Assembly (NCBI GenBank): GCA_020630295.1
Contig: JAHDBR010000006.1
Location: 20,743-63,841, forward strand
Origin: Sphingomonadaceae bacterium
GTDB lineage: Bacteria > Pseudomonadota > Alphaproteobacteria > Sphingomonadales > Sphingomonadaceae
Reading direction: 5' to 3'
Length of the DNA stretch: 43,099 nucleotides
The notes beneath the pieces were generated by a model. It saw only the letters and a program-made list of their open reading frames with translations, did not search any database and was not told the DNA's origin. Both the position numbers and the translations under genes were made by a program. Below, in pieces: positions 1-43,099 of the stretch (the first letter of the stretch is position 1; each line of letters begins with the position of its first letter).

Positions 1-55
1 GAGCGCGAGACTTCTAATCTTGAGGCAGCAGGTTCGAGTCCTGCCGGGCGCGCCA
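1..55 (+). tRNA. tRNA-Arg(UCU), 3' part only
   Basis: The window opens inside a tRNA. An anticodon stem CGAGA/TCTTG (one G-U pair) closes the loop CTTCTAA, giving anticodon TCT, which reads arginine codon AGA. A five-base variable region follows, then a T arm GCAGG-TTCGAGT-CCTGC, the 3' acceptor strand and an encoded CCA at 53-55. The acceptor 5' strand and most of the D arm lie outside the window. tRNA 3' ends are common integration sites, and the DNA just downstream looks like a decayed insert. Confidence 0.93.
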
Positions 56-64
56 CATACTCAA

Positions 65-187
65 TTATATTATTGAAATAGAGCAATGATATAATTGCGA
101 TATTTCCCAAGCCACCCTTTTGACCACCTCATGTGCCGTGCCTGTAGCATTGTACTCGGCGATCAGGTAAACCTCGTTATAGCCCAT
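65..187 (-). CDS. Short orphan reading frame, 40 aa
   Basis: This ATG-to-TAA frame encodes a 40-residue peptide beginning MGYNEVYLIAEYNATG. Its composition looks protein-like, and the frame stays open upstream of the ATG. It may therefore be the tail of a larger decayed gene rather than a gene of its own. It lies directly beyond the tRNA 3' end, transcribed toward it. No family is recognised and no clear ribosome binding site is seen. Confidence 0.2.
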   Translation of the reverse strand: MGYNEVYLIAEYNATGTAHEVVKRVAWEISQLYHCSISII

Positions 188-210
188 GCGGACTTGGGGT
201 AATCCCGATG

Positions 211-378
211 TCAATCTCCAGCTTTTGAAAGTCTATCTTCCAGCATCTTTATTACTTCGCTTAGGGTTTCATTTTCTTCGCTAAAGCCGCCCAAAAGAGA
301 AAAATCATCTTCGATACCTAAGAGTATCGTAATAGCACTCTCAACGAATTTTCGTTCATCAGCTTTCAAGGCTCTCAT
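211..378 (-). CDS. Small acidic protein, 55 aa, unknown
   Basis: The frame runs from ATG to TGA and encodes 55 residues, rich in Glu/Asp and Leu and probably helical. The ATG overlaps the stop of the reading frame upstream in an ATGA arrangement (375-378). This is the usual sign of translational coupling and the main reason to believe the start. A small acidic protein coupled behind a larger one recalls toxin-immunity or antitoxin pairs, but no family is recognised and the partner appears broken. A leftover of the same decayed island is equally possible. Confidence 0.35.
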   Translation of the reverse strand: MRALKADERKFVESAITILLGIEDDFSLLGGFSEENETLSEVIKMLEDRLSKAGD

Positions 379-898
379 CTCCTGTAGTGGCAGGTCTCGG
401 TTATTGTCAGGCGGCCCTTTCCGCCCGGGACTAAAAAGCCCTTGGGTATATCAACACGGTACACCCCTAGAGGCGCTGCTGCACTATACCTCAATCTCAA
501 GCCGGAGTTTTCGAATATCACTTGGCCTGATAAGCTTGTATGCAAGAACCACCCTTCACCGACTGGTACAGGTGTGCGACTAGCTTTTGTACGTGCAGAC
601 GTTCCACGACGATTTTAAATAGTTCGTGGATCAGATAATCCATTTAGCGTGGCAATTGCTGCAAGATCATATTTCGCTCTGAGAGCACCACCGACTTTGC
701 CTGAGCTTACTCGATCTCCGGGAAATGTAGATTGTACGCACCCCAAGTGGGGTTCTTGCAGAATGTATTTCCTGTGTATGCCTCAGCCGAGACTGTGATG
801 AAGAACTCTTCACCCACAGCTCGTGCGAGCCCATCCTCAATGCCCACGCCCGGCAGCGCACCGGTCTTTAGATGTTCGACAATAATGCAGCCTAGCAA
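375..898 (-). pseudogene. Broken gene of unknown family in tRNA-adjacent island
   Basis: Protein-like sequence continues across two disruptions. A first segment (898 to about 720) ends near NPTWGAYNLHFP. It continues sensibly only after a frame change near 718-722, as GDRVSSGKVGGALRAKYDL. A TAA at 615-617 then interrupts that frame, which stays open to its stop at 375-377 and includes EGWFLHTSLSGQV. A frameshift plus an in-frame stop indicate a pseudogene, although two short independent frames cannot be excluded. The 5' end is not defined; 898 is only a TTG at the start of the open stretch. No family is recognised. Confidence 0.4.
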
Positions 899-914
899 TC
901 AGAAAATCGTATAT

Positions 915-1154
915 CTACAAATCTTTATGCGTGAAAAATGAAAAGACAAATTTTTGACCAAAAAATATTAACCATGCCAATGCAGGAACAAATATTAAGT
1001 CAAGTATGCGTTCGTCAGTAAAACCTTCGCCTTCTGTGAATCCAAATCCGACAGAGATTATAAAAAACGTGCATGCAGTTGTCGCTATAATGGCGATAAT
1101 CTTCGTTTTGAAAAGAGCTGACCTCAGTTGTGACACCCTATTCTTTTTTAGCAT
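915..1154 (-). CDS. Small inner-membrane protein, 79 aa, unknown
   Basis: The predicted protein has a basic N-terminus (MLKKNRVSQ), a hydrophobic segment at about residues 19-38, a polar loop with several acidic residues, and a second hydrophobic segment at about 52-70. It would be a small two-TM membrane protein. The region is AT-rich compared with the neighbouring core genes, in line with the island-like stretch 56-1200. No family is recognised. It could be a real gene of the island or a chance frame. Confidence 0.4.
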   Translation of the reverse strand: MLKKNRVSQLRSALFKTKIIAIIATTACTFFIISVGFGFTEGEGFTDERILDLIFVPALAWLIFFGQKFVFSFFTHKDL

Positions 1155-1209
1155 ATCGGCTCCGTTACATGCACAAGTCTAGAAGCTATCATCTCGGGAC
1201 AGCCAAAAA

Positions 1210-1998
1210 TCAGTCTCCCCTAATTGCATCATCCAGTGGTTCGCTGGTGACGGGATAGCCAGCGTCGTCGGGGATGCTGAGCCAGCGGGCGCCGCCGCGC
1301 ATTTCCAGAAACGGCGTGATCATTTTGGACGGATATTGCGCGACATGGGTGGCTGCCTCGGCAAAATCTCTAAACTGGGCGAGCCGTTCCAGATTGCGGC
1401 GTGTGGGATAGATGATTGTCAGATCGCCGCGTTCTGCTGCATCAAGCGCGCCCTGGGCAGTAATCCAGTAAAGTTTGGTGTTCTCTGTCTCGTCCACCGC
1501 AATCTCGACTGCGCCGGTGCCCAGATCGGCCAGATAAAAGCGGGTATCAAAAACGCGCGGAAGTTTCTCATTCTTGGGAAACCAGCGGGAGAAGGGCAGC
1601 ACTGCGTCCAAATCCAGCTGCCAGTCCATTGCTGCAAGGACGGGAGCGAGTTCACCTTTGTCGAGGAGTAACGCCCGCGCATCCTGCGCGCGCTTTGCAT
1701 CTACAGAACCGCGAATGCCTATGGCCAGACCGGTTTCTTCCAGCGTTTCACGGATGGCTGCGATCCGGTGCGCGGCCTCGTCCTGAGGCAGGTCAGAGGA
1801 AAGCTCTGCAGCGAGAGTGTAATCCGCAGGATCAACTCTGCCTCCGGGGAAAACAGCCGCGCCGCCCGCGAAAGACATATTGCGCGAACGGGTGACCATC
1901 AGAAGTTCAGCCGGTCCGCCACCGCGCGGTTTTCTGAATACTACGACGGTGGCCGCAGCGATGCCTTCAGCGGCGGGTTCTTCTGTGAAATGGGACAT
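1210..1998 (-). CDS. NUDIX hydrolase (NUDT19/acyl-CoA diphosphatase-like)
   Basis: NUDIX enzymes cleave nucleoside diphosphates linked to another moiety. The protein has an N-terminal beta region with GGAAVFPGGRVDPAD, then an insertion, then the helix motif RETLEETGL that supplies the metal-binding Glu residues. The insertion between the Gly-rich start and the REXXEE part is typical of the NUDT19/RP2 branch, whose members act on CoA derivatives. The substrate here is an inference. The start is placed at MSHFTEE (262 aa); an in-frame start at 2079 would add 27 basic residues not expected in the family. It stands alone, with no operon partner. Confidence 0.8.
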   Translation of the reverse strand: MSHFTEEPAAEGIAAATVVVFRKPRGGGPAELLMVTRSRNMSFAGGAAVFPGGRVDPADYTLAAELSSDLPQDEAAHRIAAIRETLEETGLAIGIRGSVDAKRAQDARALLLDKGELAPVLAAMDWQLDLDAVLPFSRWFPKNEKLPRVFDTRFYLADLGTGAVEIAVDETENTKLYWITAQGALDAAERGDLTIIYPTRRNLERLAQFRDFAEAATHVAQYPSKMITPFLEMRGGARWLSIPDDAGYPVTSEPLDDAIRGD

Positions 1999-2199
1999 CC
2001 GGCAGATGTGCCGCACCGGCTGATGAATGCCAAGCGGTTTCATCGCGCGCACTCTGGCGCGGACAACAACAGGTGCCATGTCGGAAATGTTTACAAATGC
2101 AGGGGCGTTAACAGCTTATTTACCATCACACCCTTAGTGTTTGAGCCAATCCAAAAAACTGGCACGCTGTCTGCATAGTTACAAACATAAATTAGTTTT

Positions 2200-2246
2200 C
2201 GATAATTGGTCTTCGATAACTGGTCTTCGATAATTGGTCTTCGATA
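2200..2246. repeat. 14-bp tandem repeat, three copies plus partial
   Basis: The unit CGATAATTGGTCTT occurs at 2200-2213, 2214-2227 (one T-to-C change) and 2228-2241, followed by the partial copy CGATA. It lies in the non-coding interval 1999-2356 between the NUDIX gene and the glutaredoxin terminator. The rest of that interval holds a 9-bp inverted repeat (GGCGGAACC at 2250-2258, GGTTCCGCC at 2271-2279) and the terminator described next. No gene is seen in it. Confidence 0.9.
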
Positions 2247-2291
2247 TGGGGCGGAACCCTCCTGGTCTTCGGTTCCGCCTACCCCGAAACG

Positions 2292-2333
2292 AAAAGGGCT
2301 CCACCGATTTTGCCGGTGGAGCCCTTTTCTTTT
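2292..2333 (-). terminator. Rho-independent terminator, likely bidirectional
   Basis: Perfect arms AAAAGGGCTCCACCG (2292-2306) and CGGTGGAGCCCTTTT (2314-2328) flank a 7-nt loop and give T runs on both strands. It lies 24 bp beyond the glutaredoxin stop codon and would end the leftward transcript that includes bolA and the ATPase zeta gene. Confidence 0.9.
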
Positions 2334-2356
2334 TATCCTGCGTAAGGGTGGGTAGC

Positions 2357-2698
2357 CTATTCGGCTTTTGCTACACCTTGTTCGGTCATCATCGTCTGCA
2401 ATTCGCCCGCTTCGAACATTTCCATCATAATATCGCTGCCGCCGACAAATTCGCCCTTCACGTAAAGCTGAGGGATGGTCGGCCAGTCAGAGAAAGTCTT
2501 AATGCCTTGGCGCACTTCCATATCTTGAAGTACGTCGACGCTTTCATAGCCGACGCCGCAATGATCCAGAATGGCGACCGCGCGGCTGGAAAAGCCGCAT
2601 TGCGGGAAAAGCGGTGTGCCCTTCATAAACAGGACAACGTCATTCTCACCCACGACTTTGGAAATACGTTCTTTCGCTTCGGCATTCATATCGGACAT
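2357..2698 (-). CDS. grxD: Monothiol glutaredoxin, Grx4/GrxD family
   Basis: This 113-aa protein carries the monothiol active site CGFS (in PQCGFSSRA) and the upstream KGTPLFP segment of Grx4-type glutaredoxins. The family binds a bridging [2Fe-2S] cluster with glutathione and hands it to target proteins, often in complex with a BolA protein. A bolA-like gene lies 27 bp upstream on the same strand, which is a classic functional pair. It is the last gene before a strong terminator. Length and motifs are normal. Confidence 0.96.
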
Positions 2699-2725
2699 AG
2701 TGTTCTTCCGGAAATTTCTATCTGG

Positions 2726-2962
2726 TCAAGAGGTGGGAATTGCAGTGGTCAGTTGCAAGGCGTGCAGGACACCGCCCATTTTTCCGCCCAACGCCTCGTA
2801 AACCATCTTGTGCTGCTGAACGCGGCTTTTGCCGGCAAATTCAGCGGCGGTGACTTTCGCTGCCCAATGATCATTATCGCCAGCCAGATCGGTCAGCTCC
2901 ACCGTTGCACCGGGCAGGGCTTGCTTGATCATGGTTTCAATTTCAGGGGCGGTCATTGGCAT
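2726..2962 (-). CDS. BolA family protein (IbaG-like)
   Basis: A 78-aa BolA-fold protein. The central part (DHWAAKVTAAEFAGKSRVQQHKMV) has the conserved FXGKSRVXQHXXVY pattern, with the His that helps ligate the [2Fe-2S] cluster shared with a CGFS glutaredoxin. It is short, like the IbaG/BolA2 branch. It lies directly upstream of grxD and downstream of the ATPase zeta gene. Two ATGs (2962 and 2956) are possible starts. The likely role is Fe-S cluster trafficking or sensing; the particular clients are unknown. Confidence 0.92.
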   Translation of the reverse strand: MPMTAPEIETMIKQALPGATVELTDLAGDNDHWAAKVTAAEFAGKSRVQQHKMVYEALGGKMGGVLHALQLTTAIPTS

Positions 2963-3019
2963 AATATATGTCTCGGCAGCATTGTCTTGGTCCGGGCTTA
3001 ATCCGGCGCTTGATCAGGC

Positions 3020-3346
3020 TCAATCAGCTTCGCTGATGAACTGGCGGCGTGCTTCGATGAATTTCTCTTCCAAAGCAGCGCGTACGCCGGCCTCGTCAAT
3101 TTCAACGCCGCTGCTGGTTAGATCGCCCAGCAATTTGCGGATGACGTCTTCGTCGCCAGCCTCTTCAAAATCGGCTTGCACCACGGCCTTGGCATAGGCT
3201 TCTGTTTCTTCAGGTGTCAGGCCCATCTTTTCCGCTGCCCAATGGCCGAGCAGCCGGTTACGGCGGGCCGCGATTTTGAATGCGGTTTCTTCGTCAAAGG
3301 CGTATTTGGCTTCTTCGCCTTTCTGGCGGTCGGAAAAATCAGTCAT
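3020..3346 (-). CDS. F1-ATPase inhibitor zeta subunit (DUF1476)
   Basis: This 108-aa helical protein begins MTDFSDRQKGEEAKYAFD, the hallmark start of the alphaproteobacterial zeta subunit. In Paracoccus the N-terminal segment inserts into F1-ATPase and blocks ATP hydrolysis, analogous to mitochondrial IF1. The rest forms a four-helix domain. A GAGGG ribosome binding site precedes the ATG. It sits between the quinone oxidoreductase and bolA on one strand, so it is probably co-transcribed with the Fe-S pair. Its presence supports an alphaproteobacterial origin. Confidence 0.93.
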   Translation of the reverse strand: MTDFSDRQKGEEAKYAFDEETAFKIAARRNRLLGHWAAEKMGLTPEETEAYAKAVVQADFEEAGDEDVIRKLLGDLTSSGVEIDEAGVRAALEEKFIEARRQFISEAD

Positions 3347-3418
3347 AAGTCCCTCGTAAATTTGTCTGTTAGCGAGATAGGAATGCGCGTGCCCGAGGAC
3401 AAGCGGCGGTATTCCTGT

Positions 3419-4420
3419 CTAGCCATCCATGGTCACTACCAGCTTGCCGATTGCGGCGCGGCTTTCCAGCTTCGCAATCGCTTCATGTGCGCGTTCCAGC
3501 GGGAAGGTTTCGCTAATCAGCGGGTTGATCTTGCCTTCTTTCCAAAGGCGGAACAATTCAGCGATATTTGCTTCGTTCTTGCGGGGTTCGCGCATTGTAA
3601 ACGCGCCCCAGAACACCCCGCGAATGTCGCAGCTTTTCAGCAGCGTCAGATTGAGCGGCATCTTGGCAATACCGGCGGGGAAACCAATGACCAGAAAGCG
3701 GCCTTCCCAAGCGATGGAGCGTAAGGCAGGCTCCGAATAATCACCGCCGACAATGTCATACACAATGTCTGCGCCGTCCGGGCCAACCGCTTCCTTGAAA
3801 GCGGCGGCAAGTGCTTTTGATGTGTCTTTGTCAAACGGCGCGCGGGGATAGATTACCACTTCGTCTGCGCCGGCCTTGCGGGCAACTTCACCCTTTTCCT
3901 CGCTGGAAACGGCGGCAACCACGCGCGCGCCATAGGCTTTGCCCAGCTCGACCGCAGAAAGGCCGACACCGCCCGCTGCGCCCAGCACCAGCATCGTATC
4001 GCCTTCCTTGATATCACCGCGGTCTTTCAGGCCGTGAATGGTGGTGCCATAGGTCATCAGCAGCGCCGATGCCTCTGGCAGCTCCACGAAATCGGGAACG
4101 CGGAACAGCTTGGCGGTTTGCGTAACGACTTTTTCCTGAAGGCCGCCATTACCCACACCCGCGAGAACGCGGTCACCGACTTTCCAGCCTTCTACGCCTT
4201 CGCCCAGCGCCTCGATCGTGCCGGAGATTTCTCCGCCCGGGGCGAATGGCCGCGGGGGCTTAAACTGGTACATATCGCGGATGATCAGTGTGTCGGGATA
4301 ATTGATCGCGCAGGCTGCGACCTTGATCAGAACCTCGCCCTTGCCGGGAACGGGGTCCGCGATCTCGTCAATCACCAATGTTTCAGGTCCACCGACCTCT
4401 TTGGATAGCAAGGCTTTCAT
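3419..4420 (-). CDS. NADPH:quinone oxidoreductase, zinc-independent MDR family
   Basis: This 333-aa medium-chain dehydrogenase/reductase has a GroES-like N-terminal domain ([12 protein letters not shown]) and a Rossmann domain with the nucleotide-binding motif [16 protein letters not shown]. The catalytic-zinc ligands of alcohol dehydrogenases are missing, as expected for the QOR (zeta-crystallin-like) branch, which reduces quinones or enones with NADPH. The start is set at [11 protein letters not shown] because its ATG overlaps the leuD stop as ATGA (4417-4420). A longer in-frame start at 4450 would lie inside leuD. The physiological substrate is unknown. Confidence 0.9.
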
Positions 4421-5019
4421 GCGGCAATCTCCGTCCCTTTTGCGAGCCACGGCATATTTTGTGCCTGACGCGTTTCGTAATCAGTAATAGCTTCATCGCG
4501 GGCAAGCGTCAGACCGACTTCGTCGAGGCCGTTTGCGAGGCAATGTTTGCGGAAGGGATCGACTTCAAATGTGAAGCGATCCTGAAATGGTGTGGTGACC
4601 GTTTGCGTGTCCAGATCGATGCACACGGGATCGGTTTTTGCCACTTCCAATAAGCGGTCAATCTGTTCCTGAGGCAATTCGACAGTGAGAATGCCGTTTT
4701 TAAAGGCATTGCCGGAAAATATGTCAGAGAAGCTCGGAGCGATTACGGCTGTGATTCCCAGATCGAGCAGCGCCCAAGCGGCGTGTTCGCGGCTGGAACC
4801 GCATCCGAAATTGTCGCCAGCTATCAAAATAGGCGCACCGGCATATTCAGGATCGTCGAACACATTGCCCGGCTGCGCCCGAACTGTTTCGAACGCGCCT
4901 TCGCCCAATCCTTCGCGGCTGATGGTTTTAAGCCATGCCGCCGGGATGATCACATCCGTATCGACATTCTTTGCGCCGAACGGGATGGCGCGCCCATCGA
5001 TTTTGGAAACTGGCTCCAT
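4417..5019 (-). CDS. leuD: 3-isopropylmalate dehydratase small subunit
   Basis: LeuD pairs with LeuC to isomerise 2-isopropylmalate to 3-isopropylmalate in leucine synthesis. The 200-aa protein shows the aconitase swivel-domain signatures [11 protein letters not shown] near the N-terminus and [14 protein letters not shown] in the middle. The ATG (5019) overlaps the TGA of the small upstream gene by one base (TGATG), and its own stop overlaps the oxidoreductase start, so three genes are translationally coupled. It is separated from leuC by about 1.4 kb, with a zinc-ribbon membrane protein and a small protein in between. Confidence 0.97.
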
Positions 5020-5180
5020 CAATCGGTTTCCGGCGGTTCGCCGCTGGGCGTCTTGGGCTGGGACTTGGGTTTTTCCTTGCGTTTGGACGCATAGAGAAGC
5101 GCAGCAGCGATGGCAGCTGATCCGATCGCGGCGCCCATTGCGGCTTTGCCGCCGAGCGATTTGGGGAGTTTCTTCGTCAT
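5019..5180 (-). CDS. Small single-TM protein between the leu genes, 53 aa
   Basis: The start is placed at [12 protein letters not shown], where AGGAAAG precedes the ATG; an in-frame start at 5219 lacks this. A hydrophobic helix (about residues 14-30, [17 protein letters not shown]) is followed by a Lys- and Pro-rich polar tail ([11 protein letters not shown]) ending in acidic residues. It would be a tiny inner-membrane protein with a positively charged cytoplasmic tail. Its stop overlaps the leuD start, so it is probably translated together with leuD. No function is recognised. Confidence 0.7.
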
Positions 5181-5295
5181 ATCTTTCCTATGGGTACAGC
5201 CCGCAACCAGCGCAAGCATCGATGCCTTGATACGGGCGAAAATTACTTTGGGCCGTTGGCAGGGCGCTCAGCATCGAACGTGAACAGGGGCGCAC

Positions 5296-6396
5296 TTATG
5301 CAGGTTCAGCTGTGGGGGCAGGCGGGTCATTCCCCTGATCCGCATCCTCTGCATTGGTACCGCAGGCCATGCAAAACCGGAAGAAAGCCATTTTGCGCAC
5401 ATCGCAATTGCGGCAGTGGTCAAACAGGGTCATTCCGCAATGCACACAGAAATTGCTTTCGGTTCCTTCCATCGCCGCCGTGGGACGGTCGCAGCCGGGG
5501 CAGACTTTGGCTGCCATTTTCTTGAATGCTTCGTCGTGCGAAACCAGTTTGCGGCGGTCCTGTTCGGCCTGTGCTTCGACTTCGCGCCGGTTTTCCAGAT
5601 ATTGCCGCATATGTTTGATCAGGAAGTGGCCAGCGGCAAAAGTCAGGATGATGCCGACCCCGTAGCGGACATAGCCGCCATAGCTGGGCAGATAGGGCAC
5701 AAGTTCGACGAAAAACACAAAAATTGCGGCAAGCACAAAGCCGCGCGCCAGTGGCCAGTAATCGCTTTGGCGTTTCTTCCAGATCATCCATGCTGCGATT
5801 ACCAACATGGGCAATGTCAGCAGCAAACGCAGACCGAAGATGCGTAAATCCTGCCAAAATTGCGCGCGTTCAAATGCCGGATATGCGCTGTCTTCAAGCT
5901 GATAACGGTTTTCCGACAGGTCAGCCAGTTGCAGGCGGATCGGGACCAGCTCGTTTTCCAACTCGTCAATCTGGGTTTGGACCGCGCGCTCATTGGCTTT
6001 CAACTGTTCCAATTCGCGTGTGCGGGCGAGCAGTTCTGAATCTTGCGCCGGATTGGTCGTTGCGGTGCGCGTCTTTACCCATGCTTCGAAAGTTTCGGTG
6101 CCGGTGCGCGATGCGCTGCGTGCCTGATCCAGCAGCGGGCGCAGCGTGTCCAGCTTGTCCTCTATGGAACCGCTCTGTTCCTGCAAAGCACGCTCAGCGG
6201 CGTTAATTTCTTGCAGCTTCTCCGTCTCGACAAACTGGTCTTGCGTAACGTTTTGTTCGACTTGCGGCAGATCGCCGATCAAGAGATTGCCGAATCCGAT
6301 GATAAAACCGGCGAAGATTATCGACACGATCCACAGCACGACGGTGTAAATTCGCTCCGGGACTCTCACCCCTCTAACCAGCCCGTTCCCGCGCAT
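5296..6396 (-). CDS. Membrane protein with coiled coil and two C-terminal zinc ribbons
   Basis: This 366-aa protein has TM1 at about residues 17-41, a long polar coiled-coil region (about 45-165, rich in Glu, Gln and Leu), three more TM segments (185-206, 216-233, 243-261), a short helical linker, and eight cysteines in CXXC pairs at 299/302, 317/320, 328/331 and 342/345. These form two zinc-ribbon-like units on one side of the membrane. By topology the coiled coil would be periplasmic and the ribbons cytoplasmic. Similar serine/zinc-ribbon membrane proteins of alphaproteobacteria have no assigned role. It lies between leuC and leuD, but nothing links it to leucine synthesis. Confidence 0.8.
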   Translation of the reverse strand: MRGNGLVRGVRVPERIYTVVLWIVSIIFAGFIIGFGNLLIGDLPQVEQNVTQDQFVETEKLQEINAAERALQEQSGSIEDKLDTLRPLLDQARSASRTGTETFEAWVKTRTATTNPAQDSELLARTRELEQLKANERAVQTQIDELENELVPIRLQLADLSENRYQLEDSAYPAFERAQFWQDLRIFGLRLLLTLPMLVIAAWMIWKKRQSDYWPLARGFVLAAIFVFFVELVPYLPSYGGYVRYGVGIILTFAAGHFLIKHMRQYLENRREVEAQAEQDRRKLVSHDEAFKKMAAKVCPGCDRPTAAMEGTESNFCVHCGMTLFDHCRNCDVRKMAFFRFCMACGTNAEDADQGNDPPAPTAEPA

Positions 6397-6467
6397 TTCA
6401 TTCCCCCGATAAATCGTAAAATAGCAGGCTATGCCAGCAATCGTGCCGAGTAAAGCTGCGGCCTGTT

Positions 6468-7895
6468 TTAAAGCGTGCGGACATCCGTGAGCCGGCCTGT
6501 GACCGCCGCTGCGGCAGCCATGGCGGGGCTCATCAAATGCGTACGTGCGCCGGGGCCCTGACGGCCGACAAAGTTGCGGTTGCTGGTGGAGGCGCAGCGT
6601 TCGCCCGCGGGAACCTTATCGGGGTTCATGCCGAGGCAGGCCGAACAGCCCGGTTCGCGCCATTCGAGACCGGCTTCGATGAAAATGCGGTCAAGCCCCT
6701 CCGCCTCGGCTTGTTGTTTTACCAAGCCTGAGCCGGGTACGACGATTGCCCATTTGATATTATCCGCCGCCTTGCGTCCTTTCAGCACTTCTGCGGCGGC
6801 GCGCAAATCTTCTATCCGGCTGTTGGTGCAGCTGCCGATAAAGATGTTCTGCACCTCAACGTCCGTCATATTCTGGCCGGCGGACAATCCCATATAGTCG
6901 AGGCTTTTCTGCGCGGCCTGCTGTTTATTCGGGTCAGCAAAGGAGGTTGGATCGGGCACAGCGCCGCCAATGGCAATCGTGTCTTCCGGGCTGGTGCCCC
7001 ACGTAACTGTGGGCTCCACATCGGCGGCATCAATTCGGACAGTCGCGTCAAACTGCGCGCCCTCATCGGTGTGTAGTGTTTTCCACCATTCCACCGCGCG
7101 GTCCCAATCATCACCCTTGGGCGAAAGCGGGCGGTCTTTGAGATAGGCGAAGGTGGTTGCATCGGGCGCTATCAAGCCAGCGCGGGCTCCAGCCTCGATT
7201 GACATATTGCACACGGTGAGGCGGCTTTCGATGCTCATTGTCTCGAACACTTCGCCGCGATATTCGATAACATGGCCCGTACCGCCAGCGGTACCGACCA
7301 CGCCGATGATGTGCAGGATCAAATCTTTCGATGTCACGCCGGGGCCAAGTTGTCCGGTCACTGCAATCTGCATGGTTTTGGATTGTTTCAGCAGCAGCGT
7401 TTGCGTGGCGAGAACGTGCTCCACCTCACTGGTGCCGATACCAAATGCCAGAGCGCCGACACCGCCATGTGCGGCAGTGTGCGAATCCCCGCATACGATG
7501 GTCGATCCGGGCAGTGAAAATCCCTGTTCCGGGCCCACGACGTGGACGATGCCCTGTTCGGCGGCGGTGGCATCAATGTAGCGAATGCCAAATTGCGGCG
7601 CGTTGCTTTCCAATGCGGCCAGCTGTGCTGCGCTTTGCGGGTCGGCAATTGGGATGCGGTTGCCGTTTGCGTCGCGGCGTGCTGTGGTGGGCAGATTGTG
7701 GTCGGGCACTGCCAAAGTGAGGTCAGGCCTGCGGACTTTTCTGCCGGAAATACGCAAGGCCTCAAAGGCCTGCGGGCTGGTCACCTCATGGACAAGGTGA
7801 CGATCAATAAAGATCAGGGCAGTACCATCATCGCGCGTTTCCACGACATGGGCATCCCAGATTTTTTCGTAAAGAGTGCGGGGGCGACTGGCCAT
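6468..7895 (-). CDS. leuC: 3-isopropylmalate dehydratase large subunit
   Basis: This is the catalytic Fe-S subunit of isopropylmalate isomerase. The 475-aa protein has the aconitase-family cluster ligands in [13 protein letters not shown] and GCSACLGMN, together with the substrate-loop motif [27 protein letters not shown]. Length is normal. It is the first of the leu genes on the minus strand. The ATG lies in the loop of a long perfect hairpin (7878-7923), which may affect translation. leuA and leuB are not in the window. Confidence 0.98.
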
Positions 7896-7923
7896 GGCAC
7901 ACGCCTAAGCCGGTCGCCCCCGC
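7878..7923 (-). promoter_or_regulatory. Hairpin enclosing the leuC start codon
   Basis: The arms GCGGGGGCGAC (7878-7888) and GTCGCCCCCGC (7913-7923) are perfect 11-bp complements. The 24-nt loop holds the leuC ATG (7893-7895). In the mRNA this would present or hide the initiation region in a very GC-rich stem-loop. The downstream arm is part of the leuC coding sequence. The structure is seen directly; a regulatory role is an inference. Confidence 0.5.
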
Positions 7924-7969
7924 GGGGCAAGAGAAGGAAAACTTGACCCCTCTCAATAGATGCCAAAGG

Positions 7970-8434
7970 TCATGACCTCCAGCGGTTGTCGCGGTCCCGA
8001 TTATACCGGGCGCGGCGGTCGTAACGCGGGTTTTGCGCAAAGCGGACACGGGCCAGAGCTTCCTCGGCACGGCCGATGCGCCATCTTAATGTACGCCGCT
8101 CGCTACGAGAGATGCCGTTGCGGGCAAACGCGACATAATTACGCTCTAATGTCCGCAGGCGCTGGCGCATTGTCCGGGCATGATAGCGCGAGATCTCGCC
8201 GCTACGGCGGGCATCGCGAATATCGCGAGCCAAACGGTCTATCCGGCGTTCCAGACGCGGATTCGCATAACGCTGCGATTGGCGGTAGTAATTGTTCGGC
8301 GCGTATGATGCCTGTCGATGGTCTGACCAGCCAATTTGAATGCTGGCATTGACGCCAGCGTTTGCCGGTGCGGATAGACCCAAGGCGAGTGGTAGCGCCA
8401 AAGCGGGGGCGAGGAACTTAAGGTTCGTATTCAT
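7970..8434 (-). CDS. Arg-rich periplasmic helical protein, unknown
   Basis: The start at MNTNLKFLAP is supported by AGGAG just upstream. A signal peptide (hydrophobic core ALALPLALGLSAPANAG) with an Ala-X-Ala cut near residue 25 directs it to the periplasm. The mature part is very rich in Arg and aromatic residues and mainly helical (RRIDRLARDIRDARRSG), ending in a basic tail with RYDRR/RYNRD repeats. Sphingomonads encode similar small Arg-rich exported proteins of unknown role. It stands alone, divergent from the thioesterase gene. Confidence 0.75.
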   Translation of the reverse strand: MNTNLKFLAPALALPLALGLSAPANAGVNASIQIGWSDHRQASYAPNNYYRQSQRYANPRLERRIDRLARDIRDARRSGEISRYHARTMRQRLRTLERNYVAFARNGISRSERRTLRWRIGRAEEALARVRFAQNPRYDRRARYNRDRDNRWRS

Positions 8435-8620
8435 GGCGGCTCCTTTCATATGTCTGCCATCGATTTGTTCATGTTTAGAGGGTTTAATATGAACGGAAGC
8501 GGAATAATCTGTTTTGGAGCGGGTTATCTGTGCAATTTTATTTCGCCATCGTAATTTTGAACGCGGCGGATATGTCACAGGCGCAATAATCTGCGGGTTC
8601 GCCGCATATCTTCATGGAAA

Positions 8621-8656
8621 TGACACATAATAATGTCTAACTGACATTTATGTCAG
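8621..8656. promoter_or_regulatory. Repeated TGACA dyads at the thioesterase start
   Basis: TGACA (8621-8625) and TGTCT (8634-8638) form one near-dyad. CTGACAT (8641-8647) and ATGTCAG (8650-8656) form a perfect 7-2-7 inverted repeat that contains the ATG at 8650. The arrangement resembles tandem operator half-sites for a dimeric repressor. It lies in the divergent interval 8435-8649, which otherwise shows no gene. No regulator can be named. Confidence 0.4.
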
Positions 8657-9051
8657 CAGCGCCATATACTTTTCCGATCACAATTATTCCCAGCGACATC
8701 GACTTCATGGGTCATGTGAACAATGCCCGCTATCTGGGCTGGGTGCAGGACGCGGTGCTGGATCATTGGCGCAGCATCGCTCCGCCGGATGCCGTGGCAA
8801 GCCGGGCATGGGTCGCGCTGAAGCATGAAATTACGTACCGCAAGCCGGCATTTCTGGAAGACGATATAATCGCGCGCACGGTGCTGGAAAGTACCAAAGG
8901 CGCGCGGGCATTCTATAACACCGTCATTCAACGCGGCGAAGATGTGCTGGCGGAAATCCAGTCCAGCTGGTGCTGCATCGATGCCGAAACACTGCGCCCT
9001 GCCCGGATTGGCGAGGAAATCTCACGGTTCTTTTTTCCTGACGCGGAATAG
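8650..9051 (+). CDS. Acyl-CoA thioesterase, 4HBT hot-dog family
   Basis: This 133-aa single hot-dog domain protein begins with the 4-hydroxybenzoyl-CoA thioesterase signature DIDFMGHVNNARYLGWVQDA. The Asp is the catalytic residue in the FadM/YbgC-type branch. It should hydrolyse an acyl-CoA thioester in the cytoplasm; chain preference cannot be told. crtZ follows 18 bp downstream on the same strand, so the two may be co-transcribed, although no pathway link is obvious. The start codon lies in an inverted repeat that could be an operator. Confidence 0.88.
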   Translation: MSAAPYTFPITIIPSDIDFMGHVNNARYLGWVQDAVLDHWRSIAPPDAVASRAWVALKHEITYRKPAFLEDDIIARTVLESTKGARAFYNTVIQRGEDVLAEIQSSWCCIDAETLRPARIGEEISRFFFPDAE

Positions 9052-9069
9052 TCTATCGCCGGGTGTGAC

Positions 9070-9588
9070 ATGGAATATCTGATCCCCACACTGGTCATTA
9101 TTGCCACCATCGCGGCGATGGAATGGGTCGCGTGGGCGAGCCACAAATACATTATGCATGGCTGGGGATGGGGCTGGCACCGCGATCATCACGAACCGCA
9201 TAACAATATGCTGGAAAAGAATGATCTGTACGGCATCGTTGGTGCCATCATGAGCATTTCGATGTTTGCCTGGGGTAGTGAATGGGTGCTGGGCGCAAAC
9301 GCTTGGGCGCCGGCAACATGGATTGGCCTGGGCATTCTGGGATACGGAATTATCTACACGCTGGTGCATGACGGGCTGGTGCATCAACGCTATTTCAAGT
9401 GGGTGCCCAAGCGCGGCTATGCGAAGCGGCTGGTTCAGGCGCACAAGCTGCATCATGCGACCATCGGCAAGGAAGGCGGGGTCAGCTTCGGCTTTCTGCT
9501 GGCGCGCGATCCGGCCAAGTTAAAGGCCGAGCTGAAACGGCAACGGGAAGCAGGCACTGCAATTGTGCGCGACAGCGTGGGTGCCTGA
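9070..9588 (+). CDS. crtZ: Beta-carotene 3-hydroxylase
   Basis: CrtZ adds hydroxyls to the beta-ionone rings of beta-carotene, giving zeaxanthin, which is the precursor of the sulfated and other xanthophylls of Erythrobacter-like bacteria. The 172-aa membrane di-iron protein has the histidine clusters HKYIMH, HRDHH, HDGLVH and HKLHH within hydrophobic segments, matching the family in both length and order. No other crt gene is in the window, so the carotenoid locus is dispersed. It is placed behind a thioesterase gene at 18-bp spacing. Confidence 0.96.
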   Translation: MEYLIPTLVIIATIAAMEWVAWASHKYIMHGWGWGWHRDHHEPHNNMLEKNDLYGIVGAIMSISMFAWGSEWVLGANAWAPATWIGLGILGYGIIYTLVHDGLVHQRYFKWVPKRGYAKRLVQAHKLHHATIGKEGGVSFGFLLARDPAKLKAELKRQREAGTAIVRDSVGA

Positions 9589-9605
9589 CCAAGGCCAGCC
9601 GCAAC

Positions 9606-9953
9606 TTACTCGTTACGGGTCGCGATCCATCCGCCTGAAATCACCAGTATAGCTAGCGACACGTAGATATACGGTGCGCCCAGTGTGAACCACGTAAATA
9701 TCGCCCCGACGGCAATCGAGCCAATCGCGATAATCTTGGATTTGCGTGAAATTGCGCGCCGCTCTCGCCAATCCAGCACTTGCGGACCCCAGACCGGATG
9801 ATCGAGGATTTTTTGTTCCAGAGCAGGGTTGCTACGCGCAAAACAGAATGCGGCAAGCAGCAAAAACGGAACCGTCGGCATTATCGGCAAAGCGGCTCCG
9901 ATCGCGCCCAGCGCGGTACAGATAATGCCGCCTGCCAGATAAAGCGGCCGCAT
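9606..9953 (-). CDS. DUF454 (YbaN) inner-membrane protein
   Basis: The start at MRPLYLAGGI gives 115 aa. The pattern GxxxxALGAIGAALPIMPTVPFLLLAAFCFARS is characteristic of DUF454/YbaN, followed by the SNPALE..LL..PVWGP..DWRERRAI segment and two closing TM helices. The function of the family is unknown. Its ATG begins one base after the sufE stop, so it is probably the last gene of that transcript. A TTG at 9968 is a weaker alternative start. Confidence 0.88.
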   Translation of the reverse strand: MRPLYLAGGIICTALGAIGAALPIMPTVPFLLLAAFCFARSNPALEQKILDHPVWGPQVLDWRERRAISRKSKIIAIGSIAVGAIFTWFTLGAPYIYVSLAILVISGGWIATRNE

Positions 9954-9954
9954 A

Positions 9955-10362
9955 TCAGCCTGCTGCAATCCGCTGCGCGTGCTCTTTTACCAAAGCAATC
10001 ATGTTGGGGATGCCCTGCGTCCGGTTGGAGCTGAGCTGGTTTTTCAAATCAAACGGATCAAGCGCGCCATGGACGTCCATTTCGGCAACATCCTGCGCCG
10101 CGCGGTCCTGCACTGCGGCAATAACCAATGCGACAATGCCTTTGGTAATGGCGGCATTGCTATCGGCCAGAAAGTGCAGCGATCCGGCTTCGTCCGTGGG
10201 ATAGACCCAGACGCTGGCCGAGCAGCCGCGAACCAGCGTTGCATCGGTTTTAAGCGCGTCCGGCATATCATCCAGTTCGCGGCCCAGTTCGATCAGCAAG
10301 CGGTACCGTTCGTCGCCTTCGAGAAATTCATATTCTTCGCGGATATCGTCAAGTGTGCGCAT
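9955..10362 (-). CDS. sufE: SufE-family cysteine desulfurase activator
   Basis: SufE accepts persulfide sulfur from a cysteine desulfurase (SufS) and passes it to the Fe-S scaffold. The 135-aa protein has the family outline: an N-terminal IREEYEFLEGDERYRLLIELGRELDD helix and the persulfide-carrying Cys in LVRGCSASVWV. It begins only 24 bp after the last psp-like small gene and runs on into DUF454, so it may share the stress operon's transcript. The rest of the suf genes are not in the window. Confidence 0.93.
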   Translation of the reverse strand: MRTLDDIREEYEFLEGDERYRLLIELGRELDDMPDALKTDATLVRGCSASVWVYPTDEAGSLHFLADSNAAITKGIVALVIAAVQDRAAQDVAEMDVHGALDPFDLKNQLSSNRTQGIPNMIALVKEHAQRIAAG

Positions 10363-10386
10363 GAGATGCCATGTAGGGCTTGCGGC

Positions 10387-10638
10387 TTACAAATCCACCC
10401 CGCTTGCGATCGCCTCCAATTTACGGATGCGTTCTTTCAGATCGCAAATTTCGATCCGTGCGGCCCCGACAGCGGAGCCAGCGTCGATATCTTGTACCGG
10501 CTTTTGTTCCGGCGCAGAGCCTCGATCCAGCTCGCGTTCTTTCAGTGCGAGCCAGCCCTGCCAGCCGCGCAGTGCCGCCAGCGCGATTATGGTCAGTCCG
10601 ATAATCGTGGCACTTGATATGATGATCTGTTCGGTCAT
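10387..10638 (-). CDS. PspB-like small membrane protein (paralogue 5 of array)
   Basis: An 83-aa protein with one N-terminal TM helix (about residues 5-24), a polar linker, and a C-terminal helix DLKERIRKLEAIASG. That helix matches the L..R(I/V)..LE.I motif shared by the neighbouring small genes, but it stops before the TD...IE.LR extension, so it is the shortest version. It lies 41 bp after the previous psp-like gene and 24 bp before sufE. By analogy with PspB it would be N-anchored with a cytoplasmic coiled coil. A role in envelope stress is inferred from context. Confidence 0.7.
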   Translation of the reverse strand: MTEQIIISSATIIGLTIIALAALRGWQGWLALKERELDRGSAPEQKPVQDIDAGSAVGAARIEICDLKERIRKLEAIASGVDL

Positions 10639-10679
10639 TTCACAAATCCTCCTGCAGCCCGCGCATTCGCGCCGCCCGC

Positions 10680-10952
10680 TTATTTCTCTCGCAAACTTTC
10701 AATTTCGTCAGAGATTGCTTTCACTTTTCGCGCTTCGGTCGTGTTGGCGTCCGTTGCGATACGTTCCAGCACCTTGATCCGCTCGCGCAGTTCTTTCAGT
10801 TCGCGCTGCGCATCAGGGTCGTTACGGTCGGCATATTGCTCATTGCCCTCCTTGTCGGAAATAATCCCGGCATTGGTGCGCTGCCGTCCGCGGATAACGC
10901 TCGTCACAGCGGCAATGGCAAATAATACGACGATGGCCGTCCAGAAACTCAT
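10680..10952 (-). CDS. PspB-like small membrane protein (paralogue 4)
   Basis: This 90-aa protein has an N-terminal TM helix (about residues 3-19), a charged linker, and a long coiled coil with ELRERIKVLERIATDANTT followed by IESLREK at the C-terminus. The motif RIKVLERIATD is almost identical to that of the next gene, indicating duplication. Its ATG overlaps the stop of the preceding gene (ATGA, 10949-10952), a sign of translational coupling. No function has been assigned; its relationship to PspB is drawn from architecture and motif. Confidence 0.78.
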   Translation of the reverse strand: MSFWTAIVVLFAIAAVTSVIRGRQRTNAGIISDKEGNEQYADRNDPDAQRELKELRERIKVLERIATDANTTEARKVKAISDEIESLREK

Positions 10953-11260
10953 CGGGCTTCCTCCTTGGCAGTTGCACGCAAATCAATCGCGTCCAGATCG
11001 CGCAGATGCTCGATTTGGGCCGCAAGATCGCTGTTTGAATCGGTCGCGATACGTTCCAGCACGCGGACCCGCTCTTCCAGTTTCTGGTAGGCTTCGCGCG
11101 ATATGCCGCCGCCGGATTTGGCTTCTTCCGCCTTGGCCAGCAGTTCCAGCTTGCGCTCATCATGCTGTATCGTCTTGCGGTGCGTGTACATTGCGAAGGG
11201 AAACACAATCAGCGCCAAGGCGATGACGAATGAGAAAATGAGCAGAAGATCGCCGTCCAT
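10949..11260 (-). CDS. PspB-like small membrane protein (paralogue 3)
   Basis: This 103-aa protein has an N-terminal TM helix (about residues 5-24, LLLIFSFVIALALIVFPFAM), then a basic and acidic linker, then the shared coiled-coil module KLEERVRVLERIATD...IEHLRDLD. It overlaps the upstream gene by one base and the downstream gene by four, so the three are probably translated as a unit. The charge pattern after the helix puts the coiled coil in the cytoplasm, where PspB and PspC meet PspA in better-studied systems. Confidence 0.8.
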   Translation of the reverse strand: MDGDLLLIFSFVIALALIVFPFAMYTHRKTIQHDERKLELLAKAEEAKSGGGISREAYQKLEERVRVLERIATDSNSDLAAQIEHLRDLDAIDLRATAKEEAR

Positions 11261-11565
11261 CAGTTGACCTCCTTCTCACGCAATTGCTCGATCTGGTTGT
11301 TCAAATGATAGCCGCTATCGGTCACAATGCGTTCCACATTGCCGAGGCGATCTTTCAGCGATCCCAGTTCGGCGCGCAGTTCTGCGTTTTCCTGCGTCAG
11401 CAGTTTTACGCGTTCTACCGCCTGGTCATTTTTGGGATAAACGGTTTTGCCCCAGCTGTTTTCTAGCGGGTATCCGTTCTTCATTCGCATCCAGCTGTTG
11501 ATGATCCAGCCGCCGGTCATGATAGCCACACCAGCAATAATCGCGGTTTCAGTGAGCGGGAACAT
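11260..11565 (-). CDS. PspB-like small membrane protein (paralogue 2)
   Basis: This 101-aa protein has a TM helix (about residues 6-25), a loop with NGYPLENSWGKTVYP that is unique in the array, and then a coiled coil with the shared module LKDRLGNVERIVTD...IEQLREKE. It is coupled by one-base overlaps to the genes on both sides. The distinct loop suggests it is not interchangeable with its neighbours. No characterised homologue is recognised. Confidence 0.8.
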   Translation of the reverse strand: MFPLTETAIIAGVAIMTGGWIINSWMRMKNGYPLENSWGKTVYPKNDQAVERVKLLTQENAELRAELGSLKDRLGNVERIVTDSGYHLNNQIEQLREKEVN

Positions 11566-11876
11566 CAGGCCTTCTCCTTGCGTCCAATGTTGAGCGGCGT
11601 GCCGCTATCTGCGCTTTCGACCTCGCGCTGATCGCGCAATGCTTCGATCTGAGTGGCGACATCATATCCGCGGTCGGTGACGATGCGTTCAAGCACGCGA
11701 ACGCGGTCTTCAAGGTCTTGAACATTACTCGCATATTGCGCTGCTTTTTCAGCAGTGGCTTGTGCGGTTGTCGAAACGCTCATTTCCGCCAGCTTTTGCT
11801 GGTGCTTCGCCCAGATTGTCACCATGGGGATGGCGCACCCCATAATTATGGCGATGATCGGTATCATCTCGTTCAT
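11565..11876 (-). CDS. PspB-like small membrane protein (paralogue 1)
   Basis: This 103-aa protein has a TM helix (about residues 5-22, IPIIAIIMGCAIPMVTIW), an Ala/Gln/Thr-rich helix, and then the shared module DLEDRVRVLERIVTD...IEALRDQRE. It is the first of the five extra genes after pspC, separated from it by 24 bp, and overlaps the next gene by one base. The Ala- and Gln-rich spacer extends the predicted coiled coil beyond that of PspB. Confidence 0.8.
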   Translation of the reverse strand: MNEMIPIIAIIMGCAIPMVTIWAKHQQKLAEMSVSTTAQATAEKAAQYASNVQDLEDRVRVLERIVTDRGYDVATQIEALRDQREVESADSGTPLNIGRKEKA

Positions 11877-11900
11877 AATCTAACTCCCCAAATTATAATC

Positions 11901-12284
11901 TTAGCGCAGCCGTTCGATCTCTGCGTTCAGGCGCGGATTGCTGGACACATAATATGTCTCGACATCGGCCAGGCGGCGATCAACATCGCGCATCCGGCTG
12001 CGGATTTCGCGAGCGGTGCGCTGCGGGCTCTGGCGGACACGTTGCCAGTATTTTTGCTCATCCGCTTCCACGTAAAGATGCGGCGGTTTCTTGTTCAGCA
12101 TCAAGCCGAGCACAAAATACAGAGGGATGGTAATTCCGCCCAGAACGCCCGTCAGTATGGATATAACAAGCCCCAGCCGGACCCACAGCACATTTACGCC
12201 TGTATAGTCAGCAATGCCGGAGCATACGCCCATCAGTTTTGCGTTTTGCTTATCACGATAAAGAGTTGTCCGTTCGCTGGTCAT
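11901..12284 (-). CDS. pspC: Phage shock protein C (PspC-domain membrane protein)
   Basis: PspC acts with PspB as an inner-membrane sensor that draws PspA-PspF apart under envelope stress. The 127-aa protein carries the PspC-domain pattern NAKLMGVCSGIADYTGVNVLWVRL followed by a hydrophobic TM segment (LVISILTGVLGGITIPLYFVLGLML). The C-terminal part has RMRDVDRRLADVE...NAEIERLR, echoing the module of the neighbouring small proteins. Its ATG overlaps the pspB stop by one base (TAATG). Confidence 0.95.
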   Translation of the reverse strand: MTSERTTLYRDKQNAKLMGVCSGIADYTGVNVLWVRLGLVISILTGVLGGITIPLYFVLGLMLNKKPPHLYVEADEQKYWQRVRQSPQRTAREIRSRMRDVDRRLADVETYYVSSNPRLNAEIERLR

Positions 12285-12580
12285 TACCGGGCTCCTTTCT
12301 TCTCTGCGAGCAGGCGGTCCAGCTCGCGCAATTGTTGATTATCTACTTCGCGGTCATGCATCAGTTTCGGCCGGTCGTAGTCAGGATTGTCGGACGCGAC
12401 CAAGCGTTCCACTGTGTCCATCCGTTCATCCAACCGCTTTGCCAGCTGGTACAAATCTTCCAGCAAGTCCTCGTCATCGGTTGTGATCGTGGCGGCTGTT
12501 TTCCATTTGGTCACATAATGCATGATCAACCACGGCAGGCCGATGAAAATAGCCGGAATAATGATTACTTCTTCACCCAC
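12284..12580 (-). CDS. pspB: Phage shock protein B
   Basis: This 98-aa protein begins with a TM helix (IIIPAIFIGLPWLIMHYVTKWK), the usual PspB anchor, followed by an acidic stretch and a leucine-zipper-like helix LAKRLDERMDTVERLVASDNPD. It is somewhat longer than enterobacterial PspB because of a charged tail. It starts 4 bp after the pspA stop and is coupled to pspC, giving the canonical order pspA-pspB-pspC. The coiled-coil motif RLDERMDTVERL is the likely source of the related motif in the five extra small genes. Confidence 0.93.
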   Translation of the reverse strand: MGEEVIIIPAIFIGLPWLIMHYVTKWKTAATITTDDEDLLEDLYQLAKRLDERMDTVERLVASDNPDYDRPKLMHDREVDNQQLRELDRLLAEKKGAR

Positions 12581-12584
12581 GTTC

Positions 12585-13505
12585 TCAATCCTTCTTGTCT
12601 TCTGCTGAACCCTTGCCGAGGGCAGCTTTCATTGCTTCCAATTCCTCGTCGACCTTATCGGCGCCTTCGAGCGCGGCGATTTCATCCGACAGTGACGGTT
12701 TGCCTGCGCTGCCATCTGCAATCGACAGCGCTTCTGCGCGGCCTTCTGCATAATCGACGTGGCGTTCCAACTGGTCGAACTTGGCCAGCGCCTCGTCCGT
12801 CCGTTCATGGGTCATCAGCGTGCGCAGCTTGGCGCGGTTTTCCGCGCTTTCCAGGCGGGCTGCGATGGCTGTCTGGCGGCTGCGTGCTTCCCGCAGGCGG
12901 CTTTGCAGCTTCTCGATATCTTTTTCGTAAGCGCGCAACGCATCGTCCAGCACGGCAATCTCTGCCTTCAGCTGTTCCGACATATCGCTGGCTTTCTTCT
13001 TCTCGACCAAGGCAGCCCGCGCCAGATCTTCGCGATCTTTCGACAGCGCCAGCTGGGCTTTTTCGCCCCAATCAGCCTGCAAGCGGTCCAGCTTCACCGT
13101 ATGCCGGTGCATTTCTTTCTGGTCGGCAATGGTGCGGGCCGCGCTGGCGCGCACCTCCACCAGTGTTTCCTCCATTTCGAGGATGATCATGCGGATCATT
13201 TTGGCGGGGTCATCCGCCTTGTCCAGCATATCGGTAAAGTTAGCGGCAATGATATCACGTGTGCGGCTGAATATTCCCATCAAGGGTACTCCGGAGTTAA
13301 ACAGGTCGGAGCGACCGCCCTGCTGATTGAAAGACTGTGTCGGTGTCGGGCTGGTGCGGAGGCGTTCGACCTCGGCCTCAAACCGTGACACCACATTGCG
13401 GGCCGGAGCGCTTTCGCGATCTGGAGAATCGTGACGTGACGATTGGGGGGATGAGTTTACGTCCCGCTCCGGCCCTAAGGGGTTGTTGGTGGAAGGTTTG
13501 CTCAT
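12585..13505 (-). CDS. pspA: Phage shock protein A (PspA/IM30), with in-frame N-terminal extension
   Basis: PspA is the ESCRT-III-like peripheral membrane protein that protects leaky membranes and restrains PspF. The usual protein begins at MGIFSRTRDIIAANFTDML (residue 76, position 13280), with normal PspA helices to the end (231 aa). The frame stays open for 75 more residues to an ATG at 13505, which overlaps the stop of the upstream 50-aa gene (ATGA). The extension is polar, rich in Ser/Pro/Asn and predicted disordered, with one helical stretch RFEAEVERLR. A GGAG lies about 10 bases before 13280, so both starts may be used. Confidence 0.93.
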   Translation of the reverse strand: MSKPSTNNPLGPERDVNSSPQSSRHDSPDRESAPARNVVSRFEAEVERLRTSPTPTQSFNQQGGRSDLFNSGVPLMGIFSRTRDIIAANFTDMLDKADDPAKMIRMIILEMEETLVEVRASAARTIADQKEMHRHTVKLDRLQADWGEKAQLALSKDREDLARAALVEKKKASDMSEQLKAEIAVLDDALRAYEKDIEKLQSRLREARSRQTAIAARLESAENRAKLRTLMTHERTDEALAKFDQLERHVDYAEGRAEALSIADGSAGKPSLSDEIAALEGADKVDEELEAMKAALGKGSAEDKKD

Positions 13506-13654
13506 GCAATTTCGACAGTGTCATATTGCAAGGTTGCAGCGAAAGCCGGTTCAACCTGCATCTGCGTGCTGAGTGCAACAAACGCGCACATCGCGGCGAT
13601 ACTGGCGATCGCGGCCTGGCCCAGCTTAGTCTGGAAAAAGCGGCGGTCATACAT
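13502..13654 (-). CDS. Small exported-type peptide, first gene of the psp operon, 50 aa
   Basis: The gene is too short for usual gene finders. It begins MYDRRFFQTKLGQAAIASIA after a strong AGGAA site and ends with ATGA overlapping the start of the long PspA form. A basic start, a hydrophobic core (about residues 12-28) and an AFA-AT site near residue 40 suggest either a signal peptide that leaves an 11-residue tail or a small membrane anchor. It is the first open frame after the sigma-54 promoter (leader about 58 nt), so it should be induced with the operon. Function unknown. Confidence 0.7.
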   Translation of the reverse strand: MYDRRFFQTKLGQAAIASIAAMCAFVALSTQMQVEPAFAATLQYDTVEIA

Positions 13655-13722
13655 GGCTTGGTTCCTTCCGAATGTTCAAATGACCAGACTGAATTATGTG
13701 TGTCTGGATATGTTCATCATAT

Positions 13723-13738
13723 AGCAAGGCGTGTGCCA
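13723..13738 (-). promoter_or_regulatory. Sigma-54 (-24/-12) promoter of the psp operon
   Basis: On the minus strand the bases read TGGCAC-ACGCC-TTGCT, an almost perfect match to the sigma-54 consensus (TGGCAC, five bases, TTGC A/T) with correct GG-to-GC spacing. Transcription would begin near 13712, about 58 nt before the 50-aa gene. A PspF activator gene diverges from it, as in enterobacteria. Confidence 0.88.
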
Positions 13739-13772
13739 AACAGTTATTCTAGTTTAAAATCAGCGGGTTGGT

Positions 13773-13810
13773 GGAAAGTACTGTTTTTCCGTGTTGGTAT
13801 CTATTGCCAA
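13773..13810. promoter_or_regulatory. Candidate PspF enhancer dyads
   Basis: Two imperfect dyads lie upstream of the sigma-54 promoter: GGAAA...TTTCC (13773-13790) and TTGGTA-TCTAT-TGCCAA (13794-13810). At about 60-100 bp upstream of the predicted start they are placed where PspF upstream-activating sequences would be. They also overlap the likely pspF promoter region, where binding could autoregulate. Only position and symmetry support this. Confidence 0.35.
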
Positions 13811-13840
13811 TATGTGGGAATTTTCACTATAGGTTGGTCA

Positions 13841-14884
13841 GTGGAGCAGAAGAACCAGTTTATTGGCCAATCCGGGGCCTTTCTCGATGCGGTCGAGCGG
13901 GCCAGCCGCGCGGCACCGATGCGCCGTCCCGTCTTGGTGGTGGGAGAGCGCGGAACCGGCAAAGAGCTGATTGCCGAACGTCTCCACCGCCTGTCCGAAC
14001 GTTGGGGTGAACCGCTCGTCACGATGAACTGCGCGGCATTGCCCGAAACGCTGATCGAAGCCGAATTGTTCGGCCACGAGGCAGGTGCCTTTACTGGTGC
14101 TACCAAAGCGCGCGTGGGAAGGTTTGAGGAAGCCGACAAAGGCACATTATTTCTCGACGAACTGGGCACTTTATCGATGGCCGCGCAGGAACGGCTGCTG
14201 CGCGCGGTCGAATATGGCGAAGTATCACGCATCGGTTCCAGCCGCCCGATCAATGTCGATGTGCGGATCGTGGCGGCGACAAACGAGAACCTGCCCCGCG
14301 CGGCTGAGGAGGGTACGTTCCGTTCGGACCTGCTCGACCGGCTCAGCTTTGAAGTGATTACATTGCCCCCGCTGCGTGTGCGGGACGGCGACATTGATGT
14401 TCTGGCGGATTATTTCGGCCGGCGTATGGCGGCTGAAATCGGATGGGAAGGGTGGCCCGGCTTTGCCGATCATGTGCGCAAGCAGATGGATGAGTACCCA
14501 TGGCCCGGCAATGTGCGCGAACTGCGCAACGTCGTGGAGCGCGCGATCTACCGGTGGGACAATTGGCAGGAGCCAATCGCGCATCTGCAATTCGATCCCT
14601 TCGCTTCTCCGTGGCAGCCGGCTGGTGAACCATCCAGCCGCTCAAAACCTATTGCGCCGACACAAACGGCCCCGTTACCCGCGACTGCACAGGCACCCGC
14701 ACTAAGTTTCGAACAAGTGGATGATTTGCGCTCTGCCGTGGATGATCATGAACGGTCAATTCTAGAGCACGCATTGGGCAAACATCGCTGGAACCAGCGC
14801 CAGACCGCAAAGGCTCTGGGCCTCAGCTACGATCAACTGCGTCACTGCATTAAGAAACACGGCCTGATGCAGGAAGACACTTAA
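13841..14884 (+). CDS. pspF: PspF, sigma-54-dependent activator
   Basis: PspF is an AAA+ bacterial enhancer-binding protein that drives psp transcription and is held in check by PspA. The 347-aa product has Walker A GERGTGKE (about residue 33), the sigma-54 contact loop GAFTGA (about 82-87), Walker B GTLFLDEL (about 101), the WPGNVRELRNV segment, and a C-terminal Fis-type helix-turn-helix (KHRWNQRQTAKALGLS). It lacks an N-terminal receiver domain, as PspF does. The start is the GTG before EQKNQFIGQSG; the longer open frame upstream overlaps the psp promoter and is not expected to be translated. Confidence 0.95.
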   Translation: MEQKNQFIGQSGAFLDAVERASRAAPMRRPVLVVGERGTGKELIAERLHRLSERWGEPLVTMNCAALPETLIEAELFGHEAGAFTGATKARVGRFEEADKGTLFLDELGTLSMAAQERLLRAVEYGEVSRIGSSRPINVDVRIVAATNENLPRAAEEGTFRSDLLDRLSFEVITLPPLRVRDGDIDVLADYFGRRMAAEIGWEGWPGFADHVRKQMDEYPWPGNVRELRNVVERAIYRWDNWQEPIAHLQFDPFASPWQPAGEPSSRSKPIAPTQTAPLPATAQAPALSFEQVDDLRSAVDDHERSILEHALGKHRWNQRQTAKALGLSYDQLRHCIKKHGLMQEDT

Positions 14885-14939
14885 GGCATTTTTTACCATC
14901 CGGTTTCATATTGCTGCCCGCAAAAGGGGAGTATGTAAA

Positions 14940-15248
14940 ATGGAAATCGGTGTTAGATTACTGGGTCTTATAGGCACAATCGTAATTGCGGGCTGGGTCG
15001 CATATGCCATATCCACACCGCGTAATTTCAACAATGCAATGGCGAATCCGGAAGCTGCGCTTGAGGGAACCGAGATCGGCAACCAGTTGGCCGAAGCAAA
15101 AGCAGATGCGTACGCAGAGCAATGCGCGCAGTTTCAGGAACGTTCGCAGGAAGCATGGGACCGTGCGGTTGAGAACGATACGATTGACCGCGATTCAAGC
15201 GAGATTGATCGCCTGAACCGCCAAGTCGACCGTTTTTGTAACGCCTGA
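14940..15248 (+). CDS. Small membrane-anchored protein, 102 aa, unknown
   Basis: GGGGAG precedes the ATG. The product has a TM helix at about residues 7-25 (LLGLIGTIVIAGWVAYAI) followed by a polar, acidic and helical domain with two cysteines (EQCAQFQ near the middle and RFCNA at the end). It follows pspF by 55 bp in the same direction and could be expressed with it. No family is recognised. The charge pattern suggests that the helical domain lies outside the cytoplasm, but this is not certain. Confidence 0.7.
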   Translation: MEIGVRLLGLIGTIVIAGWVAYAISTPRNFNNAMANPEAALEGTEIGNQLAEAKADAYAEQCAQFQERSQEAWDRAVENDTIDRDSSEIDRLNRQVDRFCNA

Positions 15249-15318
15249 CCTGATTGCTTAGCCACGCCTAAGCTGCCACAACCTTCGCATATCAGGTGAA
15301 GAGGGTTGGGGTATTTCT

Positions 15319-16143
15319 ATGTTCGGTTCCACATTTGGCATGAGCGCGGCTCTATTGCTTGCCTCGCCAATATCGGTTGATGCCCCCGAAAATGCACCCG
15401 CAGCGGATGTTGCGGCGGTGGAGGCGGCAAAGCTCCGCGGTGAGCAGATATATCTGCACGATCAGGCGGCATGGCACGGGACCGATGCGCTTGCCGCAGA
15501 GATTGATCTGTCAAAACAGAAAGAGCTGCGCGGTTATGTCACCGAAGAGCTGGAGAATGGCCGTATAGGCCTCATATTCTACGCAGAACTGGATGGGGCG
15601 AATTACGAATTTGCCCGCTATGAAGTGGACGGATCAACAGTAACCGGCGGCGGGCGACATGACGATCCGAAGCAGCATCCGCTTTCTCCTTTGCTTGAAC
15701 GGAAGATCGCTGCGCGCAATGTCGCCATTGAAGAAGCGGTTGCCCGCAAGATCACCCTGTGTGCGGATGCGAGCCCGAATCTGGTCGTGCTTGGTCCCGA
15801 CCAGAACGACCAGATCGCAGTCTATATTCTAACCCCCGTGGTGAATAACGGGCGCTTTCCGCTGGGCGGACATTACCGCGTCGATATTGATGGCGACAAT
15901 ACAGTCCTGTCCGGCCGAACCTTCACCAACACCTGCATTGACGGGCCGATGGTTCCGAAAACCAATCCCTTGCGCCCTGTCATCCAGTTCTACACGCACG
16001 TGCTGGACCCGCATCCGACTGAAATCCATTTTCTGGCAGCGCATTACATGGAAATGTCGCTGAGTATCGCAGCGGATAATAACATCTGGATGCTGAACTG
16101 GCCGGAGCCAGAAGAGGATACGGAGGCAGGCGGGGCAGAATAG
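15319..16143 (+). CDS. Secreted protein of unknown function, 274 aa
   Basis: The N-terminus MFGSTFGMSAALLLASPISVDAPE looks like a short signal peptide. The rest is a mixed alpha/beta protein with two cysteines (TLCADASPN and TNTCIDGPM), consistent with a periplasmic disulfide, and an acidic tail. A motif GRIGLIFYAELDGANYEFARYEV suggests a beta-sheet domain. No known family is recognised. It lies between the psp locus and the rimP operon, with a 70-bp gap from the previous gene. Confidence 0.72.
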   Translation: MFGSTFGMSAALLLASPISVDAPENAPAADVAAVEAAKLRGEQIYLHDQAAWHGTDALAAEIDLSKQKELRGYVTEELENGRIGLIFYAELDGANYEFARYEVDGSTVTGGGRHDDPKQHPLSPLLERKIAARNVAIEEAVARKITLCADASPNLVVLGPDQNDQIAVYILTPVVNNGRFPLGGHYRVDIDGDNTVLSGRTFTNTCIDGPMVPKTNPLRPVIQFYTHVLDPHPTEIHFLAAHYMEMSLSIAADNNIWMLNWPEPEEDTEAGGAE

Positions 16144-16303
16144 CCCCGGTCAACAGGCAGGTGCGCAATCAGGCGTTGCAATTCTGCAAAAGCCCGCCTA
16201 TTTGATCGTCATCCCGACATTGTGATTGCAAAGTGGGGCTGGCGCCAGACGGGGCCGGCACGAACCGCCTTTGCCATATCGCAAGTCTATTCTTGGAGAC
16301 CGA

Positions 16304-16870
16304 ATGTCAGATTTGACGCGCCTTGAACAGATTATCGAACCCGAAGCGAAGGCTTTGGGATTTGATCTTGTGCGCGTGAAAATGATGGCATCGGAAGCCG
16401 GCGACGGTGACCGCGCGCTGCAAATCATGGCGGAAGACCCGGCAACGGGACAGCTGGTGATAGAGCAGTGCGCCGCATTGTCCCGCGCTGTATCGGCTAA
16501 GATCGATGCACTTGAAGAAGATGGCGAGGTTTTGATTCAGGGCGCGTATCATCTTGAGGTCAGCTCTCCCGGAATTGACCGTCCGCTGACCCGCCCGAAA
16601 GATTTTACCGACTGGGCGGGGCATGAAGCAAAAATCGCCCTTGCAGAGAAAACTGACGGTCACCGCAACTTGCGCGGTGAATTGATCGGTATCGATGGAG
16701 AGATTGTCTCTATCGAGGATAAGAAGGCCGGACGGGTAGACGTTCCGCTGGCAAACATTCATGCGGCAAAGCTCATCCTGACCGATGCGCTGATCGCAGC
16801 AACGCAACCTCTCGACACTTCCGGTGCCGAGGATATTCTAGAAGACAATGAAGAGAAGGCTGACGACTGA
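16304..16870 (+). CDS. rimP: Ribosome maturation factor RimP
   Basis: RimP helps assemble the 30S subunit. The 188-aa protein has the N-terminal DLTRLEQIIEPEAKALGFDLVRV and the central VSSPGIDRPL motif diagnostic of the family, plus a C-terminal SH3-like part. The ATG follows TTGGAG with good spacing; an in-frame start at 16226 lacks support. Its stop overlaps the nusA start by one base. It opens the rimP-nusA-ylxR-infB operon. The 160-bp interval upstream should hold its promoter, but no clear element stands out. Confidence 0.97.
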   Translation: MSDLTRLEQIIEPEAKALGFDLVRVKMMASEAGDGDRALQIMAEDPATGQLVIEQCAALSRAVSAKIDALEEDGEVLIQGAYHLEVSSPGIDRPLTRPKDFTDWAGHEAKIALAEKTDGHRNLRGELIGIDGEIVSIEDKKAGRVDVPLANIHAAKLILTDALIAATQPLDTSGAEDILEDNEEKADD

Positions 16871-18555
16871 TGGCCAGTGCAATTTCCGCGAATAAGGCAG
16901 AACTGCTTGCGATTGCGAATGCGGTTGCTTCGGAGAAAATGATCGACAAGTCGATCGTGATCGAAGCGATGGAAGAGGCAATCCAGAAAAGCGCGCGCAA
17001 CCGCTATGGTGCGGAGAATGACATTCGTGCGAAGCTGGACCCGCAAACAGGTGATCTTCGTCTGTGGCGCGTGGTTGAAGTGGTCGAGGAAGTTGAAGAC
17101 TACTTCAAGCAGGTTGATCTAAAGGCCGCACAAAAGCTGGAAGACGACGCCAAGCTGGGTGACTTTATCGTTGATCCGCTGCCTCCGGTTGATCTGGGAC
17201 GCATTGATGCGCAGTCTGCCAAGCAGGTGATTTTCCAGAAGGTTCGCGACGCAGAGCGCGAGCGCCAGTATGAAGAGTTTAAAGATCGCGCCAATGAAGT
17301 GATCACCGGCGTGATCAAATCGGTCGAATTCGGTCACGTTATTGTGAACCTTGGCCGTGCAGAAGGCGTTATCCGCCGCGATCAGCAAATCCCGCGTGAG
17401 GCCGCCCGTGTGGGTGAGCGTATCCGGGCCATCATCACCAAGGTGGAGCGCAATAATCGCGGCCCGCAGATTTTCCTCAGCCGTGCGCATCCAGACTTCA
17501 TGAAGAAGCTGTTCGCGCAGGAAGTGCCCGAAATTTATGACGGCATTATCGAGATTAAAGCCGCTGCCCGTGACCCCGGCAGCCGCGCCAAGATCGGCGT
17601 GATCAGCCATGACAGCAGCATTGACCCGGTTGGCGCTTGCGTTGGTATGAAGGGTAGCCGCGTTCAGGCCGTCGTGCAGGAATTGCAGGGCGAAAAGATC
17701 GACATCATTCCGTGGTCTGAAGATATTGCGACATTCGTGGTCAACGGTTTGCAACCTGCGACTGTGGCCCGCGTTGTTCTGGACGAAGATGAAGGCCGCA
17801 TCGAAGTGGTTGTGCCGGATGATCAATTGTCGCTGGCCATTGGCCGCCGCGGTCAGAATGTCCGTCTCGCCAGTCAGCTGACCGGCCACCAGATTGATAT
17901 CATGACAGAGGAAGAAGCCTCTGAAAAACGCCAGAAAGAATTCGCCGAACGTTCGAAAATGTTCGAAGAAGAGCTGGATGTGGACGAGACACTGTCCCAG
18001 CTTCTGGTGGCAGAAGGCTTCGCGGAACTTGAAGAAGTTGCCTATGTCGAATTGTCCGAACTTGGCGCGATCGAAGGCTTTGACGATGATCTGGCCGAAG
18101 AACTGCAAAGCCGTGCGGTAGAAGCGCTTGAACGTCACGAAGCCACTGCACGTGAAGAGCGCCGCGAGCTCGGCGTCGAAGATGCTCTGGCTGATATGCC
18201 GCATCTGACCGAGGTCATGTTGGTGACTTTGGGCAAGGGCGGCATCAAGACGCTCGACGATCTGGCTGATCTGGCAACGGATGAACTGATTGCGAAGAAG
18301 CGCGAAGCGCCGAAGCGCCGCCAGAACCCTGCCGACGGTCCGCGTATGCGCGCCGATGTTAGCAAGCGTGCCGAAGATAAAGGCGGCGTGCTGGGCGAAT
18401 ATGGCCTGACCGAAGAGCAGGGCAACGAGATTATCATGGCTGCGCGCGCGCATTGGTTCGAAGACGAGGAAGAGGCCGCTCCAAGCGATTCTGCGCCTGC
18501 TTCCGATAGCGAGCCCGACACACAGGAGGCCGCTGATGCGGACTCCACACAATGA
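16870..18555 (+). CDS. nusA: Transcription termination/antitermination factor NusA
   Basis: NusA binds RNA polymerase and nascent RNA to modulate pausing, termination and rRNA antitermination. The 561-aa protein has the N-terminal polymerase-binding domain, an S1 domain (about 135-200, VITGVIKSVEFGHVIVNLGRAEGVI), two KH domains (GACVGMKGSRVQ and AIGRRGQNVRLASQL) and acidic helical C-terminal repeats. It is joined to rimP by TGATG and overlaps ylxR by 20 bp. Length and order are as in other alphaproteobacteria. Confidence 0.98.
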   Translation: MASAISANKAELLAIANAVASEKMIDKSIVIEAMEEAIQKSARNRYGAENDIRAKLDPQTGDLRLWRVVEVVEEVEDYFKQVDLKAAQKLEDDAKLGDFIVDPLPPVDLGRIDAQSAKQVIFQKVRDAERERQYEEFKDRANEVITGVIKSVEFGHVIVNLGRAEGVIRRDQQIPREAARVGERIRAIITKVERNNRGPQIFLSRAHPDFMKKLFAQEVPEIYDGIIEIKAAARDPGSRAKIGVISHDSSIDPVGACVGMKGSRVQAVVQELQGEKIDIIPWSEDIATFVVNGLQPATVARVVLDEDEGRIEVVVPDDQLSLAIGRRGQNVRLASQLTGHQIDIMTEEEASEKRQKEFAERSKMFEEELDVDETLSQLLVAEGFAELEEVAYVELSELGAIEGFDDDLAEELQSRAVEALERHEATAREERRELGVEDALADMPHLTEVMLVTLGKGGIKTLDDLADLATDELIAKKREAPKRRQNPADGPRMRADVSKRAEDKGGVLGEYGLTEEQGNEIIMAARAHWFEDEEEAAPSDSAPASDSEPDTQEAADADSTQ

Positions 18556-19285
18556 GCGCGTAGCTTCCGACACCTCTGAAGCGCATACGGGGCGAGGCCA
18601 TAAGGCTTCTGCCCCCGAGCGCCGCTGCATATTGTCAGGCGAGGTTACCTCGCGTGACGGATTGATCCGCCTTGCGATTGGTCCCGAGGGTGTGGATGGG
18701 GCCTGCGATGTGCTGCCCGATCCGCTGGCGCGTGCGCCCGGGCGGGGCGCGTGGTTGGGCGTGGACCGCGCTGAATTGGAACAGGCGATGGAAAAGGGGC
18801 GGCTGCGCGGCGCATTGGCGCGTGCCTATAAAGGCGCGAAGCTGAATATCCCTGCCGATCTGCCGGCCATGATCGAAGGCGCATTGGCCAAGGTATTTCT
18901 TGACCGGCTGGGTCTCGAAATGCGCGCAGGAAAACTTATCTTGGGTTCAGACCGGATTGCCGAACAGGCGCGGTCCGGCCGTGTTGCCATGTTATTGCAC
19001 GCCGCAGATGCGAGCGAGGACGGGCGCAAAAAGCTGGATCAGGCATGGCGCGTAGGGCGCGACGCCGAAGGTTCCGGCGCGCGCGGCACCACCTTGCCAC
19101 TGGACCGGGCGGCACTGTCTGTGGCATTGGGCCGCGATAATGTCGTTCATATGGCGCTGGCGGATGAAAAATCCGCTGAAAGGGTCGATTTGATCCTTGC
19201 GCGACTGATGTATTTCCTACGGGCGGAAAAGCCCTTACCGAATGATGCCGGGGCGCATACTGCACCCGGCGTGACGACGAATTGA
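18536..19285 (+). CDS. YlxR-type RNA-binding protein with C-terminal extra domain
   Basis: The N-terminal half is a YlxR (DUF448) domain: RRCILSGEVTSRDGLIRLAIGP, then LPDPLARAPGRGAWLGVDR, with the conserved GRGAWL loop. The C-terminal half (about residues 115-215) resembles the L7Ae/L30e-like domain often fused to YlxR in alphaproteobacteria. It lies in its usual place between nusA and infB and overlaps nusA by 20 bp. YlxR proteins have been linked to RNA binding and, in some bacteria, RNase P; the exact role here is unknown. Confidence 0.9.
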   Translation: MRTPHNERVASDTSEAHTGRGHKASAPERRCILSGEVTSRDGLIRLAIGPEGVDGACDVLPDPLARAPGRGAWLGVDRAELEQAMEKGRLRGALARAYKGAKLNIPADLPAMIEGALAKVFLDRLGLEMRAGKLILGSDRIAEQARSGRVAMLLHAADASEDGRKKLDQAWRVGRDAEGSGARGTTLPLDRAALSVALGRDNVVHMALADEKSAERVDLILARLMYFLRAEKPLPNDAGAHTAPGVTTN

Positions 19286-19310
19286 GTTTTGAAGGATAGA
19301 GACGAGCTTT

Positions 19311-21845
19311 ATGAGCGATAGTGAAGACAAACCGACACGCACCCGCAAGCCGCTTGGCCTGAAGCGTCCGGTCGATGGCGCAGAAGTCAAACAGACTTTC
19401 AGCCATGGACGGACCAATAAGGTCGCGGTCGAGGTGAAGCGTCGCCGCAAGCTCGTCAAACCTGGTGAAGAACCGGCGCCGACACCTGCGCCTGCGCCTG
19501 AAGCTGCGCCGGAACCGGCACCAGTGGCGGAAGCGCCTAAGCCCGCGCCGAAGAAGAAGCCTGCTGCCGATGCGGAAACACCGCAAGAGCGCGTAGCACG
19601 CCTTCAGCGCGAAGCCGAGGAAGAGCGCCTGCGTCTGGCTGAAGATGCCAACCGCCGTGACGAGGAGCGTAAGAAAAAAGCCGTCAAGGACGAAAAGCAG
19701 GCTCAGGAAGACAATAAGAAGGCCGAAGCAGAGGCAGAGGCTGCGGCGAAAAAGCAAGCTGAAGAAGAAGCTGCTCAGGCTGCTGCTGCGGCACAGGCGG
19801 AAGAAAGCGCGGCCGCCGCGCCTGCGCCTGCTGACAAAGCCACACCTACGCCGGCTGCGCGTAAGTTCACCCCGGTTGCACGCCCTGAGCCCAAGCGTCC
19901 GCCGAAGAAAGAAGAGAAGCGCCCCGCGAAAGGCGGCGGCGGCGGTGACAAGCGCCGTTCGGGCAAGCTGACCGTAACTAAGGCTCTCAATGAAGATGAA
20001 GGCCGCCGTGCGCGGAGTCTCGCCGCGCTTAAGCGTGCGCGTGAAAAAGAACGCCGTGAACAAGGCGGCGGGGACCGGAAACCGCGCGAGAAGCAAGTCC
20101 GCGATGTGATCGTTCCTGAAGCCATTACGGTTCAGGAACTGGCGCAGCGTATGGCTGAAAAAGGCGCGGATCTGGTGAAGGAACTGTTCAATCTGGGCAT
20201 GATGGTCACCGTCAACCAGACGATTGACCAGGACACTGCAGAATTGCTGGTTGAACAGTTTGGCCACAACATCCAGCGCGTCTCCGAAGATGACGTCGAT
20301 ATCAAGATCGAGGAAGACAAGGACCCTGAAGAAACGCTGCGTCCGCGTCCGCCCGTTGTAACCATTATGGGCCACGTCGATCATGGTAAGACCAGCCTGC
20401 TGGATGCCTTGCGCGGTACCAATGTGACCAAGGGCGAAGCTGGCGGGATTACCCAGCATATCGGTTCCTATCAGGTCACGACCAAGGACAAGGCGAAGAT
20501 CACTTTCCTCGATACGCCGGGCCACGCCGCATTCACCGAAATGCGTCAGCGCGGTGCGAATGTGACTGATATTGTGGTTCTGGTGGTGGCTGCCGATGAC
20601 GGCATTATGCCGCAAACCATCGAAGCGATTAATCACACGAAGGCCGCTGGCGTTCCGATGATCGTGGCGATCAACAAGATCGATAAGCCCGAAGGCAATG
20701 CCCAGAAAGTGCGCGAGCGCTTGCTGGAACATGAAGTGATCGTGGAAGCGCTATCGGGTGAAGTGCAGGATGTTGAAGTGTCGGCAACCAAAGGCACCGG
20801 TCTTGATGAATTGCTTGAGAAAATCGCGCTTCAGGCAGAATTGCTTGAACTGAAAGCCCGCCCGGACCGCGATGCCGAAGCTACCGTGATCGAAGCACAA
20901 TTGGATAAGGGCCGCGGTCCTGTTGCATCCGTGCTGATTACACGCGGCACTTTGAAGCGCGGCGATACTTTCGTCGTCGGTACAGAGAGCGGCAAGGTCC
21001 GTGCGATCGTCAACGATCAGGGCAAGCAGATCAAAGAAGCTGGCCCGTCCATGCCGGTTGAGGTCTTGGGCCTTGGCGGCGTGCCGAGTGCTGGCGATCA
21101 ACTGGCCGTGGTCGAGAACGAACAGCGTGCCCGCGAAGTTGCGCAATTCCGTCAGGAAAAAGCAACTGCAAAGCGCACCGCACTCGCACCAACGAACTTC
21201 GATACGATGTTCAACAGCATGAAGAGCGACCTGGTCGAATTCCCCGTGCTGGTGAAAGCCGATGTTCAGGGCAGTGTGGAGGCAATTACCACTGCATTGC
21301 ACAACCTTGGCAATGATCTGATCAAGGTCCGTGTGCTGCACGCAGGTGTTGGCGCGATCACGGAAAGCGATGTGACATTGGCCTCTGCGTCCGGTGCCCC
21401 TATTATCGGCTTTAACGTGCGTCCAAATCCGAAAGCGCGTGAGCTGGTGAAACGTGACGGCGTCGAGATGAAATATTTCGACGTGATTTATCACCTGACT
21501 GACGAAATCGCGAAAGAAATGGCTGGCGAGCTTGGTCCTGAAAAGATCGAGAACGTCATGGGCCGTGCGGAAGTCAAAGATGTCTTCAAGTCCGGCAAGA
21601 AGGACAAGGCGGCGGGTCTGCTCGTCACCGAAGGCGTTATCCGCAAGGGTCTGCACGCACGTCTTACCCGCGACGACGTTATTGTTTCTGCAACGACCAT
21701 CGCCTCGCTGCGCCGGTTCAAGGACGATGTGGACGAAGTCCGCACCGGTCTGGAATGCGGTGTGGTCCTCGAAGATACGAACGACATCAAAGCGGGCGAT
21801 ATGCTCGAAGTCTTCGAAATCGAGGAGCGTGAGCGGGTTCTGTAA
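19311..21845 (+). CDS. infB: Translation initiation factor IF-2
   Basis: IF-2 is the GTPase that places initiator tRNA on the ribosome. The 844-aa protein has a long low-complexity N-terminal part (about 40-220, rich in Ala, Pro, Lys and Glu), an IF2-N motif, the GTPase domain with GHVDHGKTS (about 353), DTPGHAAF and NKID, and two beta-barrel domains ending in the fMet-tRNA-binding C-domain. The repetitive N-terminal part creates a long antisense open frame that is not a gene. Confidence 0.98.
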   Translation: MSDSEDKPTRTRKPLGLKRPVDGAEVKQTFSHGRTNKVAVEVKRRRKLVKPGEEPAPTPAPAPEAAPEPAPVAEAPKPAPKKKPAADAETPQERVARLQREAEEERLRLAEDANRRDEERKKKAVKDEKQAQEDNKKAEAEAEAAAKKQAEEEAAQAAAAAQAEESAAAAPAPADKATPTPAARKFTPVARPEPKRPPKKEEKRPAKGGGGGDKRRSGKLTVTKALNEDEGRRARSLAALKRAREKERREQGGGDRKPREKQVRDVIVPEAITVQELAQRMAEKGADLVKELFNLGMMVTVNQTIDQDTAELLVEQFGHNIQRVSEDDVDIKIEEDKDPEETLRPRPPVVTIMGHVDHGKTSLLDALRGTNVTKGEAGGITQHIGSYQVTTKDKAKITFLDTPGHAAFTEMRQRGANVTDIVVLVVAADDGIMPQTIEAINHTKAAGVPMIVAINKIDKPEGNAQKVRERLLEHEVIVEALSGEVQDVEVSATKGTGLDELLEKIALQAELLELKARPDRDAEATVIEAQLDKGRGPVASVLITRGTLKRGDTFVVGTESGKVRAIVNDQGKQIKEAGPSMPVEVLGLGGVPSAGDQLAVVENEQRAREVAQFRQEKATAKRTALAPTNFDTMFNSMKSDLVEFPVLVKADVQGSVEAITTALHNLGNDLIKVRVLHAGVGAITESDVTLASASGAPIIGFNVRPNPKARELVKRDGVEMKYFDVIYHLTDEIAKEMAGELGPEKIENVMGRAEVKDVFKSGKKDKAAGLLVTEGVIRKGLHARLTRDDVIVSATTIASLRRFKDDVDEVRTGLECGVVLEDTNDIKAGDMLEVFEIEERERVL

Positions 21846-21857
21846 CGGAGACCGTTT

Positions 21858-22277
21858 TTGTCAGACGTCCCTAACTTCACCAAACGCCGGTCGCCGTCAG
21901 CAGAGCTGATGGGATCGGCGTTTGTGTCCTATGATCCCGATACCAAGACGGCGACGGTGCAATATACACCGCCGCCGTCTTTTGCTTCTCCGCGCGGTGC
22001 GGTTCAGGGCGGGCTGATTGGCGGCTTTCTGGACGAAGTAATGGGCACAGCGTTGCTCGCATCTACCGATGGTGAGCTGCTGCCGCTCAATCTGGATTGC
22101 AATATCAGCTTTGTCCGTATGGTACCGATGGAAACAATTACGGCAAAGGGCCGTGTCGTTCGGTTGGGCCGCCGTATCGCGTTCTTGGAAGGCGAATTGT
22201 TCGACAAGAACGGAAACCTGCTGGCACGCGCTACTTCCACCGCTATGCCGACAGCTGTGCCGGAGAGAGGCGTATGA
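21858..22277 (+). CDS. PaaI-family acyl-CoA thioesterase, first of a pair
   Basis: This 139-aa hot-dog protein has the PaaI-type pattern SPRGAVQGGLIGGFLDEVMGTAL, whose Gly- and Asp-containing helix forms the active site. The start is TTG, 7 bases after a GGAG site and 12 bp after the infB stop; no ATG fits. Its stop overlaps the start of the next gene as ATGA. The neighbour is a clear paralogue, so this is a tandem duplication that may work as a heteromer. Substrate unknown. Confidence 0.88.
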   Translation: MSDVPNFTKRRSPSAELMGSAFVSYDPDTKTATVQYTPPPSFASPRGAVQGGLIGGFLDEVMGTALLASTDGELLPLNLDCNISFVRMVPMETITAKGRVVRLGRRIAFLEGELFDKNGNLLARATSTAMPTAVPERGV

Positions 22278-22696
22278 GCAATAATGCATCGCATAGCTGG
22301 CCCCATTCGAAATTGATCGGGGCAGAGTTTGTATCTTTCGATAAGGACACGTCGATAGTCACCATGAATTACACTGCGCCAGAGGTGTTCATAACACCCA
22401 GAGGTAGCGTGCAGGGTGGTCTGGTCGCAGGCTTCCTGGATGACGCGATGAGCTGGGCGCATACATATTCCACCAACGGTGATTTTTCGCCACTTATGCT
22501 GGACGTGAATTACACTTTGCTGCGTCCGGTTCTGCAGGGTGCACTGGTCGGCAAAGGCCGGGTTATCAAGGCGGGAAAACGGGTGCTGTTCTTGAGCGCA
22601 GAACTGTTGGATACGGAAGGCAATATCCTCGCCCGCGGGACTTCGACCTGCATTCCCACGGCCAATCCCGGTATTGATCTGACGGTGCCCGAATGA
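22274..22696 (+). CDS. PaaI-family acyl-CoA thioesterase, second of a pair
   Basis: This 140-aa protein, starting at MSNNASHSWPHSK, repeats the plan of the preceding gene: TPRGSVQGGLVAGFLDDAMSWA and a matching C-terminal strand ending ARGTSTCIPT. It is coupled on both sides by ATGA overlaps, to its paralogue and to the DUF1697 gene. Hot-dog thioesterases usually act as dimers or tetramers of one subunit; two coupled paralogues suggest either mixed complexes or divided specificity. A longer open frame upstream of the ATG overlaps the first copy and is not used. Confidence 0.88.
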   Translation: MSNNASHSWPHSKLIGAEFVSFDKDTSIVTMNYTAPEVFITPRGSVQGGLVAGFLDDAMSWAHTYSTNGDFSPLMLDVNYTLLRPVLQGALVGKGRVIKAGKRVLFLSAELLDTEGNILARGTSTCIPTANPGIDLTVPE

Positions 22697-23250
22697 AGCG
22701 CTATGCCGCCTTGCTTGGCAGTATCAATGTCGGCGGTAACCGCTTGCTGATGGTGGATCTGCGCACCGCGTTGGAGCGTGAGGATCTGTGCGATATCGAA
22801 ACCGTCGCGGCGAGCGGAAATGTGCTGTTCACGCATGAAGAAATGCCGTCAGAGGGCCTTGCGGAAAAGATCGCATGGATCATCCGCGAGGAGTTCGAAA
22901 TTGACAGCGAAGTAATCGTAATGACGCGCAGCGAGCTTGCCGCGGCAATCGCCGAGAACCCATTTGCCGGTGATGGAGACGACAAGCTGGTTCATACCAT
23001 GTTTTTCCTCGACCAACCCGGCGAAACACAGGTTAAGGCGCTCAAGCTGGATTATGAAGGGCGCGGGCAAGAGCGCATTGCGGGCGGTACCAACGCGCTT
23101 CATATCGATTATGCGGACGGTGTCGGGCGCAGTAAGCTGACCGGAGATTTCATTACCCGCCGCCTTGGAATCCGGGGCACGGCACGCAATATGAAGAGTA
23201 TGCAACGGATTTTGACAAAGATGGACGAGTTGGAGGCTTCGGATGGCTAG
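22693..23250 (+). CDS. DUF1697 family protein
   Basis: This 185-aa protein begins with the DUF1697 signature [21 protein letters not shown] and continues with [12 protein letters not shown] and a C-terminal [16 protein letters not shown] helix. The fold is alpha/beta with ferredoxin-like features, and no biochemical activity has been firmly assigned. It is coupled to the thioesterase gene (ATGA) and overlaps rbfA by 8 bp, so it is part of the translation-factor transcript here. That placement is not usual. Confidence 0.88.
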
Positions 23251-23647
23251 GCAGGCATCGACCAAAGAACAACAATCAGTCCGCGTCCTGAAAGTGGGCG
23301 AGAGAGTGCGGCATATTCTGTCTGAACTGCTCGCACGCGGAGAAGCGCATGATGATATTCTGCGTGCGACTTCGGTTAGTGTCACGGAAGTGCGAATGAC
23401 GCCTGATCTGCGCAATGCGAAGGTTTATGTGAAGCCGTTATTGGGTGAAGACGAGGCCGTGGTTATCAAGGCCTTGCGCACCAACACCGCATTCTTCCAG
23501 CGCGAAGTCGCCAAGCGGCTCGGCTTGAAATTTGCGCCTAAATTGCAGTTTAAGCCCGATGAAAGTTTCGATGAGGCAAGCCGGATCGATCAATTACTGA
23601 ATGATCCGAAAGTTGCCCGCGATCTGGGTGACGAAGACGAAGCCTGA
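23243..23647 (+). CDS. rbfA: 30S ribosome-binding factor RbfA
   Basis: RbfA binds the 16S rRNA during late 30S assembly. The 134-aa protein has [21 protein letters not shown], then [18 protein letters not shown], both typical, in a KH-like fold. It overlaps the DUF1697 gene by 8 bp. In many alphaproteobacteria truB follows at once; here the next gene is a convergent YceI gene only 4 bp away, and truB lies 15.8 kb further on. Confidence 0.97.
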
Positions 23648-23651
23648 GGGG

Positions 23652-24224
23652 CTAGCGCGGCACCACGCGTGCGCGCAGATCAATGCTGACGGTCTTGCCG
23701 ACAATCAATGAATAGGATGTCATCCCGAAATCGCGCCGATTAATCCGGGTTTGTCCGCGAATGGTCATTGCCTGACCTGCTGTAAGCGTTGCAGGCGCTT
23801 TGTCGAAGGTCACGTGCAGCTGTACCGGCTTGGTCACCCCGCGTGCGGTTATGTGCCCTTGAACGATGCCCTTGCGGTCTGATGTCAGTTTCAGCGAATT
23901 TCCGGTGAAGCGGACCGCCGGGTGCTTCTCTACCCAAAAGAACTTTTCTCCGCGCAGCCGGTTTGTAGTGATCCGGTCCGATGCGGTCAGTGCGCGCGCA
24001 TCGAGCGACACGTCCAGTTTCAGATCCTGCAGTTTATCGGCAGGAATGCGCGCCGTGCCGGAGACTCTGGGAAATTGCGCGGTCTTGCTGCCAATGCCCA
24101 GAAAGCTGACCTTTGCCGATACCTTGCTACCCGCCGGATCTATTGCGTAATTGCGCTGTCCGCTGGACGCTCCGGCAAGGAGCAGCAGAGCGAGCGGCGC
24201 GGCAATGATCCGGCGGGCAAGCAA
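23652..24224 (-). CDS. YceI-family periplasmic lipid-binding protein
   Basis: The N-terminal signal peptide (LARRIIAAPLALLLLAGASSG) is followed by a lipocalin-like beta-barrel typical of YceI: NYAIDPAGSKVSAKVSFLG, then HPAVRFTGNSLKL, then GVTKPVQLHVTF and NRRDFGM. YceI proteins bind isoprenoid or similar lipids in the periplasm. The 190-aa length is normal. It starts 3 bp after the AbgT transporter stop, so the two are in one transcript. It converges on rbfA with almost no gap. Confidence 0.92.
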   Translation of the reverse strand: MLARRIIAAPLALLLLAGASSGQRNYAIDPAGSKVSAKVSFLGIGSKTAQFPRVSGTARIPADKLQDLKLDVSLDARALTASDRITTNRLRGEKFFWVEKHPAVRFTGNSLKLTSDRKGIVQGHITARGVTKPVQLHVTFDKAPATLTAGQAMTIRGQTRINRRDFGMTSYSLIVGKTVSIDLRARVVPR

Positions 24225-24227
24225 GGC

Positions 24228-25832
24228 CTATGTGGCCGGAGCGGGCGCTGGCGCTGAAGTAGGTACATCGATGAACACGCTTGCACCCGGCCCGAGCGGC
24301 AAATCGAGAACCACCCAGCCAATCGCCATAGCGAGGCCCGCCAGCAGCAATCCGATGGAATAAGGCAGCATGGTCGCCGCCAGACTGCCCAGTCCGAAAT
24401 CCTTTTGCCAGCGCTGGCAGAAGATGAGGATCAGCGGGAAATAGACCATCAGCGGCGTAATGATGTTGGTGGCACCGTCACCTACGCGGTAGGCCGCAGT
24501 CGCCATCTCCGGCGAGATTCCCAGCAACATCAGCATCGGCACCAATACTGGCGAAAGCAGCGCCCATTTGGCGCTGGCAGACCCGACAAAGATGTTGAGC
24601 AATGCCGACACCAGAATAATCGCCGCGAGTAGCGCCCAAGCCGGCAATCCGGAGGAACCGAGGAAATCCGCGCCCTGAACAGCGAGGATAAGCCCCAGAT
24701 TTGACCAGGCGAACATCGCAACGAAGTGCGCTGCCGCAAATGCGAGAACGAGATAATACGCCAGATCTTCCATCGAACCGGACATCATCTTCACCAATCC
24801 GCGGTGATCATCAATCGTACCTGCGCCCTTACCATAGGCCCAACCTGCGAGAAGGAAGAGCAGGAAGAAGCCCGCAACCAGACTTTGATAGAACGGGGTC
24901 AGCTGCGCTTCAGGCGTGGCATCTTCATTGATCAGCGGAGTGCCGGGACCAAAGGTGAAAGCGAGCCACAATGCGACCACGCCCAGCATAGCAAGGCCGG
25001 CCCAGCGCAAACCCTTACGCTCGCCATCGGTCAGCGGCTTGTCGGTTTGCTCTTCGGTATCGGCACGGCCCGCATTGGCGGGGTCCCAAGTGCCAAGGCG
25101 GGGTTCGATCATCTTGTCAGTCACGTACCAGATGACCGGCAGGAAGATGAATGTCATCGCCGCGATAAAGTACCAGTTGCCCGCGATGTTCGCGGTGTAA
25201 TCACCGAACACGGTTTCCACCGCTGCCTCGGTAATGCCGAACAGCAACGCATCAAGTTGTCCGGGCAGGAGGTTGGCAGAAAAGCCGCCGGACACGCCGG
25301 CAAAGGCCGCAGCAATACCTGCAATCGGATGCCTGCCTGCGGCGTGGAAAATAATTCCAGCGAGCGGGATAAGCACGACATAGGCCGCATCGGCTGCCAG
25401 ATTACCGAGCATTCCGACCAAGGTCACAATCGGGGTCAAAAGCGATTTAGGGGCGTTGCGAACACCCGCACGCATGGCTGTTCCAAACAGACCGGCACGT
25501 TCGGCGACGCCTGCACCCAGCATCACGACCAAGACATAGCCAAGCGGGTGGAAGTGCGTGAACGTTTTGGGCATTTCTACCCACAGGCGCTGGATATTCT
25601 CGGCCGAAAGCAGGCTGGCAGCAGAGATAATCCGCGCCTGACCTGTTGCCTCGTCAAGCTCTGTCGGATGCTGGGCAGACCAGCCCATGACGCTCGCGAT
25701 GATCGAGATTACAACCAGACCGGCAATCAGCCAGAAAAACAGGAACACCGGATCGGGCAGCTTGTTACCGCTCCGCTCTATCCAGCCCAAGACGCCTTTT
25801 TGCCCGTTAGAAGCCGTTGCCGCTTCGCTCAT
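24228..25832 (-). CDS. AbgT-family transporter
   Basis: This 534-aa membrane protein has about 12 hydrophobic segments and the family pattern starting SGNKLPDPVFLFFWLIAGLVVI. AbgT members import p-aminobenzoyl-glutamate (AbgT) or export sulfonamides and related antimetabolites (MtrF/YdaH). No abgA/abgB hydrolase is nearby, so an export or drug-resistance role is as likely as folate-breakdown-product uptake. It is co-transcribed with yceI and diverges from tdk. Confidence 0.93.
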   Translation of the reverse strand: MSEAATASNGQKGVLGWIERSGNKLPDPVFLFFWLIAGLVVISIIASVMGWSAQHPTELDEATGQARIISAASLLSAENIQRLWVEMPKTFTHFHPLGYVLVVMLGAGVAERAGLFGTAMRAGVRNAPKSLLTPIVTLVGMLGNLAADAAYVVLIPLAGIIFHAAGRHPIAGIAAAFAGVSGGFSANLLPGQLDALLFGITEAAVETVFGDYTANIAGNWYFIAAMTFIFLPVIWYVTDKMIEPRLGTWDPANAGRADTEEQTDKPLTDGERKGLRWAGLAMLGVVALWLAFTFGPGTPLINEDATPEAQLTPFYQSLVAGFFLLFLLAGWAYGKGAGTIDDHRGLVKMMSGSMEDLAYYLVLAFAAAHFVAMFAWSNLGLILAVQGADFLGSSGLPAWALLAAIILVSALLNIFVGSASAKWALLSPVLVPMLMLLGISPEMATAAYRVGDGATNIITPLMVYFPLILIFCQRWQKDFGLGSLAATMLPYSIGLLLAGLAMAIGWVVLDLPLGPGASVFIDVPTSAPAPAPAT

Positions 25833-25909
25833 ACCATTACCCTCTTTATCCTCCGGCCTGTCGGCCTCATGTCTTCCGTTTGGCGGCAGAAATCGGTTAG
25901 ATCAATCCC

Positions 25910-26488
25910 ATGGCCAAACTCTATTTCTATTATGCGTCGATGAACGCGGGTAAATCCACCACTCTTCTGCAAGCAGACTTCAATTACCGTGAACGTGGGA
26001 TGACCACGATGCTGTGGACGGCAAAGCTGGATGACCGTGCGGAAAGCAAAGCGATCGAAAGCCGGATCGGGCTGGGCGCAGACGCACACCGGTTTGAAGA
26101 AGACACCAATATTTTTGAAAGCGTGCGCACGATGAATGCCGCGCAGCCTGTCAATTGTGTGCTGATTGACGAGGCACAATTCCTGTCCAAACAGCAGGTT
26201 TGGCAATGCGCAAAGATCGCCGACGAAACGGGTATTCCCGTTCTCTGTTACGGCCTGCGCACCGATTTCCAGGGGGAGCTTTTTCCCGGCTCTGCTGCGC
26301 TTCTGGGTATCGCCGATGCGCTCGTTGAATTGAAAGCCATCTGCCACTGCGGGCGTAAGTCCTCGATGAATTTGCGCGTCGATGAAAGCGGTGCAGCGGT
26401 AAAGCAGGGCGCACAGACCGAGATTGGCGGCAATGACCGCTATGTCGCGTTATGCCGGAAGCACTTTACGGAGGCAGTAGGTGGATGA
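25910..26488 (+). CDS. tdk: Thymidine kinase, type II
   Basis: The enzyme phosphorylates thymidine to dTMP in the salvage pathway. The 192-aa protein has Walker A SMNAGKST, the IDEAQFL motif with the catalytic Glu, and cysteines (CHCGRKS and the later CRKH) for the structural zinc. Sequence and length match the E. coli-type enzyme. Its end overlaps the GNAT gene by 8 bp. It diverges from the AbgT gene across a 77-bp interval. Confidence 0.97.
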   Translation: MAKLYFYYASMNAGKSTTLLQADFNYRERGMTTMLWTAKLDDRAESKAIESRIGLGADAHRFEEDTNIFESVRTMNAAQPVNCVLIDEAQFLSKQQVWQCAKIADETGIPVLCYGLRTDFQGELFPGSAALLGIADALVELKAICHCGRKSSMNLRVDESGAAVKQGAQTEIGGNDRYVALCRKHFTEAVGG

Positions 26489-27017
26489 TCTTTCTGGAAC
26501 ATTGAAGCGCGGCCGCGTCAGACTGGAACCACTTGCTGAAAATCACCTGAGTGCGCTTAAAGATGCGTGCGCCGAGGATACAGAAATCTGGCAGATTTAT
26601 CCTGTAAACATGCTGGACGATGGCTTTGATACAGCAATGGAGCTTTTCCATTCGTTGGATAACTGGGTACGGTTTGCGGTAATTGATGCCGAGCAAAGCC
26701 GGGTGGTTGGAATGACCAACTATATCAATCCTGATCCGTTCGGTATTGTGGAGATAGGAGGAACATACATTACTCCGTTCGTACGAGGGAGCGGGTTCAA
26801 TTCTGATATGAAAGCTCTGATGATCAATCATGCTTTTGCCTGCGGATACCGCAAGATCAGATTTAACATCGATACGCGCAATACTCGCTCTATGGCTGCG
26901 GTTGAAAAACTGGGGGCGGTTCGCGAAGGGACTTTGAGAAAGGACCGTATCACCTGGACAGGATATATCCGCGATACTGCGATATACGGTCTGCTGAAAA
27001 ACGAGTGGGCTGGCTGA
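26481..27017 (+). CDS. GNAT-family N-acetyltransferase
   Basis: The 178-aa protein resembles the RimJ/RimL-like branch: an N-terminal RLEPLAENHLSAL, the acetyl-CoA-binding strand followed by PFVRGSGFNSDMKALMINHAF, and RNTRSMAAVEKLGAVREGTLRKD. The substrate is probably a protein N-terminus or small molecule and cannot be told from sequence. The start is a GTG with GGAGG upstream; it overlaps tdk by 8 bp. The usual Q/RXXGXG/A loop reads VRGSGFN, somewhat altered but recognisable. Confidence 0.9.
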   Translation: MDDLSGTLKRGRVRLEPLAENHLSALKDACAEDTEIWQIYPVNMLDDGFDTAMELFHSLDNWVRFAVIDAEQSRVVGMTNYINPDPFGIVEIGGTYITPFVRGSGFNSDMKALMINHAFACGYRKIRFNIDTRNTRSMAAVEKLGAVREGTLRKDRITWTGYIRDTAIYGLLKNEWAG

Positions 27018-27045
27018 AAACGTAATAGACGCCTACATTGCGCGG

Positions 27046-27729
27046 ATGACCGAAACACTCATACTTGCTGCAATCCTGATACCTTGCCTCATAATCGCGA
27101 TTGTCTTTCACGAAGTCGCGCATGGCTGGACCGCCTATGCGCTGGGTGATCCCACGGCGAAGGACCGTAAACGGCTGAGCCTGAACCCGATCCGCCATGT
27201 CGATCCGGTGGGAACATTGCTGGTGCCCGGTTTTCTGGCGATTGTCGGCGGGCCGATATTCGGGTGGGCAAAGCCGGTTCCGGTGCAGCAATCGCGGCTG
27301 GATAATCCGCGCTTCGGGATGATGGCAGTGGCCGCTGCCGGGCCTGCAACAAATCTGGTGCTCGCATTAATCGGTGCGGTTCTGCTCGGCCTGCTGGCAA
27401 TGGGGATCGAATGGCCGCCACAGGGCGTCGCTGAATGGCTCTATACCGGCCTGAACTATTTCATTCTGATCAATGTGTTTCTGGCGCTGTTCAATATGCT
27501 GCCTATTCCGCCGTTTGACGGATCGCATATTGTGCAGGGCCTGCTGCCGCGCTCGCTGGCGCACCATTACGCGAAGCTGCAACGCGTCGGAATGCTGCTA
27601 TTTGTGGGGCTGATCGCGGTCACATGGATATTTCCCGATAGCGGTCTGATCGAAAACGTGGTGATGCCGCCGGTCGAGTGGGTAAGCGAGAAATTCTTCG
27701 CAGTCGCGGGTTGGATCGCCAGACTCTAA
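27046..27729 (+). CDS. Site-2-protease family membrane metalloprotease (M50B)
   Basis: This 227-aa polytopic protein has the zinc motif HEVAH in the first helical segment (IVFHEVAHGWTAYALGD) and the second signature NMLPIPPFDGSHI, which supplies the Asp ligand. It belongs to the short bacterial branch without a PDZ domain (the FtsH-independent S2P-like group). Such proteases cut membrane-bound substrates such as anti-sigma factors; the target here is unknown. It converges with galK across 7 bp with no visible terminator. Confidence 0.93.
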   Translation: MTETLILAAILIPCLIIAIVFHEVAHGWTAYALGDPTAKDRKRLSLNPIRHVDPVGTLLVPGFLAIVGGPIFGWAKPVPVQQSRLDNPRFGMMAVAAAGPATNLVLALIGAVLLGLLAMGIEWPPQGVAEWLYTGLNYFILINVFLALFNMLPIPPFDGSHIVQGLLPRSLAHHYAKLQRVGMLLFVGLIAVTWIFPDSGLIENVVMPPVEWVSEKFFAVAGWIARL

Positions 27730-27736
27730 TCGCGCT

Positions 27737-28780
27737 TCAGGCTGCACCCGCGACATGGTCGATATAGCGCGCATTCGGATGCTGTTTTAAGAGTGCTTCC
27801 TGCCACGCAGCGCGCTGTCTGCTTTCGACACAGGCGACTATGCACCCGCCAAACCCGCCGCCGGTAAGCCGTGCGCCAACCGCGCCCAATTCGACAGCAT
27901 CCGCTACCAGCGTATCAATTTCGGGCAGCGACATTTCAAAATCGTCTCTCATCGACGCATGGCTGGCCCCCATCAGCGCGCCAAACTGGCAAATATCGCC
28001 GCTTTCCAATGCATCAATTGATGCCAGCACGCGGCGATGTTCGGTTGCGCAATGTAATGTGCGGCGGCGCAGAACCTCATCCAGATCATCGCGTGCGGTG
28101 ATCTCTGCAGGGTCCAGCAGGCACAAATCATTCGTTCCCAGCACGGCCTTGGCTGCGTCGCACTCTTCCTTGCGCGCGGCATAACGCCCGTCAGTCAAAC
28201 TGCGCGTCAGGCCGGAGTGAATGACTACCATTTCGTGCGTTTTCGGCACGGCGACCACGCGGTATTCCAGAGTACTGGTATCCAGTGCCATCGCTTCACC
28301 CGGCTGCGCGATGGCAACTGCCATCTGGTCCATGATGCCGCAGGGCACACCGATATATTCATTCTCCACACGGCGCGCAGCAACCGCAATCTCGGTATCG
28401 CTGAGCGCGGATTGCGCCTTCGTACGGGCAGCTTTGAGGAGGGTCACGATCAGCGCGGCAGAAGAGGACAGGCCGGATCCCGCAGGAATGGAGGAGACTA
28501 TGTCGATATCGGCGCCGCCGCTGGTCAGCCCGAGCTTTTCCGCTTCACGCAGCGCGCCTACGCTGGCATCGGACCAGTGCCCTTGCGCCGCATCGTTCAA
28601 GCTGCGCGTTGCTGCCCCGTCAAAACCCGATGCAGTGACCTTTATCTGTCGGTCAGGGCGGAATGTCACCCTGGCGGTTAGTGAGACGGACAGCGCAGCC
28701 GGCAGCACCCATCCGCCATTATAGTCGGTATGCTCGCCGATCAGATTAACCCGGCCCGGGGAGGTTGCAGTGATATTCAT
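27737..28780 (-). CDS. galK: Galactokinase
   Basis: GalK phosphorylates D-galactose to galactose-1-phosphate, the first step of the Leloir pathway. The 347-aa GHMP kinase has the galactose signature GRVNLIGEHTDYNGGWVLPAAL, the ATP-binding SIPAGSGLSSSAAL, and C-terminal TGGGFGGC. It is the last gene of a four-gene minus-strand operon, 4 bp behind galT. Length is slightly shorter than the E. coli enzyme but no motif is missing. Confidence 0.98.
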   Translation of the reverse strand: MNITATSPGRVNLIGEHTDYNGGWVLPAALSVSLTARVTFRPDRQIKVTASGFDGAATRSLNDAAQGHWSDASVGALREAEKLGLTSGGADIDIVSSIPAGSGLSSSAALIVTLLKAARTKAQSALSDTEIAVAARRVENEYIGVPCGIMDQMAVAIAQPGEAMALDTSTLEYRVVAVPKTHEMVVIHSGLTRSLTDGRYAARKEECDAAKAVLGTNDLCLLDPAEITARDDLDEVLRRRTLHCATEHRRVLASIDALESGDICQFGALMGASHASMRDDFEMSLPEIDTLVADAVELGAVGARLTGGGFGGCIVACVESRQRAAWQEALLKQHPNARYIDHVAGAA

Positions 28781-28784
28781 ATTA

Positions 28785-29876
28785 TTAGACTTCTCTGAGC
28801 GCGCTGACAGCGCTTTCCGGCATTACATCGACAGTGAACACGCCGGTATGCTGTTCGACAGAGGCGAGGTATTTAACCCGGTCCGGGCCGCGCAGCAGCG
28901 GATAGAACTGCGCGGTGAAATGGTAATTGCCTGATCCGCCGCGCGGCGCGCTGTGGAGTGCAAACATATAGGGTGTTGGCCGTCCGAAAAACGCATCATA
29001 ACGGCGGGTGACTTCACCAAGTAATTCGGCAAAGCCGCTGATTTCCTCCGCAGTGCAGTCCCACGGTCCGGCGCGCAATGTCTTGGGCGCAATCCAGACC
29101 TCGTAAGGGAAGCGGGCAAAGCGCGGACAAAACGCCGCCATGCCGCCGCTTTCGGCCAGTCCGTAATCCGGCATGGAGCGCGCTATTTCCTGTGCCAGAT
29201 CATACCCGCTTGCAAAGGCATCTATCGCGGTCTGCTGCGTCAGCGGTATCTTGCCGAAGCCATATATCTGGCCGTGCGGGTGGTGAAGCGTGGCGCCCAC
29301 TTCCTCACCGCGATTTTCGAACGGCAGCACATACTCGCACCCCTCCGCGAATAAAGCGCGGTAGCGGTCAATCCATGCAGCGATCAGTAATTCGCGGCGG
29401 TCCTGCCCAATCGTGTGTAGGCTGCCCTCTGCATCAGGCGTGTAGACGATGACTTCGCACTTGCCTGTTGCGCCTTCGCTGGCGACCCCTTCCATCACGG
29501 GCGGCTGCGGCGCAAGCGGGTGTAGCGCGGAAAACTTGTTTTCGAATATCGCGACTTCAAAATCCTCGAACGGGATTTCCGTGGTCGGTCCGCCGGGCTT
29601 GGTAGGTGCGAGCGGATCGGCGCTGGCAGCTGGTTTAAATGTCCGGTTCTGCCGGTGAGCTGCATAAATGTTCCACTCGCCGCGCAGGGGATGAAACCGC
29701 AATTCTCCGCCAGTGGCGATATCGTCATGCTGTTGGTCTTGAACCGGAAGATCGTGACCGGTGCGCCCGTACAAATAGAGCATTCGCCCGTCCGCTTTGG
29801 CGAAGCTGCGCCGAATTACGGGGCTGCCCGGAATGTGACCGTCCAGAGTATCAAGAGTGTCCGTCATTTCGGCCAT
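28785..29876 (-). CDS. galT: Galactose-1-phosphate uridylyltransferase
   Basis: GalT exchanges UMP between UDP-glucose and galactose-1-phosphate. The 363-aa protein has the active-site HPHGQIYGFG, where the second His forms the uridylyl-enzyme, and the C-terminal zinc/iron-type region with HFTAQFYP. The start ATG overlaps the glpD stop by one base; a second ATG four codons on is possible. It lies between glpD and galK in one operon. No UDP-glucose 4-epimerase (galE) gene is in the window, so that step must be encoded elsewhere. Confidence 0.97.
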   Translation of the reverse strand: MAEMTDTLDTLDGHIPGSPVIRRSFAKADGRMLYLYGRTGHDLPVQDQQHDDIATGGELRFHPLRGEWNIYAAHRQNRTFKPAASADPLAPTKPGGPTTEIPFEDFEVAIFENKFSALHPLAPQPPVMEGVASEGATGKCEVIVYTPDAEGSLHTIGQDRRELLIAAWIDRYRALFAEGCEYVLPFENRGEEVGATLHHPHGQIYGFGKIPLTQQTAIDAFASGYDLAQEIARSMPDYGLAESGGMAAFCPRFARFPYEVWIAPKTLRAGPWDCTAEEISGFAELLGEVTRRYDAFFGRPTPYMFALHSAPRGGSGNYHFTAQFYPLLRGPDRVKYLASVEQHTGVFTVDVMPESAVSALREV

Positions 29877-31363
29877 TACCGATCTTGTGCGAACCAGCTG
29901 GCAAGCGCAGACCGTTCGGTTTTGGTCATATGCAGGCCCAGCTTGCTACGCCGCCACAAAATATCATCGGCGCTGCCCGCAAATTCGTGTTCGACCAGAT
30001 AGCGGACTTCTGCCTCGGTTAGTCCGGCGCCGAATTCCTGCCCCATTCCGGCCCAGTCTCTGCGTTCGCCGATCAGCGTTTGCACATCAGTGCCATAGGC
30101 GCGGCACAGCCGCAGCATTACCGCATCGGGGCACCACGGATATTGGTCGCACATCTGCGCAGCAAAAGCATCAAATCCGTCTGCCGGAATGTCCCCGCCG
30201 GGCAAGTCTGCGCCTTCGGTCCATGCGCCGGATGCGACAGGCAATTTTTCCAGCGCGTGTTCGGCCAGCTTGCGATAGGTGGTGATCTTGCCGCCGAAGA
30301 TGGACAGGATTGGCGGCAATCCGTCCTTGTCATCCAGTTCGAACACATAATCGCGCGTCACGGTGGAGTTATTGGCGGATTTGTCATCATAGAGCGGCCG
30401 CACACCTGAATAGCTCCACACTGCCCCCTCGGGTGTCACATCCGTTCGCAAATATTCGTTGATGGCATTGCAGATATACGTGGATTCTTCGCCGGAAATG
30501 GCAATATCATTCGGATCGCCGTCAAATGCGACATCGGTGGTGCCGACCAGCGTGAAATCGCGCTCGTAAGGAATGGCGAAGACGATCCGGTCATCCTTGT
30601 TCTGGAAAATATAGCAGTGATCGCCATCATACAGTTTGGGAAACACCAGATGGCTGCCTTTGACCAGACGCAGGTTCTGGTGCGCCTCGCCGGGGTTGGC
30701 GCGGCCGAGCACGCTATCCACCCAAGGCCCCGCAGCGTTGACGACCATGCGCGCGCGAATTTGTGTGTCCGCGCCGTTTTGACTGCGCAGCGTGGCGGTC
30801 CACGCATCGCTGTCACGCTTTAGTCCGGTGCATTCGGTGCGGGTGCGAATATCCGCACCATTGCGAGCCGCATCCACGACGTTCAGCACGACCAGCCGCG
30901 AATCCTCTACCCAGCAATCCGAATATTCGAAGCCTTTGGCCAGCCGGTCCTCCAATACCTCGCCATGCGGGGCGGCTCGCAGATCCACCGTCTTGGTCGC
31001 GGGCAACAATTTTCGCCCGCCAATATGGTCATACATAAACAGGCCCAGCCGCAGCAGCCATGCCGGACGCAGGCCCTTATCGTGGGGCAATACAAAGCGA
31101 AGCGGCCAGATGATATGCGGTGCCATACCCAACAGGCGTTCGCGTTCGATCAAACTCTCTCGAACCAGCCGAAATTCGTAATGTTCAAGGTAGCGCAATC
31201 CGCCATGCACCAACTTGGTGCTGGCAGAGGAAGTATGGCTGGCCAGATCGTCTTTCTCGCACAGCAATACTTTCAGCCCGCGTCCGGCTGCATCGCGTGC
31301 AATACCTGCGCCGTTTATGCCGCCGCCAATGACCAGCAGGTCATAAAGAGTATCGTCGCTCAC
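29876..31363 (-). CDS. glpD: FAD-dependent glycerol-3-phosphate dehydrogenase
   Basis: GlpD oxidises sn-glycerol-3-phosphate to dihydroxyacetone phosphate and passes electrons to quinone at the inner membrane. The 495-aa protein has the FAD-binding DLLVIGGGINGAGIARDAAG, the family motif STKLVHGGLRYLE, and the C-terminal cap domain. It starts with GTG, 6 bp after the alpha-galactosidase stop, and is coupled to galT. Its place inside a galactoside operon is unusual and suggests that glycerol-3-phosphate is a product of the same substrate. No glycerol kinase is present in the window. Confidence 0.97.
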   Translation of the reverse strand: MSDDTLYDLLVIGGGINGAGIARDAAGRGLKVLLCEKDDLASHTSSASTKLVHGGLRYLEHYEFRLVRESLIERERLLGMAPHIIWPLRFVLPHDKGLRPAWLLRLGLFMYDHIGGRKLLPATKTVDLRAAPHGEVLEDRLAKGFEYSDCWVEDSRLVVLNVVDAARNGADIRTRTECTGLKRDSDAWTATLRSQNGADTQIRARMVVNAAGPWVDSVLGRANPGEAHQNLRLVKGSHLVFPKLYDGDHCYIFQNKDDRIVFAIPYERDFTLVGTTDVAFDGDPNDIAISGEESTYICNAINEYLRTDVTPEGAVWSYSGVRPLYDDKSANNSTVTRDYVFELDDKDGLPPILSIFGGKITTYRKLAEHALEKLPVASGAWTEGADLPGGDIPADGFDAFAAQMCDQYPWCPDAVMLRLCRAYGTDVQTLIGERRDWAGMGQEFGAGLTEAEVRYLVEHEFAGSADDILWRRSKLGLHMTKTERSALASWFAQDR

Positions 31364-31369
31364 GCCGGT

Positions 31370-33571
31370 TCAGCTTTCTTTGACAAGGTGGTAGATCAGG
31401 CAGGTGTCGGGCATCACCAACGGCAATTGTATGCCGTATTCTGTCAATGCAGAAGCCGAGAATACTTTCCCGTCACCCAGCAAATCTGCTGCTTCCATGA
31501 TTGACGGCGATGATATCGAGATGTTGCGGCCCGGCCAGATCAACTGCACCCGGTAATTGGCCGTCTGATCAAGGCCGTCAAACCTGAAGCGCCCAGGTAA
31601 TGTCGTCGGGTGCAGGTCAAGCTGCGCGGAACTGAACAGCGCCTCGCTCTTGTCGCGGGCGACTACACCCATGCCGATACGGTAATCGGGAGTATCCAGC
31701 CGGTATAATTCGCCGTCGTGAATTAGTTTCCGGTGCTTTTTATGGAGCGCGATGGCCCGCGCGAGTGTGGCGCGGTCTTCGGGTGTTTCCTCCGCCAGAT
31801 CGAGTTCCATGCCCATATGGCCGAAGATCGCGCTGGCAGCGCGAAATTCCATACTGAATGTCCGGCCGGTAATATGACATTTATGCGGGCCGACATGGCT
31901 TCCTGTTACTCTGAGCGGGAAGAAGTAGCTCGCGCCTTTCTGGATTGTATGGCGGTGCCGGGCATCATTATTGTCCGATGTCCAGAACCTGTCCGTGTGG
32001 CGCAGAACGCCATAATCGGCCCGGCCGCCGCCAGATGCGCAGCTTTCAATTTCCAGATCGGGGTGCCGTTCGCGTAAATCGGCAATCAATTTATAGACCG
32101 CATGGGTTTGACGGTGCATTGCCCCGCGCCCGCCGGAACCGGGATAGTTGGTATCCCGGTTCATATCCCATTTGATGTAAGCGATATCATATTCGCTGAC
32201 CAAGGCGGAGATGTGGCTGAATAGATAATCAAACACTTCGGTCTTCGTCAGATCGAGAGTGTACTGATTGCGGAACGGGATCGTTTCTACCCCCTGCGCT
32301 TCCAACACCCAATCAGGATGGGCGCGGTAGAGATCGCTATCGGGATTCACCATTTCCGGTTCGAACCAGAGGCCGAACTGCATATTCAGCTCGTTCACCC
32401 TTGCTACAAGCGTGTGCAATCCTTCGGGATAGACATCCTTGGAGACCCACCAATCACCAAGGCCTGCCTTGTCATGGCGGCGACCGCCGAACCAGCCGTC
32501 ATCCAGCACAAAGCGTTCCGCGCCTACCTCTGCTGCTTTGTCCGCTAGATCAAGCAGGCGCGCTTCGGAATGGTCGAAATACACCGCTTCCCAAGTGTTG
32601 TAATGCACCGGTCGCGGCTGGTCGAAAATACGTTTGTCCAGCAGCGCGTTTTGCAAATGGTCGTGCAGTTTCCGGGAGACGGCCGAGTAGCCATCTTTCG
32701 ACCAGCACGCCTTCATTTCGGGCGTGCGGTAAGTTTTACCAACTTCTAAGTCGATTTCGCCCGGGAATAACAGCTCTCCCATTTGCAGCGCGGCGCTGCC
32801 GTCTTGCGCGCGGTCGACGCGGGTCCTGCTATTGCCGCTCCATGCCAGATGAAAAGCCGCCGCATAGCCGCTATTTTCAGACGTAGTCTCAGTGCCTGCA
32901 TACAGGCCGGGGAAGCAATCATGGCTGGTTCGGCCGGTCTTGTTCTCGCGCACATATCCGCCGGTGAAATTGTCGATTTCCTCAATCTGGAACTCGGAAG
33001 CCCAGCGCCCGCTGAACCCGAGCAATTTCGCAAACCGGTCATCGAAAGGCAGCGATAGTGCTGTGCACCAGTCCAGTGTAAGGGGGGCGTCGCCGGTGTT
33101 AGTAATTTCCGTCGATGCGGTGAAAACGCCGGTTTCTGTGTCTATCGACAATAGGTGACGGGCTTTGACGCCGGTATTTGTGTCGGCGCAATGCAGCGTA
33201 AGCCGGGCGGGGCCGTTGTGATCGGTGGTGACCACTCGCAAATCGATTGCCCAGTTGCGTCCCTCACGGTGGGCGACCAGCCCGGCAGGACCGGAAATAC
33301 CAGTGCCCAATTCATTCAGCATCGACCCGCGCAAATGAACCGCTGCGCCGCCCGGTGCGTGTTGCCGCGTAGAAAGAAGCGAAAGCTCTCCTGCTGCCGC
33401 GCCGGGCAAGTCCGTGCCGCAATAGGAGATGAAGGGACGGATGCCGGCTGCCACTTCGCAGACCACCATCGTCCCGCCGCCGCGCAGAATGATGAACTCG
33501 TGAGAATTAATCTCAGCGAGTTCGGCCTTTGATGTGGAGGCCAAGCCGTGGAGATGGGCGCCGTCAGTCAT
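31370..33571 (-). CDS. Alpha-galactosidase, GH36
   Basis: This retaining enzyme releases terminal alpha-galactose. The protein (733 aa from MTDGAHLHG; a GTG at 33613 would give 747 aa) has the N-terminal beta-supersandwich, a TIM barrel with the nucleophile Asp in YIKWDMNRD, the general acid/base Asp in FWTSDNNDA, the SCASGGGRADYGVL signature, and a C-terminal beta domain. No signal peptide is visible, so it acts in the cytoplasm on an imported substrate. It opens the GH36-glpD-galT-galK operon, divergent from an AraC regulator. Confidence 0.96.
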   Translation of the reverse strand: MTDGAHLHGLASTSKAELAEINSHEFIILRGGGTMVVCEVAAGIRPFISYCGTDLPGAAAGELSLLSTRQHAPGGAAVHLRGSMLNELGTGISGPAGLVAHREGRNWAIDLRVVTTDHNGPARLTLHCADTNTGVKARHLLSIDTETGVFTASTEITNTGDAPLTLDWCTALSLPFDDRFAKLLGFSGRWASEFQIEEIDNFTGGYVRENKTGRTSHDCFPGLYAGTETTSENSGYAAAFHLAWSGNSRTRVDRAQDGSAALQMGELLFPGEIDLEVGKTYRTPEMKACWSKDGYSAVSRKLHDHLQNALLDKRIFDQPRPVHYNTWEAVYFDHSEARLLDLADKAAEVGAERFVLDDGWFGGRRHDKAGLGDWWVSKDVYPEGLHTLVARVNELNMQFGLWFEPEMVNPDSDLYRAHPDWVLEAQGVETIPFRNQYTLDLTKTEVFDYLFSHISALVSEYDIAYIKWDMNRDTNYPGSGGRGAMHRQTHAVYKLIADLRERHPDLEIESCASGGGRADYGVLRHTDRFWTSDNNDARHRHTIQKGASYFFPLRVTGSHVGPHKCHITGRTFSMEFRAASAIFGHMGMELDLAEETPEDRATLARAIALHKKHRKLIHDGELYRLDTPDYRIGMGVVARDKSEALFSSAQLDLHPTTLPGRFRFDGLDQTANYRVQLIWPGRNISISSPSIMEAADLLGDGKVFSASALTEYGIQLPLVMPDTCLIYHLVKES

Positions 33572-33711
33572 TGAATTTTGCACAAGCTGCGCTTTTGCAA
33601 TCCGGTAATTCACCCAATACGTCCATCCTCATCTGACATCTCGCTCCCGTGTACATATAATCTAACATCATAGGTTTCCGGCTATATTGTGAAGAGGCAA
33701 TTTGGCCTTGC

Positions 33712-34605
33712 ATGAACTTTTTGGTATTTAAGGTCGAAATTCGGGAGCACTGGGCGTTTATGTGGGAAGAGCGTATATACAAGCAGAACCTTCAAGTGTC
33801 TCCCCTCGGGGGCATTAGGCTGGCCTGTTATCTGAAAAACGGCGTCGGTGTGCTCACTTCAAAGCGTGTTTTGCCGCATTATAATCTTGTTTTTGTAACG
33901 CGCGGATCGGGTCTTTACCGCGATGATACCGGCACAGAAACGCCCGTAAAGGCCGGTGATGCAATCATTGTCTTTCCAGGGCGGGAGCATTGGTACGGCC
34001 CTGCAAAGGGCGAAACTTGGGACGAATTTTACCTCGTATTCGAAGGCCCGGTTTTCGATATGTGGCGCGACACGGGCTGCATTGCGCGGGATCAGCCTGT
34101 CATTTCCCTCACCCCGATGGATTTCTGGCGCGACCGGATATTGCAATTGATCGGTGGCGGGCCCGCTGCAAATGACGATGATCACCTGCGTGAATCGATA
34201 CGTCTGCAGGAATTGCTGGCTGATATTCAAAAGGCGTCGCACGTTGATATGGAAAAAGATATCGGCTGGCTGGAGCGCGCCAAGGCTGCCATAGAATATT
34301 CACTCGATCCACGCGCCGCAGCGACGCAGATGGGTCAGTCTTACGAGGCATTTCGCAAAAAATTCAGAAAATTGTCGCGTATGTCCCCCGGTAAATACCG
34401 GACCAGCGTGTTGATGGAGCGGGCGTGCGATATGCTGGCTGTGGACGGCTTGTTGTTACGTCATATCGCCGAGGAATTGGGCTATTGTGACGAATATCAT
34501 TTCAGCCGGCAGTTCAGCAAAGCTGTCGGCTGGTCCCCGTCAGAATATCGTGCTCGCATCCGCAAATCACCAGAGGCGATGAACGTTTTGGGTGATCACG
34601 CCTGA
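33712..34605 (+). CDS. AraC-family transcriptional regulator
   Basis: The 297-aa protein has an N-terminal cupin-like sugar-sensing domain (LPHYNLVFVTRGSGLYR and GDAIIVFPGREHWY) and a C-terminal double helix-turn-helix with IAEELGYCDEYHFSRQFSKAVGWSPSEYR. It diverges from the alpha-galactosidase gene and precedes the TonB-dependent receptor, so it probably senses the galactoside or galactose and controls both arms, as MelR does in E. coli. No operator could be picked out in the interval 33614-33711. Confidence 0.93.
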   Translation: MNFLVFKVEIREHWAFMWEERIYKQNLQVSPLGGIRLACYLKNGVGVLTSKRVLPHYNLVFVTRGSGLYRDDTGTETPVKAGDAIIVFPGREHWYGPAKGETWDEFYLVFEGPVFDMWRDTGCIARDQPVISLTPMDFWRDRILQLIGGGPAANDDDHLRESIRLQELLADIQKASHVDMEKDIGWLERAKAAIEYSLDPRAAATQMGQSYEAFRKKFRKLSRMSPGKYRTSVLMERACDMLAVDGLLLRHIAEELGYCDEYHFSRQFSKAVGWSPSEYRARIRKSPEAMNVLGDHA

Positions 34606-34834
34606 TTGATTAGAGGCTGGTGCGGCAATAAGCATCGCAATGTTCGGAATCGATTGGGTCATTTAGCACGGGCGCATATCCCAAATTGTTCATGCCGAGC
34701 CCATTCCGCCCATGGCATCCAAGCGCAAACTCCGTTTTCATCGCAACAAATCTGCATGGAAAGCCAGAATGCTGGCCAATTATGCGGGTCAATTCTGTGA
34801 CGCCAGTGAAGCTGGTCGTCCTATTTGGGAGAGA

Positions 34835-37750
34835 ATGTCGATGAAACTTTCAATGCGTTACGGCCTGCGGGCCTCCGCCGGAATTGCCGCTCTGGCAATC
34901 GCCGCTCCGTCAATCGCGCAGGATGCGGGACAGGCGGCTGATGCGTCCGACGAGAATGTTATCGTCGTGACGGGTATTCTGAAAAGTCTGGAAGACTCAA
35001 TCGCCGCAAAACGCGACTCCGATGTGATCGTCGACGCAGTATCCGCAGAGGATGTTGGCAAGTTTCCCGACCAGAACGTGGCCGAATCGCTCCAGCGCAT
35101 TACCGGCGTTGCAATTGACCGTAGCGGCGGCGAGGGCCAGTTTATTACCGTTCGCGGTTTGGGGCCTGAATTTAACGCCGTTCTTTTGAATGGCCGCACC
35201 ATCGCAACCGATAATGACGGGCGCGAATTTTCGTTCGACGTGCTGTCATCCGATATCATCCAGACTGCAGAGGTGTATAAGTCATCGCAAGCTGGCTTGC
35301 AGTCCGGCGGTATCGGCGCGGTAGTCAACATTGCCACCGCAAAGCCGCTTGACCGGCCTGGCCTGAATCTGTCCGGCTCTGCGGCAGCGATTTACGAAGA
35401 TCTCAGCGGTGAAGTCGGCACTGACCTTAGCGGCGTCGCATCATGGTCTGACGGAACTTTCGGTGTGCTGTTCGGCGCTTCCTATAATAAGCGTAACGCA
35501 CAGATTGACCGCAACCTGACCAATGGTTTCGCTTTGCGTGAAGGCGATCCGGCAATCTTCGCGCCTGAAACATCGACCGGCCTTGATGCTACGGATATTG
35601 GCGCTTTGCCTGCCGGCTCGCGGGTGCAGCAACAGGTAATTTTCAGCCGCGACATTCAGGACCGCGAGCGTTTGACGCTTAATGGTGCCCTGCAATATGC
35701 GCCGTCAGACAGCGTAACTATTACGCTGGACGGTCTTTACTCGAAATTCGAAGTCGACTCCTTTGATCAGCAATTCTCCGGCTTCTTCAGTCCGCCGTTT
35801 ATTGATCCGCAAGTGGATGCAAACGGCACGGTCGTTTCCTTCTTCCGCCCAAGCGCGGCATTCCGTGCGCGGAACCCGCAATTGGCCGTTGCAAACCCGC
35901 AACTGACTGCGGATCCGACCGATGCGGATGTCGGATTTTCCCAGAACGATAACGTCCTGACTTCGAACAACCGTGAAGCTGAAACCTTCGCGTTTGGCGG
36001 CAATATCGAATTTCAGGCCACTGAAACGCTGAAATTCGTGGCTGACGCTGCATGGTCGCGCGCAACACGCGACGGCACGAACCCGTTCGTAGTGCTGGGC
36101 GCGTTGGCGCCGACTTCGCCCTTCATCGACAGCACGCGCACCGACGGTCTTTCTACCATTACCAACCTGTCCGGCCTGACGGATCGTTCGATCCAGCGGC
36201 TTCACTTCGTAAACGTGAACCGCACCCGGGTTGAGGATGAAGTGCAAGAATACCGCTTCGATGCCGAACTGGATGTGTATGACGCTGGCGCGCTGCGAAA
36301 GCTGACGGCTGGTGCAATCCATACAGACCGCAAGAAAACGCGTGATCTGTTCGATAATTTCGCCGACCCCGACGGTGCCGGGCCGCTTTCCGCGTCTGAT
36401 ATTTTCTGCGCATATTGCGGCTACACTGTGCCGTTCGACAGCTCGATCCTGAGCGATTATAACTTCACTGACTTCCTGTCCGGTGTGAATGGCTCTGACA
36501 CCATTCCGGCAACGATCCTGACAGCAAGTTTTGCCGATGCGTTTGGCGAACTGAATAATGCGGCAAACCTGAACAATCCGAACCGTACCGGGGGCAACAC
36601 CGCCGCTCTGCTGGCCTATGCCAATAGCGCCGGCATTGATCCGCGTTTCGGCATCTATACGCCTACTTTTAACTCGTCCGGCAGCTTCGAAGTCGATGAA
36701 CAGATTTTCTCGATCTATGCCAACTCCACGTGGGGCGGCGAATTGTTCGGCGGCAATGTGCCATGGACGGCAAATCTAGGACTGCGTGTCGCGTTCACAA
36801 ACGTGACTTCGAGCGGTTTTGACACGCCAGTCATCGAATTTACCGCGAGCACAACAGACAGCCAGCTGGACCCGATTTTCGGACCTTCCACACCGACATC
36901 AGTCGACAATAGCTATGCTAATTGGCTGCCTTCGGCGAACCTCAAGCTGGAACCCACCGACAATACAGTTCTGCGTCTAAGCTACGCCAAGACTGTCACC
37001 CGCCCGACGCTGACCGCGCTGGGTGTGTCCAACACGTTTGGCGGGCGTTCGAACGCTCCGCTGAGCGGCGGCGGTAACCCGTTCCTTGAAGCATTCGATG
37101 CCGACAATTTCGACATCTCGTTTGAATGGTATTTTGAACCGCTGAGCTATTTCAGCGTGGCAGGCTTCCACAAGGAACTGGGTAACTTCATCCAGAGTGA
37201 AACCATCCAGATCCCCGGTCAGGTCCGTTTGATTGACCCGAACCCGGCGGTTCCGGACCGGATTGATAATGTGACCTTCAACGACACGCGCGAGCGCAAT
37301 GGTCTGGCAGGTAGCATTAGCGGCGTCGAAGTTGCTTTCCAGAAGACATTCAACAACGGTTTCGGCGGCATTCTGAACTACACATATGTGACTTCGGAAC
37401 GCGACAATGCGCCGGTTGGTGATCTGGGATATAACGGCTTTACCCCGCATACATTTAACGCAACCGCGTTTTACGAGAAGGGACCGCTCGGTGCGCGCGT
37501 TTCATACAATTACCGCGACGGTTTCTTGGTGCTTGGCCAAGCGGAATTCGCGGAACCGCGCCAGCGGGAGGCATTCGGCCAATTGGACTTCTCGGCCAGC
37601 TTCGAGCTGACCGACCAGTTCCAGATTTTCGTCGAAGGTCTGAACGTTCTGGGTGAAGACACACGTGATTTCTCGCGCTTCCCCAACCGTTTGCTGACTT
37701 ACACCCGTACGGGTGCTCGTTACACCGCAGGCGTCCGGGCCACCTTTTAA
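34835..37750 (+). CDS. TonB-dependent receptor (Xanthomonas/Caulobacter type), likely galactoside uptake
   Basis: The start is set at the ATG after GGGAGAG (MSMKLSMRYGL), which gives a clear signal peptide ending SIAQDAG and a 971-aa protein. The TonB box-like ENVIVVTGI, the plug domain (GKFPDQNVAESLQRITGV and GQFITVRGLGPEFN) and a long beta-barrel ending TAGVRATF are all present. This branch of receptors imports sugars in Sphingomonadales and Caulobacterales. Neighbours point to an alpha-galactoside. A longer in-frame start at 34712 would spoil the signal peptide. Confidence 0.95.
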   Translation: MSMKLSMRYGLRASAGIAALAIAAPSIAQDAGQAADASDENVIVVTGILKSLEDSIAAKRDSDVIVDAVSAEDVGKFPDQNVAESLQRITGVAIDRSGGEGQFITVRGLGPEFNAVLLNGRTIATDNDGREFSFDVLSSDIIQTAEVYKSSQAGLQSGGIGAVVNIATAKPLDRPGLNLSGSAAAIYEDLSGEVGTDLSGVASWSDGTFGVLFGASYNKRNAQIDRNLTNGFALREGDPAIFAPETSTGLDATDIGALPAGSRVQQQVIFSRDIQDRERLTLNGALQYAPSDSVTITLDGLYSKFEVDSFDQQFSGFFSPPFIDPQVDANGTVVSFFRPSAAFRARNPQLAVANPQLTADPTDADVGFSQNDNVLTSNNREAETFAFGGNIEFQATETLKFVADAAWSRATRDGTNPFVVLGALAPTSPFIDSTRTDGLSTITNLSGLTDRSIQRLHFVNVNRTRVEDEVQEYRFDAELDVYDAGALRKLTAGAIHTDRKKTRDLFDNFADPDGAGPLSASDIFCAYCGYTVPFDSSILSDYNFTDFLSGVNGSDTIPATILTASFADAFGELNNAANLNNPNRTGGNTAALLAYANSAGIDPRFGIYTPTFNSSGSFEVDEQIFSIYANSTWGGELFGGNVPWTANLGLRVAFTNVTSSGFDTPVIEFTASTTDSQLDPIFGPSTPTSVDNSYANWLPSANLKLEPTDNTVLRLSYAKTVTRPTLTALGVSNTFGGRSNAPLSGGGNPFLEAFDADNFDISFEWYFEPLSYFSVAGFHKELGNFIQSETIQIPGQVRLIDPNPAVPDRIDNVTFNDTRERNGLAGSISGVEVAFQKTFNNGFGGILNYTYVTSERDNAPVGDLGYNGFTPHTFNATAFYEKGPLGARVSYNYRDGFLVLGQAEFAEPRQREAFGQLDFSASFELTDQFQIFVEGLNVLGEDTRDFSRFPNRLLTYTRTGARYTAGVRATF

Positions 37751-37800
37751 GGGGGCAAGTCCAAGGGCCCAGGGTCGCATATCTGCGTAAGACAGATGAG

Positions 37801-37838
37801 ATGGCGGGTGCCCCTATGGGGTATCCGCCATTTTCATA
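37801..37838 (+). terminator. Terminator after the TonB-dependent receptor
   Basis: The arms ATGGCGG and CCGCCAT, extended inward by CCCC/GGGG, form a stem-loop followed by TTTTC. It lies 50 bp beyond the receptor stop and before the symporter gene. It could end most transcripts and leave only part to read through into the symporter. Confidence 0.7.
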
Positions 37839-37924
37839 ACACAAATGGGGTCGCGGCGCGGTAATATTGCCGCTAGGCAAGATCAACGATCCGCAACAAG
37901 CGGGCGAGCGAGAGGGAAATCCAT

Positions 37925-39379
37925 ATGAATAGTCCGGTACAGGTCACGGTTTTTATCGTGATTTCAGCGTTGATCGCGCTGGCCACATATTTGCATTGCC
38001 GCGGCAAGGGCAAAGGGCAGGCGGCGGACGAGAAGGACTACTTCCTCGCGAATGGCGGATTGAAATGGTATTTCGTTGCCGGCTCGATCACACTGACGAA
38101 CCTTTCCACCGATCAGCTAATCGGGATGAACGGCAACCAGATGGCGCTGCTCGCCTGGTGGGAATTTGCCGCAGTGGCAGGTCTTCTGATCCTGACCTTC
38201 ATATTCCTGCCGGTTTATTACAAGAACAACTGCACAACCACGACAGAGCTGTTGCAGAAAAAGTATAATGACAAACATATCCGGGCGCTGATTTCGGTCC
38301 TGTTCCTGTTTGGCAATTTGTTCATTTTCCTGCCTGCAATATTGTATGGCGGGTCGCTGTTCCTGCTGTCCATGACGGGGATGGACACCGGCATTCAGAA
38401 CCTGATGTTTACATCGATTGTTCTGGCCATTGTGGGCGCCTGCTACGCCATTTTTGGCGGGCTGCGTGCGGTGGCGGTATCGGATACATATTCCGGAGTG
38501 CTGATACTGTCTCTGGCATTGCTGGTGGTCTATCTGGCACTGTCCGCTATCGATTTTGACCTGTCGGGGATACCGGCGGAGCGGTTGACGCTGATTGGCG
38601 ACAATAATTCGCCTATTCCGTGGCATACTCTGCTGACCGGCATGATCTTCATCCAGACCTTCTACTGGTCGACCAACCAGACGATCACCCAGCGGGCCAT
38701 GGCTGCACCGAGTATCAAGGAAGCGCAGAAAGGTGTGCTGACGGCTGCCGGGATACGGTTGCTGATTGTGCCAGCAATCGTGGTCATTCCGGGCATCGTG
38801 TCTTACAAGCTCTACGGCGATATTGGCGATCCTGCTTATGGCCGGATTGTGGGCGATGTTCTGCCTGTGTGGTTATCCGGCGCATTTGCCGCTGGTATTG
38901 CGGCGGCAGTGCTGACGACATTCAATTCGATCCTGAACGCGTCTGCCGCGCTTTATGTGTGCGATATCCACGAAGCCTATGTCGACCGGCCCAAATCGGT
39001 GACTAAATTAAGCGCGATCGTCTCGATTGCGATGTCCGTTCTGGCGCTGGTTCTGGTGCCGTTCTTCGCCAGTCAGGAAAGCCTGATCAACACGGTGCAG
39101 GAGCTTTACGGATTGCTATCAATGCCGATCCTTTCGGCCTTTATTGTCTGCCTCCTGTTCAAAAATGTGAAGGCAGGCGCGGCGATGATCGGCGTTGTGT
39201 CCGGCGTTGCGTTTTACGGCTTCTGGAGCATGGTGTGGGAGCCGGCGCATTATATTCACGGTATGGCCGTGACATTGGTGCTGTCGATCGTAACTGCGCT
39301 GGTGATGAACAAACTGATCTATGGCGTGACACCGCAATTTTCGCTGGGCGGGGCGGATACGACTTCCGAAGCGGCTTGA
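37925..39379 (+). CDS. Sodium/solute symporter (SSS family, SGLT type)
   Basis: This 484-aa protein has about 13 hydrophobic segments and the SSS pattern ITLTNLSTDQLIGMNGNQMA, with ATYLHCRGKG after the first helix and WSTNQTITQRAMAAPSIKEAQKG later on, which is characteristic of the sugar (SGLT/vSGLT) branch. It would import the galactoside or galactose across the inner membrane with Na+. An AGGGA site precedes the ATG. It follows the TonB-dependent receptor, with a terminator-like hairpin between. Together they form a two-membrane uptake route for the cytoplasmic alpha-galactosidase. Confidence 0.95.
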   Translation: MNSPVQVTVFIVISALIALATYLHCRGKGKGQAADEKDYFLANGGLKWYFVAGSITLTNLSTDQLIGMNGNQMALLAWWEFAAVAGLLILTFIFLPVYYKNNCTTTTELLQKKYNDKHIRALISVLFLFGNLFIFLPAILYGGSLFLLSMTGMDTGIQNLMFTSIVLAIVGACYAIFGGLRAVAVSDTYSGVLILSLALLVVYLALSAIDFDLSGIPAERLTLIGDNNSPIPWHTLLTGMIFIQTFYWSTNQTITQRAMAAPSIKEAQKGVLTAAGIRLLIVPAIVVIPGIVSYKLYGDIGDPAYGRIVGDVLPVWLSGAFAAGIAAAVLTTFNSILNASAALYVCDIHEAYVDRPKSVTKLSAIVSIAMSVLALVLVPFFASQESLINTVQELYGLLSMPILSAFIVCLLFKNVKAGAAMIGVVSGVAFYGFWSMVWEPAHYIHGMAVTLVLSIVTALVMNKLIYGVTPQFSLGGADTTSEAA

Positions 39380-39410
39380 GGCGGCAGGGGAATGCTCCTA
39401 GCGGGACGGA

Positions 39411-40445
39411 ATGAGTAATCGTCCCGTCCCCAAGCATCCCGCACCCAACGGCTGGATCATACTCGATAAACCGCACGGGCTCGGCTCGACGCAGGCGGTC
39501 GCCGCTGTAAAACGCAATTTGCGTGAAGCGGGTTACGCCAAAACGAAGGTGGGGCATGGCGGGACATTGGATCCGCTGGCCGAGGGCGTCCTGCCCATCG
39601 CGCTGGGCGAAGCGACGAAGCTGGCCGGGCGAATGCTTGATGCCAGCAAGATTTACGAATTCACGGTCCAATTTGGCGAGGAAACATCAACTTTGGACAG
39701 CGAGGGCGAGGTGGTCCGGACATCTGATCGCCGCCCGCCTATGGCCGCGGTGGCTGCCGTGTTGGAGCATTTCACCGGAGAAATCGAACAGGTGCCGCCT
39801 AAATATTCCGCGCTCAAGGTGGACGGAAAGCGCGCATATGATCTGGCGCGTGCGGGTGAGGACGTGGAATTGAAGACACGGCGGGTGACTATTCATTCTC
39901 TGTCCTTCGCTGGTCCGGCTTCTACCGGTCTGGCGGGTGATGATGTTGATCACGAGATTACTTCAACATTTCAAACGACTGCCGGCCGCCCGGACCCGTA
40001 TGATTTCGCTGCACCCCTCGAAATGGCGGATAGCGTGACCCTGACCGTTCATGTCAGCAAAGGGACATATATCCGCTCTCTTGCACGGGATATCGCGCTG
40101 GCGCTTGGAACGGTGGGTCATGTGACCTATTTACGGCGCGTAAAAGCGGGCCCGTTCACTCAGATTCAAGCGATTTCGCTAGACAAATTGAATGAAGTGG
40201 GTAAGGGCGCGCCACTTGAAGACGTAATACTGCCATTGGAGGCAGGGCTGGACGACATCCCGGCTCTGAACCTCACGTCCGAACAGGCAGTAGCGGTCCG
40301 CCAGGGCCGCGTCTTATCAGGACAGCCCCAGGCAGACGGGCTCTATTGCGCAATGCACCGGAATATCCCGGTGGCATTGGTAGAGCTTGAAAGCGGCATG
40401 ACCAAGGTCGTGCGGGGGTTCAATCTTCACGATGTCGCGGAGTAA
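39411..40445 (+). CDS. truB: tRNA pseudouridine(55) synthase TruB
   Basis: TruB makes the conserved pseudouridine 55 in the tRNA T loop. The 344-aa protein has WIILDKPHGLGSTQAVAAVK, the catalytic Asp in HGGTLDPLAEGVLP, and the later KYSALKVDGKRAYDLARAGE and SKGTYIRSLARDI. It begins 31 bp after the symporter gene. It is followed at once by rpsO, as usual, but its usual upstream neighbour rbfA is 15.8 kb away. Confidence 0.97.
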   Translation: MSNRPVPKHPAPNGWIILDKPHGLGSTQAVAAVKRNLREAGYAKTKVGHGGTLDPLAEGVLPIALGEATKLAGRMLDASKIYEFTVQFGEETSTLDSEGEVVRTSDRRPPMAAVAAVLEHFTGEIEQVPPKYSALKVDGKRAYDLARAGEDVELKTRRVTIHSLSFAGPASTGLAGDDVDHEITSTFQTTAGRPDPYDFAAPLEMADSVTLTVHVSKGTYIRSLARDIALALGTVGHVTYLRRVKAGPFTQIQAISLDKLNEVGKGAPLEDVILPLEAGLDDIPALNLTSEQAVAVRQGRVLSGQPQADGLYCAMHRNIPVALVELESGMTKVVRGFNLHDVAE

Positions 40446-40451
40446 ATGAAT

Positions 40452-40721
40452 ATGACTATCAGTGCGCAGGAAAAGCAGGACGTAATCAAGGAATATGGCA
40501 CAGCCGACGGTGACACTGGTTCGCCCGAAGTACAGGTTGCCATTCTGACGACCCGCATTCGCAACCTGACTGACCACTTCAAGGCCAACCACAAGGATAA
40601 CCATTCGCGTCGCGGCCTGCTGACGATGGTCAATAAGCGTCGTAGCCTGCTCGCCTATCTCAAGAAGATCGACGTAGCGCGCTATAACGAGCTGATCCAG
40701 AAACTGGGTCTGCGTAAATAA
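40452..40721 (+). CDS. rpsO: 30S ribosomal protein S15
   Basis: S15 binds the central domain of 16S rRNA early in 30S assembly and often represses its own translation. The start at [16 protein letters not shown] gives 89 aa, the normal length, with GGAG at suitable spacing; the ATG at 40446 is too close to that site. The motif [15 protein letters not shown] and the [21 protein letters not shown] segment are conserved. It ends 8 bp before a strong terminator and precedes pnp. Confidence 0.98.
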
Positions 40722-40729
40722 CAGTTTCG

Positions 40730-40756
40730 AAGGGCGGCTCTACGGGGCCGCCCTTT
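40730..40756 (+). terminator. Rho-independent terminator after rpsO
   Basis: The perfect arms AAGGGCGGC (40730-40738) and GCCGCCCTT (40747-40755) with an 8-nt loop are followed by only a short T run. It likely lowers readthrough from rpsO into pnp. Confidence 0.8.
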
Positions 40757-40816
40757 CACTATCAGGCAACTGTCACAATTCGGTGGCAGAGCCTCAGGAG
40801 CCAAAGATGCTCCACA

Positions 40817-40883
40817 CCGGCCCGGGCCGGATCTCCCGGAAACAGAAGGCCCCCCGCAGCAATGTGGCTGCGCGGGTTCATAA
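40817..40883 (+). promoter_or_regulatory. Structured pnp leader: palindrome and hairpin
   Basis: The interval between rpsO and pnp holds a perfect 14-bp palindrome, CCGGCCCGGGCCGG (40817-40830). Just before the pnp ribosome binding site there is a hairpin with CGCAGC pairing to GCTGCG, extended by CCC/GGG around a mismatch. In E. coli the pnp leader forms an RNase III-cleaved stem that autoregulates pnp. A similar role is possible here, but the sequence match is only structural. Confidence 0.4.
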
Positions 40884-40892
40884 GGAAAATAC

Positions 40893-43099
40893 ATGTTCGA
40901 CAAGAAAACCGTATCGATTGAATGGGGCGGCAAAACCCTCACTCTCGAAACCGGCCAGATTGCCCGTCAAGCAGACGGCGCCGTTCTGGCTACTTATGGC
41001 GAAACCGTGGTGCTGTGCGCAGTAACCGCCGCCAAATCCGTACGTGAAGGGCAGGATTTCTTCCCGCTGACCGTACATTATCAAGAAAAATTCTCGGCTG
41101 CTGGCCGCATCCCGGGCGGCTTCTTCAAACGTGAAGGCCGTGCAACCGAAAAAGAAACACTCACCAGCCGTCTGATCGACCGTCCGTGTCGTCCGCTGTT
41201 CCCCGAAGGTTTCTATAACGAGATCAACGTGATCGCGCAGGTCATGTCTTATGACGGCGAAACAGAGCCGGACATCGTGGCGATGATCGCCGCATCTGCT
41301 GCGCTGACCATCTCGGGCGTTCCGTTCATGGGCCCAATCGGCGCCGCACGCGTCGGTTTCTCTACCGATGGCGAGTATATTCTGAACCCGACAGTGTCTG
41401 ATGCACTGGGCGAAGATGGCCGTTTGGATCTGGTTGTTGCTGCGACACAGGACGCAGTGATGATGGTGGAATCCGAAGCCAAGGAACTTACCGAGGAAGA
41501 AATGCTCGGCGCGATCATGTTTGCGCATGACGAAAGCCGCAAGGTTATCGGTGCGATTATCGATCTGGCTGAGCAAGCCGCCAAGGAACCTTGGGACATT
41601 GATCTGTCTGACGATACAGCGGCGATCAAAGAAAACCTGCGCGGTATTGTGGGTGATGACATTGCAGCGGCCTACAAGCTGACTGACAAGTCAGAGCGTT
41701 CAGACGCTCTGAACCTGGCTCGTGCGAAAGCAAAAGAAGCCTACGCCGAAGAAGACGGCCAGACTCAAATGACTGCCGGTAAAGCAGTTAAGAAGCTGGA
41801 AGCTGAAATCGTTCGCGGTGCTATCCTGAAGGATGGCCAGCGGATTGACGGCCGTAAAACGGACGAGGTCCGCCCGATCGAAGCCATGGTCGGTTTGCTG
41901 CCACGTACACACGGTTCGGCATTGTTCACCCGCGGTGAAACGCAGGCGATCTGTACGGTTACTCTCGGCACCAAAGATGCAGAGCAGATGATCGATGGTC
42001 TGGAAGGCCTGAGCTATTCCAACTTCATGCTGCACTACAACTTCCCGCCATACTCGGTCGGTGAAGTCGGGCGTTTCGGCTTCACTAGCCGCCGCGAAAC
42101 AGGACACGGCAAGCTCGCATGGCGCGCGCTGCACCCTGTTCTGCCCTCGGTTGAAGACTTCCCGTACACAATCCGTGTTCTGTCCGACATTACCGAATCC
42201 AACGGTTCGTCATCCATGGCGACGGTTTGCGGCGGCTGTCTGTCGATGATGGATGCCGGCGTTCCGATCGAAAACCCGGTTTCGGGTATTGCGATGGGCC
42301 TGATCCTGGAAGGCGATGAATTCACCGTTCTGTCCGACATTCTGGGTGATGAAGATCACCTTGGCGATATGGACTTCAAAGTGGCCGGTTCGGCGCGCGG
42401 TATCACCTCGCTTCAAATGGACATTAAGGTCGCCGGTATTACCAAGGAAATCATGGAAACCGCCATGGAGCAGGCCAAAGGCGGCCGCGATCACATCCTG
42501 GGTGAAATGACCAAGGCGCTGGGCAACGCCCGTACCGAAGTCAGCCAGCACGCACCGCGTATCGAAACCATGCAGATCGACAAATCGAAGATCCGCGATG
42601 TTATCGGCACTGGCGGTAAGGTTATCCGTGAAATCGTTGCGGAAACCGGTGCTAAGGTCGACATTGATGACGAAGGCACAATCAAGATTTCTTCTTCTGA
42701 CGGTTCGCAAATCGAAGCGGCGAAGAAGTGGATTGAAGGCATTGTTGAGGAAGCCGAAGTCGGCAAAATCTACGATGGTAAAGTCGTCAATATCGTGGAC
42801 TTTGGTGCATTCGTGAACTTCATGGGCGGCAAGGACGGTCTCGTCCACGTGTCTGAAATGAAGAACGAGCGTGTCGAGAAGCCAAGCGATGTTGTCAGCG
42901 AAGGCCAGGAAGTAAAGGTCAAGGTTCTCGAGATCGACCAGCGCGGTAAAGTCCGTCTGTCGATGCGCGTAGTTGATCAGGAAACTGGCGAAGAACTGGA
43001 AGACACACGTCCACCGCGCGAAAATAAACCGCGCGGTGATCGGGGCGGTGATCGGGGCCCACGTCGCGGTGGCGGCGGCGGCCGTGATGGCGGTCGTGG
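40893..43099 (+). CDS. pnp: Polyribonucleotide nucleotidyltransferase, 3' end cut by window
   Basis: PNPase degrades RNA 3'-to-5' with phosphate and is part of the degradosome. The frame starts at [14 protein letters not shown] after AAGGA and runs 735 codons off the window end, so the stop is not seen. It has two RNase PH-like domains ([15 protein letters not shown] and the second with GRRDEV-type [10 protein letters not shown]), a KH domain ([17 protein letters not shown]) and an S1 domain ([15 protein letters not shown]). The tail is rich in Gly, Arg and Asp ([10 protein letters not shown]), as in many alphaproteobacterial PNPases. Confidence 0.98.

Follow-up and report, generated by a model that had tools for sequence, protein, structure and literature searches.

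A putative expansion of PspB/PspC-tail-like membrane proteins in the psp operon of a Sphingomonadaceae bacterium

Gene organization of the psp locus

The window (the whole stretch of DNA that was analysed, 43,099 nucleotides) contained a psp locus with the following features.

13841..14884, plus strand: putative pspF, divergent AAA+ activator (the frame reads IGQSGAFLDAV...GERGTGKE)
13723..13738, minus strand: sigma54-type -24/-12 site TGGCACACGCCTTGCT, 1 mismatch
13502..13654, minus strand: 50-codon ORF with a hydrophobic segment and a good ribosome site, between the sigma54 site and pspA
12585..13280, minus strand: pspA (TIGR02977, 270 bits; cut-off, 243)
12284..12580, minus strand: pspB, GTG start (PF06667, 72 bits; TIGR02976, 89.7 bits; cut-off, 51.7)
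11901..12284, minus strand: pspC (PF04024, 64 bits; TIGR02978, 132 bits; cut-off, 104)
11565..11876, minus strand: P1, 103 aa, TM + module RVRVLERIVTD
11260..11565, minus strand: P2, 101 aa, TM + NGYPLENSWG juxtamembrane stretch + module RLGNVERIVTD
10949..11260, minus strand: P3, 103 aa, TM + module RVRVLERIATD
10680..10952, minus strand: P4, 90 aa, TM + module RIKVLERIATD
10387..10638, minus strand: P5, 83 aa, TM + short tail DLKERIRKLEAIASGVDL
9955..10362, minus strand: sufE-like gene (PF02657, 113 bits), 24 bp past P5
9606..9968, minus strand: DUF454 gene (PF04304, 117 bits), overlapping sufE

The pspF start is probably GTG, and the frame stays open upstream of it. The pspA, pspB, and pspC products all scored above the NCBIfam equivalog cut-offs. 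The five consecutive small genes (83-103 aa) that the sequence-only reading had placed after pspA-pspB-pspC were found at 10387-11876 on the minus strand, and their tight order was also recovered, with 1-bp overlaps at pspB-pspC, P1-P2, and P2-P3, a 4-bp overlap at P3-P4, and gaps of 24 bp (pspC-P1) and 41 bp (P4-P5). In the 45 loci of the same family, 162 of the 173 array junctions were at most 50 bp; since the gene-calling score favours 1- and 4-bp overlaps, the overlap count is skewed in that direction. In 42 of these 45 loci, the sufE-like gene followed further downstream in the same orientation.

The sigma54-type site at 13723-13738 is one of two in the window with at most one mismatch, and likely marks where the psp transcript begins; 39/45 own-family loci and 19/23 other loci had an equally close match (no more than one mismatch) upstream of pspA. 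When up to three mismatches were allowed, the window contained no excess of the pattern (71 found vs 86 expected), so that support for the site comes from the conservation of the close match. The 50-codon ORF is probably the first gene of the transcript; phmmer detected a relative at the same position in 19/45 own-family loci and 0/23 others, and its pN/pS was 0.16-0.31. The gene spacing and the conserved sigma54-type site fit a single transcript of the psp genes and the array. A scan for sigma-70 promoters and terminators returned slightly more sites than in shuffled sequences, with a weak promoter-like site inside P5 (10613-10586, minus strand) and weak terminator-like sites inside P4 (10941-10927), which might leave some room for internal transcripts.

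Array proteins compared with Psp models

A single N-terminal TM was predicted by hydropathy (at least 1.6) for 215/218 array proteins, and a cytoplasmic C-terminus by charge for 217/218 (K/R richer after than before the TM), in agreement with the earlier proposal of a single N-terminal TM per gene product, followed by a C-terminal coiled coil. The AlphaFold models were of low confidence and indicated only "helix" (P1: mean pLDDT 70.6, pTM 0.28; PspC: 66.6), and the PspC and PspB sequences each gave 0 matches against solved structures at E<=1. For the array genes, pN/pS against three relatives was 0.11-0.50 (L180, being the same contig as L129, was left out of this comparison), and they are thus conserved as proteins.

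The aligned members of each group (P1, 21 of 50 proteins; P2, 40 of 68; P3, 13 of 13; P4, 30 of 41; P5, 31 of 37) were scanned with the Psp models at E<=0.01. TIGR02978 (PspC) was matched by 20/21 P1, 23/40 P2, 5/13 P3, and 2/30 P4 members, and TIGR02976 (PspB) by 19/21 P1 and 8/30 P4 members (best E-value, 1.1e-6); none of the 31 P5 members matched any Psp model. The best E-value of P1 was 8.1e-8, although its scores stayed below all cut-offs. P2 members also matched the bZIP and ZapB models of Pfam below the cut-off.

None of the window proteins P1-P5 reached the curated cut-offs for PspB (PF06667/TIGR02976) or PspC, the best PspB scores being 13.8 bits for P3 (PF06667; cut-off, 25.6) and 19.8 bits for P1 (TIGR02976; cut-off, 51.7), and PF04024 (PspC domain) had no match in any of the five. 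TIGR02978 was nevertheless the top NCBIfam match of P1, P2, and P3, and the PspC and PspB models were the most similar to the P1-P3 module among 18950 families. P1-P3 gave partial matches, below the cut-off, to the second TM and coil of TIGR02978; that of P1 spanned model positions 49-121, the TM + tail portion (about 47-121) that also makes up E. coli PspC40-119.

Homology of the shared module

By HHalign, the profiles of P1-P4 matched one another at 98.1-99.7% (P3 to P1, 99.7%) and P5 matched them at 83.8-91.4%, so that P1-P4 are clear mutual homologues and P5 a weaker one, which bears out the proposed paralogous array. For the six tail pairs among P1-P4, the observed score was reached by 0/500 full shuffles and by 0 to 13 of 500 shuffles preserving the class pattern. 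None of 90 reversed-profile pairs reached 70% (maximum, 38.4%), and the profile of FtsB (TM + coiled coil, 27 sequences) gave at most 22.8%. The similarity thus goes beyond generic heptads, and a chance likeness of coiled coils was rejected for P1-P4.

The sequence-only reading had further proposed that seven adjacent genes share one module. The proposal holds strongly for P1-P4 and moderately for P5, but the direct PspB-PspC comparison was weak (at most 23.4%). Kinship with PspB and the PspC tail holds via some groups: PspB of other families matched P1 at 95.6% and P3 at 93.7%, and P2 matched own-family PspB at 90.5% and own-family PspC at 94.9%. It does not hold via others, as own-family PspB matched P3 at 6.9% and P4a at 0.9%, PspC of other families matched P4a at 3.4%, and P5 reached at most 2.3% with PspB or PspC. 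Judged from these profiles, the array proteins would share their module with the C-terminal end of PspB and the tail of PspC.

Distribution of arrays and relatives

Loci were chosen from among the PspB matches listed, one or two per genus, with genomes lacking PspB excluded, and are therefore not a random sample. When these genomes were searched for arrays beside psp, an array was found after pspC in 45/45 own-family loci. It comprised 1-7 genes in the 45 loci and 3-9 in those named loci that had both ends (the maximum, 9, in named Erythrobacteraceae); the sizes for the 45 loci are lower bounds, because ORFs without a phmmer label were omitted before clustering (e.g., L034, L045, L048, and L092) and individual genes escaped the count (P4 in L085; P5 in L035 and L092), as was visible in a separate locus survey. 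All 8 genomes of the same genus had 3-5 matches each to P1. Six orthologous groups recurred (P1, P2, P3, P4a, P4b, and P5) and formed (nearly) pure clades in a tree of a subsample, from which the orphan L298 was left out (support, 0.63 for P1 and 0.87-0.997 for the rest), indicating that they are maintained as distinct proteins. The groups showed a preferred order, P5 being last in 37/45 loci.

Most other families of the order carried one P4-like gene each, and in all nine order genomes inspected it lay away from psp; the sequence-only reading is thus amended in that the array family extends beyond psp, and its module is found outside Psp as well. Window P4 was the array gene closest to these orphans. 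A sigma-70 gene adjoined the orphan or lay at most 3 kb off in L294, L297, L302, and L303, and a dUTPase gene adjoined that in L299. In genome G030 the module was at the end of a soluble protein whose start weakly resembled the DUF6487 zinc ribbon, below the cut-off. Five of the class-wide matches were weak (E-values, 4e-5 to 8e-4).

No PspB match was found in 3/113 own-family genomes (G053, G146, and G185); these natural knock-outs all retained pspA, pspC, and 2-3 array genes, and in G053 PspC was tail-less. From this retention, separate modules can apparently stand even after the loss of PspB and of the PspC tail. In L244/L245, from another family, pspC was followed by genes for two single-TM proteins with nearly the same TM, one with a genuine PspC tail and the other with a PspB tail.

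Interpretation

We consider it probable (about 0.6) that the array is a lineage-specific expansion of the PspB/PspC-tail family, whose members P1-P5 join the PspBC complex and share in the control and the anchoring of PspA. This reading draws on the computed homology, the conserved orthologous groups, the operon context, the predicted topology, and the loss of PspB with the array kept. The expansion would sit inside the sigma54-PspF-driven psp operon, and P1-P4, and more distantly P5, would be single-pass inner-membrane proteins with the N-terminus out and the C-terminus in. In each of them the cytoplasmic helical module also found at the ends of PspB and PspC would be joined to a TM anchor and linker of its own. 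The tails may pair with one another and with PspB, PspC, and PspA by exchange of coiled-coil partners. In the quiet state they would mask the PspC tail or one another; membrane damage disturbing at least one anchor would free tails to bind PspA, which would release PspF and anchor PspA at the membrane. The differing anchors could then provide several stress inputs or several docking sites for PspA. The array proteins probably make up a larger sensor or adaptor complex, and the role suggested from the sequence, whether of sensing, of adapting, or of a platform of mixed coiled coils at PspA, would fit these data. Tentatively, one may go further and imagine that the family has made the two-component switch of PspB and PspC into a combinatorial sensor of membrane damage, in which up to 11 tails borne by different anchors compete and PspB and even the PspC tail are replaceable.

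The array might instead chiefly give PspA additional places to dock, retaining more of it at the membrane after induction, with no reception of signals. The array genes follow pspA on the probable sigma54 transcript, and their products would be synthesized along with PspA; these products resemble the PspC fragment (TM + tail) with an effect on PspA in E. coli (PMC3068692). Pure docking would not, however, call for five groups that are each conserved and differ in anchor and linker, and we regard this as rather unlikely. More doubtful is a separate inner-membrane process merely housed in the psp operon, with the module as a general tag for short hetero-coils, as the P4-like orphans near sigma-70 or dUTPase genes and the soluble G030 protein might suggest; against it, the array was within psp in all 45 own-family loci, the P1-P3 module is nearest to the PspC and PspB models, and the array was retained where PspB is gone. 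Tandem copies of pspB kept for dosage, or arisen neutrally and lacking new functions, would agree with the variable copy number, but the distinct groups recur in a preferred order and as separate clades, they are under purifying selection, and TM and linker vary among them, making simple dosage copies very improbable. Finally, that the proteins are generic TM + coiled-coil proteins alike by chance is scarcely credible, above all for P1-P4 and less firmly so for P5, for although coiled coils draw spurious matches, such as those of P2 to bZIP and ZapB, the reversed-profile and FtsB controls stayed far below the values among P1-P4.

If the preferred reading, an expansion joining the PspBC complex, is correct, it bears on an old open question, namely by what means PspB and PspC perceive membrane damage and signal to PspA. 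Work on this signalling has been done in Enterobacteria, in which the pair is hard to take apart. Here, evolution would have split off the PspC tail as separate genes, multiplied it, and swapped its anchors, and PspB has been removed in three genomes; such natural chimeras could be used to assign sensing and PspA binding to particular parts. In a large bacterial family, most of the membrane components of Psp would also escape the reference models.

Comparison with known systems

PspD is a small inner-membrane Psp protein. PspG is a small membrane protein of the PspF regulon (PMC3068692); neither appeared among the Pfam and NCBIfam matches. Ravi et al. 2024 (PMC11237479; example, AOL22920.1) had earlier pointed, in a single clause, to "PspB duplicates" within the operon, a further amendment to the sequence-only reading; these are probably the same kind of gene, and that clause itself gives neither the size, groups, and distribution of the arrays nor any orphans or PspB loss.

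PspB resembles the array proteins in its one N-terminal TM, its C-in orientation by charge, its C-terminal coil, which appears to be similarly laid out, and its gene adjoining pspA and pspC, and its models are matched weakly but repeatedly by P1 and P4 members. It differs in ending with LDAExPxW, whereas the array tails have VTD...IExLR, and in that the array comprises several distinct groups per operon, with the five window proteins under the curated cut-offs. PspC differs from the array proteins by its PF04024 domain and its first TM, which they lack, but its TM + tail part is laid out as they are, and E. coli PspC MERYVTSDTFTLRSRFRQL aligns with P2 VERIVTDSGYHLNNQIEQLR. The C-terminal cytoplasmic domain of PspC is described as binding PspA in the on state (PMC5596341), and in E. 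coli PspB and PspC interact and PspC40-119 (TM + tail) alone induces psp (PMC3068692).

Organization of the psp locus

The window lies in a 2.4-Mb genome (G000, contig C42). On its minus strand, pspA-pspB-pspC are followed by five small genes (P1 to P5), one sufE-like gene and one DUF454 gene, and a divergent pspF-like frame lies upstream of the psp genes. The features considered are as follows.

10387-11876, minus strand: array genes P1, P2, P3, P4 and P5 (103, 101, 103, 90 and 83 residues), each with a transmembrane (TM) helix and a C-terminal helical module
13281-13505, minus strand: open pspA frame upstream of MGIFS, 75 codons; its first ATG shares bases with the stop codon of the 50-codon ORF (ATGA)
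13502-13654, minus strand: ORF of 50 codons, placed after the sigma54 site and before pspA; it has a good ribosome site and encodes a hydrophobic segment (MYDRRFFQTKLGQAAIASIAAM...)
13723-13738, minus strand: sigma54-type site TGGCACACGCCTTGCT, about 460 bp upstream of pspA

The gap between pspC and P1 is 24 bp and that between P4 and P5 is 41 bp; the other array junctions are overlaps, of 1 bp at P1-P2 and at P2-P3 and of 4 bp at P3-P4. Of 45 loci of the source genome's family (hereafter, own family), 39 carry a sigma54-type site with at most one mismatch upstream of pspA, as do 19 of 23 other loci. Judging from the gene spacing and this conserved site, the array very probably belongs to a PspF-sigma54 transcript. 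Relatives of the 50-codon ORF (pN/pS, 0.16-0.31) occupy the equivalent position in 19/45 own-family loci and 0/23 others. The stretch upstream in the pspA frame (...EVERLRTSPTPTQ...; pN/pS, 0.34-0.59) was found again in relatives; because MGIFS carries its own ribosome site, both it and the upstream ATG are candidate starts of pspA. A second PspA/IM30-family gene (49 bits) is present in G000 outside the window (contig C46:41149-41760; L002).

Homology among the array proteins

As single sequences, the tails of P1-P4 were related far beyond shuffles; when the hydrophobic and charge pattern was preserved, only 0 to 13 of 500 shuffles matched their scores. The sequence-only reading had proposed a common module beyond a generic coiled coil, and profile comparison bore this out for P1-P4, with mutual matches of 98.1-99.7% against at most 38.4% for profiles that were reversed so as to preserve composition and periodicity (0/90 reached 70%), and at most 22.8% for FtsB, another TM and coiled-coil protein. 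The P5 profile matched P1-P4 at 83.8-91.4%.

Distribution of the arrays

A search with P1 found 3-5 paralogues per genome in 8/8 genomes of the genus; in a class-wide draw, P1 had matches in 8 of 385 genomes, own-family ones accounting for five. Among psp loci fetched from 68 genomes, labelled array genes, numbering at least 1-7, follow pspC in 45/45 own-family loci, with sufE downstream in 42. The genes form recurring groups, frequent orders being P2-P2-P1-P4-P5 (7 loci) and P1-P2-P2-P3-P4-P5 (6 loci), and P5 is the final array gene in 37/45 loci. In the tree of a subsample, P1, P2 and P5 formed pure clades and P3, P4a and P4b (the last two being P4 subgroups) nearly pure ones. Among the best 80 of 505 relatives retained in a genome-contig scan, the named genera were Erythrobacter, Qipengyuania, Altererythrobacter, Citromicrobium, Porphyrobacter and similar ones, and arrays in loci with both ends comprised 3-9 genes. 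In five other families (f2, f3, f5, f6 and f7), a labelled array gene follows pspC in 0/19 loci, one of which (L074) has a second PspB-like ORF. In family f8, pspC is followed in 3/4 loci (L081, L083 and L084) by a second PspC that lacks the tail and by a P4-like gene, as if one PspC had been split into two genes.

'PspB duplicates' in the operon were already mentioned by Ravi et al. 2024 (PMC11237479). Apart from that mention, the openly accessible papers returned by our literature searches gave no description of the arrays.

Relation to PspB and PspC

The best NCBIfam match of P1, P2 and P3 in the window was the PspC model (TIGR02978), across its TM2 and tail part. Across relatives, 20/21 P1 members matched the PspC model and 19/21 the PspB model (TIGR02976; best, 8.1e-8); the PspC model was also matched by 23/40 P2 and 5/13 P3 members, and the PspB model by 8/30 P4 members (best, 1.1e-6). 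With HHalign, P1 matched PspB of other families at 95.6% and P2 matched own-family PspC at 94.9%; several remaining array-Psp combinations gave only single-digit percentages. The common stretch reads RLREMERYVTSDTFTLRSRFRQL in E. coli PspC, RLGNVERIVTDSGYHLNNQIEQLR in P2, RVRVLERIVTDRGYDVATQIEALR in P1 and RIQALESILDAEHPNW in E. coli PspB. Of the P5 members, 0/31 matched either model, and PspB against PspC directly reached at most 23.4%. By these sequence comparisons, the kinship appears real but graded.

The PspB model found no match in three of 113 own-family genomes (G053, G146 and G185; 99-100% complete), all of which retain pspA and pspC together with two or three array genes; PspC of G053 (88 aa) stops after the PspC domain and has no tail. 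In L244 and L245, from two genomes of a different family, pspB and pspC are followed by two single-TM proteins with nearly identical TM segments, one bearing a PspC tail and the other a PspB tail. From these cases, anchors and tails can be seen to be swapped as units, and PspB is dispensable in the presence of array genes. A second or third PspB-model match in eleven own-family genomes would fit the published 'PspB duplicates'.

Orphan genes and origin

The P2 profile matched all 26 own-family genomes in at least two places each, and 54/73 other genomes of the order, mostly in a single place. Nine of these order places were opened (L292-L298, L302 and L303), and all lie away from psp. Together with L299, from another order of the class (G405), they make ten orphan places, each encoding one small TM and module protein; the best profile was P4b in nine and P1 in one (L295). 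L297 and L303 have a sigma-70 gene directly upstream; in L294 and L302 one lies no more than 3 kb away. The L299 place is beside a dUTPase gene; two module proteins (3777-4275, minus strand) lie near that gene and a frame that, on reading of the sequence, resembles coaBC, and no adjoining psp genes were seen within 8 kb. L301 (G030; 3228-3614, plus strand) encodes a soluble protein that ends in the module RVSTLETIATDPAERTAREIEALR, with a weak N-terminal match to DUF6487 (22.5 bits, below the cut-off of 24). An orphan search of G000 itself matched solely the five array genes (P5 at E 0.14). We infer that the array arose when a P4-like gene that had stood alone entered psp and then multiplied; the direction may also have been the opposite, with a psp array gene as the source of the free-standing P4-like genes.

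Comparison with known Psp systems

In the on state of Yersinia, PspA is bound by the C-terminal cytoplasmic domain of PspC, which frees PspF (PMC5596341); a title cited there states that interacting cytoplasmic domains of PspB and PspC silence the response. In E. coli, leucine-zipper changes in the PspC tail impair signalling, and PspC40-119 (TM and tail) is sufficient for psp induction (PMC3068692); that paper assigns the tail a different membrane placement. The array proteins would join the same exchange as the PspB and PspC tails, in which they may act in sensing, in masking or in docking PspA; such participation is the most economical reading, since the array proteins are natural TM and tail proteins.
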